Shown: in pieces, positions 1 to 64,000 of the stretch
How positions within the stretch are numbered: position 1 is the stretch's first letter
How the letters are laid out: the number at the start of each line of letters is the position of its first letter
Assembly: GCF_900626155.1 (NCBI RefSeq)
Contig: NZ_LR130844.1
Coordinates: forward strand, 1-64,000
DNA length: 64,000 nucleotides
DNA from: Anaerococcus vaginimassiliensis
Lineage (GTDB): Bacteria > Bacillota > Clostridia > Tissierellales > Peptoniphilaceae
Direction: 5' to 3'
The notes under the pieces: model-generated
The model's input: only the letters and a program-made list of their open reading frames with translations
Database searches by the model: none
Told to the model about the DNA's origin: nothing
Made by a program: the position numbers and the translations under genes

Positions 1-126
1 TGTACCATATTTTTTGTTTAGAGCTTGTGTGATTGCTGCTGTTGTTGTTGTTTTACCGTGGTCAACGTGTCCGATTGTACCAATATTAATATGTGGTTTG
101 CTTCTTTCAAATGTTTGTTTGCTCAT
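1..126 (-). CDS. tuf: Elongation factor Tu, N-terminal 42 codons (partial, cut by window edge)
   Basis: The reverse strand encodes the start of EF-Tu, the GTPase that brings aminoacyl-tRNA to the ribosome. The first residues ([20 protein letters not shown]) and the P-loop GHVDHGKT directly after them identify it. Translation starts at an ATG at 126, preceded by a strong AGGAGG ribosome site at about 130-136. The rest lies beyond the left edge. The next gene upstream is a tRNA on the other strand, so tuf must be transcribed from its own promoter in the A+T-rich gap 127-278 and not as the tail of a rpsL-fusA operon. I could not place that promoter with confidence. Confidence 0.97.
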
Positions 127-241
127 TTAATCCTCCTATTATACTCATATAACATATAATACCATAAAACAAGTAAAAGTTCTATTAATTTTATTATATC
201 TGATAGTTTAGTTTTTTAAAGTTTTTAATTTAATAATAATC

Positions 242-269
242 TTGAAATAATATTTTCTCATTGTATAAT
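242..269 (+). promoter_or_regulatory. Promoter of tRNA-Thr
   Basis: TTGAAA at 242-247 and TATAAT at 264-269 are separated by 16 bases, a near-consensus sigma-A promoter. Expected transcription start is about 276, just ahead of the mature tRNA 5' end at 279. Confidence 0.75.
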
Positions 270-278
270 ATTATGTGT

Positions 279-354
279 GCCACTTTAGCTCAGTAGGTAG
301 AGCGCTTCCATGGTAAGGAAGAGGTCCTCGGTTCAATTCCGGGAAGTGGCTCCA
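279..354 (+). tRNA. tRNA-Thr (anticodon GGT)
   Basis: A 76-base cloverleaf can be folded by eye. The acceptor GCCACTT pairs with AAGTGGC; the D arm is GCTC/GAGC; the anticodon stem CTTCC/GGAAG encloses the loop ATGGTAA with anticodon GGT; the T arm is CTCGG/CCGGG around TTCAATT. The discriminator is T and the CCA end is encoded. GGT reads ACC and ACT threonine codons. A run of T follows directly and may help stop transcription. It stands alone between tuf (opposite strand) and a metallopeptidase gene. Confidence 0.96.
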
Positions 355-475
355 TTTTTTTGTTTATTTTCACCAATCTATTATTTTTATAAATTTCAAA
401 TTTTAACTTTTATTAGTTCTTAAGCAAAGTTTTTATTTTACCCACAAATACATAACGCATTACCTATAACATTAT

Positions 476-505
476 TTGTATCCAATATTTAATTTTGGGT
501 ATATA
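476..505 (+). promoter_or_regulatory. Probable promoter of the metallopeptidase gene
   Basis: TTGTAT at 476-481 and TATATA at 500-505 with an 18-base spacer. A TATACT hexamer lies a few bases further on, so the exact -10 is uncertain. The rest of the 355-531 gap shows nothing else recognisable. Confidence 0.45.
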
Positions 506-531
506 TACTAACAAGTAATAAGGAGGAATTT

Positions 532-1371
532 ATGAAGTGGAATGATAGGAGACGTTCGTCTAATGTTAGCAGAGGATCCAAGGCTCCAGTTGCTGTAGGC
601 GGAGGTATTGGTGGATTAATCTTGGTATTAGTCCTTTATTTTCTAGGTGTTGATCCAAGCGTTGTAACAGATCAACAAGCAGGCCAAAACCAACAAGTTC
701 AAACTAGTGAAGTGTCTGAAGAAAGAGAAACTATGGAAGATTTTCTCTCAGTAATTCTTGCAGATACAGAAGATGTTTGGCATAACAAATTCGAAGAAAG
801 CGGCAAAACTTATAACGAAACAAAATTGACTTTTTATCAAGATTCTACAAAGGCAGGTTGTGGAGTAGCTCAATCTAGAATGGGCCCTTTCTATTGCCCA
901 GTCGACCAAACTATTTACTTTGATGTTTCTTTTTATAATGATTTAAAGAGCAAATTTGGTGGAGGAGGTGACTTTGCCCTAGCTTATGTTCTAGCTCACG
1001 AAGTCGGCCATCATGTTCAAAATGAACTTGGTATTATAAAGCAAACTAGTGATCTTAGACAAAAGTTATCTGAGACCGAATACAACAAAGTTTCAGTAGC
1101 CCAAGAGCTACAAGCTGATTATTTTGCAGGTCTATTCGCCTATTATGTACAAGAAAAGGGATACCTAGAAAAGGGTGATATAGAAGAAGCAATGACCGCG
1201 GCTGCAGCTATTGGTGATGATAGAATTCAAGAGATGGCTGGAATGGATGTAAATGTTGAATCCTTTACTCACGGGTCATCTGAACAAAGAAAAGAAGCCT
1301 TCGAACTAGGTTATAAATACCATGATATAGATCACTCTATGAAGTTTTTCGAAGATATAGGATTATACTAA
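532..1371 (+). CDS. Neutral zinc metallopeptidase, YpfJ-like, membrane anchored
   Basis: 279 aa. A basic N-terminus is followed by a glycine-rich hydrophobic segment (about residues 22-42), so the protein is probably anchored in the membrane with its catalytic part outside. The zinc-protease motif HEVGHH (HExxH, about residue 157) sits in the context seen in the YpfJ/Zn-dependent peptidase family (Pfam Zn_peptidase), followed by ELQADYFAG, which supplies the third ligand region. Two cysteines flank the conserved core before the active site (GCG and FYC). A good AAGGAGG site precedes the ATG. The gene stands alone and ends in a strong terminator. The family is widely conserved but its substrate is unknown; the annotation rests on the motif and overall length. 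Confidence 0.88.
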   Translation: MKWNDRRRSSNVSRGSKAPVAVGGGIGGLILVLVLYFLGVDPSVVTDQQAGQNQQVQTSEVSEERETMEDFLSVILADTEDVWHNKFEESGKTYNETKLTFYQDSTKAGCGVAQSRMGPFYCPVDQTIYFDVSFYNDLKSKFGGGGDFALAYVLAHEVGHHVQNELGIIKQTSDLRQKLSETEYNKVSVAQELQADYFAGLFAYYVQEKGYLEKGDIEEAMTAAAAIGDDRIQEMAGMDVNVESFTHGSSEQRKEAFELGYKYHDIDHSMKFFEDIGLY

Positions 1372-1374
1372 AAA

Positions 1375-1414
1375 AGAGCTATTAGATATTACTCTAATAG
1401 CTCTCTTATTTTTT
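1375..1414. terminator. Bidirectional terminator between metallopeptidase gene and perR
   Basis: A perfect 12-bp stem AGAGCTATTAGA (1375-1386) / TCTAATAGCTCT (1393-1404) with a 6-base loop. T-rich sequence follows on the plus strand, and an A run before the stem gives a U-tract on the minus strand. It serves the two convergent genes; the perR stop codon lies at its edge. Confidence 0.9.
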
Positions 1415-1861
1415 ATCTTTAATACAATTTGGACAAACTCCCCTGTAGATTACTTCTACATTATCTATCTCGTAGTCTTTCAAATAATCTGGATATTCGA
1501 TATTATCAACATCCAAATCTTCTATTTCGCCACATGATTCACATATAAAATGTCCATGATTTGTTTTCTTAAATTCGTACCTTTTGCTAGACATGTTAAA
1601 GTCAAGTTCTTTTACAAGTTTATGTTCAACTAATAAATTTAAAGTATTATATACTGTAGCTTGACTTATGACAGGATCTATTTTCTTTAGATCTTTATAA
1701 ATAGTATCTGCCGTTGGATGGGTTGGATTCATTATCAGATAGTCTAATATTAGAAGTCTTTGATGAGAAACTCTTATATTATGACTAGCCAATAGGTCTT
1801 TTAGTTGAGGTATCCTATTTTCATATTTTTCTTTTCTTAAATTTCCTATTAGTTTCTCCAT
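1406..1861 (-). CDS. perR: Fur-family transcriptional repressor, PerR-type
   Basis: 151 aa, the usual length for Fur/PerR. An N-terminal winged helix carries a typical Fur recognition segment (SQATVYNTLNLL) and is followed by a dimerisation domain with two CxxC pairs (CESC and CPNC) that bind structural zinc. Compared from memory with Bacillus PerR, the regulatory-metal ligands are present as His in HPTAD, two His in NHGH, and Asp in CGEIED. The position of Asp85 is Glu (RYEF where PerR has RFDF). PerR normally represses peroxide-defence genes. A PerR-box-like palindrome overlaps its own start of transcription, so autoregulation is likely. A zinc- or iron-sensing Fur/Zur role is less likely but not excluded. 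Confidence 0.85.
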   Translation of the reverse strand: MEKLIGNLRKEKYENRIPQLKDLLASHNIRVSHQRLLILDYLIMNPTHPTADTIYKDLKKIDPVISQATVYNTLNLLVEHKLVKELDFNMSSKRYEFKKTNHGHFICESCGEIEDLDVDNIEYPDYLKDYEIDNVEVIYRGVCPNCIKDKK

Positions 1862-1879
1862 TTTTTCCTCTTTCTAATA

Positions 1880-1894
1880 TTAGAATTATTCTAT
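1880..1894 (-). promoter_or_regulatory. PerR/Fur-type operator
   Basis: TTAGAATTATTCTAT is a 7-1-7 inverted repeat that matches the Per box TTATAATNATTATAA at 12 of 15 positions. It lies just downstream of the perR -10 element, over the expected transcription start, a position that would block the promoter. Confidence 0.72.
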
Positions 1895-1900
1895 AATACT

Positions 1901-1929
1901 ACTATACATTATTAGTGTAAAGCTGTCAA
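1901..1929 (-). promoter_or_regulatory. Promoter of perR
   Basis: On the minus strand a perfect TTGACA (1929-1924) and TATAGT (1906-1901) are spaced by 17 bases, upstream of the Per box and the perR start codon. Confidence 0.8.
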
Positions 1930-1935
1930 ATTACA

Positions 1936-1965
1936 CAAAGAAAAAGACCCTGGAAAGGGCCTTTA
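1936..1965 (-). terminator. Terminator of rplJ-rplL
   Basis: Minus-strand hairpin AAAGGCCCT / AGGGTCTTT (one G.U pair) with a TTCC loop, followed by a U-tract. It ends the L10-L7/L12 unit before perR, so rpoB does not follow rplL here. Confidence 0.85.
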
Positions 1966-1977
1966 ATAAATATTAGA

Positions 1978-2361
1978 TTAAGCTAATTCTACTTCAGCAC
2001 CAGCTTCTTCTAATTTAGCTTTTAGTTCTTCAGCTGCATCTTTTGCAACACCTTCAGCTACTGCTTTTGGAGCAGCATCTACTAGAGCTTTAGCGTCTTT
2101 TAGACCAAGTCCAGCTGCATCTTTAACAACTTTGATTACGTTGATTTTTGCAGAACCAGCTGATTTAAGAATTACGTCGAATTCAGATTTTTCAGCTGCG
2201 CCAGCTTCTGCACCACCTGCTGCTGCTACTGGAGCTGCTGCTACTGCTGCTTGAGCTGTTACGTCAAATTCTTCTTCGATTTCTTTTACTAGTTCAGATA
2301 GTTCAAGAACTGTTAGTGCTTTAATTTCTTCTAATAGGTTTGTTACTTTTTCACTTGCCAT
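1978..2361 (-). CDS. rplL: Ribosomal protein L7/L12
   Basis: 127 aa. It forms the mobile stalk dimers of the 50S subunit that recruit translation factors. The N-terminal dimerisation helices (about 1-35) are followed by an alanine/glycine-rich hinge (about 38-58) and the conserved C-terminal factor-binding domain ([21 protein letters not shown]). It is the second gene after rplJ (50-base gap with its own AAGGAGA site) and is closed by a terminator. Usually rpoB follows; here it does not. Confidence 0.98.
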
Positions 2362-2411
2362 TATTATAATTCTCCTTTAATTTTTCTTAAATTTTAATTT
2401 TTATTTTGATA

Positions 2412-2963
2412 TTATTCTTCGCCTGCTTGTTCTTTTTTCTCACGTACTGCATCAAGTACAATTGCAATCTTAGCAACTGCATTGTTAAGATCTCCTGCAA
2501 GAGTTCTAATTGGTGCTTGTAATACGTTAGCTAGCATTGAGTGTAGAACTTCTGTTGATGGTAATGTAGCTATTTTCATCATTTGTTCAGCTGTTTGATA
2601 ATTACCTTCTACAACACCTGCTTTAAGAACTAATTTTTCTTTTTGTTCGTCGCCTTCTTTTGTGTAGTCAACTGCTACTTTTGGTCCGTTTACTAGGTCT
2701 TCATTTGAGAATATAAGAGCATTTGATCCTTTAAGATCATCTATTAGCTCATCATATCCTAGTTCTTGGAAGGCAAATCTCATCATTGTATTTTTGTATA
2801 CTTTGTATTCTGAGTTGCTTTCTCTAAATTTGTTACGTAGGTCTGTAATTTCTTTTACATCCATACGATCAAACCCAACTAATGTAACAGATTGAGAATT
2901 TTCGATTTTTTCTTTAATCTCATCAACTACTACTTGTTTAGCAGCTATAGCTTTTTCGCTCAC
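2412..2963 (-). CDS. rplJ: Ribosomal protein L10 (GTG start)
   Basis: 183 aa with the start chosen here. L10 anchors L7/L12 to the ribosome and represses its own mRNA. I chose the GTG at 2963 because AGGAGGTGAAATA lies right in front of it. An in-frame start at 3008 would lie inside the attenuator hairpin of the leader and add 15 residues (GIFIYLPK...) not typical of L10. The N-terminus SEKAIAAKQVVVDEI, the central VTLVGF segment and the C-terminal helix that carries the L7/L12 dimers fit the family. It is controlled by the leader upstream. Confidence 0.95.
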   Translation of the reverse strand: MSEKAIAAKQVVVDEIKEKIENSQSVTLVGFDRMDVKEITDLRNKFRESNSEYKVYKNTMMRFAFQELGYDELIDDLKGSNALIFSNEDLVNGPKVAVDYTKEGDEQKEKLVLKAGVVEGNYQTAEQMMKIATLPSTEVLHSMLANVLQAPIRTLAGDLNNAVAKIAIVLDAVREKKEQAGEE

Positions 2964-3122
2964 TATTTCACCTCCTATAGGCTTTGGTAGGTATATAAAA
3001 ATCCCCACAAAGAGGCACCTTTAAAGTGCCTACATCGGTGGGGATGTAGATTCTTCTTCCCACCTATACGCAATTATTAAACATTTCTGTCTGCGTAGTC
3101 TTTGGTAGCCTGTTTATTTGAC
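2964..3122 (-). promoter_or_regulatory. L10 leader with intrinsic-terminator attenuator
   Basis: The 5' UTR of rplJ-rplL has the features of the ribosomal protein L10 leader (Rfam family of that name): a multi-arm fold before rplJ that L10 or L10(L12)4 binds. At its 3' end CCCCAC (3043-3038) pairs with GTGGGG (3008-3003) around an inner AGGCACTTT/AAGGTGCCT arm. A U-rich run (3002-2996) follows directly, so the hairpin can work as a transcription terminator. Excess L10 should favour termination. Confidence 0.8.
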
Positions 3123-3128
3123 TTAATT

Positions 3129-3156
3129 ATTATATCACAAAATAAATTTATTGCAA
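3129..3156 (-). promoter_or_regulatory. Promoter of rplJ-rplL
   Basis: Minus-strand TTGCAA (3156-3151), 16-base spacer, TATAAT (3134-3129), placed immediately after the rplA stop codon. It makes rplJL a unit partly independent of the upstream ribosomal operon. Confidence 0.75.
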
Positions 3157-3158
3157 AC

Positions 3159-3869
3159 TTATTTTTCGACTAAATCCATAGCTCTTGCTGGAGATAATTT
3201 TACTCCAGGACCCATAGTTGATGCAAGAGTAACTGATTTCATGTATTTACCTTTTGCTGAAGCAGGTTTTGCCTTTGCAACAGCTGTGATAAGGCTTCTG
3301 ATGTTTTCAGATAATTTTTCTTTACCAAATGAAACTTTTCCTGTTGGAACGTGAATTAGGTTTGCTTTGTCTGTTCTGTATTCTACTTTACCAGCTTTAA
3401 TTTCTTCTATTGCTTTTTTAACATCTGGTGTTACAGTTCCAGTTTTTGGGTTTGGCATAAGACCTTGTGGTCCAAGTACTCTACCAAGTCTACCAACTGT
3501 TCCCATCATATCTGGTGTTGCTACTACTACATCAAAGTCTAACCATCCTTCATTTTGGATTTTAGCAGCTAGATCATCTCCACCTGCATAGTCAGCTCCT
3601 GCAGCTAGTGCTTCATCAATTCTATCTTCTTTTACGAAAGCTAGAACCTTTTGTGTTTTACCTGTTCCGTGAGGAAGGATTACTGTTCCTCTTACTTGTT
3701 GGTCAGCGTGTCTGCTGTCAACACCAAGGCTGAAGTGTAATTCAACTGTTTCATCAAACTTAGCGCTTGCTGTTTTTTCAATTATGTCTAGAGCCTCGTC
3801 TAGTGTGTATTCTTTTTGTGAATCGAAAGATTTTTTCGCTTCTAAATATCTTTTTCCTTTTTTAGCCAT
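3159..3869 (-). CDS. rplA: Ribosomal protein L1
   Basis: 236 aa, full length. L1 forms the mobile L1 stalk at the ribosomal E site and in many bacteria represses the rplK-rplA mRNA. Family landmarks include [14 protein letters not shown], the [14 protein letters not shown] segment and [20 protein letters not shown]. An AGGAGG site precedes the ATG. The 37-base gap after rplK contains a GTGGGAG hairpin that resembles the L1 site on 23S rRNA, so L1 may control its own synthesis. There is no terminator after it. Confidence 0.98.
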
Positions 3870-3881
3870 TTAATTCCTCCT

Positions 3882-3909
3882 GTGGTTATGCGATTTTACT
3901 CTCCCACTA
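3882..3909 (-). promoter_or_regulatory. L1-binding-like hairpin between rplK and rplA
   Basis: In the rplK-rplA gap the minus strand reads TAGTGGGAG (the TAG is the rplK stop codon) and closes with CCAC (3885-3882), directly before the rplA AGGAGG. The same TAGTGGGAG ... CCAC pattern stands before rplK. GTGGGAG is part of the L1-binding helix 76-77 region of 23S rRNA, so this looks like an rRNA mimic used for feedback by L1. The assignment is by pattern only. Confidence 0.5.
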
Positions 3910-4335
3910 ATCTTCTACAGTAACTCCCATACTTCTTGCTGTTCCAGCTATCATACTTACAGCTGCTTCTAAGCTTGCTGCATTAAGATCTTGCATTTTT
4001 GTGTTTGCAATTTCTTCAAGTTGGCTTCTTTTGATTGATCCAACTTTATTTTTGTTAGGTTCTCCTGAACCCTTGTTTAGATTGATAGCTTTTTTGATTA
4101 ATACTGGTGCTGGTGGTGTTTTTGTTATAAAGTTAAATGTTCTATCTGTATAAATAGTCATTTCTACCGGTATAATCATTCCAGCTTGGTCTGCTGTTTT
4201 TGAATTAAATGCTTGCACGAATTCCATAATGTTGATTCCGTGTGGACCTAGTGCTGTACCTACTGGTGGTGCTGGAGATGCAGCTCCTGCTGGTACTTGT
4301 AATTTAACTATTGCTTTTACTTCTTTATCTGCCAT
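3907..4335 (-). CDS. rplK: Ribosomal protein L11
   Basis: 142 aa. L11 binds the GTPase-associated centre of 23S rRNA, the thiostrepton site, and is needed for RelA-type stringent signalling. The proline-rich N-terminal domain ([20 protein letters not shown]) and the C-terminal RNA-binding domain ([21 protein letters not shown]) are complete. It lies between nusG and rplA, in the usual rpmG-secE-nusG-rplK-rplA order. Confidence 0.98.
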
Positions 4336-4347
4336 TTTTACCTCCTT

Positions 4348-4380
4348 GTGGTCTTAGTCGGGTTTCCCCTCCCACTAACT
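4348..4380 (-). promoter_or_regulatory. L1-binding-like hairpin upstream of rplK
   Basis: The nusG-rplK gap on the minus strand reads TAGTGGGAGGGGAAACCC, continues GACTAAGACCAC and is followed at once by the AAGGAGG of rplK. GTGG/CCAC closes the element and GGGGAAACCC can form an inner hairpin. It repeats the motif found before rplA and resembles the L1 site on 23S rRNA, as expected for L1 control of rplK-rplA translation. Confidence 0.55.
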
Positions 4381-4390
4381 TCGACAGTTA

Positions 4391-5011
4391 CTAAATAGTT
4401 TCGATATCAGTAAAGTCTAAATCTATTAGGGTATCTCTACCAAACATATCTACAAAAGCTTTGATAGTTCCCTTTTCAGAGTCTATTTCTTCAACCTTGG
4501 CAACAAATCCTTCGAAAGGACCACTTATTATGTTTACATCATCGCCAACATTGACATTGATATTTAATACTGGTTTTTCGTCTTTTACACCAAATTTTCT
4601 AACTTCTGCTGGTGTAAGTGCAACAGGCTTTCCGTCTGGACCAACAAATCCAGTTACGCCCTGAGTGTTTCTTATGATATACCAACTCTTGTTGGTTATA
4701 TTCATCTTAACCATTACATATCCAGGAAATAGCTTTCTAGTCTTTACTTTTTTAGTGTCATTTTTTACTTCGACATATTCTTCTGTAGGCACGGTAACTT
4801 CCAGTATATCTGGGTTTTGTTCATTGTCAATCATCATTTGAATCTTATCATTGACTCTGTTTTCATATCCAGTATAGGTGTGTACCACATACCATCTTGC
4901 TGAATCTTTGATGTTATCTGATTCACTCACTTCAGATTCTTCTGTCAAAGCATCTTCATTAACTGATAAGTTTTCTTCTTTATTTTCTGAAAAATCGTGA
5001 GAATCTGTCAT
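4391..5011 (-). CDS. nusG: Transcription elongation/termination factor NusG
   Basis: About 206 aa. The NGN domain (ARWYVVHTYTGYENRV onward, about residues 37-140) and the C-terminal KOW domain (VNVGDDVNIISGPFEGF) are both clear. NusG binds RNA polymerase and couples it to pausing, Rho or the ribosome. Ahead of the NGN domain are about 36 strongly acidic, probably disordered residues that most NusG proteins lack. Two adjacent ATGs are possible (5014 or 5011); the second is better spaced from the weak GTAGGTG site. The first bases lie 7 bases past the secE stop. Confidence 0.96.
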   Translation of the reverse strand: MTDSHDFSENKEENLSVNEDALTEESEVSESDNIKDSARWYVVHTYTGYENRVNDKIQMMIDNEQNPDILEVTVPTEEYVEVKNDTKKVKTRKLFPGYVMVKMNITNKSWYIIRNTQGVTGFVGPDGKPVALTPAEVRKFGVKDEKPVLNINVNVGDDVNIISGPFEGFVAKVEEIDSEKGTIKAFVDMFGRDTLIDLDFTDIETI

Positions 5012-5018
5012 CATGCAC

Positions 5019-5201
5019 CTACATAATCACTTGAAGTAGGGCTTGGAAGATTTTATCAAGTAGCCAAATAGCTACTGCTGTAACTGCTGATATTGCAATA
5101 ACTAGTGAAGAATATTCAACTGCAGTGCTTTTAGTTGGCCATTGTATCTTCTTAAACTCTCTTGATACGCCAGAAAAGAAAGAATCCTTTTTCTTAGCCA
5201 T
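5019..5201 (-). CDS. secE: Preprotein translocase subunit SecE
   Basis: 60 aa, typical of the short single-span Gram-positive SecE. A basic/amphipathic N-terminus with the conserved FKKIQWPTKSTAVEYS is followed by one membrane helix (about residues 31-55). It stabilises SecY in the Sec channel. Its ribosome site (TAGGAG) overlaps the rpmG stop codon, so the two genes are translationally close, and nusG follows within 8 bases. Confidence 0.96.
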   Translation of the reverse strand: MAKKKDSFFSGVSREFKKIQWPTKSTAVEYSSLVIAISAVTAVAIWLLDKIFQALLQVIM

Positions 5202-5210
5202 TGTATGCTC

Positions 5211-5360
5211 CTACTTTGTTTCTCTATGAACAGTGTGTTTTTTACAGAATGGACAATATTTTTTTAGTTCAAGTCTTTCGCTATGATTCTTTTTATTTTT
5301 TGTTGTATCATAGTTTCTATTTTTGCATTCTGTACATTCCATTTTTACTTTATCTGCCAT
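5211..5360 (-). CDS. rpmG: Ribosomal protein L33, zinc-binding form
   Basis: 49 aa, read directly from the reverse strand. It begins [20 protein letters not shown] and ends in [17 protein letters not shown]. Two CxxC pairs (CTEC, CPFC) make it the zinc-containing (C+) type. It is the first gene of the rpmG-secE-nusG-rplK-rplA operon, with an AGGAGGTG ribosome site and a near-consensus promoter directly upstream. Confidence 0.96.
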
Positions 5361-5406
5361 AAAACACCTCCTATTTATTTATACGGATACTTCCATACAA
5401 TGTATG

Positions 5407-5435
5407 ATAATACCCTCTTTGTAGGTATTTGTCAA
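5407..5435 (-). promoter_or_regulatory. Promoter of rpmG-secE-nusG-rplK-rplA
   Basis: Minus-strand TTGACA (5435-5430), 17-base spacer, TATTAT (5412-5407). It sits just after the stop codon of the small gene that follows glmM. Confidence 0.82.
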
Positions 5436-5441
5436 AAGATA

Positions 5442-5762
5442 TTAATCGTTTTTTGAAAGTTTTTTATAAAAGTTTTCTCTTTTTGAAATCAAAAACTTTC
5501 TCATGTCGTTTAAATCGTGATTTGAAAAGCATTGATCTTCATAATCTAATAGAATATCTTCTATATCTTCAAGTTCAAATACTCCCTCATCATACATTTT
5601 ACCTAATAAGTTTTGTTCTTTGTCATAATAAACTCTTGGTGGGTATCCATCAAGCTTCGATGTATCTACTACTATATAAGAGTCTTTGGAGTACACTTTA
5701 TCATTAACAACTAAAACTCCTTCTTTTATGTTTATTTCTCTACCTGAGTAGTTATCTTTCAT
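5442..5762 (-). CDS. Uncharacterised 106-aa protein coupled to glmM
   Basis: I do not recognise this protein. The likely start is the ATG at 5762, which shares a TAATG with the glmM stop codon. The longer in-frame opening to 5813 would run through the glmM end. The sequence begins MKDNYSGREINIKEGVLVVN and is acidic in the middle (FELEDIEDILLDYEDQ) and basic at the end. It has no signal peptide, membrane helix or cysteine cluster. Stop-start overlap implies translational coupling and a stable link with glmM expression, so a role in amino-sugar or wall precursor metabolism is possible but only inferred. Confidence 0.7.
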   Translation of the reverse strand: MKDNYSGREINIKEGVLVVNDKVYSKDSYIVVDTSKLDGYPPRVYYDKEQNLLGKMYDEGVFELEDIEDILLDYEDQCFSNHDLNDMRKFLISKRENFYKKLSKND

Positions 5763-7108
5763 TATAAAGCTAGACCACTGCTTTTTATTTGATCTACAAT
5801 TTCTTCTACACAAGCCTTGGCTAAATCGTCAGTTTCTGCTTCTACCATTACTCTAACCAATGGCTCTGTACCTGAAGCTCTCACCAAAACTCTACCAGAA
5901 TCTCCTAGTTTATTTTCTATCTCAGATATTTTACCTAGCACTTCTTTATTTTCTAAACATTCTTCCTTGCTCTTGACCTTAACATTTATAAGCTCTTGTG
6001 GATAGATTTTTAAATCTCTTGTTAGTGCATTTAGGTCAGTTTTAGCTTCAATCATAGCTTCCATAATTTTAAGTGAAGTTAGTATTCCATCTCCAGTATT
6101 AGCAAATTTCTTATAAATTATATGACCAGATTGTTCCCCACCTAACTCATAGCCGTTCTCTTCCATTTCGGCGTGAACGTATTTATCTCCTACAGCTGTC
6201 TTGACATAATCTATACCAAGTTCATCAAAAGCTTTATACAAACCAATATTGCTCATTACCGTAGTAACTACTGTATTTGATTTTAAAGCGCCTTCTTTTT
6301 TCATATGTTTTGCTGATATATAAAGGATAGAATCTCCATCTATAATATTTCCTTTATTATCAACTGCTATACATCTATCTGCATCACCATCAAAGGCAAA
6401 TCCTATATCTAAATTATTATCAAGTACATATTTTTGTAGGTTTTCAATATGAGTTGAGCCTGCGTTATTATTTATATTAAATCCATTAGGATCTGCATTT
6501 ATTACGAATGTATCTGCTCCTAGTGCGTCATATACAGGTTTTGCTATAGTAAAGCTTGCACCGTTTGCACAATCTAGTCCAACTTTTATGCCTTCGAAAG
6601 ATCTGGTTACTGTTTGAATTAAGTAGGCAATATATCTATTTCTTCCGCCGATAAAATCAACTGTTCTACCTATATTATCTCCTACAGCTAAGTCGATATC
6701 TTCTATATCGCTGTCAATATAAGCTTCAAGTTCTTCAAGGAAAGAATTTTCCATCTTTTCACCTTCACTATTTATAATCTTGATACCATTATCATAGTAA
6801 GGATTGTGACTTGCAGTAATCATGATTCCGCAATCAAAGTCTTCTGTCTTTGTTATATAAGATACTGAAGGTGTTGGAGTAACGTGCATTATATGTGCAT
6901 TTGATCCTGAAGATGTTATGCCTGCACATAGGGCATTTTCAAACATATAGGATGATCTTCTTGTGTCTTTCCCTATTAGAATTTTCCCAACTCCATTATC
7001 ACCTTCCTTAAAATAATCTCCTACAAATCTTCCGATCTTAAAAGCGTGGTATACATTGAGGTTTTTATTAGCTTCGCCTCTAAAACCATCTGTTCCAAAA
7101 TATTTCAT
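5762..7108 (-). CDS. glmM: Phosphoglucosamine mutase
   Basis: 448 aa, the family length. It converts glucosamine-6-phosphate to glucosamine-1-phosphate for UDP-GlcNAc and peptidoglycan synthesis. The N-terminal MKYFGTDGFRGEAN, the active-site phosphoserine loop TASHNPYYDNG (Ser at about residue 100), the metal loop DGDADR and the C-terminal phosphate-binding RASGTEPLVRVMVEAE are all present. AAGGAGA precedes the start. A small unknown gene overlaps its stop codon. A weak TATAAT (about 7156-7161 on the minus strand) may be its -10 element. Confidence 0.97.
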   Translation of the reverse strand: MKYFGTDGFRGEANKNLNVYHAFKIGRFVGDYFKEGDNGVGKILIGKDTRRSSYMFENALCAGITSSGSNAHIMHVTPTPSVSYITKTEDFDCGIMITASHNPYYDNGIKIINSEGEKMENSFLEELEAYIDSDIEDIDLAVGDNIGRTVDFIGGRNRYIAYLIQTVTRSFEGIKVGLDCANGASFTIAKPVYDALGADTFVINADPNGFNINNNAGSTHIENLQKYVLDNNLDIGFAFDGDADRCIAVDNKGNIIDGDSILYISAKHMKKEGALKSNTVVTTVMSNIGLYKAFDELGIDYVKTAVGDKYVHAEMEENGYELGGEQSGHIIYKKFANTGDGILTSLKIMEAMIEAKTDLNALTRDLKIYPQELINVKVKSKEECLENKEVLGKISEIENKLGDSGRVLVRASGTEPLVRVMVEAETDDLAKACVEEIVDQIKSSGLAL

Positions 7109-7214
7109 ATTATCTCCTTATTATTTAAAATAGTAAATCTAAATACTCACAAGATATTATACCCCTAAGATAAATAAGAAAAAATATGGGTAACTATAAT
7201 CTAAGGAGGATAAG

Positions 7215-8639
7215 ATGAGTTTCAAAGATTTAAATAATGAAAGTTTATATATAAATGGAAAATATGTACAAAGTACTAGTAATAAATGGATAGAAGTAGA
7301 AAATCCTGCCACAGGTGAAATCATCGGAAAAGTACCAAAAGCAACTAACGATGAGATTAATCAAGCCTGCGAAAGTGCTTATGAAGCCTTTAAAAGTTTT
7401 TCCAAAACTAGCCTTGATGAGAGGATTTCTTATATAGAAAAGTTTAAAAATTGGTTGACCCGCCATGAAGATGATATCATGGATACAATCTTACAAGAGC
7501 TTGGTGTTCCTGTGAAAATTGCAAAACCTGGGCAATTTGATAAGCAAATAAAAAGAATAGATGTCTTTATAGACCAAGCAAGAAAAATCGATTATAAGAT
7601 TGACATGAAGGGTGGTTTCGTTAGAATGGAGCCAATTGGAGTAGTTGCAAGTCTTACTCCTTGGAACTATCCACTAGGTCAAATAATAATGAAAGTTATT
7701 CCTGCAATCCTTATGGGTTGTACTGTAGTTCAAAAGCCAGCATCAGATACACCACTAACCGCTTATTTTGTGGCAAAAGCCTTTGATGAGATCGGTCTAC
7801 CTAAGGGTGTGTTTAATCTAATTACAGGTTCAGGTGCAGAAGTTGGAGATATATTAAACACCAATCCATATGTTTCAATGGTATCTTACACAGGAAGCTT
7901 AAATGGAGGATCATCTTCAGCAAAAAATGCTATGGAAACAGCTAAGAAAGTAGTTCTAGAGCTTGGAGGAAAATCTCCTGCTGTCTTTATAAAGGGAGCT
8001 GATATAAAAAACGGTATAAAACAAGTCCTTGATAGAGTCTACCTAAATGTCGGTCAAACCTGCTCTTGCCTATCTAGAGCAATCATAACAGAAGATATAT
8101 ACGACGAAGTAATTAATGAGTTTATCAACCAATATGAAAACTACCCAGTTGGAAATCCTACAGATGATTCTACTGTAGTAGGAACACTTTCTAGTAAAAA
8201 ACAATTTGATAAAGTTAAATATTTTATAGAAGAAGGAATAAAAGAAGGTGCAAATCTCATCAAAGGTGAAGTTCCACAAGAAAATGAAGTTGGCTATTAT
8301 GTGAAACCAGCAATTTTCACTGATGTAAAGCCAGGAATGAAAATTCATGATGAGGAAATATTCGGACCTGTCCTTTCAATAATCAAGGTAGAAGATAAAT
8401 ATGAAGCAATAGAAGTTGCAAATGCAACTGACTTCGGTCTATCATCAGCAGTATTCGGAGAAGAAAATGAAGCCTTAGACATAGCATATCAAATAAAAGC
8501 TGGAGATGTATATCTAAACTCCTTTGGAGGAAGCTCTGAGCTACCTTTTGGAGGTTACAAGCAATCAGGAATAGGAAGAGAAGGTGGAAAATTCGGCCTA
8601 ATGGAATACCTTGAGCCAAAATCAATCCACACTGCCTAA
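7215..8639 (+). CDS. NAD(P)-dependent aldehyde dehydrogenase
   Basis: 474 aa, a complete ALDH-superfamily enzyme that oxidises an aldehyde to its acid with NAD(P)+. Catalytic landmarks are visible: the oxyanion Asn in TPWNYP (about 151), the general base in LELGGKSP (about 250) and the nucleophile Cys in GQTCSC (about 283). The C-terminal EEIFGPVLSI and FGGYKQSGIGREGG segments are standard. The substrate cannot be told from sequence. It is divergently placed to glmM, has an AAGGAGG site, and ends in a terminator, so it is probably a single-gene unit. A TATAAT about 17 bases before the start could be its -10. Confidence 0.93.
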   Translation: MSFKDLNNESLYINGKYVQSTSNKWIEVENPATGEIIGKVPKATNDEINQACESAYEAFKSFSKTSLDERISYIEKFKNWLTRHEDDIMDTILQELGVPVKIAKPGQFDKQIKRIDVFIDQARKIDYKIDMKGGFVRMEPIGVVASLTPWNYPLGQIIMKVIPAILMGCTVVQKPASDTPLTAYFVAKAFDEIGLPKGVFNLITGSGAEVGDILNTNPYVSMVSYTGSLNGGSSSAKNAMETAKKVVLELGGKSPAVFIKGADIKNGIKQVLDRVYLNVGQTCSCLSRAIITEDIYDEVINEFINQYENYPVGNPTDDSTVVGTLSSKKQFDKVKYFIEEGIKEGANLIKGEVPQENEVGYYVKPAIFTDVKPGMKIHDEEIFGPVLSIIKVEDKYEAIEVANATDFGLSSAVFGEENEALDIAYQIKAGDVYLNSFGGSSELPFGGYKQSGIGREGGKFGLMEYLEPKSIHTA

Positions 8640-8665
8640 AAAAGAGGGTTCATTCCCTCTTTTTT
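8639..8665 (+). terminator. Terminator of the aldehyde dehydrogenase gene
   Basis: AAAAAGAGGG / CCCTCTTTTT with loop TTCATT, followed by more T. The stem begins inside the stop codon. The sequence is close to symmetric, but the next gene is on the same strand. Confidence 0.9.
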
Positions 8666-8677
8666 ATTTGCTATAAT
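8649..8677 (+). promoter_or_regulatory. Possible promoter giving a leaderless trmN6 mRNA
   Basis: A perfect TATAAT at 8672-8677 ends six bases before the trmN6 ATG at 8684, and there is no Shine-Dalgarno sequence. The best -35 (TTCATT, 8649-8654, 17-base spacer) lies in the loop of the preceding terminator and is poor. Transcription would start at about the A of the ATG. Confidence 0.45.
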
Positions 8678-8683
8678 AAATGT

Positions 8684-9391
8684 ATGAAGAAATTAGATTA
8701 TTTACCAAAAACAAATATTAAAATGATTCATGTAGATGGATCGTATTCTTTTGGAGTTGATTCCATAATTTTGGGCAATTTCGCCAAGATGAAAAAAGAT
8801 AAAATCCTCCTTGATATTGGTGTAGGATCTGGTGTTTTATCTTTTCTTGCAAATAGCTTGTATGACTTAAAAAAGGTATATGCGGTTGAAATCCAAAAAG
8901 ACAAAGCAGATTTATTAAAAGAAAATATTAAGTTAAATAAGCTTACTAATATAGAAGTAATAAATGACGACTTAAATAATATTAATATAAAAGAAAACTC
9001 TCTGGATTATATAATTACCAATCCTCCTTACTATAAAATAAGTGATAATATTGGTAACAAGAACGAGGAGTTTCTGATATCTCGTCAAGAAAAATATCTA
9101 AGTCTTGATGATATTTTTTCTTTTGCTAACAAATCATTAAAAGATAGAGGCAGGCTCTTTATGATTCACAAGCCAGAAAGAATGGTGGAAATATTCCAAA
9201 AATCAGGAAATATAAAAGCCAAGAGAGTTCGTTTTGTTCAATCAAGAAGTGGTGAAAAACCACAATTTATTTTGATCGAATTTGTTAAAAATGCAAAAGA
9301 TGGACTAAAAATTGAACCTACCTTAAATATATACGAAGGAAAAATCTATAGTTCAGAGATGAAGAAGATAAACGATATGGAGGAAGAATAA
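8684..9391 (+). CDS. tRNA1(Val) adenine-N6-methyltransferase-like protein (TrmN6/YabB family)
   Basis: 235 aa class I SAM-dependent methyltransferase. Motif I is LLDIGVGSGVLSF (about 44-56) and the amino-methyltransferase signature is NPPY (about 111-114), typical of N6-adenine methylation. The arrangement next to rsmI is that of yabB in other Firmicutes; the E. coli homologue TrmN6 modifies A37 of tRNA-Val, but the Gram-positive substrate is an inference. No ribosome site precedes the ATG. rsmI starts two bases after its stop. Confidence 0.85.
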   Translation: MKKLDYLPKTNIKMIHVDGSYSFGVDSIILGNFAKMKKDKILLDIGVGSGVLSFLANSLYDLKKVYAVEIQKDKADLLKENIKLNKLTNIEVINDDLNNINIKENSLDYIITNPPYYKISDNIGNKNEEFLISRQEKYLSLDDIFSFANKSLKDRGRLFMIHKPERMVEIFQKSGNIKAKRVRFVQSRSGEKPQFILIEFVKNAKDGLKIEPTLNIYEGKIYSSEMKKINDMEEE

Positions 9392-9392
9392 T

Positions 9393-10211
9393 ATGGATTA
9401 TCAAATATATTTTGTACCAACCCCTATTGGTAACTTAGAAGATATGACTATTAGAGCTATAAACGTCCTAAAAGAAGTAGACGTTATTGCTTGTGAGGAT
9501 ACTAGAGAAAGTAAAAAACTCCTAAACTTTTATGATATAGATAAGCCATTAACTTCATATCACAAGTTTAACGAAGTTAGCAAATCAGAAGAAATCATCG
9601 CAGAAATAAATAAAGGTATGACCTATGCAGTTATTACTGACCAAGGCATGCCAGGAATATCTGATCCTGGGCATATTCTTATTAAAAAATGCATTGAAGA
9701 AAATATCACCTATACAATACTTCCTGGAGCAAGTGCAATAGTCACAGCTCTTGTAGGGTCTGGATTTGATAATGACAAATTTACTTATTATGGATTTATC
9801 CCAAAGAAATCAGCTGACAAAAAAGCTTTCTACAAACTTCTAGTTAATGAGGAAAAAACATCAATAATTCTCGATACTCCTCACAATTTCGAAAAGACCT
9901 TAAATGATTTCAAAGAACTCTTCCCAGAAAGAAAATTATGTATAGCAAGGGAATTGACTAAAAAGTTTGAAGAGTATCAAAGTCATATTATTAGAGATCT
10001 TTCAATAGAAGATGTCACCCTAAAAGGCGAGTATGTCTTAATCCTTCAAGGAGCTTTAAAAGAAGAAAAGCAAATAACTGACTATAGGGAAAGTATTTTA
10101 GAAAAAATAGATGAAGGGATGAGAACAAAAGATATTGTAAAATCAATCAAAAAAGAATCAGGACTATCTAAAAATGAAATTTACGAATATGTATTGGAGC
10201 TTAGCAAATGA
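9393..10211 (+). CDS. rsmI: 16S rRNA (cytidine1402-2'-O)-methyltransferase
   Basis: 272 aa of the tetrapyrrole-methylase fold. It methylates the ribose of C1402 in the decoding centre. Landmarks: FVPTPIGNLEDMTIRAI, ACEDTRESKKLL, GISDPG and LPGASAIVTAL. The usual loop DAGTPGISDPG reads DQGMPGISDPG here. AGGAGGAAGAAT before the ATG lies inside the end of trmN6. The NimA-like gene overlaps its end by 4 bases (ATGA), so three genes form one unit. Confidence 0.95.
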   Translation: MDYQIYFVPTPIGNLEDMTIRAINVLKEVDVIACEDTRESKKLLNFYDIDKPLTSYHKFNEVSKSEEIIAEINKGMTYAVITDQGMPGISDPGHILIKKCIEENITYTILPGASAIVTALVGSGFDNDKFTYYGFIPKKSADKKAFYKLLVNEEKTSIILDTPHNFEKTLNDFKELFPERKLCIARELTKKFEEYQSHIIRDLSIEDVTLKGEYVLILQGALKEEKQITDYRESILEKIDEGMRTKDIVKSIKKESGLSKNEIYEYVLELSK

Positions 10212-10699
10212 GAAGAAAAGACAGAGAAAAAAGTAGAGACTTCGCCCTAAAAGTAGTTGACGCATCTTCATTTGGTGTAATGACTATAAAAAATACAGGC
10301 TATTCTATTCCTTTAACTTTTGCAAGAGATGGAAATTTCCTTTACTTCCATGGAGCAAAGGTTGGAATGAAAAATGATTTATTAGCTACAAATTCTGAAG
10401 TTAGAATCGTATTTGTTGGAGAAAATCACTTGCCTGATAATGTTTCTGATGAGGAAATTAAAAAAGACAAAAAGAAAATAGCTAGTCTTTTCACCCTAAA
10501 ATATGAATCAGCTATAATAGAAGGTAAGTGTGAATTAATTACTGAAAAATGCGAAAAAGACCAAGCTCTAGCTTTAATTTGTAAGAAATTTTATGATAAA
10601 GTCGATTCGTATATAGACTCTGCTATACAAATGAGTGGTGATATAACCGAGTGTTATAAAATAAAAATAGATGCTATAGAAGGAAAATCTAACATTTAA
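10208..10699 (+). CDS. Pyridoxamine 5'-phosphate oxidase-like flavoprotein (NimA family)
   Basis: 163 aa. The split-barrel FMN-binding fold is suggested by FGVMTIKNTGYSIPLTFARDG, LYFHGAKVGMKNDLL and RIVFVGE, as in NimA/PNPOx-like proteins of anaerobes. Some members reduce 5-nitroimidazoles to inactive amines; many have no known substrate. It overlaps rsmI by ATGA and is closed by a terminator. A resistance role cannot be inferred from sequence alone. Confidence 0.8.
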   Translation: MRRKDREKSRDFALKVVDASSFGVMTIKNTGYSIPLTFARDGNFLYFHGAKVGMKNDLLATNSEVRIVFVGENHLPDNVSDEEIKKDKKKIASLFTLKYESAIIEGKCELITEKCEKDQALALICKKFYDKVDSYIDSAIQMSGDITECYKIKIDAIEGKSNI

Positions 10700-10728
10700 A
10701 AGGGAGCTTATCATAGCTCCCCTTTTTT
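10698..10728 (+). terminator. Terminator of trmN6-rsmI-nimA-like unit
   Basis: AAAGGGAGCT (10699-10708) / AGCTCCCC (10715 on) with loop TATCAT and a T run. The A run before it allows some action on the opposite strand for the convergent HAD gene. Confidence 0.88.
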
Positions 10729-10747
10729 GACAATTATATTTATGCTT

Positions 10748-11344
10748 TTAAAGAATCTTCATCAGATCACTTATATCATCTATGTGATAGTTGGCATTTT
10801 TTCCTTCATTTGGATTTCCATAGCCATAATTCGCAAAGATTGTTTTTTTTCCATTCATAAATCCTGCATTTATGTCTTCTTCTCTATCTCCTACCATGAT
10901 ATAATCGTAATCTACATTTTCTCGTAGGATTTTGTATTTTTCAGTAAAATTGTAGTCTTCTCCAACAAAGTATTTATCAAAATAATCATCAAGACCAAAG
11001 ACCTGTCTTGCTTCGTCCATGTAGGCTTTGAGGCACTTGCTTAGAATATATAAGTCATATTTTTCTTTCAAATATCCTAAAGTTTTATAAGAGTTTTCGT
11101 AAAGTGCCCCGTATTTTTTAAGATTTTCTCTAATTCTTTTTCCATTTTTTGCTATTAGATCATCCTTGTTAGAGTCATCTTTTAAAATATCGTCCCAACA
11201 ATCTTTTGGACTCATTCCTATATATTTTTTATAGTTAACTGTCTTTGGATCTATGCCTATTTCAGATAAGGTTTCATGGAGAGCTCTTTTATATACTAGT
11301 TCTGTTTTGTGAATCGTCCCATCAAAATCAAATATTATAATCAT
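10748..11344 (-). CDS. HAD-family hydrolase at the end of the riboflavin operon
   Basis: 198 aa. HAD motif I is IFDFDGTIH with the nucleophile Asp near residue 5, motif II is ILSK, a motif III Lys lies in TEKYKIL, and motif IV is GDREED. A helical cap inserted after motif I marks it as HAD subfamily I, phosphoglycolate-phosphatase-like. It overlaps ribH by 4 bases (ATGA) and so is translated with the riboflavin genes. This makes it a candidate for 5-amino-6-ribitylamino-uracil 5'-phosphate dephosphorylation, the one step not covered by ribD, ribE, ribBA and ribH. In Bacillus that step is done by different HAD proteins, so the role is inference. Confidence 0.85.
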
Positions 11345-11802
11345 AGGATATCCATGAGATTTGCCATTTCTATTGCAGCAAGGGCAGCTTCACTTCCCTT
11401 GTTTCCTGCTTTAACCCCTGATCTTTGAAGAGCTTGATCTATAGTATCTGCTGTTATAACACCAAAGATAACTGGTTTTTCACTTTCGAGACTTACATTT
11501 GCAACTCCCTTAGATACTTCCGCACACACATAGTCAAAGTGAGGTGTATCTCCACGAATAACAGCTCCTAGACAAATTACTGCGTCATATTCTTCTTTTT
11601 TTGCAAGTTTTTTGGCTATTAATGGAATTTCGAAAGCACCTGGAACTCTTATTATATCTATATTTTCATCCTTTGTTTCGTGTCTTTTTAGAGTATCAAG
11701 GCAACCTTCTACCAACCTATCTGTTATAAAGTGGTTAAATCTTGCTACCAAAACCGCATACTTCTTGTCTTTTGAAACTAAATTTGCACTATAATCACGC
11801 AT
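11341..11802 (-). CDS. ribH: 6,7-dimethyl-8-ribityllumazine synthase
   Basis: 153 aa, full length. It condenses 5-amino-6-ribitylaminouracil with dihydroxybutanone phosphate, normally as a 60-mer. Conserved blocks: [38 protein letters not shown] and a C-terminal [11 protein letters not shown]. The catalytic His is in TPHFDY. It overlaps ribBA by 8 bases and the HAD gene by 4. Confidence 0.97.
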
Positions 11803-13003
11803 TTTTTCTCTCCTTAAATTCTTCTAGTTCATGTCCCATTCTTTTTGCCTTTATTTCAAGATATTTTCTATCTGTATCATTTGATTTTATTTCTATTGGA
11901 CATCTTGATGCTACATTGATTCCGTATTTTTCCAACTGATTAATTTTATCTGGGTTATTTGTCATTAGATTAACTGACTTTACACCTAGTCTTTCTAGCA
12001 TTTCAGAAGCTATTTTATAATCTCTCATATCTTCTGGAAAACCAAGTTCTAAGTTAGCATCTACAGTATCATAGCCATTTTCTTGTAGCTCATAAGCTTT
12101 TAGTTTGTTAAAAAGTCCTATTCCCCTGCCTTCTTGTCTTAGATATAACAAAACTCCTTCGCCATTTTCTTCTATATTTCGAAGGGCCTTGTGAAGCTGA
12201 CTACCACAGTCACATCTTCTTGATCCTAATACATCACCTGTTAAGCATTCGGAATGTATCCTAGTTAGGACACCTTCTTTTCTTATATCTCCTTTTGTAA
12301 GAGCTATATGTTCTTTGCCAGTTTTCCTATCCAAGAAACCATAAGCCTTGAAGTTACCATATTCACTTGGCAAATTAACTGGATTTGTTGATAAAACATC
12401 TACTTCAAGACTTTTTCTATATTCTTGAATTTCCTTAACTGTAGTGACTTTCAAATTGAGTTTTTGAGCAAGTTTTAACAAGTCCTCGCCCCTCATCATA
12501 TGTCCATCATCTGCCATAATTTCACAGCAAACTCCAACTTCCTTTAGACCAGCAAGTCTCATAAGATCAATAGTAGCTTCAGTGTGACCGTCTCTTTCTA
12601 ATACTCCTCCGTCTTTAGCTATTAGGGGAAATACATGACCAGGTCTTCTAAAATCGCTTGGCTTTGTATTGTCATTAGCTAAAGCTCTAATAGTATCCGC
12701 TCTCTCAAAAGCTGAGATTCCAGTAGTGGTATCTATATGGTCTATAGAAATTGTAAATGCTGTTTCGTGATTATCAGTATTTTCTTTAACCATTGGACTT
12801 AAAGCTAGATTTCTTGCAACATCCTTTCCCACAGGTGTGCAAATCAAACCCTTAGCGTAGGTTGCCATGGTATTAATCATCTCGCCAGTAATATTTTCAC
12901 CAGCACAAATCATATCACCTTCATTTTCCCTATCTTCGTCGTCAGTTACTAAGATTATTTCGTTATTTTTAAGTGCTTCTATCGCTTCTTTTACTCTATT
13001 CAT
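11795..13003 (-). CDS. ribBA: Bifunctional 3,4-dihydroxy-2-butanone-4-phosphate synthase / GTP cyclohydrolase II
   Basis: 402 aa with two domains. Residues about 1-200 are the RibB part ([26 protein letters not shown]) that makes dihydroxybutanone phosphate from ribulose-5-phosphate. About 205-395 is the RibA part with the zinc cysteines in [20 protein letters not shown] and the GTP-site [10 protein letters not shown]. It supplies both branch precursors of riboflavin. Its start codon follows the ribE stop directly. Confidence 0.98.
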
Positions 13004-13618
13004 CTATAATAAGTCCAACAATGAACTTCTATCCTCCTTTTTCTCACTTCTGTGAAGTTTTTCAACTATCCTAGATAATATATCAGTTTCTAAATTGACA
13101 AGGTCGCCAACTTTTTTATTTTTAAAATTTGTCCTAGCAATTGTTTCTGGAATCAAGGAAACTTCAAATATGTCGTCTTGTTCAAAAGAAACCGTAAGTG
13201 ATATTCCATCAATCGCTATAGATCCTTTATTTACAATGTATTTGCTGATTTCTCTGTTGGTTTTAAACCTATAAACATTCTTACTAATTGAAATAAGTCT
13301 ACCAACTCCATCAATATGACCTTGGACTATATGGCCATCTAACCTATCAGAAAATCTAAGTGCTCTTTCGAGGTTAACCTCTTTTCCCAAGATATTCCTG
13401 TCAAATTTAGTTTTCTTCAAAGATTCATTCATTATATCTGCCTTATAATATGAATCGGTCATCTCTGTAACAGTGAGGCACACTCCATCAGTCATTATAG
13501 AATCGCCAAGTTTTGTACCTTCCAAGACTTTCTTGCACGCAATTTTTATTTTGACTGTGTCACTATTTTGTTTAAATTCTATGACTTTTCCTAGTTCTTC
13601 AGCTATTCCTGTAAACAT
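13004..13618 (-). CDS. ribE: Riboflavin synthase, alpha subunit
   Basis: 204 aa made of two homologous lumazine-binding repeats. The N-terminal MFTGIAEELGKV is the family signature; GVCLTV and the second repeat GISLTVS align with each other. It dismutates two lumazines to riboflavin. It overlaps the ribD end by 20 bases, so the operon order ribD-ribE-ribBA-ribH is translationally linked. Confidence 0.97.
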   Translation of the reverse strand: MFTGIAEELGKVIEFKQNSDTVKIKIACKKVLEGTKLGDSIMTDGVCLTVTEMTDSYYKADIMNESLKKTKFDRNILGKEVNLERALRFSDRLDGHIVQGHIDGVGRLISISKNVYRFKTNREISKYIVNKGSIAIDGISLTVSFEQDDIFEVSLIPETIARTNFKNKKVGDLVNLETDILSRIVEKLHRSEKKEDRSSLLDLL

Positions 13619-14672
13619 TATTTACCTCAAACATTACATCGCTTCCAAATCTTTTTATCTCATCAATCCTAAATCTCTTGGCATCTTTTATAAGTTTTGC
13701 ACCTTTTCCTACAAAGGCAGACCTAGAATTTTTACCAGAAACTACTATGGGAGCCATAAACTGGTATATTTTATCAACTAGATCAGCCTCTAAAAATGAA
13801 TTGTTAAGGACCGACCCACCTTCAACTAGGACTGAACCGATATTTAATTCATATAATCTATCAAGCAAATCATTTAGGTCGACGCTTCCATTTTTATCCT
13901 TACAAGCTAGAACCTTAACTCCTTCACCTAAGTCTATTTTAGAGTTTGTGGCTATTATTGTTTTATTATCTGAATTTTCTTTGAAAACTTCATAACCTAA
14001 ATCAAGCTTAGCCTTACTTGTGACTATCACCCTAAAAGGATCAATTCCATTTGTGATTCTTGAAGTAAGCCTAGGATTGTCAGTTTCTAGTGTATTTCTT
14101 CCTACGATAATTGCATCGTAATCACTTCTTAGCTTGTGAACATATAATCTCGACTCTTCATTACTAATCCATTTAGAATCAAAATTTTCAGTGGCAATTT
14201 TCCCGTCAAGACTTTGAGCATACTTTAAAGCTACAAGAGGTCTGTTGTATTTCATATTGAAGAAAAACTTTTCATTTAATTTTTCTCCTTCTTCTTCTAA
14301 AACACCAGTAATAACTTCAATTCCAGCTTCTTTAAGCTTACTAATACCATCAACTTTTGGATTCGTATCAGTATTTGCAATTACTACCCTCTTAACTTTT
14401 CTTCTTATGACTTCATCTACACAGGGAGGATGTTTGCCAAAGTGAGAACATGGCTCAAGATTTACAACAAGTGTTGCACCTTCTGCTGATTCATTAAGAT
14501 TATTAAAACAATCGATTTCTGCATGGTTATCATAATAGCTTTTATGGTAACCTCTAGCAATTATTTTTCCATCTTTATAAAGGAGCGCTCCAACCATAGG
14601 ATTAGTTAAAACCTTTCCACTACCCTTAAGGGCTAGGTCAAAACATTCTCTCATCAAGTTATCATAATTCAT
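13599..14672 (-). CDS. ribD: Riboflavin-specific deaminase/reductase
   Basis: 357 aa, bifunctional. The N-terminal deaminase domain has the zinc motif HAE (about residues 49-51) and EPCSHFGKHPPC. The C-terminal reductase domain starts at RPLVALKYAQSLDGKIA and contains IVGRNTLETDNP and VEGG. It converts the GTP cyclohydrolase II product by deamination and reduction. It is first in the operon and stands behind the FMN riboswitch and terminator, with AAAAGGAGAAG before the ATG. Confidence 0.97.
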   Translation of the reverse strand: MNYDNLMRECFDLALKGSGKVLTNPMVGALLYKDGKIIARGYHKSYYDNHAEIDCFNNLNESAEGATLVVNLEPCSHFGKHPPCVDEVIRRKVKRVVIANTDTNPKVDGISKLKEAGIEVITGVLEEEGEKLNEKFFFNMKYNRPLVALKYAQSLDGKIATENFDSKWISNEESRLYVHKLRSDYDAIIVGRNTLETDNPRLTSRITNGIDPFRVIVTSKAKLDLGYEVFKENSDNKTIIATNSKIDLGEGVKVLACKDKNGSVDLNDLLDRLYELNIGSVLVEGGSVLNNSFLEADLVDKIYQFMAPIVVSGKNSRSAFVGKGAKLIKDAKRFRIDEIKRFGSDVMFEVNNVYRNS

Positions 14673-14692
14673 ATCTTCTCCTTTTGGAGACT

Positions 14693-14717
14693 AAAAAAAG
14701 TCCCCATTCAGGGACTT
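14693..14717 (-). terminator. Riboswitch-controlled terminator before ribD
   Basis: Minus-strand stem AAGTCCC (14717-14711) / GGGACTT (14704-14698) with a run of seven T after it. It lies between the FMN aptamer and the ribD start and is probably the expression platform that stops transcription when FMN is bound. Confidence 0.85.
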
Positions 14718-14755
14718 AGAATTTTATATTTATGCAAAAATGAGCATAGAAAAAC

Positions 14756-14858
14756 TCTTCTTTCATCCAGACTATACTGTCGGTATCGGAATTTCACCGA
14801 TTCAGCTTGCGCTCGCAGACTTTACTGCCGGTGGAGACTTACACTCCGCCCTGAAGAT
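14756..14858 (-). promoter_or_regulatory. FMN riboswitch (RFN element)
   Basis: The minus strand carries the RFN consensus blocks in order: ATCTTCAGGGCGGAGTG, CCACCGGCAGTAAAGTC, TGCGAGCGC, GGTGAAATTCCGATACCGAC and TGGATGAAAGAAGA. These form the six-helix FMN aptamer. With a promoter upstream and a terminator downstream it controls the rib operon according to FMN. Confidence 0.96.
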
Positions 14859-14882
14859 TAACTTTATTATTAACTTAATATT

Positions 14883-14911
14883 AGTATAAGACATGGATAA
14901 CGTTTTGTCAA
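14883..14911 (-). promoter_or_regulatory. Promoter of the riboflavin operon
   Basis: Minus-strand TTGACA (14911-14906), 17-base spacer, TATACT (14888-14883), about 25 bases upstream of the aptamer. Confidence 0.82.
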
Positions 14912-15096
14912 GTGTATTTTTGCATTTTTATGTAATAATTAATGAACTATTGTATTTTCTAACATTTGCTTAAAGATAAATTATTTTTTATTTTTTAAAA
15001 AAAGATACATCGCGAAATCTTTTTCCTATTTATAAAACTATCCATTAATAATTTTAAAATCACAATAAAAAAAGAAGCCGAAGCTTCTTAAATTTA
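14912..15096. other. A+T-rich gap between rpsU and the riboflavin promoter
   Basis: No coding sequence is visible. It contains the rpsU terminator (15067-15089) and a second weak A+T hairpin with AAAAAGAT/ATCTTTTT arms near 15000-15028 that may act as a backup terminator. Nothing else was found. Confidence 0.6.
15067..15089 (-). terminator. Terminator of hinT-rpsU
   Basis: Minus-strand AAGAAGC, loop TTCG, GCTTCTT, then a T run. The UUCG tetraloop makes it very stable. Confidence 0.9.
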
Positions 15097-15279
15097 TTAT
15101 TTGTTTTTTCTGTTTTTTCTCTTTGCAGCGTCATTTTTTTTCTTTCTTATAACGCTTGGTTTTTCGTAGTGTTCTCTTCTTCTGAATTCAGAAAGTACAC
15201 CGGATCTTGCGCATTGTCTTTTGAATCTTTTGATTGCACTATCGATTGATTCGTTTTCTCCAACTCTGATCTCTGTCAT
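15097..15279 (-). CDS. rpsU: Ribosomal protein S21
   Basis: 60 aa, basic, with the family N-terminus [20 protein letters not shown] and a lysine/arginine-rich tail. S21 helps the 30S subunit pair with the Shine-Dalgarno sequence. It follows hinT by 38 bases without a terminator and has a strong GAGGGGGGAT ribosome site, so the two are probably co-transcribed. Confidence 0.97.
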
Positions 15280-15317
15280 TTGCTATCCCCCCTCTCGTAT
15301 TCGCACAAATGTTCAAA

Positions 15318-15659
15318 TCAGCCTGGTGGCCACTTAAATCCTCGGCCTCCAAGTACATGAAAATGCAAGTGAGGTACAGTTTGTCCCCCATCTTCGCCAA
15401 CATTGCTTATAACTCTGTAACCTTTATCATTAAGACCCTTATCCTTAGCTATCTTTTTGATAACATCAAATATGTGGCCTACTATTCTAAGGTCAGTTTC
15501 ATCTAAGCTGGCTATGCTTTCTATGTGCTTTTTTGGTATTACAAGAAAATGGATAGGTGCTTGTGGATCTAAATCGTTAAATGCAATTACATCTTCGTCT
15601 TCATAGATTACATCAGAAGGTATTTTTCCATCTGCAATCTTACAAAATACACAATCCAT
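15318..15659 (-). CDS. HIT-family nucleotide hydrolase (HinT-like)
   Basis: 113 aa. It begins MDCVFCKIADGKIPSDVIYE and carries the histidine triad HLHFHVLGG (HxHxHxx) near the C-terminus. HinT proteins hydrolyse purine phosphoramidates and aminoacyl-adenylates. A perfectly spaced promoter and a GGGGGTG ribosome site precede it; rpsU follows. Confidence 0.95.
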   Translation of the reverse strand: MDCVFCKIADGKIPSDVIYEDEDVIAFNDLDPQAPIHFLVIPKKHIESIASLDETDLRIVGHIFDVIKKIAKDKGLNDKGYRVISNVGEDGGQTVPHLHFHVLGGRGFKWPPG

Positions 15660-15680
15660 ACTTCACCCCCATTGGTATAT

Positions 15681-15709
15681 ATTCTACCACAATCAAATTT
15701 TCTAGTCAA
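15681..15709 (-). promoter_or_regulatory. Promoter of hinT-rpsU
   Basis: Minus-strand TTGACT (15709-15704), 17-base spacer, TAGAAT (15686-15681). Confidence 0.75.
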
Positions 15710-15792
15710 CAAATTCCACCCATAAACTTACCTTTTTAAAAGGTTTAAAATGGGTATATACTAATAACGGAAGAGTATAGAAAGGATTTATA

Positions 15793-16464
15793 ATGAAAAT
15801 TTTAATTTTAGGTTCTAATGGTGGAGTTGGGTCAAAAGTAACAGATATTTTAAAGGAAAATGACGCAGACTTTACTGCTAGCGTTAGAAATGAAAAAAAG
15901 CTAGAAGAACTAAAAAATAATGGTATAAACGTAAAATTGATAGATGTTGTTAATGATTCTATAGAAAATATGGCAGAAAGCTTTAAGGGATACGATAAAA
16001 TATTATTTTCTATAGGAGCTGGCGGCAAGGGTGGAGCTGAAAATACAGTCAAAGTTGACCTTGACGGAGCTATCAAAACTATGGATGCCGCTAAAAAAGC
16101 AGGAATAAAACAATATTATATGGTATCAACTTGGGATTCATCAAGAGAAGCTGTTGACAATCCAGACGACCCTATCAAAATTTATACTATTTGTAAGCAC
16201 TATGCAGACTTATATTTGAAAAATAATTCTGGCCTTACCTATACTATAATTCACCCATCATCACTAAATGATGAAGAAGGTAAGGGCTTAATAGAAGTTA
16301 CTAATACCCACTCAACCAAAGTGGCAGTCGATAAATCTATATCACGTAGTGATGTAGCTGAGGTTGTTAGCAAATTACTTTTAAGTGATGGATTTAAAAA
16401 CAAATCTATACAAATTGCAGCTGGAGATAACCCTATAGATGAGGCTTTAGCAAATATAGAATAA
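15793..16464 (+). CDS. NAD(P)-binding atypical short-chain dehydrogenase-like protein
   Basis: 223 aa. The Rossmann motif ILGSNGGVGSKV (GxxGxxG, about residues 5-16) opens an NmrA/atypical-SDR fold; IGAGGKGGAENT and the STWDSS segment follow the expected core strands. It resembles YhfK/YwnB-type NAD(P)H-binding proteins whose substrates are mostly unknown. The canonical YxxxK pair is not obvious, as in many atypical members. It is a single-gene unit: AGAAAGGA ribosome site, strong terminator, convergent with mtaB. Confidence 0.85.
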   Translation: MKILILGSNGGVGSKVTDILKENDADFTASVRNEKKLEELKNNGINVKLIDVVNDSIENMAESFKGYDKILFSIGAGGKGGAENTVKVDLDGAIKTMDAAKKAGIKQYYMVSTWDSSREAVDNPDDPIKIYTICKHYADLYLKNNSGLTYTIIHPSSLNDEEGKGLIEVTNTHSTKVAVDKSISRSDVAEVVSKLLLSDGFKNKSIQIAAGDNPIDEALANIE

Positions 16465-16466
16465 AC

Positions 16467-16494
16467 AAAAAGACAGTTTTTAACTGTCTTTTTT
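16467..16494. terminator. Bidirectional terminator between the SDR-like gene and mtaB
   Basis: AAAAAGACAGTT (16467-16478) pairs with AACTGTCTTTTT (16482-16493) around a TTT loop. A run on one side and T run on the other suit both convergent genes. Confidence 0.9.
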
Positions 16495-17790
16495 CTATAC
16501 AAGCTTTCCAATTAGTTCATCATCTTTTATTTTAGTAATCAGACAATCTCTTATCTCATTATCATCTATCTCATCTTTGACATTTACTCTTAGGTAGTTT
16601 GTTGAATATCCTGACTTATAACCATCCATGTCGGATTTAGATTCAAAGAGAACTGATAAAGTTTTTCCTATTTGCTTTTCCAAGAATTCTCTCTTGTTTA
16701 CTTGTTCAATCTCTTCTAATTCTTTTAGTCTTTCTTTTTTGATATTTCCATCAACTTCTGGATTCATAGTTGCAGCCTTAGTTCCATCTCTTTTAGAGTA
16801 TTTGAATAAATGAGTTTTGGCAAATTTAATATCTTTTACGAAATTCTTTGTTTCTATGTGATTTTCATCAGTTTCAGTTGGAAATCCTACTATGATATCA
16901 GTAGTTAGACCTGCATTTGGGAAAACTTCTCTGATTAGGTCAACTTTCTCCTTGAAAATTTTGGTATTATACTTGCGGTTCATTGCCTTTAATATGTCGT
17001 CAGATCCAGATTGAAGAGATAGGTGGAAATGATCACAGGCTTTTTTAGTCTCTCTCATCCTTTCTAGGAATTCCCTTGTAATATGTCTAGGCTCCATACT
17101 TGATAGTCTGATTCTCTCTATCCCATCTGTCTTTGCAACTTCTTCTATTACATCTATTAGGCTAGTTCCATTTTTTAAATCTTTGCCGTAACTTGATACA
17201 TGGATTCCTGTTAGGACAATCTCTTTGTATCCATTTTTGGAAAGTCTCTTTGCTTCATTTCTGATAGATTCCATATCTCTACTAGAAATATTTCCCCTAG
17301 CATAAGGTATTAAACAATATGAGCAATACATATTACAGCCATCTTGGATTTTCATGTAGGCTCTTGTCATTGCTTCTTGGTTAGATATTTCTAAGTCTTC
17401 TATAGTTTTAGTTTCACTTAGAGATAAAACCTTATCAATTGCTCCCTTATTTTGGAGTACATCTTCACAAAGATCTACTACTTCTTCTTTATTTCTAGAA
17501 CCCAGTACAATATCAACTCCCTCAATTTGAGAAACTTCTTCAGGTTTAACCTGTGAGTAACAACCCATTACAGCAATAACAGCTTCTGGATTGTCACGTC
17601 TTGCCCTAGATATCATCTGTCTAGATTTTCTATCAGACATATTTGTTACGGTACATGTGTTTATGACATATATGTCTGCATTTTCTTCTTTTTTCTTGTA
17701 ACCTCTAGCTTCGAAAATTTCTTCAACCGCTTCTGACTCGTATTGGTTGACTTTACAACCTAGAGTTATTATATTAAATGTATTATTCAT
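16495..17790 (-). CDS. mtaB: tRNA t6A37 methylthiotransferase
   Basis: 431 aa radical-SAM enzyme that adds the 2-methylthio group to t6A at position 37 of ANN-decoding tRNAs. The N-terminal UPF0004 domain has three cysteines (TLGCKVNQYES, NTCTVTN, VMGCYSQ). The radical-SAM cluster is CNMYCSYC (CxxxCxxC). A C-terminal TRAM region ends the protein. It starts in a TAATG overlap with the dnaJ stop, so it is the last gene of the heat-shock operon. Confidence 0.95.
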   Translation of the reverse strand: MNNTFNIITLGCKVNQYESEAVEEIFEARGYKKKEENADIYVINTCTVTNMSDRKSRQMISRARRDNPEAVIAVMGCYSQVKPEEVSQIEGVDIVLGSRNKEEVVDLCEDVLQNKGAIDKVLSLSETKTIEDLEISNQEAMTRAYMKIQDGCNMYCSYCLIPYARGNISSRDMESIRNEAKRLSKNGYKEIVLTGIHVSSYGKDLKNGTSLIDVIEEVAKTDGIERIRLSSMEPRHITREFLERMRETKKACDHFHLSLQSGSDDILKAMNRKYNTKIFKEKVDLIREVFPNAGLTTDIIVGFPTETDENHIETKNFVKDIKFAKTHLFKYSKRDGTKAATMNPEVDGNIKKERLKELEEIEQVNKREFLEKQIGKTLSVLFESKSDMDGYKSGYSTNYLRVNVKDEIDDNEIRDCLITKIKDDELIGKLV

Positions 17791-18917
17791 TAATCAAAAA
17801 AATCCTTAACTTTGCTAAAGAATGATTTTTCTTCTTTAACTTCTTCGCCACTTATATTAGCATAAGCTTCTAGAGCTTCTCTTTGCTCCTTGTTAAGCTT
17901 AGTTGGAGTTAAGACTTTGACATAGAAGTAAAGGTCTCCCTTTCTTTTTCTTCTCTTATCTTCGATTCCTTCTCCTTTGATTACAAATTTAGTTCCTGTT
18001 TGAGTTCCATGAGGAATCTCAAATTTCCTTGTATTTTTAAGGGTAGGAATTTCTATTTCTCCTCCAAGAGCAGCCTTAGTAAAACTTATTGGCATTTCGT
18101 AGTATATGTTTAGACCATCCCTTTTAAATATCTCATGTTCACTTACTCTAATTACTAGATAAAGGTCTCCATTAGGTCCGCCATTTTCTCCGACATGACC
18201 CTTGCCAGATACTCTCATAACATTGTTATTTTCAACACCTGCAGGTATATCTACTTTTACTTTCTCAGATTTAAATTCTTTACCTGATCCCTTGCAATTT
18301 GGACATGGTTCTTCGATTATTTCTCCTGTTCCAGAACATTTATCACAAGTTACAGTTCTAGACATGGTACCAAAGGCAGTTTGGCTAACTTCGTTATAGG
18401 CTCCTCTACCGTGACACTTATCACAAGTATGAACCTTGTCTGGATCTTTACTTTTCTTGCCATCACATACATGGCAGGTTACTTCATGTCTTATCTGAAT
18501 TTCTTTACTTACTCCAAAGGCAGATTCTTGGAAGGTTAAGTTTATGACTTGTTGGATATCATCTCCCTTGGTTGGCCTGTTGGCACTTTGACCTGATCCA
18601 AAGCCACCACCAAAAATATCTCCAAACAAATCACCAAATATATCACCAAATCCACCTTGGGAAAATCCTCCAAATCCACCAGCGCCACCAGCTCCTCCTT
18701 CAAAGGCAGCTGATCCAAATCTATCGTATTGGCTTCTTTTCTCTTCATCGGAAAGAATTTCATAGGCAAGTGTTGCTTCCTTAAATTTCTCAGCAGCTTC
18801 TTCATTGTCTGGATTAAGGTCTGGATGGTATTTTTTGGCAAGTTTTCTGTATTCTCTTTTAATTGATCCTTGGTCAGCAGTTTTATCTACACCAAGTACT
18901 TCATATGGGTCTCTCAT
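17790..18917 (-). CDS. dnaJ: Chaperone DnaJ
   Basis: 375 aa. The J domain (about 1-70) contains HPD in [13 protein letters not shown]-rich linker (about 75-115) is followed by four CxxCxGxG-type zinc repeats ([32 protein letters not shown]) and the C-terminal substrate domains. The first zinc repeat ends GKK where GxG is usual. It stimulates DnaK ATP hydrolysis. A terminator lies between dnaK and dnaJ, so its expression depends on read-through or another promoter. Confidence 0.97.
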
Positions 18918-18934
18918 TTATCCTCCATCCCACT

Positions 18935-18964
18935 AAAAAAAGCTATTTCACTATGGAAATAGCC
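18935..18964 (-). terminator. Terminator or attenuator between dnaK and dnaJ
   Basis: Minus-strand GCTATTTC (18963-18956) / GAAATAGC (18949-18942) followed by a T run. Only about 17 bases separate it from the dnaJ start, too few for a promoter, so it likely reduces dnaJ-mtaB expression relative to dnaK. Confidence 0.75.
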
Positions 18965-19026
18965 TCTTTTATTTTTATATAATTATACTCTCTTGATAAT
19001 TACTTGCAATCTTTTAGTATTTTGAT

Positions 19027-20835
19027 TTATTCTTCGTCTTCGTCTATAACTTCGTAGTCAGCATCTACTACATCTTCATCTGTTGAGCCTTCTGCTCCAG
19101 CTTCTTGACCTTGATACATTTTTTCACTCATTGAGTAAATCTTTTGTGTCAATTCTTCTGTTTTAGCCTTGATATCTTCAGTATTGTCAGATGCAATAGC
19201 TTCTTCTAGATCTTTAATCTTAGCCTCTACTTCTTCTTTTTCAGGACCTTCAAGTTTTGCTTCTTCTATAGTCTTTTTAGCTTGGTAAACAAGGTTTTCT
19301 GCATTGTTTTTAGCGTCTATTCCTTCTTTTTTCTTCTTATCTTCTTCAGCAAACTTTTCAGCTTCTTTTACTTTTTTATCGATTTCTTCTTCTGATAAGT
19401 TAGAAGATGAAGTAATTGTAATCTTTTGTTCTTTTCCTGAACCTTGGTCCTTAGCTGTTACGTTTACTATACCGTTAGCATCAATATCGAAAGTAACTTC
19501 GATTTGTGGAACACCACGTCTTGCTGCAGGTATACCTGTTAGTTGGAATCTACCTAGTGTAGTATTATCTGCTGCCATCTCACGTTCACCTTGAACAACA
19601 TGGATATCTACTTCAGTTTGTCCGTCAGCTGCAGTTGTAAATACTTGAGATTTCTTTGTTGGAATAGTTGTATTTCTTTCGATAAGTTTTGTAGCAACTC
19701 CACCTAGTGTTTCAATACCTAGTGATAGAGGTGTTACGTCAAGTAATAATAAGTCTTTAACTTCACCACTTAGTACACCACCTTGGATAGCTGCACCTAA
19801 AGCAACACATTCGTCAGGGTTTATATCTCTTTGAGGTTCTTTTCCAATTAAGTTTTTAACTAGTTCTTGAACTGCTGGAACTCTTGTAGATCCACCAACT
19901 AGAAGAACCTTCTCGATATCGCTTGCTGATAATCCAGCATCTTTTAGGGCATCTTCTACTGGTTTTTTAGTTTCATCTACTAGATGTTTTGTTAGTTCAT
20001 CAAATTTAGCTCTTGATATTGTTTTTTCTAAGTGAACAGGTTGACCATCTACTGCTGTTATAAATGGTAGAGATACGCTTGTTGTAACTGTTGAAGATAA
20101 TTCTTTCTTAGCTTTTTCTGCTGCATCTTTTAGTCTTTGCATAGCTGTAAGATCTTTAGTTAAGTCTACACCAGTTTCTTTTTTGAATTCACTTGCTAAG
20201 AAATCTACTAATGCGTGGTCGAAGTCATCTCCACCTAGTTTGTTGTTACCTCTTGTAGATAGTACTTCAAATACTCCATCTCCTACTTCTAGGATAGAAA
20301 CATCAAATGTACCACCACCAAGGTCATATACCATAATCTTAGATTGATCAGTTTCTTTGTCCATACCATAAGCAAGAGCTGCTGCTGTTGGTTCGTTTAT
20401 AATTCTATCTACCTTTAGTCCTGCTATTTGTCCAGCATCTTTTGTAGCTTGTCTTTGAGCATCTGTAAAGTATGCAGGTACTGTGATAACTGCGTTTGTA
20501 ACTGTATCATTTAGGTAGCTTTCAGCATCTGCTTTTAGTTTTTGAAGAATCATTGCAGAAATTTCTTCTGGTGTGTAAGTTTTACCATCAATTTCTGGTG
20601 TCTTCCAATCAGTTCCCATTTCTCTTTTAACTGATGCGATTGTTCTATCTGGGTTTGTTAGTGCTTGTCTTTTTGCTGTTTCACCAACAAGTCTTTCTCC
20701 ATCTTTTGAGAAAGCTACTATAGATGGTGTAGTTCTATTTCCTTCAGCATTTGGAATTATAGTAGAGCTTCCACCTTCCATAACTGCTACTGCTGAGTTT
20801 GTAGTACCTAAGTCAATTCCTATAATTTTAGCCAT
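19027..20835 (-). CDS. dnaK: Chaperone DnaK (Hsp70)
   Basis: 602 aa, typical of Gram-positive DnaK that lacks the short insert found in Gram-negative forms. The ATPase domain starts [18 protein letters not shown] and includes [12 protein letters not shown] and [13 protein letters not shown]; the substrate domain follows [17 protein letters not shown]. The acidic tail ends [10 protein letters not shown]. It refolds proteins together with GrpE and DnaJ. It lies 12 bases after grpE. Confidence 0.98.
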
Positions 20836-20847
20836 ATAATTTTCCTC

Positions 20848-21390
20848 CTATTTACTTACTTTAACCATAGCAGGTCTAAGTACTCTTCCGTTAAGTTTGT
20901 ATCCTTTTTGGAAAGTTTCTATGATGTGATTTTCTTCTACTGAATCAGATTCTTCTGTAAGAACAGCTTGATGGAAATTGTGGTCAAACTCACATCCATC
21001 AGATTCGATTTCCTCTAATCCTTCATTTTCTAGAACCTTCATCAATTCTTTCCTCGTCATTATTACTCCTTCAACAAAGGCGTCATTTTCATCTGCCTTA
21101 GCTAGGGCTCTGTCAAGGTTATCAATTACTGGTAGAAGTTTTTCTATTAGTGCGCTTTGGGCAAATTTCTTAAAATCTGCCTTATTAGCTTCTTCTCTTT
21201 TCTTATAATTTGTAAAGTCTGCAAGAAGTCTTTGATAACTTTCTTGGTATTCATTCACCTTCTCGCTATCATCATTTTTTTCATCTTCGCTTTCATCATC
21301 GACGATTTCAGCTTCGATGTATTCTTCTTCATCCTCTATTCGTTCATCTTCTATATCTAAATTTTCATCTTTTTTGTTTTCTTCTGCCAA
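20848..21390 (-). CDS. grpE: Nucleotide exchange factor GrpE
   Basis: 180 aa. A very acidic disordered N-terminus (about 1-45) precedes the long dimer helix (YQRLLADFTNYKKREEANK) and the C-terminal beta domain ending NGRVLRPAMVKVSK. It releases ADP from DnaK. It stands between hrcA and dnaK with short gaps, in one operon under CIRCE. Confidence 0.97.
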   Translation of the reverse strand: MAEENKKDENLDIEDERIEDEEEYIEAEIVDDESEDEKNDDSEKVNEYQESYQRLLADFTNYKKREEANKADFKKFAQSALIEKLLPVIDNLDRALAKADENDAFVEGVIMTRKELMKVLENEGLEEIESDGCEFDHNFHQAVLTEESDSVEENHIIETFQKGYKLNGRVLRPAMVKVSK

Positions 21391-21405
21391 GACATTTACC
21401 TTCCT

Positions 21406-22428
21406 TTACTTATTTAATAAATCGGAAATCATATTTATACTTGCTATTACTTCTTTATAGTTAATTCTAGTAAGTCCGACTATACCAATCTTTCCTACAG
21501 TGTTTTCATCAATATCGAAGTAAGAAGTTATAACTGTTGTCTCCTTCAATTGCTCTATCGGGTTTTCCTCTCCGATAGTAATTACAAGACTCTCATTGTC
21601 AATATCTGACCAAAGATCTTTTATTATATCCTTACTATCAAAAAGTTTAATAAATTCCTTAGCTTTAGCCAAATCATCAAATTCTTTGAAATTGAAAATA
21701 TTTCCAATTCCCTCAATTCTGACATCTCTATTTAACTCATCTTTAGCATTATTAGAAATCCTCTTTCCTACTATATCTATAAGTCTAATATAACTGTCAA
21801 GAATTTCTCCTCTAAGATTTTCTAATTTTGTAGGAATATCAGAAATATTTGCTCCTACAAGGTCTTTTCTTAGTATCTGATTTAATATATCTAAATCATC
21901 TTCATTTATCGGATAATCAAGAAATATCTGATCATTTAATATAAGACCATTATCAAATATAGCTATCAAAAGTAAGACATTCTCGCTAACTTTCATAAGT
22001 TCTATATTTATTATCTTAGAAACATCTTTCTTAAAACTTACAGAAACAGCCGTCAAATTGGTCATCTTTGCCAAAGTTTTTGTTGCAGTCTCTATGATGT
22101 CACTAGCGTTGTGGTATCTCTTATCCATTAGCCTTCTCATATTTTGTGATTTGTCACTATCAAAAGCACTGATAAGACCATTTTCTAAAAGATAATCGAC
22201 AAACAGCCTATATCCTTTATCAGAAGGTAATCTGCCACTAGATGTATGAGCTTTCTTTAAAAGACCCTTCTTTTCTAGAGAACTCATATCGTTTCTAATA
22301 GTAGCCGGCGATACATCAAACGAGTAATCATCAGCTAAAGACTTAGAACCAACTGGCTCTCCCTTAAAAATGTATGAGTCAATGATAGAGAAAAGTATTT
22401 GCATTCTTCTATCTTTCAAAGCTTTCAC
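21406..22428 (-). CDS. hrcA: Heat-inducible transcription repressor HrcA
   Basis: 340 aa. The N-terminal winged helix (RRMQILFSIIDSYIFKGEPVGSKSLADDY..VSPATIRNDM, shown abbreviated) and the C-terminal GAF-like region fit HrcA. It represses the operon through CIRCE and is kept active by GroE. First gene of hrcA-grpE-dnaK-dnaJ-mtaB. The CIRCE element ends five bases ahead of the ATG. Confidence 0.97.
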   Translation of the reverse strand: MKALKDRRMQILFSIIDSYIFKGEPVGSKSLADDYSFDVSPATIRNDMSSLEKKGLLKKAHTSSGRLPSDKGYRLFVDYLLENGLISAFDSDKSQNMRRLMDKRYHNASDIIETATKTLAKMTNLTAVSVSFKKDVSKIINIELMKVSENVLLLIAIFDNGLILNDQIFLDYPINEDDLDILNQILRKDLVGANISDIPTKLENLRGEILDSYIRLIDIVGKRISNNAKDELNRDVRIEGIGNIFNFKEFDDLAKAKEFIKLFDSKDIIKDLWSDIDNESLVITIGEENPIEQLKETTVITSYFDIDENTVGKIGIVGLTRINYKEVIASINMISDLLNK

Positions 22429-22432
22429 TCCT

Positions 22433-22459
22433 TTAGCACTCTTTGCTCCCGACTGCTAA
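22433..22459 (-). promoter_or_regulatory. CIRCE operator of HrcA
   Basis: TTAGCACTC, nine bases, GACTGCTAA: the CIRCE inverted repeat with one mismatch in the right arm (GACTGCTAA for GAGTGCTAA). It covers the expected transcription start of the hrcA operon. Confidence 0.95.
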
Positions 22460-22463
22460 GATT

Positions 22464-22491
22464 AATATACTGAGTATAAATTTAATGTCAA
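22464..22491 (-). promoter_or_regulatory. Promoter of hrcA-grpE-dnaK-dnaJ-mtaB
   Basis: Minus-strand TTGACA (22491-22486), 16-base spacer, TATATT (22469-22464), followed directly by CIRCE. Confidence 0.85.
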
Positions 22492-22588
22492 GTCTTTTTT
22501 AAAAAATATTATTTTTTCTTATTTGCGAGGAATAATATTTGAAGAATTACTTGTTAATTTTAACTTTCCATAAAAATAACAAAAATAT

Positions 22589-22622
22589 AACCAGCGCTTA
22601 TTATATAAGGCTGGCTATTTAT
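22589..22622 (-). terminator. Terminator-like hairpin after the 3-hydroxyacyl-CoA dehydrogenase gene
   Basis: Minus-strand AGCCAGCCTTAT pairs with ATAAGCGCTGGTT with a small internal mismatch. The U-tract is poor, so this is a moderate call. Confidence 0.5.
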
Positions 22623-22636
22623 TTTATCTGTATTTC

Positions 22637-23587
22637 TTATTTATATTTATAGAAACCTTGTCCAGTTTCAATTCCCTTATGACCCTTTCTATCCATCTCT
22701 TTTAATTTTAAAACTGCTTTACCAATTGGAGAATTTGGATCACTTGCCTCAGGTCTTCTGCTGATAATATTTAATACTGTTGTTATTCCAACAATATCTA
22801 TTATTTCAAAAGGTCCACGAGGTGAACCTGTACCAATTTTCCAGTCCATATCAATATCTACCGGATCCGCAACGTCATCTCCATAAAGCGTTAATCCAGA
22901 ATAAATAACAGGAACTAGAATTGAGTTAAGTATATAACCTGGTTGTTCCTTTTTAATGACTGCTGGATACATTCCAATATTTTTCGCAAAACCTATGACA
23001 GTTTCAAAAGCTTCATCACTTGTTTTGTCGTGTTTCATAACTTCTGCTAAATTTTGTCTGTGAATGTTATTAGCAAAGTGAAGGCTTAAGAATTTTTCTT
23101 CTCTACCTGTATATTCTCTAAATGTTGAAGGCAACAAGGTTGATGAGTTAGTTACAAGTATAGCATCATCCTTTAAGTAAGGAGCGATTTTTTCATAAAA
23201 TGCTTTCTTCTCATCAACTATCTCTGCTATAGCCTCTATAACCAGGTCTGCATCTGAAAAAGCTTCTTCTAAATCTGTAGTATATTTCATTCCTTCATAA
23301 ACTTTTTCATTAGTTTCTTTTAGCTCTTCTATCCTACTTATATTTATTTCTTCCTTATCTTTGAAAAATGATCTAGGATAATCCGGATTTTCTGCTCCGA
23401 TGTATTTTACTGCAAGGTCTAGTTCTTTAGCATATACGCTATGTATATGTTCTATTCTTGGCTTTATTCTTTCTATAGAATCATCTCTCCTACCCCAAAT
23501 TGTTACATTAAATCCATGAAAAGCAGTGATATAAGCTATCTGCGCACCTAATACACCGCCGCCGGCAATCGTTACATTTTTAATCAT
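22637..23587 (-). CDS. 3-hydroxyacyl-CoA dehydrogenase family protein
   Basis: 316 aa. The NAD-binding motif is IAGGGVLGAQIAY (GxGxxG-like, about residues 6-18). The catalytic-His region is SLHFANNIHR, and the C-terminal helical dimerisation domain has RPEASDPNSPIG. The family reduces 3-oxoacyl-CoA or oxidises 3-hydroxyacyl-CoA, as in butyrate formation or fatty acid turnover. No thiolase, crotonase or acyl-CoA dehydrogenase gene is nearby, so the pathway cannot be assigned here. It is a monocistronic-looking gene between hrcA and hemW. Confidence 0.88.
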   Translation of the reverse strand: MIKNVTIAGGGVLGAQIAYITAFHGFNVTIWGRRDDSIERIKPRIEHIHSVYAKELDLAVKYIGAENPDYPRSFFKDKEEINISRIEELKETNEKVYEGMKYTTDLEEAFSDADLVIEAIAEIVDEKKAFYEKIAPYLKDDAILVTNSSTLLPSTFREYTGREEKFLSLHFANNIHRQNLAEVMKHDKTSDEAFETVIGFAKNIGMYPAVIKKEQPGYILNSILVPVIYSGLTLYGDDVADPVDIDMDWKIGTGSPRGPFEIIDIVGITTVLNIISRRPEASDPNSPIGKAVLKLKEMDRKGHKGIETGQGFYKYK

Positions 23588-23657
23588 AATAAACTCCTTT
23601 ATCTTACTCTTATTAATCTACCCAATTTTTAGAATTTAAGTCATAATTTTAGTAGTT

Positions 23658-24776
23658 TTATATTATTTCAACAAAAAATTCATTAGATAAAATCATGCCT
23701 TTTTTTGTAAAAGAAAAGTGTGAATTTATTTCAAAAAAATCTTGATCTTTAAATTTGTCTATAGTTTTTTGATATTTTTCTAAAAAATCACAGCCAAATT
23801 TTTCCCTAAATGTTTCTAAATCGATCCCTTCTCTTTCTCTTAGCTTAAAAATTATATATTCTTTTTCGCGCTCATCAAAGCTTATAAATTCCCTAGCTTC
23901 TATTGGATATTTACCACTTTTAATTAACTTATCATATTTTACAAAGTTTCTAACATTTGTGTATCTTGCATTTGATAGAAAACCTGCAGCGGCAAGCCCA
24001 AATGAAACATATCCATCTATATTCCAATATTTTTTGTTGTGGATAGATTCTTTATTTTTCCTAGAAAAATTAGATATCTCATAGCGACTTAGCCCTAACT
24101 TATCTAACTCATCTACTATAAAAGAAAAAATATCTACTTCAAGATCAGTATCCATGAGCTTTAACTCACCCTTCTGGTCTAAATTATAAAAAAGAGAACC
24201 CTTATCTAGGATTAGCGAGTACCAAGAAATATGGTCTGGTTCAAGTTTTTTAACCATTTCTAAGTCTTTTTTTACAGAATCAAAATCCTGACCAGGAAGG
24301 TTTAACATCAAATCGAAAGAAAGGTCAAAGTCAAATTCCTTAATCAATAAAATATCATTTATAGCAATCATCGAGGTGTGATTTCTACCGATATTTTTAA
24401 GAACTTTATCATCGAAACTTTGAACGCCAAGAGAAATCCTAGTTACTCCAAGTTTCTTATAAGTTTCAATTTTATGCCTATTAATAGAGTTTGGATTGCA
24501 CTCTATAGTAAATTCTTTAATATCAGTAGGAAATTTCTTTATTTCTTCTACAATTTTTATAATATGCTTATCATCTATGTATGAAGGTGTTCCTCCTCCA
24601 ATGTAGATGCTATCAATAACAAGATCCATATTTTTCCTATACATCTGTATTTCTTTTATTAAATTGTCTATATACCCGTCAATCCAACCTTCAAGATTAG
24701 AAAATGCAGCAAAGTCACAATAATAACATTTTTTCTCACAAAAAGGAATGTGGATATAACAACCTACTTTTTCCAT
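23658..24776 (-). CDS. hemW: Radical SAM haem chaperone HemW-like protein
   Basis: 372 aa. The cluster CEKKCYYCDF (CxxxCxxC with the extra C-terminal F typical of HemW) is near residue 12, followed by IGGGTPSYI and GVQSFDDKVLKNIGR. HemW inserts haem into proteins; many anaerobes annotate it as oxygen-independent coproporphyrinogen oxidase, which is usually wrong when the extra Cys is absent. In Firmicutes it normally sits between lepA and hrcA, as it does here apart from the inserted genes 24.8-27.4 kb. Confidence 0.9.
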   Translation of the reverse strand: MEKVGCYIHIPFCEKKCYYCDFAAFSNLEGWIDGYIDNLIKEIQMYRKNMDLVIDSIYIGGGTPSYIDDKHIIKIVEEIKKFPTDIKEFTIECNPNSINRHKIETYKKLGVTRISLGVQSFDDKVLKNIGRNHTSMIAINDILLIKEFDFDLSFDLMLNLPGQDFDSVKKDLEMVKKLEPDHISWYSLILDKGSLFYNLDQKGELKLMDTDLEVDIFSFIVDELDKLGLSRYEISNFSRKNKESIHNKKYWNIDGYVSFGLAAAGFLSNARYTNVRNFVKYDKLIKSGKYPIEAREFISFDEREKEYIIFKLREREGIDLETFREKFGCDFLEKYQKTIDKFKDQDFFEINSHFSFTKKGMILSNEFFVEII

Positions 24777-24808
24777 AACTACTCCTTACTTGTATTTTAC
24801 TCCAAAGA

Positions 24809-24831
24809 AAAAAGATGAGCTGAACTCATCT
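24809..24831 (-). terminator. Terminator of the reductase/cupin/GNAT unit
   Basis: Minus-strand AGATGAG / CTCATCT with a TTCAG loop and six T after it. The stop codon TGA of the GNAT-cupin gene lies inside the stem. Confidence 0.88.
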
Positions 24832-25668
24832 AATCTTTGTTTCAACTATTATAAAACTCGCATCTCGTAAAATTTCTAAGTTTATCTTATCGTTTGGATT
24901 AGCTATAATTAAATCTCCACCAATATATAACTTTGATTCATACTGAATCATTCCGTTTTTTACAAAAATAAGAATATTAGAAAAATCGCTATTTAAGGTT
25001 AAGCTTTTACCTTGAGGTAATTTTTTTTCAGATATCATTTGATTAGAGTTTGATGAATCTATTATTGAGTCATTAACTTTTGATTTCTCCTGTTTTTTCT
25101 TATTTTCTAGGTATTGATCGTAATCTTCTTTTGATAAAATATATTCATGGGTTACTTCCATTGTTCCCATGTTAGTTTTTACCAAATGAGAAGAAAAATA
25201 CTTGTAGTTAAATTTTTTGTGGATATTTTTAGACTTGAAATTACCTCTAAAATGCCCACCAACAACTGCATCCAAACCTATATCATTGAACAAATAATCT
25301 AAAACAAGCTCCAAGGATTCAGTCATAAGATATTGTCTGTGAAAATCTTGAGATAATACAAATCCTATCTCAACTGCCCTCTTATCATTTAAATCCTCAA
25401 AAAAATCTTCATCATAAGGATGAATACCTATAGAACCAATAACTTGACCGTCTTTTTCTATGGCTAAAATATTTTTATCTCTAATAAATTTATCTAATAT
25501 TTTCTTACTATCTTCTATAGACTCATGATGAAACCAACCTGCAGATTCTCCAAGTCCTGGAGTTTTTGCATAAAGGTAAAAATCTTCTAGGTCATCTTTT
25601 TTGAAAGGTCTTAGCCTTATCCTATCACCTTCAAGAGTTACATCACTTACATCAAGTTTAATATTCAT
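24826..25668 (-). CDS. GNAT N-acetyltransferase fused to a C-terminal cupin-like domain
   Basis: 280 aa. Residues about 10-180 are a RimJ/RimL-type GNAT domain (RIRLRPFKKDDLEDFY, IGSIGIHPYDED, EIGFVLSQDFHRQYLMTE). A charged, serine-rich linker (about 185-215) leads to about 65 residues with a cupin-like strand pattern (KSLTLNSDFSNILIFVKNG, IGGDLIIANPND). That tail resembles the small cupin encoded directly upstream. GNAT proteins of this group acetylate protein N-termini or small amines. Operon with the cupin (28-base gap) and a flavin reductase. The fusion is unusual; function unknown. Confidence 0.75.
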   Translation of the reverse strand: MNIKLDVSDVTLEGDRIRLRPFKKDDLEDFYLYAKTPGLGESAGWFHHESIEDSKKILDKFIRDKNILAIEKDGQVIGSIGIHPYDEDFFEDLNDKRAVEIGFVLSQDFHRQYLMTESLELVLDYLFNDIGLDAVVGGHFRGNFKSKNIHKKFNYKYFSSHLVKTNMGTMEVTHEYILSKEDYDQYLENKKKQEKSKVNDSIIDSSNSNQMISEKKLPQGKSLTLNSDFSNILIFVKNGMIQYESKLYIGGDLIIANPNDKINLEILRDASFIIVETKIR

Positions 25669-25696
25669 ATAAATCTCCTATGTAAAGGCGACCTAT

Positions 25697-25984
25697 TTAA
25701 ATTGCCGCCTTTATAACCATCAAGTCGCTATCTTCTATTGCTTTTAGAGCATGGGTTTCATCAGGATTCAATACAATAATATCTCCAGGGATAATTATTT
25801 TATTGCTATCTTCACCAGAAAAATCAACCTTGCCCTTATAAATCACGACAATTACACTCTTATCCGACTTATGACTTGGTATTTCCTCGCCACTTTTTAT
25901 TTGTAGGTGAGTTACTTGTAGCTTATTCTCATCTACAAGGTGTTCAAATTTTCCATCTAGTATATTAGCGCTTATTTTTTTCAT
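25697..25984 (-). CDS. Small single-domain cupin protein
   Basis: 95 aa, one cupin barrel: LQIKSGEEIPSHKSDKSVIVVIYKG matches the first cupin motif, and PGDIIVLNPDETHALKA the second with its conserved His. Only some of the usual metal ligands (His in PSHKS, His in ETHAL) are visible. It may bind a metal or act as a small sensor. It has an AGGAGG site and lies 8 bases after the reductase gene. The GNAT gene downstream carries a similar domain. Confidence 0.8.
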   Translation of the reverse strand: MKKISANILDGKFEHLVDENKLQVTHLQIKSGEEIPSHKSDKSVIVVIYKGKVDFSGEDSNKIIIPGDIIVLNPDETHALKAIEDSDLMVIKAAI

Positions 25985-25992
25985 ATATCCTC

Positions 25993-26730
25993 CTATAAAA
26001 ATTCATGATTATGAGCTGCCATAAACATAGTTTCTTTTTTCTTATCATTTAAGTCAATCATAATATCTTTATCATCAACTCCAAGTTGTCTCAAAGTCAC
26101 GATATTATCTAGCAAAAATTCATTGCTACCAACAACATAAAATATAGAATCCTTAACTTCCATTTCCCTAAGCATACCAAAGAAGTTTGCTCTGGAATCT
26201 ACCCAAACTTGCCTAAAGATACTATCGTTTATTGTTGAAACCTCACTTTCAAACAAATGATTATCTTTTCTACTTACATTTATGCTTAAAAGTTCAGGTA
26301 TACCACTTTGATCTTTCTTAAACTTATTGATTAAAGGCCTCATTGTTGTAAAACCAATACCCATAGATAATAGAACGATAGGTCTGTCTTCTCTTCTAAG
26401 TTTCATGTGAGATCTAATTTTGAAGAACTCTAGATAATCACCAACCTTTTTCTCTAATAAGGCCTTCTTAAATTCTGACTTTCTGATAGAAAATTTAGTT
26501 GTAAAATTAACAGTATCTTCATCATCTAGAGTATTGATGCTTAAGTGATGGACAAGTTTCTTGTTAACTTTTCCTCCATCATTAAATCCTGGTATAGCTA
26601 AATGAAAGCTTGATCCTTCATCCCACACCATACCTTCGGGTTTTTCCAGAGTATAGGTTTTTACATTCTTATACTCATCTTTTATATCTAAAATTTTAAC
26701 CTTATAAATTATTTTATCTGAATTTTCCAT
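25993..26730 (-). CDS. Ferredoxin-NADP reductase-like flavoprotein
   Basis: 245 aa. An N-terminal FAD-binding barrel (about 1-105; HHLSINTLDDEDTVNF is in the place of the RxYS motif) and a C-terminal NAD(P)-binding domain (PIVLLSMGIGFTTMRPLINKF, FYVVGSNEFLLDNI). There is no iron-sulfur domain, so it probably passes electrons to a separate partner. It is first in a three-gene unit with a cupin and a GNAT-cupin. Substrate not known. Confidence 0.8.
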   Translation of the reverse strand: MENSDKIIYKVKILDIKDEYKNVKTYTLEKPEGMVWDEGSSFHLAIPGFNDGGKVNKKLVHHLSINTLDDEDTVNFTTKFSIRKSEFKKALLEKKVGDYLEFFKIRSHMKLRREDRPIVLLSMGIGFTTMRPLINKFKKDQSGIPELLSINVSRKDNHLFESEVSTINDSIFRQVWVDSRANFFGMLREMEVKDSIFYVVGSNEFLLDNIVTLRQLGVDDKDIMIDLNDKKKETMFMAAHNHEFL

Positions 26731-26757
26731 ACTAGCTCCTTATTGATAATTAATATC

Positions 26758-26785
26758 ATTATACTAGACTTATACCCAATTTTAA
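26758..26785 (-). promoter_or_regulatory. Probable promoter of the reductase/cupin/GNAT unit
   Basis: Minus-strand TATAAT (26763-26758) with TTAAAA about 16 bases upstream. The -35 is weak. Confidence 0.45.
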
Positions 26786-26800
26786 GTTTTATTTTTATAT

Positions 26801-27373
26801 CTATAGAATATTACTAACTCTTTTCCTTAATTCTGGAACTATCTTTTCTTCAAAAAAAGGATTTTTGGAAAGCCATCTGTTATTTAGAGGGCTTGGATGC
26901 ACTATTGGAAAATATTCTGGCAAATATTCTTCAAAAGATTTTACAGTTTGAGTTAAGTTTTTCTTAAAATTATCCTTCAAATAATACTTTTGAGCATGGG
27001 CGCCTACTAGAATGGTTAGTTCAATATTAGAAAGCTCTTTTAGTAAAATTGGGTGATATTCATTTGCTATAAACTTTCTAGGTGCCTTATCTCCAGTCTT
27101 GGCCTTGCCAGGATAATAAAAATCCATGGGTATAATAGAAAATTCTTTCCTATACAAGGTATCTTTTTCTATGCCAAGCCAGTTTACTAGCTTATCTCCA
27201 CTTTTATCATCAAATAATATTCCTGTTTCTTCAACCTTTTTACCTGGAGCTTGACCAATGATTAATATTTTAGATCCTTTATTTAGTTGAAAGATTGGTT
27301 CTTTCCCTCTTTTTGTATATTCTTTGTTACGAGGATCATTTTTTATAACTTCTTTTATTCTATTGATATCCAT
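26801..27373 (-). CDS. Uracil-DNA glycosylase superfamily protein, cysteine-free
   Basis: About 190 aa. Motif I is IIGQAPG (about residues 31-37) and the DNA-intercalation motif is HPSPL near the C-terminus, both typical of the UDG superfamily. The [4Fe-4S] cysteines of family 4/5 are absent; there is no cysteine at all. I chose the ATG at 27373 because GGAG lies six bases before it; an ATG at 27385 has no ribosome site. It starts 18 bases after the lepA terminator. It probably repairs uracil or a related lesion, but the substrate is uncertain. Confidence 0.75.
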   Translation of the reverse strand: MDINRIKEVIKNDPRNKEYTKRGKEPIFQLNKGSKILIIGQAPGKKVEETGILFDDKSGDKLVNWLGIEKDTLYRKEFSIIPMDFYYPGKAKTGDKAPRKFIANEYHPILLKELSNIELTILVGAHAQKYYLKDNFKKNLTQTVKSFEEYLPEYFPIVHPSPLNNRWLSKNPFFEEKIVPELRKRVSNIL

Positions 27374-27390
27374 TAATTTCTCCATTTAAA

Positions 27391-27416
27391 AGAAAAAGCA
27401 ATCACTAGGATTGCTT
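27391..27416 (-). terminator. Terminator after lepA
   Basis: Minus-strand AAGCAATC / GATTGCTT with loop CTAGT and a T run, five bases past the lepA stop codon. It leaves no room for a promoter before the UDG-like gene, so that gene depends on read-through or an internal promoter. Confidence 0.85.
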
Positions 27417-27421
27417 AATTC

Positions 27422-29230
27422 TTATTCATCATCTAATTTTAATACTGCTAAGAATGCATCTTGCGGAACTTCTACGTTACCTAGCTGGCGCATTCTCTTC
27501 TTACCTTCTTTTTGTTTTTCAAGAAGTTTTTTCTTTCTAGAAATATCTCCACCATAGCATTTAGCAATAACATCTTTTCTAAGTGCCCTTACTGTTTCTC
27601 TTGCTATAATTTTACCACCAATTGCAGCTTGTATTGGCACTGCAAATTGCTGTCTAGGGATTTCATCTTTTAGTTTTTCTACTATTCCTCTTCCTCTATT
27701 GTAGGCACTATCTCTGTGAACAATTAGTGATAAGGCATCTACATTTTCATCATTTATTAGAATATCTAGTTTTACAAGGTCAGATACTTGATAACCTGTT
27801 AGTTCATAGTCCAAGGATGCATAACCTTTTGTCCTAGATTTTAGAGAGTCAAAGAAATTGTATATTACTTCATTTAGTGGAATTTTATATTTTATAGAAA
27901 CCCTATTTTCATCAATATAGGTCATATCTATTAACTCACCCCTCCTTGATTGGGCAAGTTCCATGATCTGTCCTATATATTCTTTAGGAGTTATTATTTC
28001 AGAAGTTGTTATTGGTTCTTCTATATACTCAATTTCAGTTGGATCTGGGAAATCATTAGGATTTTGTAGTTCTACAATATTATCCTTTCCCTTTAGTTTT
28101 AAATCGTAAATAACTGACGGAGCTGTAGCTATAATATCTAGGTCATATTCTCTTTCTAATCTTTGAGTAATAATATCCATATGAAGCAGACCCAAGAATC
28201 CTGCTCTTAGTCCTACACCCAAAGCTTGGGAGTTTTCTTGCTCAAACACTAGTGCTGCATCATTTACTTGAAGTTTTTCTAGCGAATCTTTTAGTTTATT
28301 AAAACTTTCTCCCTCAGCTGGATATATACCAGAATAAACCATAGGAAGAACTTCTTTATAACCAGATAATGGCTTGTCCGTAGGGTGACTTACGCTTGTT
28401 ATAGTATCACCAACTCTAGCATCTTTAACTTCCTTGATACTTGCTTCTATAAAACCTACGTCACCACTTCTTAATTCCTTGGTGGCAATTCTTTTTTTCA
28501 TAGTGTAGCCTATGGTGTTTACTTCATATTTTTTGCCAGTGTTCATCATTACGATTTCATCGCCTGGTCTTACAACACCTTCAAACACCCTTACATAGCA
28601 GATTACCCCTACGTAAGAATCATAATATGAATCAAAAATAAGAGCCTTAAGTGGTTTATCATCGTGATCTTCAGGAGCTGGAACATTTTTTACTATATCT
28701 TCTAATACATCTTCTACATTTAGACCAGTTTTAGCGGAAATTTGTGGGGCATTTTCGCAATCTAAGCCTATCTCATTTTCTATTTCTGCCTTTACTTCAT
28801 CAACCCTTGCAGATGGAAGGTCAATTTTATTTAAAACAGGTAAAATCTCCAAATTTTGTTCAAGGGCAAGATAAGTATTAGCTAGTGTCTGTGCTTCTAC
28901 ACCTTGGCTTGCATCCACAACTAATATTGCACCCTCACAAGCTTTAAGGGATCTTGATACTTCGTAGTTAAAGTCAACGTGTCCTGGTGTATCTATCAGA
29001 TTTAGGTCGTAAATATTCCCATCATTTGCCTTGTATTGGATTTTGATTGACTTTAATTTTATTGTTATTCCTCTTTCTTGCTCAAGCTCCATGTCATCTA
29101 ACATTTGACTGGACATCTCTCTTTTGGAAATAGCTTGACTTTTTTCAATAAGTCTATCAGCTAGGGTACTCTTTCCGTGGTCTATGTGAGCAATAATAGA
29201 GAAATTTCTAATATTTTCTTTTTTCTTCAT
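27422..29230 (-). CDS. lepA: Elongation factor 4 (LepA)
   Basis: 602 aa GTPase with G1 [15 protein letters not shown]3 DTPGHVDF and G4 NKID, then domain II, an EF-G-like domain and the LepA-specific C-terminal domain ([16 protein letters not shown]). It back-translocates ribosomes or aids 30S assembly. It follows lepB by 9 bases. Confidence 0.98.
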
Positions 29231-29239
29231 ATATCTCCT

Positions 29240-29821
29240 TTATTCATTGTCTGGATATGGATTATGATCTATCAAACCAAACCTATTAATAGGATAAAAT
29301 CTTACAAAAGCATGTCCTACTAGTCTTTCTTTTTCAATAGGACCAAAGTTTCTTGAATCATTGCTCTCGCCTGGCAGTCTATTATCTCCCATGACAAAGT
29401 ATTCATTTTCACCAAGTGTCCATTCACTTAATTCTCTTGTAGGATAGGTCTCATTAATAGAAGTGTAATTTTCAGTAATCTTCTCATCATTTACGTAAAC
29501 ATCACCATCTATAAGTTTGATAGTATCGCCTTTTTCACCTATAACTCTTTTGACATATAATTTCTTAGGATCATCAGGTGCTTTTAATATAACTATATCT
29601 CCTCTTTCATATCCCCTAAACCTACTTCCAATCTTATCTACTAGAAGTATATCGCCGTTATGTAGGGTATTTAGCATTGAATTTCCGGAAACTTTTGTAG
29701 CATCGACTATAAACATTTTTATAAAGATAGTGATTATTAAAGCAATGGCGATTGTCTTTACCCAATCCCATACATCATAAAGAATGTCATCTCTCTCTTT
29801 CATATTGTTATTTGAACTCAT
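29240..29821 (-). CDS. lepB: Type I signal peptidase
   Basis: 193 aa. One N-terminal membrane helix (about 17-36) with the catalytic part outside. The Ser is in SGNSMLNTL (about residue 48), the Lys in YVKRVIG (about 89), and the GDNR box appears as MGDNRLPGESNDSRNFG. It cleaves Sec signal peptides. Divergent from rpsT and first in lepB-lepA. Confidence 0.97.
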   Translation of the reverse strand: MSSNNNMKERDDILYDVWDWVKTIAIALIITIFIKMFIVDATKVSGNSMLNTLHNGDILLVDKIGSRFRGYERGDIVILKAPDDPKKLYVKRVIGEKGDTIKLIDGDVYVNDEKITENYTSINETYPTRELSEWTLGENEYFVMGDNRLPGESNDSRNFGPIEKERLVGHAFVRFYPINRFGLIDHNPYPDNE

Positions 29822-29844
29822 AAAAACCTCTCATTCACTTTTAA

Positions 29845-29873
29845 ATTATAACCCATATTCTCAATTTCTTCAA
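29845..29873 (-). promoter_or_regulatory. Promoter of lepB-lepA
   Basis: Minus-strand TTGAAG (29873-29868), 17-base spacer, TATAAT (29850-29845). Confidence 0.75.
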
Positions 29874-29902
29874 AGAATTTGACCTAACTTTGCTAAAATA
29901 CC

Positions 29903-29931
29903 TTGTATAAAAGATTAATTTATGGTAAAAT
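29903..29931 (+). promoter_or_regulatory. Promoter of rpsT
   Basis: TTGTAT (29903-29908), 17-base spacer, TAAAAT (29926-29931). Confidence 0.65.
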
Positions 29932-29939
29932 GTATCAGT

Positions 29940-29955
29940 CGAACAAAAATGTTCG
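29940..29955 (+). promoter_or_regulatory. Hairpin in the rpsT 5' UTR
   Basis: CGAACA, loop AAAA, TGTTCG: a perfect 6-bp stem at the expected mRNA 5' end, just before the AGAGGTG ribosome site. It may stabilise the message or take part in S20 feedback; neither is proven. Confidence 0.5.
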
Positions 29956-29973
29956 GGAAAGAGGTGAATGTTA

Positions 29974-30240
29974 ATGGCAAATATAAAATCTAGTAAAAAA
30001 AGAATTGATGTAGCTAAAAGAAATACAGAAAGAAATAAAGCTAGAAAATCAGAAATCAAAACACTTATCAAAAGATTTGAAGCAGCTGTAGAAGAAAAAG
30101 ACGCTGAAAAAGCAACAGCATACTTCAAAAAAGCAGATAAGAGATTAAAACAAGCTGAAGCTAAAAATGTTATGCACAAAAACAAAGTTGCAAGAACAAC
30201 ATCTAAACTTGCTAAAGCTTTAAATGAATTAAATGCCTAA
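29974..30240 (+). CDS. rpsT: Ribosomal protein S20
   Basis: 88 aa, helical, with the family start MANIKSSKKRIDVAKRNTER and NKVARTTSKLAKALNEL at the end. I chose the ATG at 29974; the one at 29968 sits almost on the AGAGGTG site and adds two residues that other S20 proteins lack. S20 binds 16S rRNA early in 30S assembly. Single-gene unit divergent from lepB and convergent with holA. Confidence 0.97.
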   Translation: MANIKSSKKRIDVAKRNTERNKARKSEIKTLIKRFEAAVEEKDAEKATAYFKKADKRLKQAEAKNVMHKNKVARTTSKLAKALNELNA

Positions 30241-30244
30241 TATA

Positions 30245-30300
30245 AATGAGTGATAATCAGTATCGGATCCTCACATATGTCTACTGATAATCACTCATTT
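30245..30300. terminator. Long hairpin terminator between rpsT and holA
   Basis: AATGAGTGATAATCAGTA (30245-30262) pairs perfectly with TACTGATAATCACTCATT (30282-30299), 18 bp, with a 19-base loop and T run on the plus strand. The minus-strand U-tract is short. Confidence 0.9.
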
Positions 30301-30301
30301 T

Positions 30302-31315
30302 TTATTTGCAAAATTTGCCTATTAAAATTGTAAGAGCAAGATTCATATCAAATACTCCACTTTTTTGACTAACTTCCATGTCATATAAATAATCATGAAG
30401 GTCAAACAAATCTTCACTAGAGAAATTATTTACAAAGCCCCTTAGCTTTCTAAGTTCGAAAGGTGAAATAGATAGTGATTTTTGAATGAAAGAATCATTA
30501 AATCCTTTTAAGCTAAGTTCCTTAATTCCAATCATATTTCTCACCTGTCTTATAATCATATGATAGACCATAAACAAGTCTTCCCCACTTTTTTTCATAG
30601 AAAGATATATGTTCATTGATTTTTTCTTATCCTTAGTAGAAAGAGCATCAGTTAGATTGAAAATATTTAAATTTAATATCTCATCTAGTTGGCTATCAAC
30701 ATCTTTTTTTGTAACAATTTCATCTGTCGAATTTGCTATTATCTTCTCAACAGTATTTACAACATCATAAAGCTTTATCTCACTATCTCTATTAAGGTAG
30801 GAAAATCTCTCAATTATATCATTGACGAGCGATTTTTGAATTTTCTTACCAGCTCTTGTAAATCTCTTGCCAATAAAAGATGCCAATTCGGTTTTATTTA
30901 GCCTATCTATTTTAACAACAGATTTTTTCTTATCTAAAGCCTTGTAAAATTTCCCCTTAAAGGGTGGATTGTCTGAAAATATGAACATCGTTGCATATTC
31001 TGGAAAGTCGTCTATATCTTTTAATATTTTATCTAACATATCCTTATAGCCTTTGATAGAATTTTTAGATAAGTCGATATTTCTCCAAACTATTACCTTC
31101 TTATCTTCCATAACTGGATATGTCTCGATAGAGTTTTTGATTGTTTCATAAGAACAATCGCCTTTGATATCTATAAAGTTAAAATCTTTGATACTTACAA
31201 GATCGCTTGCTTCTTTTATTATAGAGTCTGTCAAGAAATCTTCTTTTGAATCAAATAAGTAGATTCCTGAAACATCTTTATTTATAAATTTTTTCATAAA
31301 TTCTATATAATTCAT
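30302..31315 (-). CDS. holA: DNA polymerase III delta subunit
   Basis: 337 aa. The clamp-loader wrench subunit. The N-terminal SGIYLFDSKEDFLTDSII is the inactive P-loop region found in delta subunits. KKVIVWRNID, MFIFSDNPPFKGKFYKALDKKK and a helical C-terminal collar follow. It overlaps comEC by 4 bases (ATGA), the normal Firmicute arrangement. Confidence 0.93.
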   Translation of the reverse strand: MNYIEFMKKFINKDVSGIYLFDSKEDFLTDSIIKEASDLVSIKDFNFIDIKGDCSYETIKNSIETYPVMEDKKVIVWRNIDLSKNSIKGYKDMLDKILKDIDDFPEYATMFIFSDNPPFKGKFYKALDKKKSVVKIDRLNKTELASFIGKRFTRAGKKIQKSLVNDIIERFSYLNRDSEIKLYDVVNTVEKIIANSTDEIVTKKDVDSQLDEILNLNIFNLTDALSTKDKKKSMNIYLSMKKSGEDLFMVYHMIIRQVRNMIGIKELSLKGFNDSFIQKSLSISPFELRKLRGFVNNFSSEDLFDLHDYLYDMEVSQKSGVFDMNLALTILIGKFCK

Positions 31316-33486
31316 CTAAAATATCCTCCCTTTAGGTATGTATTTATTTTAAAATTCTTAGTAAAATCTATCTCAACTAATCCATCATCTTGGGTGTTAT
31401 AAATAAGTCTGTCCGATACATTTTTAAGAACTTCTTCATTCGGATGACCGTATTTATTATTTCTACCCGCTGATATCAGCACAATTTGTGGATCAATTTT
31501 TTCTATAAATCCTCTATCAGACGACGTTTTTGATCCATGGTGGGATAATTTTAAAATATCTGATTTTTTATCTATTTCTCTTTCATATTCACTTGGCAAA
31601 TCGCCCAAACTTAAAATCCTAATTCCCTTTATATTTATGAGAAGCCCAAGAGAATTAGCATTTTCTTCTCCGTCGCTACCTTCGTATATACATTCTACAT
31701 ACCCACTCGATAAGTTTATTTTATCGTTTTTATTAAGAACTACAGGCTTATATTTCTTAAGTCTTTCCACATTCAATTTATTTGAATAGATATTATCAAC
31801 TTTGAAATTTTCACAAACTAAATCTAGATTTCCCATATGATCATTATCCTCGTGGGAAATGAAAATTCCCTTTATATTTTTTATTCCCAAACTCTTTAGG
31901 TAGGGAACTAAAACTCTTTCTCCAGAATTGTATGTCTTATAATTTGGCCCACCAACATCAATTAAGTAATATTCTCCCCTATCATTTATTAAAAAACTAT
32001 CTCCCTGCCCTATGTCAATCATTTGATAGCTTATTTTATTAAAATCGCTAACTAGTGATAATATAAGAATTATAGCTGATACCATAAGCAAGTTAATATT
32101 TCTTTTAATAAGTTTTCTTTCAAGATTAACTAGTATTAAAACTAGCAAAAATCCATACAAGGCGAGTAGAAAGTTTGTCTTTTTAAAATCAATTACTGAA
32201 ATATTAACCTTAGATAAAACAGCAGTTATGTTTAACATTGACCTTACCAAAAAATCTAGACTAAGAAAGCCTATTTTTAAAAATGCTTTAAATAAAGGAC
32301 TAAAAAGCAGCACTATAAAAATAAGATACATGGAAATATTAAATATTGGTAGTACTAAAAAGTTTGCTAATATCGTCAATATGTTAATTCTTCCAAAGTA
32401 ATACACTAAAAAAGGAAGAATACCTAGTTGGATTGCTAAGGTAAAAATAAATATTTTTCTAAAATAAGTTTTGCCAAATTTTCTCTCAAATTTTGGATAT
32501 ATTAGTAGGATTGAAAATGAAGCCACAAAACTTAATATAAATCCTGTGTTTAATATGGCAAAAGGATTAATAAGTAAGATTAAAACTGCTATTATAAGGG
32601 TTGCTTTTATTTTATCAAAAGGTTTTTTATATAAAAAGGCAAGGTAGCCTATGATATTTACCCCTATTACTCTAATAACAGAAAATGGAAAAGCAATCAA
32701 ATACCCATATACCAAAGCTAAAATAAGGGCAAAAGAATATGAATACTTATAATTTATCCTTAACTTTCTAAGTATAAAAAGAATAAAGGTAAATAAAAGA
32801 TCTATATGTAAACCTGACACTGCTAGTATATGGCTAAGTCCCAAATCTCTTATAGAATTATCATCTACAATGTTTTCTCCAAGTACAACTGATATGCAAA
32901 AATCAGCTGCTCTTTTTGACATATTGTTTTCAAAAACCTTGTGGACATAAGTATAAAAATCATTCCTCAATTTTAGACCTAAATTATGAGAATTATCCTT
33001 TTTATAAATCTTTTTAATCTCTGTTTCAGAAAAGATTTCTTTACTAGAAAGATATTTTCTATAGGAGAATAAATTAGGGTTTGTATTTGTTTGAGGAGAT
33101 TCAAAGTCAGCTTTGGCTAAAAATACTTCACCTATGCTTAAATCAGCTTCCATAAAGCTAACAGTTTTTTCGTGTTTTTTATTATTTTCAAAAAGCAAAA
33201 AGTACCTATAACCTTCTTCCATTTTCCTTTTTTCATAGACAGTAAATTTATAGGTATCAGGCTTATAAAGCCTTAATTCTTTGTTATGAAAATTAACCTT
33301 TGCTGATAAAAATGTTATAGCAAAGGCTAAGAAAAAGTATATGAGCTTGGAATTTTTAACATAAAAAATAAATCCTAGTCCAAATGATAAAAGGATTATT
33401 GTAAATATATTAATTTGCTCAAAACTTATGAAGGCTCCAACAGCCGCCATCATTCCAAATAAAAATAATAAAATACTTTTTCTCAT
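31312..33486 (-). CDS. comEC: DNA internalisation competence protein ComEC/Rec2
   Basis: 724 aa. Several N-terminal membrane helices with a DUF4131-like segment; the Competence domain (about 190-460) with SHILAVSGLHIDLLF; and a C-terminal metallo-beta-lactamase domain (DIGQGDSFLI, SHEDNDHMGNLD, LKLSHHGSKTS, HPNEE). It forms the channel through which single-stranded DNA enters during transformation. comEA does not precede it here. holA follows with a 4-base overlap. Confidence 0.95.
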   Translation of the reverse strand: MRKSILLFLFGMMAAVGAFISFEQINIFTIILLSFGLGFIFYVKNSKLIYFFLAFAITFLSAKVNFHNKELRLYKPDTYKFTVYEKRKMEEGYRYFLLFENNKKHEKTVSFMEADLSIGEVFLAKADFESPQTNTNPNLFSYRKYLSSKEIFSETEIKKIYKKDNSHNLGLKLRNDFYTYVHKVFENNMSKRAADFCISVVLGENIVDDNSIRDLGLSHILAVSGLHIDLLFTFILFILRKLRINYKYSYSFALILALVYGYLIAFPFSVIRVIGVNIIGYLAFLYKKPFDKIKATLIIAVLILLINPFAILNTGFILSFVASFSILLIYPKFERKFGKTYFRKIFIFTLAIQLGILPFLVYYFGRINILTILANFLVLPIFNISMYLIFIVLLFSPLFKAFLKIGFLSLDFLVRSMLNITAVLSKVNISVIDFKKTNFLLALYGFLLVLILVNLERKLIKRNINLLMVSAIILILSLVSDFNKISYQMIDIGQGDSFLINDRGEYYLIDVGGPNYKTYNSGERVLVPYLKSLGIKNIKGIFISHEDNDHMGNLDLVCENFKVDNIYSNKLNVERLKKYKPVVLNKNDKINLSSGYVECIYEGSDGEENANSLGLLINIKGIRILSLGDLPSEYEREIDKKSDILKLSHHGSKTSSDRGFIEKIDPQIVLISAGRNNKYGHPNEEVLKNVSDRLIYNTQDDGLVEIDFTKNFKINTYLKGGYFR

Positions 33487-33538
33487 AATTTCCTCTTAAT
33501 TCATTATATCATATGATATAATGAAAGAGAGGTTTAAA

Positions 33539-34153
33539 ATGACTAAGATTTACGAAAAGTTTCCAGAAATTACTAACATAAAAGCAAATGTGCTTTCCAA
33601 AAAATTTGTAAATAACAATACTTATCTTATTTTAGATAAGACTATATTTATGCCTAAGAACGATTCATTAAAAGATGATGAGGGTTACATATCAGGTCAC
33701 AAGGTTCTATCCGTTGAAGAGAAAAGAGACAATATAATTCATTTAATCGAAGGAAAGGAAAATAGAAAAGACCTAGTTTTATCTCTTGATAAAAGTATAA
33801 GAAGAGAAAATCTCTATAGTGCAAGTGCCTTTTGCTTGTTTAAGATTTTCTATAAAACTTATTATTCCACAGGCAGGTTTTCCCTTGAAACCAACGATGA
33901 AATAAAGAAAATCACAATAGAAAATCCTAGCCCAGATTTTGATCCCTTTTTGATAGAGTATTTAATTAATTATTCTATAGACAAGGGGCTAAAGATTAAT
34001 TTCGACAAAGGAATAGCAGAGTTAAGCGGCATAGGCAAGGCTGTTAACAATCTAATTTGTTTTGACAATACCTACAAAGTAAAATCTTTTAAAATAACAA
34101 ATTGCCTAAAAGAAGATAATTCTACAATAGTTTTTTTTGAAGCAGGTTTATAA
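33539..34153 (+). CDS. Degenerate alanyl-tRNA-editing (AlaX-like) protein, tentative
   Basis: 204 aa from the ATG at 33539, which has GAGAGG in front; an upstream ATG (33521) lies inside a TATAAT promoter element. The layout resembles AlaX/AlaRS editing proteins: an N-terminal beta domain (TYLILDKTIFMPKND, SGHKVLSVEEKRDNIIHLIEG) and a helical part LDKSIRRENLYSASAFCLFKIFY that stands where AlaX has DWxRRxxxMxxHTAxHL. The zinc motif HxxxH is lost there (SASAF). Editing activity is therefore doubtful. A strong terminator follows. Similarity was judged by eye, so confidence is moderate. Confidence 0.5.
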   Translation: MTKIYEKFPEITNIKANVLSKKFVNNNTYLILDKTIFMPKNDSLKDDEGYISGHKVLSVEEKRDNIIHLIEGKENRKDLVLSLDKSIRRENLYSASAFCLFKIFYKTYYSTGRFSLETNDEIKKITIENPSPDFDPFLIEYLINYSIDKGLKINFDKGIAELSGIGKAVNNLICFDNTYKVKSFKITNCLKEDNSTIVFFEAGL

Positions 34154-34162
34154 GCTAACTAC

Positions 34163-34222
34163 AAGCTATAAGATATTTCTATATTTTTCAATCAATATAG
34201 TGATATCTTATAGCTTTTCTTA
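34163..34222 (+). terminator. Terminator of the AlaX-like gene
   Basis: AAGCTATAAGATAT (34163-34176) pairs with ATATCTTATAGCTT (34203-34216), with an inner CTATAT/ATATAG arm, followed by TTCTT. Confidence 0.85.
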
Positions 34223-34249
34223 TATCTACTTTTACATGATAATATATTA

Positions 34250-34278
34250 TTGCATAAAAATTATATTTATGCTAAAAT
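34250..34278 (+). promoter_or_regulatory. Promoter of the ABC exporter operon
   Basis: TTGCAT (34250-34255), 17-base spacer, TAAAAT (34273-34278). Transcription would start at about 34285 and give a 125-base leader. Confidence 0.7.
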
Positions 34279-34308
34279 GAAGTTATTAAATACAAAGGAG
34301 GTTAAAAA

Positions 34309-34347
34309 ATGAACAATACAAAAAGAATGGATTTTAAGCTACTATAG
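34309..34347 (+). CDS. 12-residue leader peptide upstream of the ABC exporter
   Basis: ATG to TAG encodes MNNTKRMDFKLL, with a perfect AAAGGAGG seven bases upstream (34294-34301). The stop codon touches the first base of a hairpin that controls the next ribosome site. The excellent ribosome site and the position argue for a translated regulatory leader. An exported short peptide is a less likely alternative. Confidence 0.65.
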   Translation: MNNTKRMDFKLL

Positions 34348-34411
34348 AGTAAGAATCACGGGTACTCCTTGATCCTTACTATTAATTACAAGGAGGAAGC
34401 CTTAAGGCTAT
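34348..34411 (+). promoter_or_regulatory. Switchable hairpins that can hide the ABC exporter ribosome site
   Basis: Two exclusive structures are visible. Structure A pairs AGTAAGAATCACGG (34348-34361) with CCTTGATCCTTACT (34367-34380), 12 of 14 bases. Structure B pairs CTCCTTG (34365-34371) with CAAGGAG (34389-34395), covering the Shine-Dalgarno of the exporter gene. A palindrome AGCCTTAAGGCT (34398-34409) lies between that site and the ATG, which is 15 bases away; folding it would bring the two to normal distance. No U-tract follows, so control should be at translation. Confidence 0.65.
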
Positions 34412-36157
34412 ATGAAAAAACTGAAATTTTTATTTAAAGAGATGGCTAAGTACGAACCATCTATGTTTCTTCTAATCGTACTATATTCCATATCAATAGG
34501 ACTTAGACCCTTTATATGGATTGTTTCCCCTGCTTACATATTGAAAAATACTGATAAGCCTTTCTCATATTTTGTAATATTTTTCCTAATATTATTAATA
34601 ATCTCAGCAATATCAAGTTTCTTTGATTCTTTTATAATGAACAATTATAGGATGAAAATGAACAACATCAGATATAATTGTATAAGAATGATAACTAGAT
34701 ATTCTCTTTATTTACCTTTTGACAAGCAGAAAGATAAAATAGAAATAGAAAAAATAAATAATGCCCTCAAGGCATGTCAATCTCCTTTTGATGGCGTTGG
34801 CGGAATAATGATGAGTTTGCCTCCTATTGGAGCATTGATTTTCTCAATAAGTGGATTTGTTTGGATATTTTCTAAGATGGGATATCTATTACTTCTATTA
34901 ATACTGGTTACTACTACTATTTATTTTGTTATAAATTACAAATCTACTCTTGTTTATACTAGATACTGGGAAAAGATGTCTCCGAATTGGAATATCTTCA
35001 CTAAACTAAATTATCAATTAAGAAGTCCTGAGTCCAAGCAAGATATACTCATCTATGATTTTATAAGGCTTTTTAAGTCATATTATATGAAAACTAATAA
35101 AAATAGGATAGATGAGTACAATGATGCAAATAAAAGGGCAATTACTATATATTCCCTTGCAAGACTTGTTAGCTTTATTAGAGATATAGCAATTTTCTAT
35201 TGGCTAATCACTTCTATATTAAAGGGAGTCATAGATATAGGTGACTTCTATATGTTTTTTACAGCAATCTTTGCTTTTATCACTTTCAATGATGAATACA
35301 CTTGGATTATATCAAATATCAAAAATGGCATGGCAAGCTTTGGATATTTCTTCGATATAATGGAGGAAAACATTGATGATGTGGGAGAAAAACTTGAAAA
35401 TCCTCAAAAAACTGAGATAGAATTTAGAAATGTATCTTTCAAATATCCAAACACAGATAAATATGTACTCAAAGATATTAATTTCACTATCCACGACAAG
35501 GAGTCTCTCGCCCTAGTAGGCGAAAATGGTGCTGGAAAATCTACTCTAGTTCTTTTACTTTGTGGTCTATATAAACCAACTAGCGGAGAAATTCTCCTAA
35601 ATGGAGTAAATATTAATAAATACGGTGCAAATTATAGGGATATTGTTTCAGCAATATTTCAAGATTCCCTTCTCCTACCCTTTACAATTAGAGAAAATGT
35701 AAGTCTCGATAATAATTCATCTAATATAGATGATATTTACAAAACAACTGGTCTTGATAAGATAATTGAAAAATACGATAAAAAAGACCAGCAAACCTTG
35801 CTTAGAACTCTGGATGAAGAAGGTGTCGATCTTTCTGGGGGTCAAAAACAAAGAATATTCCTATCCAGAGCCCTTAACAAGAAAACAAGTAAAATTCTAA
35901 TCTTAGATGAGCCAACCGCTCAGCTAGATGCCTTAGCAGAAAGAGAACTATACATGCTCTACGATAAGCTAAGCGAACATATGTCATCCATTTTTATATC
36001 TCACAGACTTGCCTCTACTAAATTTTGTGATAGAGTTATTTTTCTAAAGAATGGAGAAATTATAGGCAATGATAGCCATGATAATCTCATAAAAATTAAC
36101 GAGGAATATAAGGACCTCTACGAAATTCAAGCTAAAAACTACAAGGAGGTCTTATGA
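34412..36157 (+). CDS. ABC exporter half-transporter, first subunit
   Basis: 581 aa. An N-terminal membrane domain with about six helices (about residues 15-330) precedes the ATPase domain: Walker A GENGAGKST (about 370), signature LSGGQ, Walker B ILILDEPTAQLD and H-loop ISHRL. The signature is canonical. It overlaps the second half-transporter by 4 bases (ATGA), so the pair likely works as a heterodimer that exports a drug, lipid or peptide. Expression is probably set by the leader upstream. Confidence 0.92.
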   Translation: MKKLKFLFKEMAKYEPSMFLLIVLYSISIGLRPFIWIVSPAYILKNTDKPFSYFVIFFLILLIISAISSFFDSFIMNNYRMKMNNIRYNCIRMITRYSLYLPFDKQKDKIEIEKINNALKACQSPFDGVGGIMMSLPPIGALIFSISGFVWIFSKMGYLLLLLILVTTTIYFVINYKSTLVYTRYWEKMSPNWNIFTKLNYQLRSPESKQDILIYDFIRLFKSYYMKTNKNRIDEYNDANKRAITIYSLARLVSFIRDIAIFYWLITSILKGVIDIGDFYMFFTAIFAFITFNDEYTWIISNIKNGMASFGYFFDIMEENIDDVGEKLENPQKTEIEFRNVSFKYPNTDKYVLKDINFTIHDKESLALVGENGAGKSTLVLLLCGLYKPTSGEILLNGVNINKYGANYRDIVSAIFQDSLLLPFTIRENVSLDNNSSNIDDIYKTTGLDKIIEKYDKKDQQTLLRTLDEEGVDLSGGQKQRIFLSRALNKKTSKILILDEPTAQLDALAERELYMLYDKLSEHMSSIFISHRLASTKFCDRVIFLKNGEIIGNDSHDNLIKINEEYKDLYEIQAKNYKEVL

Positions 36158-37914
36158 AAAATATAGTTAAACTCTTTAAAAGATTTGAAGAAGATTATAA
36201 TCATTTCAATCTAATAATTGTGATCCTATCTATAATTATGGGTTTATTACCAGTTATTAATATCTACGCGCCAAAACTTATAATAGAAAACCTTGAAGCT
36301 AATACCAATACTAGATATATTGGAAAAATCATAGTTGCGGTTTTACTAGCTAATATAATACTCGTCTTGCTAAGAAAAGTATATGAAGCTTATTTTACCT
36401 TGGTCTTTGAATCTATGACTGATAAATTGACCTTTGAGCTTAGCGAAAAAGCAATGAAGCTTCCTATCGAAGATACTGATAGTAAAGATATTCAAGATAA
36501 ACTTGAAAAAGCACATATTTCTGTTTTTAATATATACGATTTGTGGGAAACTTTAAATATTTCAACAAGTTCCCTTGTTACAGGTATCTTTGCACTAGCA
36601 ATATTAGTTAAGCTTAATATCTTCCTTCCCCTACTAGGTCTTGGGATAATATTTGCTAATAGATATTTTGTAAATCTAATAAAGAATAATGAAATATACT
36701 ATCAAAAAAAATCCGCTGGTGAAAATAGAGTCTACCGTTACTTTGCTAATTTCGCCCAAGATAACAAGTATTCGAAGGATATTAAAATTTATAAGGGTGA
36801 AGAACTAATCCTAGAAAAATCTAAAAAATACATGGATAGATTGATAAACACCAACAAGGACTATTACACTAAAAACGGAATATATGGTGGAATGATGAAT
36901 ATTACTTCATCTATTGGTATAGTTCTTGCTCTTATTTATTTAACCTATAGAATAACTGAGAACACCGTAAGTCTAGCTGACTTTACCCTATATTTCTCCT
37001 CAATTATTCAGTTGATTAACACTGTAAATATAGTGCAGAAAAACTACGCCCAAGTGATATCTGTAAATGAAAATATGAAAAGCTACTTTGATTTCATAAA
37101 TCTACCTGAAAGAGAAATTGAAAATAACAAAAATGTAGATATCAAGCTAGATAAACTTTCTATAAGATTTGATAATGTATCCTTTAAATATCCTAAGAGT
37201 AAAAATTATATCTTGAGAAATTGCTCTTTTGAAATAAAAGATGGAGAAACTGTCGCTCTTGTGGGCAAAAACGGTGCAGGGAAATCAACTATAGTTAAGC
37301 TTTTATGTAAGTTCTATGATCCAACTGAGGGAAATATTTACATCAATGACGTGAATATCAAAGATATAAAAGCACGAGATTACTACAAAATCCTATCTCC
37401 TACCTTCCAAGATTTTAGGTTATTTCCTTTTAAAATTAGTGAAAATATATTAGCTAAAAAAGAAGAAGATATTTCAAGTTATGATTTAGAAAAAGTGAAA
37501 GATTCAACAAAGCTATTAGGTATTGATAAGTGGATTTTATCACAAGAAAATGGCTACTCGACATATCTAACTACTTTGTTCAGCGATACAGGCATTGAAC
37601 CATCAGGAGGAATAGGACAAAAAATTGCCCTCGCACGATCCATGTCTCACGGTGGTAGATTTTTTATAATGGATGAACCTACTAGCGCCTTAGATCCTAG
37701 AAGTGAACAAGAAATATTTGAAAATATGTTGGAGATTTCCAAGGGGCAAACATCACTATTTATATCTCACAGGCTATCATCAACAAAATACGCTGATAGG
37801 ATCATAGTTTGCGATGGCGGTCATATAATAGAAAATGGAAAGCACGCTGATTTAATTCACAAAAACGGCCTATACAAAAAAATGTTTGAAAGCCAAAGAG
37901 AACTTTACTCATAA
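36154..37914 (+). CDS. ABC exporter half-transporter, second subunit
   Basis: 586 aa with the same layout: a membrane domain with about six helices (about 20-320), Walker A GKNGAGKST, Q-loop TFQDFRLFPF, Walker B FFIMDEPTSALD, H-loop ISHRL. The signature reads PSGGI where LSGGQ is usual, so one of the two composite ATP sites is probably weak. This asymmetry is common in heterodimeric exporters such as BmrCD. The membrane part carries many lysines and asparagines. A terminator follows. Confidence 0.92.
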   Translation: MKNIVKLFKRFEEDYNHFNLIIVILSIIMGLLPVINIYAPKLIIENLEANTNTRYIGKIIVAVLLANIILVLLRKVYEAYFTLVFESMTDKLTFELSEKAMKLPIEDTDSKDIQDKLEKAHISVFNIYDLWETLNISTSSLVTGIFALAILVKLNIFLPLLGLGIIFANRYFVNLIKNNEIYYQKKSAGENRVYRYFANFAQDNKYSKDIKIYKGEELILEKSKKYMDRLINTNKDYYTKNGIYGGMMNITSSIGIVLALIYLTYRITENTVSLADFTLYFSSIIQLINTVNIVQKNYAQVISVNENMKSYFDFINLPEREIENNKNVDIKLDKLSIRFDNVSFKYPKSKNYILRNCSFEIKDGETVALVGKNGAGKSTIVKLLCKFYDPTEGNIYINDVNIKDIKARDYYKILSPTFQDFRLFPFKISENILAKKEEDISSYDLEKVKDSTKLLGIDKWILSQENGYSTYLTTLFSDTGIEPSGGIGQKIALARSMSHGGRFFIMDEPTSALDPRSEQEIFENMLEISKGQTSLFISHRLSSTKYADRIIVCDGGHIIENGKHADLIHKNGLYKKMFESQRELYS

Positions 37915-37927
37915 ATCATGATACACT

Positions 37928-37961
37928 AAAAGAGCCTAGGTTTTACCTAGACTCTTTTTTT
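37928..37961. terminator. Bidirectional terminator between ABC exporter and SdpI-like gene
   Basis: AAAAGAG/CTCTTTT and CTAGGT/ACCTAG arms with one internal mismatch, flanked by A and T runs. Confidence 0.9.
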
Positions 37962-38295
37962 AATCTTTATGAACAGTTTTTAGTTTTCTTTCTAAAAGAA
38001 TTCCGCCTGTAACATAAGCTATAAATTCAACTACCCAAAAGATTATAATTCTAAGGGTTGTAACTTCCATAAACTTTATCATAAGAATTGCAAGTATTAT
38101 AAAAACTATCCCAATACCAAAGCAAATCTTTGCCATAGTATTATTTGCATAGTACCAATTAGCCTTGCTTTTCATAGAAAGCTCAGACCTATAACCATAT
38201 TTAGTATTCATTTTGTTTTTTACATTGTTACTTACAAATCCCATAACTATCAAATAAGCTGATAGATAAAATAGAATCATATTCTTGTAAAGCAT
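37960..38295 (-). CDS. SdpI-family membrane protein
   Basis: 111 aa with three predicted membrane helices. The conserved SdpI block is present as YGYRSELSMKSKANWYYAN (about residues 33-51). In Bacillus, SdpI gives immunity to the SdpC toxin and acts as a sensor; small SdpI-fold proteins elsewhere have unknown roles. A GGGGGG ribosome site precedes it, 11 bases after the TVP38-like gene. There is no sdpC or sdpR gene in view. Confidence 0.8.
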   Translation of the reverse strand: MLYKNMILFYLSAYLIVMGFVSNNVKNKMNTKYGYRSELSMKSKANWYYANNTMAKICFGIGIVFIILAILMIKFMEVTTLRIIIFWVVEFIAYVTGGILLERKLKTVHKD

Positions 38296-38306
38296 GTTTC
38301 CCCCCC

Positions 38307-38900
38307 TTAGAAAAATCTTTTAAATACAAAATCAAATCCCAAAAACCAAGCCGCTGAATAAATAATAATGGAAGGACCCTTACACAAAAGAATAATATAA
38401 GAAAATTTCTTTATACTTATATCAGTAAGACCCGATATGTAACAGATCAAATCATCTGGAAAAAGTGGCAAGAGTATAGACCAAAATAAAAACTTCTCAT
38501 ACGATTTGTCATTTATCTTGTGGTGATACTTTTCGTAATTTTCCTCACCTATTATCCTAATAACAATATTTTTACCGAATGTTTTAGAGATAGTAAATAC
38601 CAAAATACATCCGAAACATATTGAAACATAGTTATATATAAATCCCCAGAAGGATCCAAATATCACCACACCAAATATTAAAACTGGTCCACCAGGAATA
38701 ATTGGCAGAGCAACCTGCATTACATTTACAACCATAAAGGCAAGTGGCGCAAGCTTTCCTTTAGATAAGATAAAATCCCTAAAATTATCAAGAGATGAAA
38801 ACATCCCAATCCTGTATAAGTAAATAGAATATACTGTAAATAAAATCAATATCAAAATTGATATAATATTAAAAACATTTTTCTTTAAATATTCTTTCAT
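38307..38900 (-). CDS. TVP38/TMEM64 (VTT-domain) membrane protein
   Basis: 197 aa from the ATG at 38900, chosen because AAGAGG lies before it; an upstream TTG reading start has no support. Several membrane helices and the family core LPIIPGGPVLIFGVVIFG and LFPDDLICYISG are visible. The VTT family is related to DedA and TMEM41B proteins, which include lipid scramblases. It precedes the SdpI-like gene in the same unit. Confidence 0.88.
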   Translation of the reverse strand: MKEYLKKNVFNIISILILILFTVYSIYLYRIGMFSSLDNFRDFILSKGKLAPLAFMVVNVMQVALPIIPGGPVLIFGVVIFGSFWGFIYNYVSICFGCILVFTISKTFGKNIVIRIIGEENYEKYHHKINDKSYEKFLFWSILLPLFPDDLICYISGLTDISIKKFSYIILLCKGPSIIIYSAAWFLGFDFVFKRFF

Positions 38901-39040
38901 AAAGCCTCTTTTTGTATGGTGTTTGTAATACAATAGTACACGATTTTTAGTCTCTTGTCAAATTATTTATATTAAAATCAAATATTAAATTAATCTATAT
39001 TTTAACGCTTAAATGTAAAGAATACGTTATTTTCTAACAA

Positions 39041-39083
39041 AAAATCGAAGATTAAATTGAATTTCTCAATAATCTTCGATTTT
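39041..39083. terminator. Terminator after the flavodoxin-like gene
   Basis: AAAATCGAAGATTA (39041-39054) / TAATCTTCGATTTT (39070-39083), perfect 14 bp, with T run on the plus side and A run on the other. Confidence 0.88.
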
Positions 39084-39090
39084 ATATTTT

Positions 39091-39693
39091 TTATTTGCTA
39101 GCTATAGCTAAAAGTCTTTTTGTTTGATGCTCTACAGCATCTAAGACATCATTTACAGTCTTTTCATCTTGACTTTGAGCATCTTGGGTAGCACTTACAC
39201 CATAAGGGTTGCCGCCTTGTTTATAAATTGAAGGGTCAGTATATCCTGTTGGTACAATGATAGATCCCCAGTGCATAGCTGTTGTATACAAAGCTCTTAT
39301 GGTTTCTTCTTGTCCACCATTATTATTTTGAGCTGATGTAAAGGCAGTTACATATTTGTTGGCAAGTTTTCCTTCTGCCCAAACTCCTCCAAGGGAATCT
39401 AAAAATGCCTTCATTTGACTAGCTACATTACCAAATCTAGTTGGAGTTGATAGGATAACAGCATCAGCCCATACTAAATCGTCAGCACTTGCAAGCTCGA
39501 TATTTTCTTCTTCTTTTAAAACTTTCTCCCAAGCTGAACCTTCAATTACATTTGATGTATCGAGCAATTCTTTAACTTTTCTAAGTCTAACTTCAGCTCC
39601 AAAACTTTCAGCAGTCTCCGCTGCCTTCTTAGCCATAGATAAGTTGATCCCAGTTTGGGAATAATATATTATAGTTAATTTTGTTTTATTCAT
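39091..39693 (-). CDS. Flavodoxin-fold NAD(P)H:quinone oxidoreductase (WrbA-like)
   Basis: 200 aa. The FMN phosphate loop YYSQTGINLSMAK (about 10-22), STPTRFGNVASQMKAFLDSLGG (abbreviated in place) and GSIIVPTGYTDP are WrbA landmarks. These enzymes reduce quinones by two electrons and protect against redox stress. Single-gene unit with AGAGGA ribosome site. Confidence 0.92.
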   Translation of the reverse strand: MNKTKLTIIYYSQTGINLSMAKKAAETAESFGAEVRLRKVKELLDTSNVIEGSAWEKVLKEEENIELASADDLVWADAVILSTPTRFGNVASQMKAFLDSLGGVWAEGKLANKYVTAFTSAQNNNGGQEETIRALYTTAMHWGSIIVPTGYTDPSIYKQGGNPYGVSATQDAQSQDEKTVNDVLDAVEHQTKRLLAIASK

Positions 39694-39769
39694 AAATCCT
39701 CTTTCTTAATTCTACTTAACATCTTTAAGTATATAACCAATATAAAAATTCTTAAACATTTATAAATTT

Positions 39770-39802
39770 AAAACCTCCCCAGATTTTGAGGAGGTTTTAC
39801 TT
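39770..39802 (-). terminator. Terminator of leuS
   Basis: Minus-strand AAAACCTCC / GGAGGTTTT with a loop of about ten bases and a T-rich tail. Confidence 0.85.
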
Positions 39803-39817
39803 TGAAAAAGAATTATA

Positions 39818-42220
39818 TTAAATAACAATATTTAAAATTTTTCCTGGAACATATATTATTTTTCTAATTTCTTTTCCTTCTATATATGATTTTATATTAT
39901 CGTCTTCGCTTGCCGCTTTGATTGCATCATCTTTGCTGGCGTTATTTGCCATTAGGACTTTTCCTCTTACCTTACCGTTAATTTGAACTGGCATTTCAAA
40001 GGAATCAAATGTGAGTTTGTCCTCATCATAGCTTGGCCAGCTAGTTTGATTTAGTTCTCCATCAAATTCCATCATTTCCCATAATTCTTCTGTCATGTGA
40101 GGAGCAACTGGATTTAGCAAGATTAGATAAGTTTTGAAATCTTTTCTAGTAATCTTTCCTTTTGCTTTCATCTCATTTAATAAAGTCATAAGTTGAGCTA
40201 TAGCAGTATTGAATTTAAGGTTTTCGTAATCTTCACTTACCTTCTTGATAGTTTGGTTGATAACAACCTCAAGGTCTTTGCTATAAGACTCGCCATCCTC
40301 TACTATTTCGTTTAGGTTAAAGACTCTTTCTAGGTATTTTCTACATCCCCTTACGCCTTCATCAGACCAGATAGCCATTGATGAGAAATCCCCCATGAAC
40401 ATTTCATAACATCTTAGGGTATCAGCACCGTAGTCTCTTATGATGTCATCAGGATTTATTACATTTCCACGAGACTTACTCATTTTTTGATGGTCACTAC
40501 CTAGAATCATTCCGTGACTAGTTCTCTTCTTATAAGGCTCTTTTGTTGGCACTACTCCAATATCATAGAGGAATTTATGCCAAAATCTTGAGTAAAGCAA
40601 GTGGAGGGTAGTATGCTCCATTCCACCATTATACCAATCTACTGGTGAGTAATAATCTAGGGCTTCTTTGCTAGCTATAGCTTCTTTATTAGCTGGATCC
40701 ATATATCTTAGGTAGTACCAACTTGATCCTGCCCATTGAGGCATGGTATCTGTTTCTCTCTTAGCTGGTTTTCCACAAATTGGACAAGTTGTATTTACAA
40801 ATTCGTCTATCTCGGATAAAGGAGATTCTCCTGTTGCTGTTGGCTCATAAGATTCTACTTCTGGAAGTTTCACTGGAAGTTCACTTTCATCAACTGGAAC
40901 CCATCCATGTTCTTCACAGTAGATCATTGGAATTGGTTCTCCCCAATATCTTTGACGAGAGAATACCCAATCTCTTAGCTTAAAGTTAGTTTTTGCCTTG
41001 CCAAGTCCTTTTTCTTCTATATATTCTATTGCCTTTTTCTTGGCATCATTTGCAGATAGTCCATTTAGGAAATCAGAGTTTATCGCTTTTCCTTTGTTTA
41101 TATCTGTTGTAGGAAGTTCTTCTCCTGTGTCATATACAGGTATGATTGGCATATCAAATTTTTCTGCAAATTCAAAGTCTCTAGAATCGTGAGCAGGTAC
41201 AGCCATGATTGCTCCTGTACCATAGGTCATTAGGACATAATCAGACACCCAGATTGGAATTTCCTTGTCATTTAAAGGATTTATTGCTGAAATACCTTCT
41301 ATCATAACACCAGTTTTATCTTTATTTAGTTCTGCTCTTTCGAAATCAGATTTCTTCCTAGCTTCTTCCTGGTAATCTTCAATTTCTTGGTAATTTTTGA
41401 TTTCATCTTTGTATTTTTCAAGAACTGGATGTTCTGGACTAACAACCATATAAGATACACCAAATATAGTGTCTGGTCTTGTGGTATAAACAGTAAGTTT
41501 ATCTTCCTTATCTTTTAATCTAAAGTCTACATCACATCCGTGGCTTCTACCTATCCAGTTTATTTGGCTTGCCTTAATTCTTTCTTCAAAATCAACTTCT
41601 TCTAAGTCATCTATAAGTCTGTCCGCATATTCAGTTATTTTTAGCATCCATTGATTTTTCATCTTGTGAACTACTTCTGTTCCGCATCTTTCACACTTGC
41701 CATCTACAACTTCTTCATTAGCAAGTCCTACTTGGCAAGAAGGACACCAGTTAACTGACATTTCATTTTTGTATGCTAGTCCATGTTTATACATTTGGAT
41801 AAAGATCCATTGACTCCATTTATAGTAGTCTGAATCAGTTGTATTTATTTCTCTATCCCAATCGAAAGAGAAACCAATTGACTTCATTTGCGCCTTGAAA
41901 TTTTTGATATTATCTTCAGTAACTTTTGCTGGGTGAATTTTATTTTTTATAGCATAGTTTTCTGTAGGTAGACCAAAGGCATCCCAGCCCATTGGATACA
42001 TCACATTTTCTCCCTCAAGTCTTCTCTTACGAGCAACTACATCTAGCGCTGTATATGGACGAGGGTGACCTACGTGGAGTCCTTGGCCAGATGGATAAGG
42101 AAACTCTACAAGTGGGTAGAATTTCTTCTTGTTTTTATCTATTTCTGACTTAAATGTTTTTTCTTCGTCCCATTTCTTTTGCCATTTTTTCTCTATGGCA
42201 TTTGGATTATATTCTACCAT
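39818..42220 (-). CDS. leuS: Leucyl-tRNA synthetase
   Basis: 800 aa. The HIGH region is [13 protein letters not shown], the zinc knuckle is [21 protein letters not shown], and the CP1 editing domain contains [20 protein letters not shown] (cited in part). KMSKSRGNV carries the second signature. The C-terminal anticodon and leucine-specific domains are complete. No T-box precedes it; it follows asnS by 8 bases in a long operon. Confidence 0.98.
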
Positions 42221-42228
42221 AAATCCTC

Positions 42229-43617
42229 CTAGTTCTTTTCAGAAAATGCGTGAACATATCTTGGATATGCAAGTACGTCTCTAATGTTTTTCATTCCTGT
42301 AACATACATTACAGCTCTTTCAAATCCCAAACCAAATCCAGAGTGAACTACTGTACCAAATCTTCTTAGGTCTAGATAGTTTTGATATTCTTCTGGTTTT
42401 AGTCCATTTTCTTCCATAGATTTGTAAAGTTCTTCGTATCTTTCTTCCCTTTGAGATCCACCGATTAGCTCTCCCACACCTGGCACTAGCATGTCAAAGG
42501 CAGCTACAGTTTTTCCATCATCATTTCTTTTCATGTAGAAAGCCTTGATGTTTTTAGGATAATCTGTAACAAATACTGGACCATCAATTATTTTCTCTGA
42601 AAGATATCTTTCGTGTTCTGTTTGAAGGTCGATTCCCCATTCTACTGGGAACTCGAATTTTTCACCTGATTCTTGTAAGAGTTCTATTGCTTTTGTATAA
42701 GTAACTCTAGCAAATTCTGCATCTCTTAATTTTTCTAGTCTTTCAATTAAACCCTTATCAATCCATTTATTGAAAAATTCCATCTCATCAGGTGCGTTTT
42801 TAAGTAAGTAGTCGATAGCGTATTTTATCATATCCTCTGCTACATCCATAGCAAGGTTATAATCTGTAAACGCCATTTCTGGCTCTAACATCCAAAATTC
42901 TGCCGCATGTCTAGGAGTGTTTGATTCCTCTGCTCTAAATGTTGGACCGAAGGTATATACATCACCAAAAGCAAGTGCATAATCTTCTGCCTCTAGCTGA
43001 CCTGAAACTGTCAAATAACTTTTTTTGCTGAAAAAGTCCTTGCCATAATCAACTGATCCATCTTCTTTTTTGGGTGGATCATTCACATCTATTGTTGTGA
43101 TATTAAACATTTCACCTGCACCTTCGGCATCTGATGCTGTTACTATTGGTGGATTAATGTATACAAAGCCTCTTTCTTGGAAGAAGTTATGAAGAGCATA
43201 AGCAAGTACACTTCTAACTCTAAATACTGCTCTGTAGGTATTAGTTCTTGCTCTTAGGTGAGGAATAGTTCTCATATACTCAAGAGTTTGTCTTTGTTTT
43301 TGGATAGGGAACTTTTCTGAAGATTCACCTAAAACTTTTACTTCTTTTGCTTGGATCTCGTATGGGTTTTTAGAATTTCCTGTTTTAACTAAAGTTCCTG
43401 TAACTTCTAGTGATGTTGATAAGAATTGCTTATCAAGGTCAGCATAATTTTCTATATCACTTGCTACAACAATTTGTAAGTTTTTAAAAGTTGTTCCATC
43501 ATTTAACTCAATAAATCCTACATTTTTACCAAATCTTTGATTTCTAATCCAACCATAAACAGTTACTTCTTTGTCTACATACTTATCTACTTCGTTTAAT
43601 ATATCTCTAATCTTCAT
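42229..43617 (-). CDS. asnS: Asparaginyl-tRNA synthetase
   Basis: 462 aa class IIb enzyme. OB-fold anticodon domain (about 1-120), motif 2 [21 protein letters not shown] and motif 3 [13 protein letters not shown]. Its presence means Asn-tRNA can be charged directly. It overlaps the end of rarA by 11 bases and precedes leuS. Confidence 0.97.
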
Positions 43618-44926
43618 TATTCCCTCTCTTCATTTTTTTAAGTCTTTCAATCATTTTCTTCTCAAAACCTATAGCTTTTGGTTCATAAAATCTCTCATTA
43701 ACATATTCATCTGGCAGGTATGTTTGATCTACAAATCCTCCAAAATCATGTGGATATAGGTACTTGTCATGGACCAAGTTTTTTGAACCCTTGTAGTGGG
43801 TATCCTTTAATTTATTTGGAACTAACTCATCTTTATTATTTCTTACAAAATCCAAGGCCTTATCAATAGCAAGATATGCTGAGTTACTCTTAGGAGCAGC
43901 AGACAAATAGCAAACTACTTGGCTTAGGATTATCCTTGCCTCCGGAAGTCCAACTGTATTTATAGCATTAAAACAATTTGTTGCCATCAACAGTGCATTT
44001 GGATCTGCATTTCCAATGTCTTCCGATGCAAAAATAATCATTCTCCTAGCGATAAATTTGATATCTTCTCCAGATTCTATCATTTTTGCCAGATAATACA
44101 AACTTGCATCAATATCAGAACCTCTCATTGATTTGATGAAGGCACTTGTCGTATCGTAATGTCTATCACCGTTTTTATCATAAATAGCTATTTTTTTCTG
44201 AGTAGAATTTTCAATTGTTGACTTGTCTATTATTATTCTACCATCTTTCTCATCTTCTGAAAATATAGCTATCTCTAGTGCATTTAAAAGTGCTCTAGAA
44301 TCGCCATTTGAATATGAAATGAGAGTTTGTCTAGCTTCTTTATTTATTTCAATGTTTTTTCCCTTTAAAATCTCATCTTTACTGAGAGCCATATCTATTA
44401 GTCTATCAAGGTCTAAATCGCTTAGTCCCTTAAGCTCAAAGACATACATCCTAGATATAAGAGCCTTATTGACTTCAAAATATGGATTTTCTGTTGTAGC
44501 TCCTATTAAGGTAATCGTCGAATCTTCAACAAAAGGCAAAAGATAATCTTGCTGACTTTTATTAAACCTGTGAATCTCGTCTATAAATAAAATAGTCTTC
44601 CTATTTTCAAAAGATAGGTTATCTTTCGCTATCTGAACTTTTTTCTTAAGATCAGATATACCACTAGCAACTGCAGATATTTCTTCGAAAGCCATATTAG
44701 TCTTTTCAGAAATAATCTTCGCAAGGCTTGTCTTTCCAACTCCAGGTGGCCCATAGAAAATGCAAGAATAAATCCTATCTGCCTTAATCATCCTTCTTAT
44801 AATCTTGCCTTCTCCAACCAAATGCTCTTGACCAATGTATTCATCCAAGTTTTTTGGTCTAAGTCTATCAGCTAGAGGAGCTGATTTTTCAAGTTCTCTT
44901 ATCCTATTTAGTTCAAATAAATCCAT
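43607..44926 (-). CDS. rarA: Replication-associated recombination protein A (MgsA)
   Basis: 439 aa AAA+ ATPase. Walker A is GPPGVGKTSL, Walker B is LFIDEIHRF, sensor ATTENP. The C-terminal tetramerisation domain includes SAPKSNSAYLAIDKA. It acts at stalled forks and on single-strand gaps. It starts just after a terminator and runs into asnS. Confidence 0.95.
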   Translation of the reverse strand: MDLFELNRIRELEKSAPLADRLRPKNLDEYIGQEHLVGEGKIIRRMIKADRIYSCIFYGPPGVGKTSLAKIISEKTNMAFEEISAVASGISDLKKKVQIAKDNLSFENRKTILFIDEIHRFNKSQQDYLLPFVEDSTITLIGATTENPYFEVNKALISRMYVFELKGLSDLDLDRLIDMALSKDEILKGKNIEINKEARQTLISYSNGDSRALLNALEIAIFSEDEKDGRIIIDKSTIENSTQKKIAIYDKNGDRHYDTTSAFIKSMRGSDIDASLYYLAKMIESGEDIKFIARRMIIFASEDIGNADPNALLMATNCFNAINTVGLPEARIILSQVVCYLSAAPKSNSAYLAIDKALDFVRNNKDELVPNKLKDTHYKGSKNLVHDKYLYPHDFGGFVDQTYLPDEYVNERFYEPKAIGFEKKMIERLKKMKRGNNED

Positions 44927-44942
44927 ACTTCATCCTTTATAA

Positions 44943-44970
44943 GAAAAAAGATGCTAGTCTGTAGCATCTT
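44943..44970 (-). terminator. Terminator between nrdR and rarA
   Basis: Minus-strand AAGATGCTA / TAGCATCTT with loop CAGAC and a T run. The nrdR stop codon TAG lies in the loop-stem junction. Only about 17 bases separate it from the rarA start. Confidence 0.85.
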
Positions 44971-45421
44971 CTTTATCTTTTAAACTTTTTATTTCATCAT
45001 AAAAGGAATCTACATCCTTAAATTCTCTATACACCGATGCAAACCTAACATAAGCTACAGGGTCAAGTTTTTTAAGCTCCTGCATAACTAACTCACCAAT
45101 GTAGGTTGAGTCTACTTCCTTAAGTCCAGTATGGTTAATCTCAGTTTCTATATTTCTTGCTACTTTTTCGATATCCGCCATAGTTACAGGTCTTTTCTGA
45201 CAGCTTTTTACAATTCCATATATTAATTTAGATGGGTCATAAGCTTCTCTAGTTTGATTTTTCTTTACAACCATAATAGTTGAATCTTCGTATCTTTCAT
45301 ATGTCGAAAATCTACGGTCGCAATCTTCGCAAAGACGTCTGCGTCTGATTGCTCTGTCATCTTCAGTGGACCTAGAATCTAGAACTCTGGTGTTATTCGA
45401 ATTGCAGTAGGGACACCTCAT
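44954..45421 (-). CDS. nrdR: Ribonucleotide reductase repressor NrdR
   Basis: 155 aa. An N-terminal zinc ribbon (MRCPYCNSNNTRVLDSRST, CEDCDRRF) precedes the ATP-cone (VVKKNQTREAYDPSKLI). It senses ATP/dATP and represses nrd genes at NrdR boxes. It starts one base after the ftsZ stop, a coupling of division and DNA-precursor control. Confidence 0.97.
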   Translation of the reverse strand: MRCPYCNSNNTRVLDSRSTEDDRAIRRRRLCEDCDRRFSTYERYEDSTIMVVKKNQTREAYDPSKLIYGIVKSCQKRPVTMADIEKVARNIETEINHTGLKEVDSTYIGELVMQELKKLDPVAYVRFASVYREFKDVDSFYDEIKSLKDKEDATD

Positions 45422-45422
45422 A

Positions 45423-46508
45423 TTATTTTAAGAAATCTGGCAAATCAAAGTCATCAAAAGGATTTGATGATTTTTTGTTAGTTGATCTTTGTGGAGCATT
45501 CAAATCATCTGAGCTTCTTCTAGCAGATGGAGCTTGTCTTCTTTGTGGAGTTGGGTTATCAAAACCTGTTGCAATAACAGTAATCTTGATATCATCTCCT
45601 AGAGAATCATCACTACCAACACCAAAGATGATGTTTGCATCTGAGTCTATATTGTCTCTGATTAATTCTGCTGCTTCATTCGCTTCCATTAGTCCAACTT
45701 CTGCTGCAGTTACATTTAATAATACTGCATTAGCACCTTCAATGCTTGTTTCAAGTAGTGGAGAATTAATAGCAGCCTTGGCAGCTTCAACAGCTCTATT
45801 TTCGCCATTTGCTCTACCAATACCCATGTGAGCTATACCTTGATCTGACATGATTGATTCAACGTCAGCAAAGTCAAGGTTAATTACATTAGGTACAGCG
45901 ATTAGCTCAGATATACCACTTACAGCATCCATAAGAACTTGGTCTGCCATCTTGAAAGCATCTACCATAGATGTTCTTTTTTCTACGATTTGAAGAAGTC
46001 TATCGTTAGGAATTGTGATAAGTGTATCTACATTTTCCTTAAGTCTTTCGATTCCACCTTCAGCTTGAGTTTGTCTTTTTCTACCTTCAAAAGTAAATGG
46101 CTTTGTTACAACACCAACTGTAAGAATTTCCATTTCTTTAGCTACTTTTGCAACTACTGGAGCGGCACCTGTTCCTGTTCCACCACCCATACCAGCAGTA
46201 ATAAATATCATATCTGCACCTTTTATAGCATCAGATATTTCATTCTTAGATTCTTCTGCAGCCTTTTCTCCAACTTCTGGATTAGCTCCTGCTCCAAGTC
46301 CTCTTGTAAGCTTTTCACCAATTTGAAGTCTTACATCTGCATTTGACTCTTGTAGAGTTTGTAGATCAGTGTTTAGTGCTAAAAATTCTACTCCTGATAA
46401 ACCACTTTCTCTCATTCGGCTGATAGCGTTGTTTCCACCGCCACCAACACCTATAACTTTGATTTTAGCTAAAGAGCCGTTATCCATGTCCATGTTAATG
46501 TTTGCCAT
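45423..46508 (-). CDS. ftsZ: Cell division protein FtsZ
   Basis: 361 aa from ATG 46508, chosen because GGGGGAAAG precedes it; an ATG at 46520 has no ribosome site. The tubulin signature is [13 protein letters not shown], and [14 protein letters not shown] begins the nucleotide fold. A short disordered linker leads to the C-terminal peptide [13 protein letters not shown] that binds partner proteins. It forms the Z-ring. ftsA does not precede it. Confidence 0.98.
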
Positions 46509-46543
46509 ACTTTCCCCCATTTTTCTAATAAGATAATTTTATA

Positions 46544-47380
46544 TTAAGAACCTTCGTTTATTTCAACTATTGGTTTCTTTCCATTTGTTAAATTAATAGA
46601 AGAAACATCTTGGTCCTTACTTTCTACATCCTTTAATATTGATTCTAGCAAGCCGAGCTTGTAGGTAATTTCATCCATGTTGCCAAAATCAACTACTATA
46701 TCTTTAACTATTATACCAATATGCGCCTTGTTTTCCAAATTTAATTCACTAATAGAATCCATATAAGAAGTTTTTTTAAGTTTGCTAATAAATTCTTTGT
46801 AATCAGCATCTTGACTAAATTCTTTGATGCCTTTCTCACTTGCTGAAGCAACATTTATCTTGATTAAAGAATCTTTGAGATTATTAGATAACTTATCATC
46901 TTCTAAGATGCTTACTTTATTAGACAAGTAAGTTATTTTATCATCATCTTCTATATAAAATTCTGGGTAAATTTCACTTATTTTAATATTTATTACTTTA
47001 GGAAACTTTTTAGTAACCTCAGCCTTTTCTATAGTATCAGTTTCTATAAGTTTCTTTTCTTGTTTTTTGGTATTATAGAATAAAATATTTTTGCCCACTG
47101 GATTTTCAATTCTCGAAATAACATCTGTTACTTGGATTCTTTCATTTCCTTCAACAAAAACCTGACCAATCTTTAGGTAAGGATGTCTTAGAGTATTTAT
47201 AATAATTGTTAAAATCCCAATAAAAACAAGAAATCCAACGAATCTTTTGTTAAAAATCTTGCCCTTTCTTTTATTAGGTCTTACCTTTCTAGGACTGTCA
47301 TTATTATAAGAGCCTTGGTTTCTAGTATCTCTATGTCGAGTCGCTTTTCTAGTATTTGTAGATTTTCTATTATCCTTCAT
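46544..47380 (-). CDS. Cell division protein DivIB/FtsQ
   Basis: 278 aa. A very basic cytoplasmic tail (about 1-45), one membrane helix (about 46-66) and an outside POTRA domain (IGQVFVEGNERIQVTDVISRI) followed by a beta domain. It joins FtsL and DivIC in the divisome. It overlaps murG by 11 bases. Confidence 0.9.
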   Translation of the reverse strand: MKDNRKSTNTRKATRHRDTRNQGSYNNDSPRKVRPNKRKGKIFNKRFVGFLVFIGILTIIINTLRHPYLKIGQVFVEGNERIQVTDVISRIENPVGKNILFYNTKKQEKKLIETDTIEKAEVTKKFPKVINIKISEIYPEFYIEDDDKITYLSNKVSILEDDKLSNNLKDSLIKINVASASEKGIKEFSQDADYKEFISKLKKTSYMDSISELNLENKAHIGIIVKDIVVDFGNMDEITYKLGLLESILKDVESKDQDVSSINLTNGKKPIVEINEGS

Positions 47381-48461
47381 TGTTTACTAGCTCCTCTATT
47401 ATCTTAAATATTTTATCCCCAGCATCTTCATCAGCTAATTTATGAGCGTTAACTCCCATATTCTTTATCTTTTCTTTATCACTAACAATCTCTTTAATCT
47501 TATGATCTAAAACGTCTCCAGATAATTCTTTTTCTAAAATCATTTCTGATGCACCGTTTTTGACATAGGTTTCAGCATTAAACTGTTGGTGATTTTCCGT
47601 AGTGTATGATTTAGGTATTAGAATAGATGCTTTTGATACTGCAGATATTTCTGATAGACTCATAGCTCCAGAAGAAGCTATTATCAAATCGCTAACACCA
47701 TAAAAAAGATCAATGTTATCAATATATGGAAAGACTTTTAAGTATGGAGATTTTTCACTTCCTTCTATAAAATCATCATAATACCTATTTCCAGTTTGAT
47801 GAAGAAGATAATATGACCCATCTAATTTCTTAGATAAATCTTTTACAGCCTCATTCATGAAATAAGAACCATTGCTACCACCGAAAGAAAATACTACTGG
47901 CCTATCTTTTTTGATACCTAACTTATCTAGATCTTCGTAAGTGTATTTTAGGTTGAAATTTGTCCTCACAGGATTTCCAGTAACTACTATATTTTCAGTG
48001 TGTTTAAAGTGTTTCTTCGCCTCTTTGTAGGAAATTAGAACCTTGTCAACTTTATTAGATAAAAATTTGGAAGCTACACCTGGATATGAATTTGACTCAT
48101 GAACTACACTTGGTATGTGCTTTTTGCTTGCTTGATATAGTATTGGAGCACAAACATATCCCCCAGTTCCTATAACAAAATCTGGCTTATATTCTTTGAT
48201 TATTTTTTTAGCTTTGTTAAATCCTTTTAGATTTTTAATCAGTGATATAAATAATTTTTTATTAATTTTTCTAGGAATTCCCATACCTGGTAGGTCTACG
48301 AATTGGTAGCCATATTTTTTGGCTATAGATTCTTCTGGTCCACCTTTTATTCCTACATACAAAATCTCAGTATCTTTTATTTCTTTTTCTAGCTTTTGTG
48401 CTATGGCTATGGCTGGATAAATATGTCCTCCAGTACCACCACCAGAAATAATTACTCTCAT
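47370..48461 (-). CDS. murG: Lipid II synthase MurG (UDP-GlcNAc transferase)
   Basis: 363 aa GT28 enzyme. GGGTGGHIYPAIAIA is the N-terminal lipid-pocket loop; the C-terminal UDP-GlcNAc site includes SFGGSNGS and SGAMSLSEISA. It adds GlcNAc to lipid I. It overlaps murD by ATGA. Confidence 0.97.
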   Translation of the reverse strand: MRVIISGGGTGGHIYPAIAIAQKLEKEIKDTEILYVGIKGGPEESIAKKYGYQFVDLPGMGIPRKINKKLFISLIKNLKGFNKAKKIIKEYKPDFVIGTGGYVCAPILYQASKKHIPSVVHESNSYPGVASKFLSNKVDKVLISYKEAKKHFKHTENIVVTGNPVRTNFNLKYTYEDLDKLGIKKDRPVVFSFGGSNGSYFMNEAVKDLSKKLDGSYYLLHQTGNRYYDDFIEGSEKSPYLKVFPYIDNIDLFYGVSDLIIASSGAMSLSEISAVSKASILIPKSYTTENHQQFNAETYVKNGASEMILEKELSGDVLDHKIKEIVSDKEKIKNMGVNAHKLADEDAGDKIFKIIEELVNNEG

Positions 48462-49786
48462 TTAATCTTCCTTTTTTTATATTCTAAGACTTTAGCTTTG
48501 AAGTCCTCACCTCTTAGCTCAAAGTTTTTGTACATATCCCAAGATGCACTAGCAGGTGATAACAATATCACATCACCATCACTTGCATGATCAAACGATA
48601 TGTCTACTGCCTCTTTCATATCATTTGCTTTAATATAAGAAACTCCTTCTTCTTTGCATAAGTTTGCTAAAATGTCAGAAGTCTCTCCCATTATCACCAT
48701 GAATTTACCCTTTTTTTTGAAGGCCTTAACATATGCAGAATAATCAATATGTTTATTGTAACCTCCAGCTATTATGATAATTGGATCATTAAAACTTTCT
48801 ATGGCCTTAACAGAACTATCGACATTTGTTCCTTTTGAATCGTTATATACTTTAACACCCGAAATGGCATCCACATATTCAAGCCTATGTTCAATTGATT
48901 TAAAGGTCTTTAAGGCATTTTTTATATCTGAAATATCAATACCAAACAGGTAAGCACAAAGGCTTGCTGCCATAATATTTTCATAATTATGATTACCTAT
49001 TACTAATAAATCATCAACATCAATTAATTTTTCTATCTTTTCATCTTTTAAATAAATTGTGGATTCTTTTAAGAAAATTCCTCTTTCGACCTCATTTTTA
49101 GATGAAAATTCGTATATTTTAGCCTTATAAGAAGATTTATGATCTTGTAAGATTTCATCTTCGTGATTTATTATTATATAATCATCTTTATCTTGATTCT
49201 TGCTTATACTTATCTTGGAGTTAATATAATCATCAAATGTTCCGTGCCAATCAATATGATCTTCACTTATGTTTGTTATAGTAGCTATTTTAGGCTTATA
49301 ATTTTTAACATCATGAAGTTGGAAGCTTGAAAGTTCGCATACAAACACAGCATCTTTGTTTGTAGCCATCTGCCACAAAATTCCTTCTCCAATATTTCCT
49401 ACAGATATAGCTTTTATGCCTGATTCATTTAATATGTGAGTCACCATAGATGTAGTTGATGTTTTGCCATTTGTACCTGTTATAGAAATAATTTTTGCAT
49501 CAGGAAATAGCCTATAAGAAAGCTCTATGTCAGAAATAATTTCATATTTCCTTGAAAGTCTTTTAACTATTTCATCATGAGGAGGAATGCCTGGAGATTT
49601 AACTACAAAATCATATGGAATCGTATCTATTTCTAAATCAGAAATAGGGCTATACTTATAGCCCTCTAATTCCTTAACATTTTTTTTATTTTTGTCATAG
49701 GTATATACTTCATATCCCTCTTTTTCTAGTGTTTTTACTGAAGATATGCCCGTTAGTCCTAAGCCATATACTAAAACTTTTTTCAT
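48458..49786 (-). CDS. murD: UDP-MurNAc-L-alanine:D-glutamate ligase
   Basis: 442 aa from the ATG at 49786 that overlaps the mraY stop (ATGA); the reading frame also opens 9 codons earlier but without purpose. N-terminal Rossmann part VYGLGLTGISSV, ATP loop ITGTNGKTSTT and the C-terminal ligase domain (YNDSKGTNVDSS). It adds D-Glu to the stem peptide. Confidence 0.97.
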   Translation of the reverse strand: MKKVLVYGLGLTGISSVKTLEKEGYEVYTYDKNKKNVKELEGYKYSPISDLEIDTIPYDFVVKSPGIPPHDEIVKRLSRKYEIISDIELSYRLFPDAKIISITGTNGKTSTTSMVTHILNESGIKAISVGNIGEGILWQMATNKDAVFVCELSSFQLHDVKNYKPKIATITNISEDHIDWHGTFDDYINSKISISKNQDKDDYIIINHEDEILQDHKSSYKAKIYEFSSKNEVERGIFLKESTIYLKDEKIEKLIDVDDLLVIGNHNYENIMAASLCAYLFGIDISDIKNALKTFKSIEHRLEYVDAISGVKVYNDSKGTNVDSSVKAIESFNDPIIIIAGGYNKHIDYSAYVKAFKKKGKFMVIMGETSDILANLCKEEGVSYIKANDMKEAVDISFDHASDGDVILLSPASASWDMYKNFELRGEDFKAKVLEYKKRKIK

Positions 49787-50730
49787 ACTAATGCCGCCAA
49801 TGTTATCATACATAAAATTACAGATACTACTGTAAATGATACTACTATTTTTGCTTCTTTATATCCTTTTAGTTCGAAATGATGGTGGATTGGAGTCATA
49901 AGAAATACTCTCTTTTTATTTCTATGTCTGTAGCTTAATACTTGAATTATTACAGACAAAGTTTCCATAACATAAATCCCACCAAATATTATTAGATATA
50001 TTGGTATTCTTAAAACTATAGATAAGGCTACAACTGCCCCGCCTATGGCCATAGATCCAGTATCACCCATAAATACTGATGCTGGATTTGAATTAAAGAA
50101 TAAGAAACCTAAAAGTGTACCCATCATAATATAAGAAAATAATTCATTATCTGTGCCTTTACCAATTATAGCAAGAGTTATAAACACTGGAACAGATACG
50201 CTTGCTAGTAGTCCATCAAGACCATCTGTTAAGTTTGTCGCATTAGTTGTTCCTACAATTATGAAGATCATAAGAGGAATACCAAGTATGCCAAGTTTTA
50301 AATCGAAGTTTGTAAATGGTATTCTAAATAGCTCAATACTATCTCTATCATTTATAAATGCCATAACTGTAATAATAACAGCAAGAGCAAATTGGAGAAC
50401 CAATTTTCCCTTTGGGCTTAATCCTTCTGATTGCTTAAGCACAAGTTTTCTAAAGTCATCTATAAATCCTATTGCACCAAATCCTAACATAGAAATTATC
50501 AGAATTGCATTTTGTAGGTTAAAATCTAAAAACACTAACGATAAGATAAGTGTAGCTATCATAAAAATGATACCACCCATTGTTGGAGTTCCTGCCTTCG
50601 AATAATGACTCTTTGGACCTACGTCTCTTATATTTTGTCCTATTTTTCTTCTTTTAAGGATTGGAAGAATCAACAAACCAAGTCCCAAACTTACGAGTAT
50701 GCTTATAATAATTAATAAATATTTGTTCAT
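49783..50730 (-). CDS. mraY: Phospho-MurNAc-pentapeptide transferase MraY
   Basis: 315 aa with about ten membrane helices. Landmarks TPTMGGIIFM, GFIDDFRK, NATNLTDGLDGL, MGDTGSMAIGG and the HHHFELKG loop. It makes lipid I. It sits between ftsL and murD; murE and murF are absent here. Confidence 0.97.
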   Translation of the reverse strand: MNKYLLIIISILVSLGLGLLILPILKRRKIGQNIRDVGPKSHYSKAGTPTMGGIIFMIATLILSLVFLDFNLQNAILIISMLGFGAIGFIDDFRKLVLKQSEGLSPKGKLVLQFALAVIITVMAFINDRDSIELFRIPFTNFDLKLGILGIPLMIFIIVGTTNATNLTDGLDGLLASVSVPVFITLAIIGKGTDNELFSYIMMGTLLGFLFFNSNPASVFMGDTGSMAIGGAVVALSIVLRIPIYLIIFGGIYVMETLSVIIQVLSYRHRNKKRVFLMTPIHHHFELKGYKEAKIVVSFTVVSVILCMITLAALV

Positions 50731-50733
50731 AAA

Positions 50734-51129
50734 TTATTTCCTATCTACATTTAATTTGACGGTGTTATCTTTATCCCTATAAACCATTCCCAAATCTTCT
50801 AGGGCATATCTTTGAATTTTGTTGATATCAATAGTATTTTCTAATTTTTGACTTAACCTATCCCTCTGTAGTTCGTATGAGATTATATCCGCCTTCAATG
50901 TATTATACTCATATCGTCTAGCTTGCAAGCTTCTTTGTTTAAGAAAGGCAGAAACTGCCAAGGATAAAACGACAAGAAAACAAAGACTTGATACTAAAAG
51001 CTTAAACTTTTTATCTTTTTTCTTTAGCTCTTGGATTTTTCTAGCCTGATTTTTTCTACTGTTTTCTTTTACCTTAAGTCTTTTCCTTTTTCTATTTTTA
51101 TTTGTAATATTTGGTGCTCTTTCTTCCAT
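50734..51129 (-). CDS. FtsL-like division protein
   Basis: 131 aa from the ATG at 51129 (AAAGGA six bases upstream); a longer TTG opening at 51147 is less likely. Very basic cytoplasmic tail (about 1-45), one membrane helix (about 47-66), then a short outside coiled coil (LKADIISYELQRDRLSQKLEN) and the typical IQRYALEDLGM ending. Position after rsmH is that of ftsL. Confidence 0.85.
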   Translation of the reverse strand: MEERAPNITNKNRKRKRLKVKENSRKNQARKIQELKKKDKKFKLLVSSLCFLVVLSLAVSAFLKQRSLQARRYEYNTLKADIISYELQRDRLSQKLENTIDINKIQRYALEDLGMVYRDKDNTVKLNVDRK

Positions 51130-51131
51130 TT

Positions 51132-52052
51132 TTATATCCTTTGACAAACTCTTAGCTTGGCAGGTTTTGCTCTCGAGTTTTCTTCTAGTTCTTTTTTACT
51201 AGCTGTAATTGGCTTTCTTGTTATAATCTTTACCTTTGCTTTGTGATTGCAAACACACACAGGAAATTCTGGTGGGCAAATGCAATCCGTCGCCAAATCC
51301 TTAAATTTATTTTTAACAATCCTATCTTCTAGCGAATGAAATGTTATGATAGCAAGCCTTCCATCTTTATTTAAGTGGTCGACAACCTTATCTATAGTAT
51401 CTTTTAAAACATCTAATTCTCTATTAACTTCAATCCTTAGGGCTTGAAATACTCTCTTTTCAGGATGGGCTTCGTTAGATTTTATAGATTTAGTAACTAT
51501 ATCTTTCAATTTAAAGGTAGTATCTATCCTATAATCTTCTCTTGCCTTAATAATATTTTTTGCAATAAGTCTTGAGAACTTCTCCTCGCCATATTCAAAA
51601 AATATTTTCTCTAGCTCATCCTGAGAGTATTCATTGACAATTATCTCTGCTGTTAACTCATTTTCTTGGTTCATCCTCATATCCAACGGACCGTCTTTCA
51701 TATAAGAAAAACCTCTATCAGCGTTGTCTATTTGGTATGAACTTACGCCAATGTCCATCAAAGCCCCATCTATATAATCAAAGCCAAGGTCTCTTAATAC
51801 TTCATCGATTTTTTCAAAGTTACTATTTACAAAGATAACATTAGAAAAATCTTTTAAGTTTTCCTTGGCTGCTTCAATGGCTTCTTTATCCTGATCTAGT
51901 GCTATTAATATCCCTTCATTAGAAAGTCTTTCCAAAATCATTTTAGAATGTCCGCCTTTTCCTAGGGTTAAATCTAAATAGACACCATCAGGTTTTATAT
52001 TCAAATTTTCTATAGTTTCAGTTGCAATAACTGGTATATGTTCAAATTTCAT
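51132..52052 (-). CDS. rsmH: 16S rRNA (cytosine1402-N4)-methyltransferase
   Basis: About 306 aa; the first ATG (52061) overlaps the mraZ stop, the second (52052) is better spaced from GGAT. Motifs DLTLGKGGHS, GALMDIGVSSYQID and ITFHSLEDRIVK are standard. With rsmI (9.4 kb) it completes the m4Cm modification of C1402. Confidence 0.96.
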   Translation of the reverse strand: MKFEHIPVIATETIENLNIKPDGVYLDLTLGKGGHSKMILERLSNEGILIALDQDKEAIEAAKENLKDFSNVIFVNSNFEKIDEVLRDLGFDYIDGALMDIGVSSYQIDNADRGFSYMKDGPLDMRMNQENELTAEIIVNEYSQDELEKIFFEYGEEKFSRLIAKNIIKAREDYRIDTTFKLKDIVTKSIKSNEAHPEKRVFQALRIEVNRELDVLKDTIDKVVDHLNKDGRLAIITFHSLEDRIVKNKFKDLATDCICPPEFPVCVCNHKAKVKIITRKPITASKKELEENSRAKPAKLRVCQRI

Positions 52053-52053
52053 C

Positions 52054-52467
52054 TTATTCATCCATTATATCGGACAAATTCACCTCTACTTCATCAATAT
52101 ATGCCTGCCATCTTTCTCTATCCCATAACTCTATGGTTGTGTTATTTCCAATAATCATAGCCTCATCTTTGATTCCACTATAATCTTTGAGGTTCTTATT
52201 TAATAAAATTCTTCCTTGTTTGTCAAGACTCATTTTAACTGTAGATGAGAAAAACAGCCTTTTTATGGCTCTATTTTTTTTGCTTTCATTTATTTTTTCG
52301 TCTAACTTATGCGATTGTTTTACAAATTCTTCTTCTGTATAAATTATAAGAGAATGTTCTGGTCCTTTTGTGATGTAGAAATCTCCCTTTAGATTTTCTC
52401 TAAATTCACTAGGCATCATTATTCTATTTTTAGAATCTACTTTGTGAGTGAATTCACCTAAAAACAT
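52054..52467 (-). CDS. mraZ: Division/wall cluster regulator MraZ
   Basis: 137 aa with two AbrB-like halves, each with the DxxxR motif (HKVDSKNRIMMPSEFR and LDKQGRILL). It forms rings and binds repeats ahead of its own gene. Three such repeats lie between the promoter and the start. Confidence 0.96.
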   Translation of the reverse strand: MFLGEFTHKVDSKNRIMMPSEFRENLKGDFYITKGPEHSLIIYTEEEFVKQSHKLDEKINESKKNRAIKRLFFSSTVKMSLDKQGRILLNKNLKDYSGIKDEAMIIGNNTTIELWDRERWQAYIDEVEVNLSDIMDE

Positions 52468-52470
52468 TTT

Positions 52471-52500
52471 CTACCACCTTCTACCACTAACATCCACTTT
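52471..52500 (-). promoter_or_regulatory. MraZ boxes, three repeats
   Basis: On the minus strand GTGGATGTTA, GTGGTAGAAG and GTGGTAGAAA follow each other with a period of exactly 10 bases, ending 3 bases before the mraZ ATG. This matches known MraZ operators (G-rich repeats one helical turn apart) and covers the start of transcription and the ribosome site. Confidence 0.78.
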
Positions 52501-52506
52501 ATAATC

Positions 52507-52535
52507 ATTTTATCCTATAACAAAGATATTTGCAA
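52507..52535 (-). promoter_or_regulatory. Promoter of the mraZ division cluster
   Basis: Minus-strand TTGCAA (52535-52530), 17-base spacer, TAAAAT (52512-52507). Confidence 0.7.
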
Positions 52536-52564
52536 CAAAAAAAGCCGACCTCATAGTCGACTTA
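52536..52564 (-). terminator. Terminator of hflX-yigZ-yebC-lgt
   Basis: Minus-strand AAGTCGAC / GTCGGCTT (one G.U) with loop TATGAG and a run of seven T. It separates lgt from the mraZ promoter. Confidence 0.88.
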
Positions 52565-52597
52565 AAACATTAATAATCTAAAATCATCTAGTTATTT

Positions 52598-53410
52598 TCA
52601 TTTAAATTTCACTATTCTGTCTTTTTTGCCTGCTTCTTTATTATCCTTGCTAATTTTATTATAGTATGGTGGGAGATTTTTCTTCATCGCCCAGATAAAA
52701 AGCCCTAAACCCAGGATAAAATATACGATACTTACAAGTTGAGCTGTTCTTAGAGATCCTATATACAAGGAATCAGTTCTTAATCCTTCTACAAAAAATC
52801 TCAATACCCCATAAGCCATAAAGTATATTGCAGTTTGCTTACCCTTAGACGGATTTTTCTTCCTATAATTTATTAAAAATAAGAAAATTAAAACATCCCC
52901 TAGAGACTCATACAAAAATGTTGGGTGAACCTTTACACCATCTATTACAATTCCCCAAGGAAGATTAGTTGGTCCACCATGAGCTTCGGAGTTGGCAAAG
53001 TTACCCCAACGGCCTATTCCTTGAGCAAGAACTAATGAAGGAACCATCACATCCATTAGGTCTATTATTGGAATTTGCTTTTTCTTGGCGTATATAAATA
53101 AAGCAATACTTCCAAATAATATACCACCATGAATGGCTAGTCCACCTGCTCTAAAGTTTAGAATCTGTGATGGATTTGCTCCATAATAATCCCATTCAAA
53201 TAAAACATACCAAAATCTAGCTCCAAGTATTCCTATAGGCAAAACTACAAAGAGAATATCATAAATAAAGTCATCGTCAAAACCTCTTTTGACAAATTCT
53301 TTTTTGGCAAATTGAGCTGCTATGATTATCCCAGTTACAATTATTATCGCATACCAGTAAATTTCTACACCAAAGATCCTAAATGCAACAGGATTTATAT
53401 TAAATTCCAT
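52598..53410 (-). CDS. lgt: Prolipoprotein diacylglyceryl transferase
   Basis: 270 aa, seven-helix membrane enzyme. The family signature GRWGNFANSEAHGGPT (about 130-145) and the early RxG region are present, with HPTFLYES further on. It attaches diacylglycerol to lipobox cysteines before Lsp. Last gene of the hflX unit. Confidence 0.97.
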   Translation of the reverse strand: MEFNINPVAFRIFGVEIYWYAIIIVTGIIIAAQFAKKEFVKRGFDDDFIYDILFVVLPIGILGARFWYVLFEWDYYGANPSQILNFRAGGLAIHGGILFGSIALFIYAKKKQIPIIDLMDVMVPSLVLAQGIGRWGNFANSEAHGGPTNLPWGIVIDGVKVHPTFLYESLGDVLIFLFLINYRKKNPSKGKQTAIYFMAYGVLRFFVEGLRTDSLYIGSLRTAQLVSIVYFILGLGLFIWAMKKNLPPYYNKISKDNKEAGKKDRIVKFK

Positions 53411-53424
53411 AACCTAGCCTCGCC

Positions 53425-54147
53425 TTAGTCATCCCAGTTTGAATAGACTTCTTGAACATCGTCGTTATCTTCTAGAGTGTCTATTAACTTGGTAAGTTTT
53501 GATTTTTGATCTTCATCGTCTACTTTAATTAAATTTTGTGCAAGATATGAAATATCTGCGCTCTCAACCTTGTAACCAGCTTCTTTCAAGTTATCATTTG
53601 CATCATTGAAAGCTTGGACATCTGTTATAGCTTCGAAAAACTCTCCCATATCTTTAACATCTTCACAGCCTGCTTCTAGTGCATCCATCATGAATTCATC
53701 AAAATCTTTGTCTTCGCTATTTACTATGATATCACCTTTTCTATCGAACATAAACATTACAGATCCATCAGTTCCAAGATTTCCTCCGTTTTTATCAAAA
53801 GCATGTCTTACATCAGGAGCTGTTCTATTCTTATTATCTGTTAGGCAATCTACTATTATGGCTACCCCGCCTGGTCCATAACCTTCATAAATTATTCTTT
53901 CAAAGTTATCTGATGCATCATCGCCAGCTGCCTTTTTGATAGCTCTATCTATATTATCATTTGGCATGTTATCAGCCTTTGCCTTTTCAATAGCTGTCTT
54001 TAAGGCTGGGTTGTAATCAGGATTAACTCCACCTTCTTTGGCTGCTACTGTAATATTTCTAGCGTGTTTTGTGAAGATTTTTCCTTTTTTTGCATCTTCA
54101 CTACCTTTTTTATTTTTAATCTTGCTCCACTTATTATGTCCTGACAT
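53425..54147 (-). CDS. YebC/PmpR family protein
   Basis: 240 aa. N-terminal MSGHNKWSKIKNKKG and the acidic C-terminal regions (MFMFDRKGDI, VYSNWDD) identify the family. Members were described as transcription regulators; recent work on YebC-type proteins shows help with proline-rich translation. It lies between yigZ and lgt. Confidence 0.95.
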   Translation of the reverse strand: MSGHNKWSKIKNKKGSEDAKKGKIFTKHARNITVAAKEGGVNPDYNPALKTAIEKAKADNMPNDNIDRAIKKAAGDDASDNFERIIYEGYGPGGVAIIVDCLTDNKNRTAPDVRHAFDKNGGNLGTDGSVMFMFDRKGDIIVNSEDKDFDEFMMDALEAGCEDVKDMGEFFEAITDVQAFNDANDNLKEAGYKVESADISYLAQNLIKVDDEDQKSKLTKLIDTLEDNDDVQEVYSNWDD

Positions 54148-54155
54148 ATTTCCTC

Positions 54156-54803
54156 CTAGTTTTCTTCAAATAGCATTACACTTTTTATGTTATTTATAGT
54201 AATATTGGCACTGGTTAGATTGATTAGGTCTTTTTCAAACTTTTCAAATTCGTCTACTCTTACATAGATTTTGATTTTGACCTCATCCGTAAAATCCTTA
54301 TCTATAACTAAAAAATTATTTTCATTTATGTAGTTTTCGATAAGACCCAATACCGTATACGAATGAATTAATTCTACTACAAAATACTCTCTCTTACAAA
54401 CTACATTTGGTGAGATCGTATCAGCTACTCCCCTAGAATAAGCTCTTACTAGTCCTCCTTTTCCAAGAAGTTTCCCACCAAAATATCTTGTAACCACAAC
54501 TGCTACATTTCTTACATTTTCTTTTTCTAAAACTGATAACATCGGAAGACCCGCAGATCCTTGAGGTTCCCCATCATCTGAGTATCTTTTTATTTCTGGT
54601 AGTTCATTTATTATATAGGCGTAACAGTTGTGAGTAGCTTGCTTGTGGATTTCTCTTATTTCCTCTATGAAATCTATGGCTTCTTCTTCAGTTTCTACAA
54701 ATCTTGCATTTGTAATAAATCGTGATTTTTCTTCTTCAAATTCAGATTGTTTATCACCCTCAATAGTCCTATAATTTTTCAATATATCTGTCATACTTGG
54801 CAT
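54156..54803 (-). CDS. YigZ/IMPACT family protein
   Basis: 215 aa. The core is EDGEPQGSAGLP-like (here YSDDGEPQGSAGLPML) followed by VTRYFGGKLLGKGGLVRAYS, then a C-terminal EF-G-like fold. Function is uncertain; IMPACT homologues affect translation stress signalling in eukaryotes. It begins inside the 3' end of hflX (35-base overlap); a start at 54794 is also possible. Confidence 0.92.
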   Translation of the reverse strand: MPSMTDILKNYRTIEGDKQSEFEEEKSRFITNARFVETEEEAIDFIEEIREIHKQATHNCYAYIINELPEIKRYSDDGEPQGSAGLPMLSVLEKENVRNVAVVVTRYFGGKLLGKGGLVRAYSRGVADTISPNVVCKREYFVVELIHSYTVLGLIENYINENNFLVIDKDFTDEVKIKIYVRVDEFEKFEKDLINLTSANITINNIKSVMLFEEN

Positions 54804-56007
54804 AATCCTCTTTGCTTATCTCTAAGGTAAGCCTACTACCACTTTCATCATATTCTCTTTTTAAGATATCGTAATTACTCATCAAATAATCCATAATTTT
54901 GCCATCGGAAAAAGGAATATGCATATCAACTAGCTCATAATCTTCTTTTATTATTGCTACAATTTCTTCTTTTAGCCTAACTAGATCATCATCTTTGTGA
55001 GCTGATATATATATTTTATTTGCATCTCTCTTGTATAGGCTAACAGAAAATTCATCATCTACCTTATCCATCTTATTAAAAACATATAGAATTTCCTTAT
55101 TACCAATTTCTATGTCTTTTAGTGAATTTTCTATAGTTTCTATTTGATTGTCTATATTGTGTGATGAATCTATTACTATCAGTAGCATATCTGCAAATCT
55201 AACTTCATCTAGGGTTGTTAAGAAAGAATCCGTTAACTCATCTGAAAGATTATCTATAAAGCCTACTGTATCTGTCAAGGTTACTTTTGTATTTGAAAAA
55301 TCAAGTCTTCTTGTAGATGTATCAAGAGTTGCAAAAAGAAGGTCGTCTGAATAGACGAATTTCTCCTCACCAAATAATCTTAACATCCCATTTAATATGG
55401 TGGATTTTCCAGCATTAGTATATCCCACAAGCGAAATATTGTGGATATCCTTACGAGATAGTCTATTTATTCTTTTAGTCTTTTCTACATCTTTTAAGGC
55501 TTTCTCTAAAGATTTTATATCCCTAACTATCGCACGCTTATCAGTTTCAAGCATTGTTTCTCCAGGTCCTCTTGTACCTATTCCACCTGCTTGTCTGGAA
55601 AGATAAGAAAACCATTTATTAATCCTTGGTAGTTGATATTTTAGCTGAGCAAGTTTAATTTTAAGTCTGGATTCTCTAGTATTTGCTCTCATAGCAAAGA
55701 TATCTAAGATAAGAGTAGTCCAGTCAACAATGTGAAGCTTAGTTTCTTCTTCAAGGTTGTATAATTGACTTGCTGACAGCTCAACATCAAAAATAACTGT
55801 ATCTATATCATTTTTTTGGGCAAGATCCATTATTTCTTCTACTTTGCCCTTGCCTATATAAAATCTCGGATTAACTTTTGATATATTTTGTGAAACGTAG
55901 GCAACAGTCTCACCACCAGCTGTATTAATTAAAGATTCTAATTCGTAGATCTTATTATCAAGATCATCATCTTTGTTTACTACATTTACTTGTATTACTT
56001 TTTGCAT
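54769..56007 (-). CDS. hflX: Ribosome-splitting GTPase HflX
   Basis: 412 aa. N-terminal HflX domain (TAGGETVAYVSQNISKVNPR, in part) with linker QLPRINKWFSYLSRQAGGIGTRGPGE (in part), then G1 GYTNAGKST, G3 DTVGF and G4 NKMD. It splits stalled ribosomes under stress and, in some bacteria, gives antibiotic tolerance. Divergent from the PBP gene. Confidence 0.95.
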   Translation of the reverse strand: MQKVIQVNVVNKDDDLDNKIYELESLINTAGGETVAYVSQNISKVNPRFYIGKGKVEEIMDLAQKNDIDTVIFDVELSASQLYNLEEETKLHIVDWTTLILDIFAMRANTRESRLKIKLAQLKYQLPRINKWFSYLSRQAGGIGTRGPGETMLETDKRAIVRDIKSLEKALKDVEKTKRINRLSRKDIHNISLVGYTNAGKSTILNGMLRLFGEEKFVYSDDLLFATLDTSTRRLDFSNTKVTLTDTVGFIDNLSDELTDSFLTTLDEVRFADMLLIVIDSSHNIDNQIETIENSLKDIEIGNKEILYVFNKMDKVDDEFSVSLYKRDANKIYISAHKDDDLVRLKEEIVAIIKEDYELVDMHIPFSDGKIMDYLMSNYDILKREYDESGSRLTLEISKEDYAKYDRYIEKL

Positions 56008-56135
56008 AAACTTCCTTTCTATCTTAACTATACGACATCAAGAGTATTTATAAAAGCTAACAATTGTGGAAGTATTTACTTAAAAATGATAAAATAATAT
56101 TATCTATAATAATATGAAAATAACATGGAGGCATT

Positions 56136-59114
56136 ATGCATAAAAAACTTGCCACCCTTGTTGGGAAAATAATATTAGTTGTTATATTATTTGTAGCAGG
56201 ACTCGGAGTAGTTTTAGCAGGTATGATGGGTGGAGCAGTAATTGAAGTTATGAAAACAGCTCCAGACATTGATGCTAACAGTATAAAATACGAGATGAGT
56301 CAAAACTCAACGATAGTGGATGAAGATGGAAATGAAGTCGATTCGATAGCTACAAGCGAATACAGACAGATAGTTGATTATGATGAAATACCAGAGAATT
56401 TGAAAAATGCATTTGTCGCAGTTGAAGATGAAAGATTTTATAAACACAATGGTATAGATCCTATGTCTATCATAGGTTCAGCCTTTGAAAACTTAAAGGC
56501 AGGATCAATTGTAAGAGGTGGATCTACAATTACTCAACAGCTCGCAAGAAATACATACCTTTCTAACGATCAAACTTTTGAAAGAAAGATCAGAGAGATA
56601 TATTTAGCTTTAGAGATTGAAAAATATCTAGATAAAGACGAAATACTTGGGGCTTATCTAAACAGAGTGTTTATGGGTCAAAATTCTTTCGGTGTCCAAG
56701 CTGCAGCAAAAACATATTTCAATAAAGATGTTTCTGAGCTTAACTTAGCTCAATGTGCGACTCTCGCTGGTATAGTTCAGTCCCCTTCAGAAAATTCTTT
56801 GTATAAATCAATAAGAACTAGTGAAGTTACAGATCAAAGAGTTTTGGGAGAGTTTTCAATAGATGGTAGCAAATATTCTGCAGTCTACAATAAAGCTCCT
56901 TATGAAAGAGAAAAATATGTTCTTGATAAAATGCTCGAAAACAAAAAGATAACTGAAGAAGAATACAATGAAGCTATAAATTTTGATGTAGCAGAAACAG
57001 TTGAACCTGCTGAGAGAAAGAAATCTAAAATTGCAAGCTATTTCAACTCTCTTTTGGAAAAACAAGTTGTAAGAAAGCTAATGGAAACTCAAAATATTTC
57101 TGAAAGTCAAGCTTGGGATAAGCTATACTATGGTGGTCTTAAAATCACAACAACTGTTGATGAAAATATCCAAGGCCAACTGGAGGATATTTATGCGAAC
57201 TTTTCAGAATATCTTATCGGTAATAGTCAAGGATTGGGATATGCTCCAATTCTAAGTCTCTCTTATGATAATTGGGGAAATATTATAAACTCTAGTGGAT
57301 CTGTTCTATATTATAGCAAGTCAAATTTACTAGATGATAATAATGATATTTATCTAAATCCAAATGAGGCTTGGTTTGATGAAGAAGGAAACTTCGTAAT
57401 ATCTTCATACAAGTGTAGACTAGATCAAACAAACCTAATATTTGAGAACTTCTACAGTTTAGATGAAGAAAATTCAAACTTAAGAACCCACAGAACTGGG
57501 ATAATAGAGTTTCAATCAAATGAATACGTCTATGCGAATGATAATGACGATATAATAATTAGTAAAAAATATCTAGAAAACAATAGTAATATCTTAATAG
57601 ACCATGAAGATGGATCATACAGCATTAATAAAGACTTCTACGATATTGATCTTAATGGTGTAATCCAACCTCAATCATCATCTGTTGTTATTGACCAAAA
57701 AACAGGTCACATTAAGGCACTGATGGGCGGTAGAGATCAAGAAGGAATAAATATCCTAGATAGAGCAAGTGCTGTGCCACGACAACCTGGTTCATCAATT
57801 AAGCCAATCGCGACCTATACTGCAGCTCTCGACAACGGATTTAACCTTGCTACTGGCATGGATGATGTACCATTTGAACTAAATGAAGAAGGTACTCCTT
57901 GGCCAAAGAATATTTATGACTATTATCTAGGAGTAACACCTATTAGAGATGCCATAAAGATGAGTATTAATACAATAGCTGTTAAAACTTTGGACACTGT
58001 AGGTATAGATAAGAGTCTTGAATACCTTAAGAATTTTGGAATAATTAGAGAGAATAATGATAATTTTGTAACCAAAGAAGAAGATCCTGACACAAATGAT
58101 GAAAATTTAGCTGCTATGGGTCTTGGAGCTATGAGTCATGGTTTGACAAACCTTGATATGACAGCAGCCTTTGCAGCTCTTGCCAATGAAGGAAAATACA
58201 ATGAACCTTTGACATTTTCAAAAATTGAGGATTCGCAAGGAAATGTTTTATTTGATGATGAAAATATAATAAAACATGAAGTAACAAGTCCTGAAACAGC
58301 ATATCAGGTTACATCTGCCCTTCAATCTGCTGGTGAATATTATGAAAATATCCACCTTAACGGAATTGACTTCGCTACAAAAACAGGAACAACAGACAAT
58401 AATACCGACTTCTGGTGTGTTGGTTATACTCCTTATTACACTGTTGGATTCTGGATGGGCGCTGATAACCAAAGCTTGAAGTTACGTGGAAACAGTGTAG
58501 ACAATGCTGCTTATATGTGGAATGCGATAAACAATGAAATTCTAGCAGGTTATGAAGCTAAAAGCTTTGAAGAACCTAGTGGAATCAAACATATGAAGGT
58601 TGATACCATTAGTGGTAAACTTCCAACAGAAGCTTCATATGCTGATTACAGAGGCACTGTAAAAGAAGAAATCTTCGGTCCAAATAACTACCCTAAAGAA
58701 GAAGATGATGTTCATGAGTGGGCATACATTGATTCAAGAAATAACCTTCTAGCTAGCAATGTAACACCAAAGTTTTATACTCAAACAAGATCTGTAATGG
58801 TTCTAAAAAATGAGTATGATCCTAACAAATTTAATGGAATATATCCAAAAGATTGGGCTTACAGAATGCCAAAAGCTTACTCTACTCTTGTGTACGAACC
58901 ACCAAAAGTAGAAGAAAAAGACAAGGACAAGGATAAAGACAAAGATAAGGATAAGGATAAGGACAAGGATAAAGAAGCGAAAGAAAAAGACGAAAATAGC
59001 CAAAATGAAAATGAAAATACAAATCCTGAAGAAAACTCCTCTGATCTAAAGTCTTTCAATACAGATTCAAATCCAAACAACTCCGGTTATGGTGGCTGGG
59101 GTGGTTACAATTAA
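56136..59114 (+). CDS. Class A penicillin-binding protein (PBP1A-like) with long charged tail
   Basis: 992 aa. One N-terminal membrane helix (about 8-32). The glycosyltransferase domain has the catalytic Glu in AVEDERFYKHNGIDP (about 97) and GGSTITQQLARNTYL. The transpeptidase domain has the nucleophile in QPGSSIKP (about 553), SIN, and KTGTT (about 748). About residues 924-992 form a disordered tail with alternating Lys-Asp and a Gly/Tyr/Trp-rich end. It polymerises and cross-links peptidoglycan. TGGAGG ribosome site; single-gene unit. Confidence 0.96.
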   Translation: MHKKLATLVGKIILVVILFVAGLGVVLAGMMGGAVIEVMKTAPDIDANSIKYEMSQNSTIVDEDGNEVDSIATSEYRQIVDYDEIPENLKNAFVAVEDERFYKHNGIDPMSIIGSAFENLKAGSIVRGGSTITQQLARNTYLSNDQTFERKIREIYLALEIEKYLDKDEILGAYLNRVFMGQNSFGVQAAAKTYFNKDVSELNLAQCATLAGIVQSPSENSLYKSIRTSEVTDQRVLGEFSIDGSKYSAVYNKAPYEREKYVLDKMLENKKITEEEYNEAINFDVAETVEPAERKKSKIASYFNSLLEKQVVRKLMETQNISESQAWDKLYYGGLKITTTVDENIQGQLEDIYANFSEYLIGNSQGLGYAPILSLSYDNWGNIINSSGSVLYYSKSNLLDDNNDIYLNPNEAWFDEEGNFVISSYKCRLDQTNLIFENFYSLDEENSNLRTHRTGIIEFQSNEYVYANDNDDIIISKKYLENNSNILIDHEDGSYSINKDFYDIDLNGVIQPQSSSVVIDQKTGHIKALMGGRDQEGINILDRASAVPRQPGSSIKPIATYTAALDNGFNLATGMDDVPFELNEEGTPWPKNIYDYYLGVTPIRDAIKMSINTIAVKTLDTVGIDKSLEYLKNFGIIRENNDNFVTKEEDPDTNDENLAAMGLGAMSHGLTNLDMTAAFAALANEGKYNEPLTFSKIEDSQGNVLFDDENIIKHEVTSPETAYQVTSALQSAGEYYENIHLNGIDFATKTGTTDNNTDFWCVGYTPYYTVGFWMGADNQSLKLRGNSVDNAAYMWNAINNEILAGYEAKSFEEPSGIKHMKVDTISGKLPTEASYADYRGTVKEEIFGPNNYPKEEDDVHEWAYIDSRNNLLASNVTPKFYTQTRSVMVLKNEYDPNKFNGIYPKDWAYRMPKAYSTLVYEPPKVEEKDKDKDKDKDKDKDKDKDKEAKEKDENSQNENENTNPEENSSDLKSFNTDSNPNNSGYGGWGGYN
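58914..58975 (+). repeat. Hexanucleotide repeat coding for (Lys-Asp)n in the PBP tail
   Basis: AARGAY is repeated about ten times in a row near the 3' end of the PBP gene. Because the unit is six bases, slippage would change the tail length without breaking the frame. Confidence 0.85.
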
Positions 59115-59131
59115 ATAAATTGAGCATACGA

Positions 59132-59161
59132 AAAACTTCCCATCAATGATGGGAAGTTTTA
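59132..59161. terminator. Bidirectional terminator between PBP and GlsB-like gene
   Basis: AAAACTTCCCATC (59132-59144) / GATGGGAAGTTTT (59148-59160) with a 3-base loop. Confidence 0.92.
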
Positions 59162-59176
59162 AATTACTTTGCTTTA

Positions 59177-59443
59177 TTATTTTTTGCTTGCATCCATAAT
59201 TTTGCCAACTATGAATAACAAGATTACTGCACCAATGACAGCATATATTATTTGCATAGCAAGGTTTGTTGCAGATGAGTTGAACAACTTCATAAATAAC
59301 CAGTTACCAATTCCTCCACCTAGGATACCTACTATAATATTAGCAAATCCACCCATTTGAGCGTCTTTACCCATTATTTTACTTGCAATCCATCCTGCAA
59401 TTGCTCCTATAATAATTGAAGCTATAATTCCATATTGTCCCAT
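59177..59443 (-). CDS. GlsB/YeaQ/YmgE-family small membrane protein
   Basis: 88 aa from the ATG at 59443 (AAAGGAG five bases upstream). Three helices rich in Gly, Ile and Ala; the signature is GAIAGWIASKIMGKDAQMGG plus IVGILGGGIGNWL. The family is called transglycosylase-associated or stress-response, but its function is unknown. Confidence 0.92.
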   Translation of the reverse strand: MGQYGIIASIIIGAIAGWIASKIMGKDAQMGGFANIIVGILGGGIGNWLFMKLFNSSATNLAMQIIYAVIGAVILLFIVGKIMDASKK

Positions 59444-59630
59444 ATTTTCTCCTTTCAAATACTTTTTATTTGTATTTTTTAATATTTAATTTACCAAGTT
59501 GGTATTATATTTATATCCAGTTTTTGCTAGGTTAAACATTTTTCTGAAATGCAAGTACAATATACCTATAAATAGTAGTTTAAAAAATAAAGAATACCCA
59601 AATATGATATAATAACTTAGAGGTGGAAAA

Positions 59631-60344
59631 ATGAATGATATTAGTATTTTAATAGTTGAAGATGAAAAAAGTATTTCAGATATAGTAAAAAATTATTTGA
59701 TTCGAGATGGCTATAATGTTTTTCAAGCCTTTGACGGTCTAGAAGCTCTAAAGATTTTTGATAACGAAGATATTGATTTAATTATTTTAGACCTTATGCT
59801 TCCTAAGATGTCAGGTGAGGATGTAATAAAAAATATTAGAAACAAATCTAAAGTTCCAGTTATAATAACTTCCGCTAAGGTTGAAGAAATTGACAGAATC
59901 AATGGCCTAAGGCTTGGTGCTGATGATTATGTTACAAAGCCTTTTTCTAATAAAGAATTAGTAGAAAGAGTTAAAGCTGTTCTTAGAAGAATAGAAAAAT
60001 ATAATATTCCAAGAGCTGATATTATAAAAACTAGTGACGGCAGACTATTGATGGACCTAAAATACAACAGATTTTTAAAGGACGGTGAAGAAGTCTTCCT
60101 TACAAAAAATGAGTTTTCAATAATAAAGACTTTATTTTCTAGTCCAAACAAGATTTTCACTAGAGATGAGATAATTGAGCTAACCTTCGGTCTTGATTAC
60201 GATGCCTACGATAGAGCAATTGATACTCACATTAAAAATATTAGGCAAAAAATAGAGGATAATCCTAAAAAACCACAATACATTAAGACAATTTACGGTA
60301 TGGGCTACAAATCTGGTGGAGTAGATGACATCATTAAAGAATAA
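59631..60344 (+). CDS. OmpR-family response regulator
   Basis: 237 aa. Receiver domain with acidic pocket VEDEK, phospho-acceptor Asp in ILDLMLP (about 53), switch residue in ITSAK and Lys in TKPF. The winged-helix effector ends in YIKTIYGMGYK. It overlaps the kinase gene by 20 bases, so the two form a cognate pair. AGAGGTGG ribosome site. Confidence 0.95.
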   Translation: MNDISILIVEDEKSISDIVKNYLIRDGYNVFQAFDGLEALKIFDNEDIDLIILDLMLPKMSGEDVIKNIRNKSKVPVIITSAKVEEIDRINGLRLGADDYVTKPFSNKELVERVKAVLRRIEKYNIPRADIIKTSDGRLLMDLKYNRFLKDGEEVFLTKNEFSIIKTLFSSPNKIFTRDEIIELTFGLDYDAYDRAIDTHIKNIRQKIEDNPKKPQYIKTIYGMGYKSGGVDDIIKE

Positions 60345-61650
60345 GTTAATCAAAAACTTTATCGCTGGAATCCTTGCCTGCATTCTCATTTATTCAATAT
60401 TAATTACCTTATTTGTAACAATTAGGTACATAGATTTATTTAAGATAGTTGATGAAAATAAAACCACCTTAGTAACAGAATGGTTTAGTAGACTCAACAA
60501 GGACGATAATATATCAAGTGATGCGATGTGGAGTTCCCTAAGTGATTTATCTAAACAAGAAAATGTAAATATAAAATATTTAGATGATGACGGATATCCC
60601 CTAGTATATATTAAAAATATTGAAAATCAAAATAATGAAGAAATAAAAAACAAAAGATATTTCTTCTTTGAACCAGGTAAAAAAATTGAATCAGGAAGTA
60701 TTGTCGTTGAATACACAGCAGATTATACGACTATTAATAGACTACAAAAAGACTTTAAACATGCAGTAATATACGCTATAATCTCTTCCCTAATTATAGG
60801 AAGTGTAATAGCTGTTATTCTTTCGATGAACATATCAGAACCTATAATAAAAACAAATGATTTTACAGTTAAAATCAAAGAAGGTATCTATGGCAACATG
60901 GATACGGGAACATCTGATATAAAAGAAATTAAAAATCTTCAAGAAAATATAAATTTTTTGTCTAAATCACTAAACAAGCAGGAAAATATCAGAAAGCAGT
61001 ACGCCCAAGATATTTCCCACGAGCTCAGGACTCCCCTAACCAACTTAAAACTATCTATAGAGGCCTTAGGAGATGGAATGTTACCTCTAAATGAAGCCAC
61101 TATAAATAGTTTAAACTTAGAAATTAATAGACTCCAATCTTTGATTGATAATCTCAAGAACTCTTTCAATGAAAGTGTATCAATGGATAAGTTATTTATT
61201 GAAAAAGTAAATGTTTCAAATTTACTTTTAGATATATGCCATGGTTTTACAGGCAATTTCTTGAATAGAAACATAAGTTTGGGAAAAGATATAAAAAAAG
61301 ATGTCTACATGAAAACTGATAGGACCAAGCTTTCTCAGATAATTCAAAATCTTTTGACAAACGCAATCAAAGCAATAGATAGAAATGGTCACATTGATAT
61401 ACTTCTTACAGAAAATAACAAAAATATTACTATCAAGATTAAGGATAATGGGATAGGTATAGACGAAGATAAGCTTAATATGATCTTTGAGAGGTTCTAT
61501 AGGATTGATGATTCTAGAAATACCAAAACAAATGGGATTGGATTGGGACTATCTATCAGTAAAAATTATATAGAAGCTTTGAATGGAAAAATAGATGTAG
61601 AAAGTGAAAAAGGTGTTGGAACTTGTTTTACCATCACTTTTGATAAATAG
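60325..61650 (+). CDS. Membrane sensor histidine kinase
   Basis: 441 aa. Two membrane helices (about 12-34 and 148-170) enclose a sensor domain of about 110 residues. HAMP-like segment, then the H-box QDISHELRTPLTNL, N-box LTNAIKAI, and G boxes DNGIGI and GIGLGLSI. Signal unknown. Co-transcribed with the response regulator and, 13 bases later, with an S41-like protein. Confidence 0.95.
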   Translation: MTSLKNKLIKNFIAGILACILIYSILITLFVTIRYIDLFKIVDENKTTLVTEWFSRLNKDDNISSDAMWSSLSDLSKQENVNIKYLDDDGYPLVYIKNIENQNNEEIKNKRYFFFEPGKKIESGSIVVEYTADYTTINRLQKDFKHAVIYAIISSLIIGSVIAVILSMNISEPIIKTNDFTVKIKEGIYGNMDTGTSDIKEIKNLQENINFLSKSLNKQENIRKQYAQDISHELRTPLTNLKLSIEALGDGMLPLNEATINSLNLEINRLQSLIDNLKNSFNESVSMDKLFIEKVNVSNLLLDICHGFTGNFLNRNISLGKDIKKDVYMKTDRTKLSQIIQNLLTNAIKAIDRNGHIDILLTENNKNITIKIKDNGIGIDEDKLNMIFERFYRIDDSRNTKTNGIGLGLSISKNYIEALNGKIDVESEKGVGTCFTITFDK

Positions 61651-61662
61651 ATATGGTGAACT

Positions 61663-63018
61663 ATGAGTAGAAAACGCAGAAGACACGATAAAAATAGGAA
61701 CGAGATCAGGATTGTAAAGAAAAATAGAGGCAAAAACAATAGAAATCTAAGTAGAAAAGCCCTATTGAGAAGAAAAAAAATATATAGACGACGTAGGATT
61801 CTTGTAGCTTGTCTTTTTCTCATTCTGATAGTACTTCCTATAAATTTATTGATTAGAAAATTTAACACCTATAGGCCCTTAGGATATCCAAGTTTTAGAG
61901 ACGAAGTGTTAGAAGGACTTACAGAAAATATCTTTGTCGCAAATACCGAAGGACGAAGCCTAAGCACAGATGAAAAACTAAAAGATTTTGATACGCTTTA
62001 CGAAACCATTGTTAGAAACTATCCAGTATCTAAAGAAAACGAAGACAATTTCAACACCTATGTTAAAAATAAAGAAGCCTACCAAAGAAGAATAAAAGCA
62101 ACTAAAACTGACGAGGAATTTTTCTCAATCTTGGATGAAAATTTGGCCCTATTAGGTGATAACTACACATTTATTTTAGGCAAGAATTCATATACAAGTC
62201 TATTCAATTATTACAGAAATAAGAATAATTCAACTAAGGCAACTATTTTTGGCAACGATCAAGCAGTTAATAGATATGGAAGAATGATTAACAAAGAAAA
62301 AATCAAAGAAGACATATCCATAAATTCATCAAATGATAAGAAACTAATAATAAGATTATCAGATTTTGATATAAATAAACTTGATAGTGATCTTGATTCT
62401 ATAGCGGAAGCCCTAGAAAAATCTGAAATAGACACTCTAATATTTGATTTATCTAATAATAATTCAATTGACCATGCTTATGTAAATGAATTCGCTTCAT
62501 ACTTTCTTGATAAAAATTATGAGTTGAAAGATTTATACTTTTATAGGGGTTGGGTATTTGACAATACATTAGATGAAATCAAAAATAGCGATGATAGTAT
62601 ATATAAGACCAGCAAGGCAAAAAATCTAGCTGAAAAATTTAAGGATTCTATAGATAAAATAAACCTTGAAAATTACCAATACTATGATCAAGTTGAACAA
62701 AAAATATATAAAAAAGATGATTTTAGAAAAAGAGATATTTATGTTTTAACTAATGAAAATACTGCTAATGAAGCAATAAGGCTCGCTAGTATTTTAAAAA
62801 GCCAAGGAGCTGTAACTATTAAAAACGGCCTAGATTCTTCTAAGAATAAGATAGATAAAATAAAAGATATTCCTTCAGATTTTATAATACTAGATCATTC
62901 TGGCCTGATTGTTTCTGTATCATCTTCTATTGGACTAGCTGAAGATAGATTTTTAGAATATGATTATAGAATAAATACTGAAAATCCTGACAAAGCCGTT
63001 TTGGATTTAATTAAATAA
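61663..63018 (+). CDS. Membrane-anchored S41-protease-like protein lacking the catalytic Ser
   Basis: 451 aa. A very basic cytoplasmic tail of about 45 residues precedes one membrane helix (about 46-63). The outside part begins like S41/C-terminal processing proteases: KDFDTLYETIVRNYPV, DEEFFSILDENLALLGDNY. IDTLIFDLSNN and DIYVLTNENTANEAIRLASIL match the S41 core strands, but where these proteases have TASA(G)E with the Ser nucleophile this protein has TANEA (Asn 369). It should be inactive, perhaps a binding or sensing domain. It lies 12 bases after the kinase gene. S41 assignment is by eye. Confidence 0.6.
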   Translation: MSRKRRRHDKNRNEIRIVKKNRGKNNRNLSRKALLRRKKIYRRRRILVACLFLILIVLPINLLIRKFNTYRPLGYPSFRDEVLEGLTENIFVANTEGRSLSTDEKLKDFDTLYETIVRNYPVSKENEDNFNTYVKNKEAYQRRIKATKTDEEFFSILDENLALLGDNYTFILGKNSYTSLFNYYRNKNNSTKATIFGNDQAVNRYGRMINKEKIKEDISINSSNDKKLIIRLSDFDINKLDSDLDSIAEALEKSEIDTLIFDLSNNNSIDHAYVNEFASYFLDKNYELKDLYFYRGWVFDNTLDEIKNSDDSIYKTSKAKNLAEKFKDSIDKINLENYQYYDQVEQKIYKKDDFRKRDIYVLTNENTANEAIRLASILKSQGAVTIKNGLDSSKNKIDKIKDIPSDFIILDHSGLIVSVSSSIGLAEDRFLEYDYRINTENPDKAVLDLIK

Positions 63019-63027
63019 TATCAAAAC

Positions 63028-63064
63028 TTACCTCAGTTCTTTATAAGAGTTGAGGTTTTTTTGT
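63028..63064 (+). terminator. Terminator after the S41-like gene
   Basis: ACCTCA...TGAGGT hairpin extended by TTCTT/AAGAG pairs and followed by seven T. Confidence 0.85.
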
Positions 63065-63065
63065 A

Positions 63066-63098
63066 CAAAAAAAGCCTTTAGGATAATCCTAAAGACTT
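63066..63098 (-). terminator. Terminator after the right-edge membrane protein gene
   Basis: Minus-strand AGTCTTTAGG / CCTAAAGGCT with a T run after it. Confidence 0.85.
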
Positions 63099-63108
63099 AA
63101 TTTATATA

Positions 63109-64000
63109 CTATTTTCTAACAAAATCTTTTGCTTTTCTTTCACCAAGTCTACCAGCATATGCTGAAATACATAGTGCAAGAACTAATCCAACAAATACTA
63201 GTACAGATCCAGCTGATACTTTGTTAGCTGCTTTGTCGGCACCTTCCTTAGCATTCTCAACTGTTTCATCAACTTTTTGATTAGCTTCGCTTGATAATCT
63301 AGAGATTTCATCAGAAGCATTGTTTAGAGATTCTTCTGCTGATTTAGAAGCTTCTTGGATACCTTCGTAGATGTTTTCAGAAACTTGAGCAGCCTCATCT
63401 TCTGTCAAATCAGTGTTCTTAGATACTGCCTCATCAATTGCATCTTTATCAGCTGCATCAGCTATTGTTTTAGCTCTGTTAGATAGTGATTCTGTCAAAT
63501 CATTGACGATTTTATCAGAATCATCTGGATTTAGAGCAATATCCTTAACAGCTTGAGTAATTTCATCTCTAGATGCTTGAAGTTGACCTTCGATATATTC
63601 TGGTTGTAATTCTTCAACGTCTGTATCAGAAAGATATTGTTCAAGATTTCCTTTAAGTTCTTCTGTATCAACATCTGAAATAGCTGCGCCAGCTTTTTCA
63701 AGTCCTGCGCTTGCAGCATCTCCTGCTACACTTGAAATTCCACCTGCTACATCGCTTACTGCACTTCCTGCAGTGCTAGCTGCCTTACCTACTACATTTC
63801 CTGCAAATCCAAGTGCAGATGAAACTGCATTAAAGATAAGTGTAAATAGAAGTAGAATTGTAAGAGCCCATGTGATTGCTCCGTGTAACAGACCTGTTGA
63901 TCTTGCAGAATAACCTGCTACGAAACCACCTGCACAGAAGGATATAAGTAAAGTAATGATTGTCCAAATACCTGTACCTACTCCAACTCCACTTAATGGA
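63109..64000 (-). CDS. Large membrane protein with amphipathic helical middle, 5' end beyond window
   Basis: An open frame runs from the right edge to the stop at 63109 (297 codons visible, no start needed). It starts with two hydrophobic, glycine-rich segments (about residues 4-27, ending AGGFVAGYSARSTGLLHGA, and 40-58). An Ala/Ser/Gly stretch follows, then about 150 residues of acidic helix (DVDTEELKGNLEQYLSDTDV, NASDEISRLSSEANQKVDET), and one last membrane helix (GSVLVFVGLVLALCISAYAG) with a basic end. I do not recognise a named family with certainty; it resembles YrzE/TIGR04086-type membrane proteins only at the front. Internal TTG openings at 63498 are not real starts. Confidence 0.75.
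   Translation of the reverse strand, partial: PLSGVGVGTGIWTIITLLISFCAGGFVAGYSARSTGLLHGAITWALTILLLFTLIFNAVSSALGFAGNVVGKAASTAGSAVSDVAGGISSVAGDAASAGLEKAGAAISDVDTEELKGNLEQYLSDTDVEELQPEYIEGQLQASRDEITQAVKDIALNPDDSDKIVNDLTESLSNRAKTIADAADKDAIDEAVSKNTDLTEDEAAQVSENIYEGIQEASKSAEESLNNASDEISRLSSEANQKVDETVENAKEGADKAANKVSAGSVLVFVGLVLALCISAYAGRLGERKAKDFVRK

Follow-up and report, generated by a model that had tools for sequence, protein, structure and literature searches.

Upstream of a two-gene ABC exporter operon of Anaerococcus vaginimassiliensis lies a short open reading frame (ORF), followed by two mutually complementary segments, one of which belongs to the ribosome site of the first exporter gene. This arrangement raises the question of whether translation of the leader controls that of the exporter and, if so, in which direction and by what means. 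An earlier note on the window, that is, the whole stretch of 64,000 nucleotides that was analysed, had proposed a sensor of impaired translation, in which completion of the leader closes the ribosome site of the exporter and an early stall or a failure to initiate leaves it open. From the analysis described below, the region is probably a cis-acting, translation-sensing RNA switch which is repressed by translation of its leader.

The leader and exporter region of the window

The exporter region looks like a transcription unit of its own. An A+T-rich 14-bp inverted repeat followed by a T-rich run (34163..34216), identified by eye and absent from the output of a G+C-based terminator scan, resembles a terminator and may mark the end of the upstream gene. 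This repeat and the elements of the leader and exporter described hereafter are all on the plus strand. The best-scoring promoter-like element (34250..34278) is composed of TTGCAT, 17 nt and TAAAAT, with a TG before the second hexamer. It matches 8 of the 12 consensus bases, lies under the cut-off of the promoter scan and would place the transcription start of the leader RNA near 34284. The leader possesses a Shine-Dalgarno (SD) sequence, AAAGGAGG (34294..34301), and a putatively translated ORF of 12 codons, MNNTKRMDFKLL (34309..34347), which runs from an ATG at 34309 to a TAG stop codon at 34345-34347. Folding places a hairpin, termed hairpin A (34348..34380), one base after this stop, with pairs between 34348-34353 and 34375-34380 and between 34355-34358 plus 34360-34362 and 34367-34373. 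Its 3' half contains the anti-SD CTCCTTG (34365..34371), which is complementary to CAAGGAG (34389-34395) within the exporter SD, CAAGGAGG (34389..34396); the pairing of these two is termed helix B. The leader ORF with its strong SD and the complementarity between anti-SD and SD are present as the earlier note had claimed, and the arms of hairpin A fold within one base of where it had placed them. A third structure, hairpin C (34398..34409; AGCC TTAA GGCT), located between the exporter SD and the start codon, is new beyond that note.

The exporter operon (34412-37914) codes for a first half-transporter of 581 aa (34412..36157, ATG at 34412) and a second of 586 aa (36154..37914), the start of which overlaps the stop of the first gene (ATGA), and is followed by a terminator-like hairpin seen by eye. 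Among the best 25 NCBIfam models for each protein (of 185 and of 184, respectively), all score below their curated cut-off and the substrate of the exporter is therefore left unassigned. The best 60 matches among solved structures were mostly ABCB-type and MsbA-type exporters and offered no clue to the substrate. At least 5000 plasmid records have distant ABC matches to the exporter, none of which spans 80% of the query, and a search of genome contigs for related loci returned just four distant loci, which were uninformative.

The upstream neighbour of the region (33521-34153) shows a weak match, far under cut-off, to alanyl-tRNA editing models. By eye, a similar gene ends 5' of the exporter in several relatives, where the locus seems to be syntenic.

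No Rfam family reaches its gathering threshold at the switch, the only matches in the window being a single tRNA and an FMN riboswitch aptamer (14751-14862, minus strand, 109 bits). The G+C-based scan detected no terminator-like site in 33700-34500, with none between the leader and the exporter gene. The free energy of the leader region is ordinary (161 nt, z-score of -0.05), so stability alone is uninformative, and the evidence for a switch consists of conservation and two-state folding.

Conservation of the element within the genus

The exporter is present in 29 of the 31 genomes of the genus (E-value of 1e-120 or lower), with 47-67% identity to that of the window. When upstream regions were compared, after turning all loci to the exporter strand, the leader SD, the leader start, the hairpin and the anti-SD/SD pair were found with 27 of these 29 exporters, and both pairings on which the earlier note relied are thus conserved in relatives. 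The leader stop lies at the hairpin in all but one (L029) of the 27 loci. A best-scoring promoter-like element occurs at the equivalent place, 17-20 nt 5' of the leader AGGAG, in every one of the 27, as judged by a scoring with a mild bias toward a 17-nt spacer. Its position 5' of the leader speaks against a transcription start downstream of 34350, which the earlier note had regarded as incompatible with its proposal.

A covariance model built from the 27 loci, with helix B as its sole structure, was run with stricter filters. It gave exactly one match in each of 28 of the 31 genus genomes and no match among 99 genomes from elsewhere in the family. The 28th copy belongs to genome G015, which is outside the model set; at this locus (L090, G015:C1:770439-770592) the leader switch persists ahead of a shortened, broken exporter. 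Homologues of the exporter in other genera (28-38% identity) were inspected by eye in 15 upstream regions, these representing 13 of 17 genomes listed for other genera and two further homologues, and no such leader was seen. Within this set of genomes, the element is confined to this exporter and to the genus.

A simple pattern of leader SD, ATG and anti-SD has matches in 100 of 249 genomes of the order. Four short-ORF-like matches were checked and rejected, as all four overlap longer ORFs on the opposite strand; the remaining matches were judged from the match list alone.

The canonical element is missing from two exporter loci of the genus. By eye, L005 (G010:C12) has a possible 12-codon ORF, which has no clear SD and ends at a strong hairpin adjoining the exporter SD, and L004 (G017:C61) has kept AAAGGA with no start codon after it. 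These are perhaps remade or decaying forms of the element.

A second recurrent inverted repeat of the form CTCCTTG...CAAGGAG was identified in the genus, occurring in a total of 9 of the 31 genomes (for example L062, G000:C1:1731854-1731905). It masks the SD of an ORF which, by eye, resembles a small sigma-type factor.

Two exclusive pairings and a bridging hairpin

Individual folds indicate that hairpin A is retained across clades by means of rewired arms. In most species GTAAG pairs with a CTTAC located 3' of the anti-SD, in another clade it pairs with a CTTGC that overlaps the anti-SD, with GTCAAA/TTTGAC in addition, and in L027 its partner CTTAC lies 5' of the anti-SD core. In L002 and L003 the inner helix is TAGGA/TCCTA instead of AAGGA/TCCTT, and helix B is lengthened by ATAAA/TTTAT. 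The RNAalifold consensus on a MAFFT alignment recovered helix B alone (6 pairs), hairpin A being missed because its arms are shifted between clades. The GTAAG itself is invariant in the aligned loci, which exceeds the need of pairing alone and could indicate that a ligand, a protein, a small RNA or temperature sets the two RNA forms, the leader being incidental; the Rfam result mentioned above would also suit such an effector. However, the rewiring of the arms between clades is unlike the behaviour of a ligand pocket, and an incidental leader would hardly have kept its SD, start, length and stop position, making this explanation improbable.

For the two-state criterion, the free fold had to contain hairpin A and leave the exporter SD without an upstream partner, while in the blocked fold, with the leader stop and the next 11 nt masked, the exporter SD had to be paired upstream. 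It was passed by 25 of 26 loci (L013 fails) versus 72 of 3900 controls, obtained by dinucleotide shuffling of the segment from leader stop to exporter SD in 13 representative loci; L029, with a leader stop beyond the anti-SD, is excluded from these counts and from those of the ribosome walk below. This criterion was revised after inspection of the data. An earlier form, which called for at least five of the six SD nucleotides to be unpaired in the free fold, was passed by 14 of the 26 loci versus 27 of 2600 shuffles, and it was changed because the SD of the other 12 loci pairs weakly downstream and not with the anti-SD. The predicted folds show hairpin A and helix B to be mutually exclusive, as the earlier note had supposed, with helix B hiding the exporter SD.

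The effect of ribosome position was modelled with a footprint of 15 nt behind and 16 nt ahead of the P site. Using a 15-nt tail, the median probability of the exporter SD being unpaired was 0.02, 0.02, 0.06, and 0.10 when the P site occupied the last four codons of the leader and 0.47-0.74 when it was further upstream, the switching edge lying about four codons before the leader stop. Individual loci can deviate from these medians, the highest values being 0.43 for the last codon and 0.90 for the third and fourth codons from the end. In all 26 loci, moving the ribosome from the leader stop to the leader start raised the probability of an open exporter SD, and the ratio was at least fivefold in 21 of the 26 with 15 nt of exporter coding sequence and in 23 with 60 nt, where the probability at the leader stop did not exceed 0.17. 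Computationally, the direction of control agrees in each of the 26 with that put forward in the earlier note.

For the window's own sequence, the inclusion of 60 nt of coding region gave a mostly closed ribosome-free state (0.08), with 0.07 for a ribosome at the leader start codon and about 0.5 for one at leader codons 5-8; with 15 nt, the values were 0.62-0.93 at codons 3-8. A longer-range fold weakens the open state here. In this species, the modelling thus leaves the claim that the SD is open in the absence of a ribosome weakly supported, unless hairpin A forms first during transcription, and the claim that a ribosome stalled mid-leader opens it holds better.

The exceptional locus L029 (G025:C3) has a leader ORF of 27 codons that continues past the anti-SD, which may reflect a frameshift, a mistake in the assembly or an altered regulatory logic. 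With a ribosome positioned at the stop of this leader, folding predicts an open exporter SD (0.65), as would be expected if leader translation were activating, with leader ribosomes melting the structure or reinitiating at the exporter (translational coupling). The other 26 leaders, however, end before the anti-SD, where a ribosome exposes it to the SD, and in these about 55-79 nt separate the leader stop from the start of the exporter. Coupling is accordingly given little credence.

With the leader as repressor, the proposed mechanism would operate as follows. Ribosomes would load at the strong leader SD and translate the leader of 12-16 codons. Once it had reached the final codons or the stop, a ribosome would cover the 5' arm of hairpin A, and the freed anti-SD would pair with the exporter SD, turning off translation of the two-gene operon. 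If initiation at the leader does not occur, or if the ribosome stalls in the first two thirds of the ORF, hairpin A would trap the anti-SD and the exporter SD would be open. The switch would then report impaired translation, such as that caused by ribosome-targeting inhibitors, and the pump may in turn remove the inhibitor.

Hairpin C adds a further feature to this ribosome site. Among the 27 loci and L090, 22 have a long spacer of 16-23 nt between AAGGAG (AAGGGG in L090) and the ATG, and the other 6 a short one of 4-11 nt; a hairpin is present in all 22 of the long spacers, where it reduces the distance to 2-8 nt, and in none of the 6 short ones. There are 13 distinct hairpin spacers, each of which folds better than at least 97.7% of its mononucleotide shuffles (fractions 0.001-0.0225). 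Their pairs were counted from the base of the stem by script, because MAFFT misaligned the short hairpins with respect to structure, and 51 of 52 cells in the four basal pairs are paired. At each of pairs 2-4 the hairpins use three or four different canonical base pairs (compensatory changes). When the 3' arms were re-dealt among the hairpins, a procedure that ignores the relatedness of loci, none of 5000 trials reached 51 of 52 (mean 37.9). The conserved hairpin C is predicted to bring an over-long SD-AUG spacing to a working distance, and initiation would by this means depend on that exporter SD. Such split ribosome sites are known from phage T4 genes 38 and 25, for which a review describes a hairpin between SD and AUG that shortens 22 or 27 nt to 5 or 11 nt and whose destabilisation lowers initiation (PMC3014915). 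The shortening predicted here is like that of these T4 sites; unlike them, it is found in a bacterial operon and in combination with an anti-SD switch.

Leader peptides and known translation-sensing leaders

The constant features of the leader are its SD, its ATG and its dimensions. It is 12-16 codons long in 26 of the 27 loci, its ATG lies 38-53 nt from the GTAAG of hairpin A, its stop ends between -4 and +8 nt from this GTAAG in 26 of 27, and seven of the 27 leaders have two consecutive stop codons. The peptide itself is hardly conserved, a feature that the earlier note had not covered, and varies widely (MNNTKRMDFKLL, MTKLRKGKEASN, MNNNIKNKEEICNL, MNINLNKKIGVSKN and others), although short stretches, MTKLR and MDFK among them, recur in different loci. 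In 32 related pairs the proportion of changed sites is 0.07 for non-synonymous versus 0.15 for synonymous sites, figures which are only indicative and suggest weak coding selection on the leader.

Despite drift in the remainder of the peptide, Asn is the last or second-last residue in 22 of the 27 leaders, with related loci each counted separately; its codon is AAC or AAT, often inside GTAACT.

A short leader ahead of a possible drug exporter could be a drug-specific attenuator of the erm/cat type, where arrest of the ribosome at a defined codon by the nascent peptide opens the exporter SD. Some leaders do possess basic-X-basic motifs, for example KLR, RNR, and KAR, and motifs of this kind are macrolide stall sites according to PMC12121999. 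Several leaders, including that of the window, are without such a motif, and no conserved arrest peptide was found among the widely differing leader peptides of the 27 loci. The layout of erm has four segments, whereas three strands only are involved here. The element shares with the erm and cat attenuators, as portrayed in the discussion of PMC4191407, a leader ORF, alternative hairpins and SD masking; in those systems the stalled ribosome opens the SD, whereas in the present case folding predicts closure by a ribosome on the first arm. As two features taken here as defining fail in computational tests, namely a conserved arrest peptide and the opening of the SD by a first-arm ribosome, the element is not regarded as a member of erm/cat, and drug-specific arrest is considered unlikely.

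Asn, Lys, and Arg are abundant in the leaders, and the geometry found here would also serve an amino-acid shortage sensor, with ribosomes stalling at starved leader codons. However, no single-residue run is conserved, Asn and Lys codons are favoured by A+T-rich genomes anyway, and the recurrent Asn is located at the end of the leader, where a stall would close the switch. This is a very improbable explanation.

It is possible, at somewhat less than an even chance, that the leader peptide carries no information and that the flow of ribosomes to the stop is itself the repressor, the element being a sequence-independent translation meter. At the same tentative level, any block of initiation or of early elongation would open the pump.

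In the rtpA (anti-TRAP) leader of Bacillus subtilis, Trp codons are decoded and the terminating ribosome itself occludes the SD, whereas here the masking would be carried out by the anti-SD. The predicted logic is alike in that a ribosome finishing the leader shuts the next gene and an earlier stall opens it. Control of anti-TRAP at the level of translation by tRNA-dependent stalling is described in PMC11255114.

In bmrB of B. subtilis, efficient translation of the leader keeps BmrCD off and slowed translation turns it on; the transcription terminator lies inside the leader ORF and induction requires translation of bmrB (PMC4191407). The present element resembles it in having a short leader 5' of a two-gene ABC exporter and, by prediction, the same off/on logic, and differs from that description in having no terminator-like site and in masking the SD after the leader stop. 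With toiL, the uORF of topAI-yjhQ in Escherichia coli, it shares, by prediction, a leader ORF that masks or unmasks a downstream ribosome site, an arrangement suited to several classes of ribosome inhibitor. In toiL, the stalled ribosome itself prevents pairing between leader and SD, and destruction of the leader SD abolishes induction (PMC12121999). On its modelled behaviour, the element is here called a variant of translation attenuation outside the bmrB, toiL, and erm/cat families. The combination of a three-strand switch with a hairpin-bridged split ribosome site was not found in the literature searched, which consisted mostly of papers available without subscription.

Well-studied leader sensors of the erm type read the drug through an arrest peptide. 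In a leader that retains its length, stop and RNA partners but not its peptide sequence, general translation sensing would be separated from nascent-peptide chemistry. The prediction that follows is that the gene is switched on when leader initiation is removed, for instance by loss of the leader SD, which is the opposite of toiL as described in PMC12121999. Hairpin C represents a repeated natural case, in a bacterial operon, of the arrangement described for phage T4. In the genus, the element marks an exporter operon whose cargo may include translation inhibitors.
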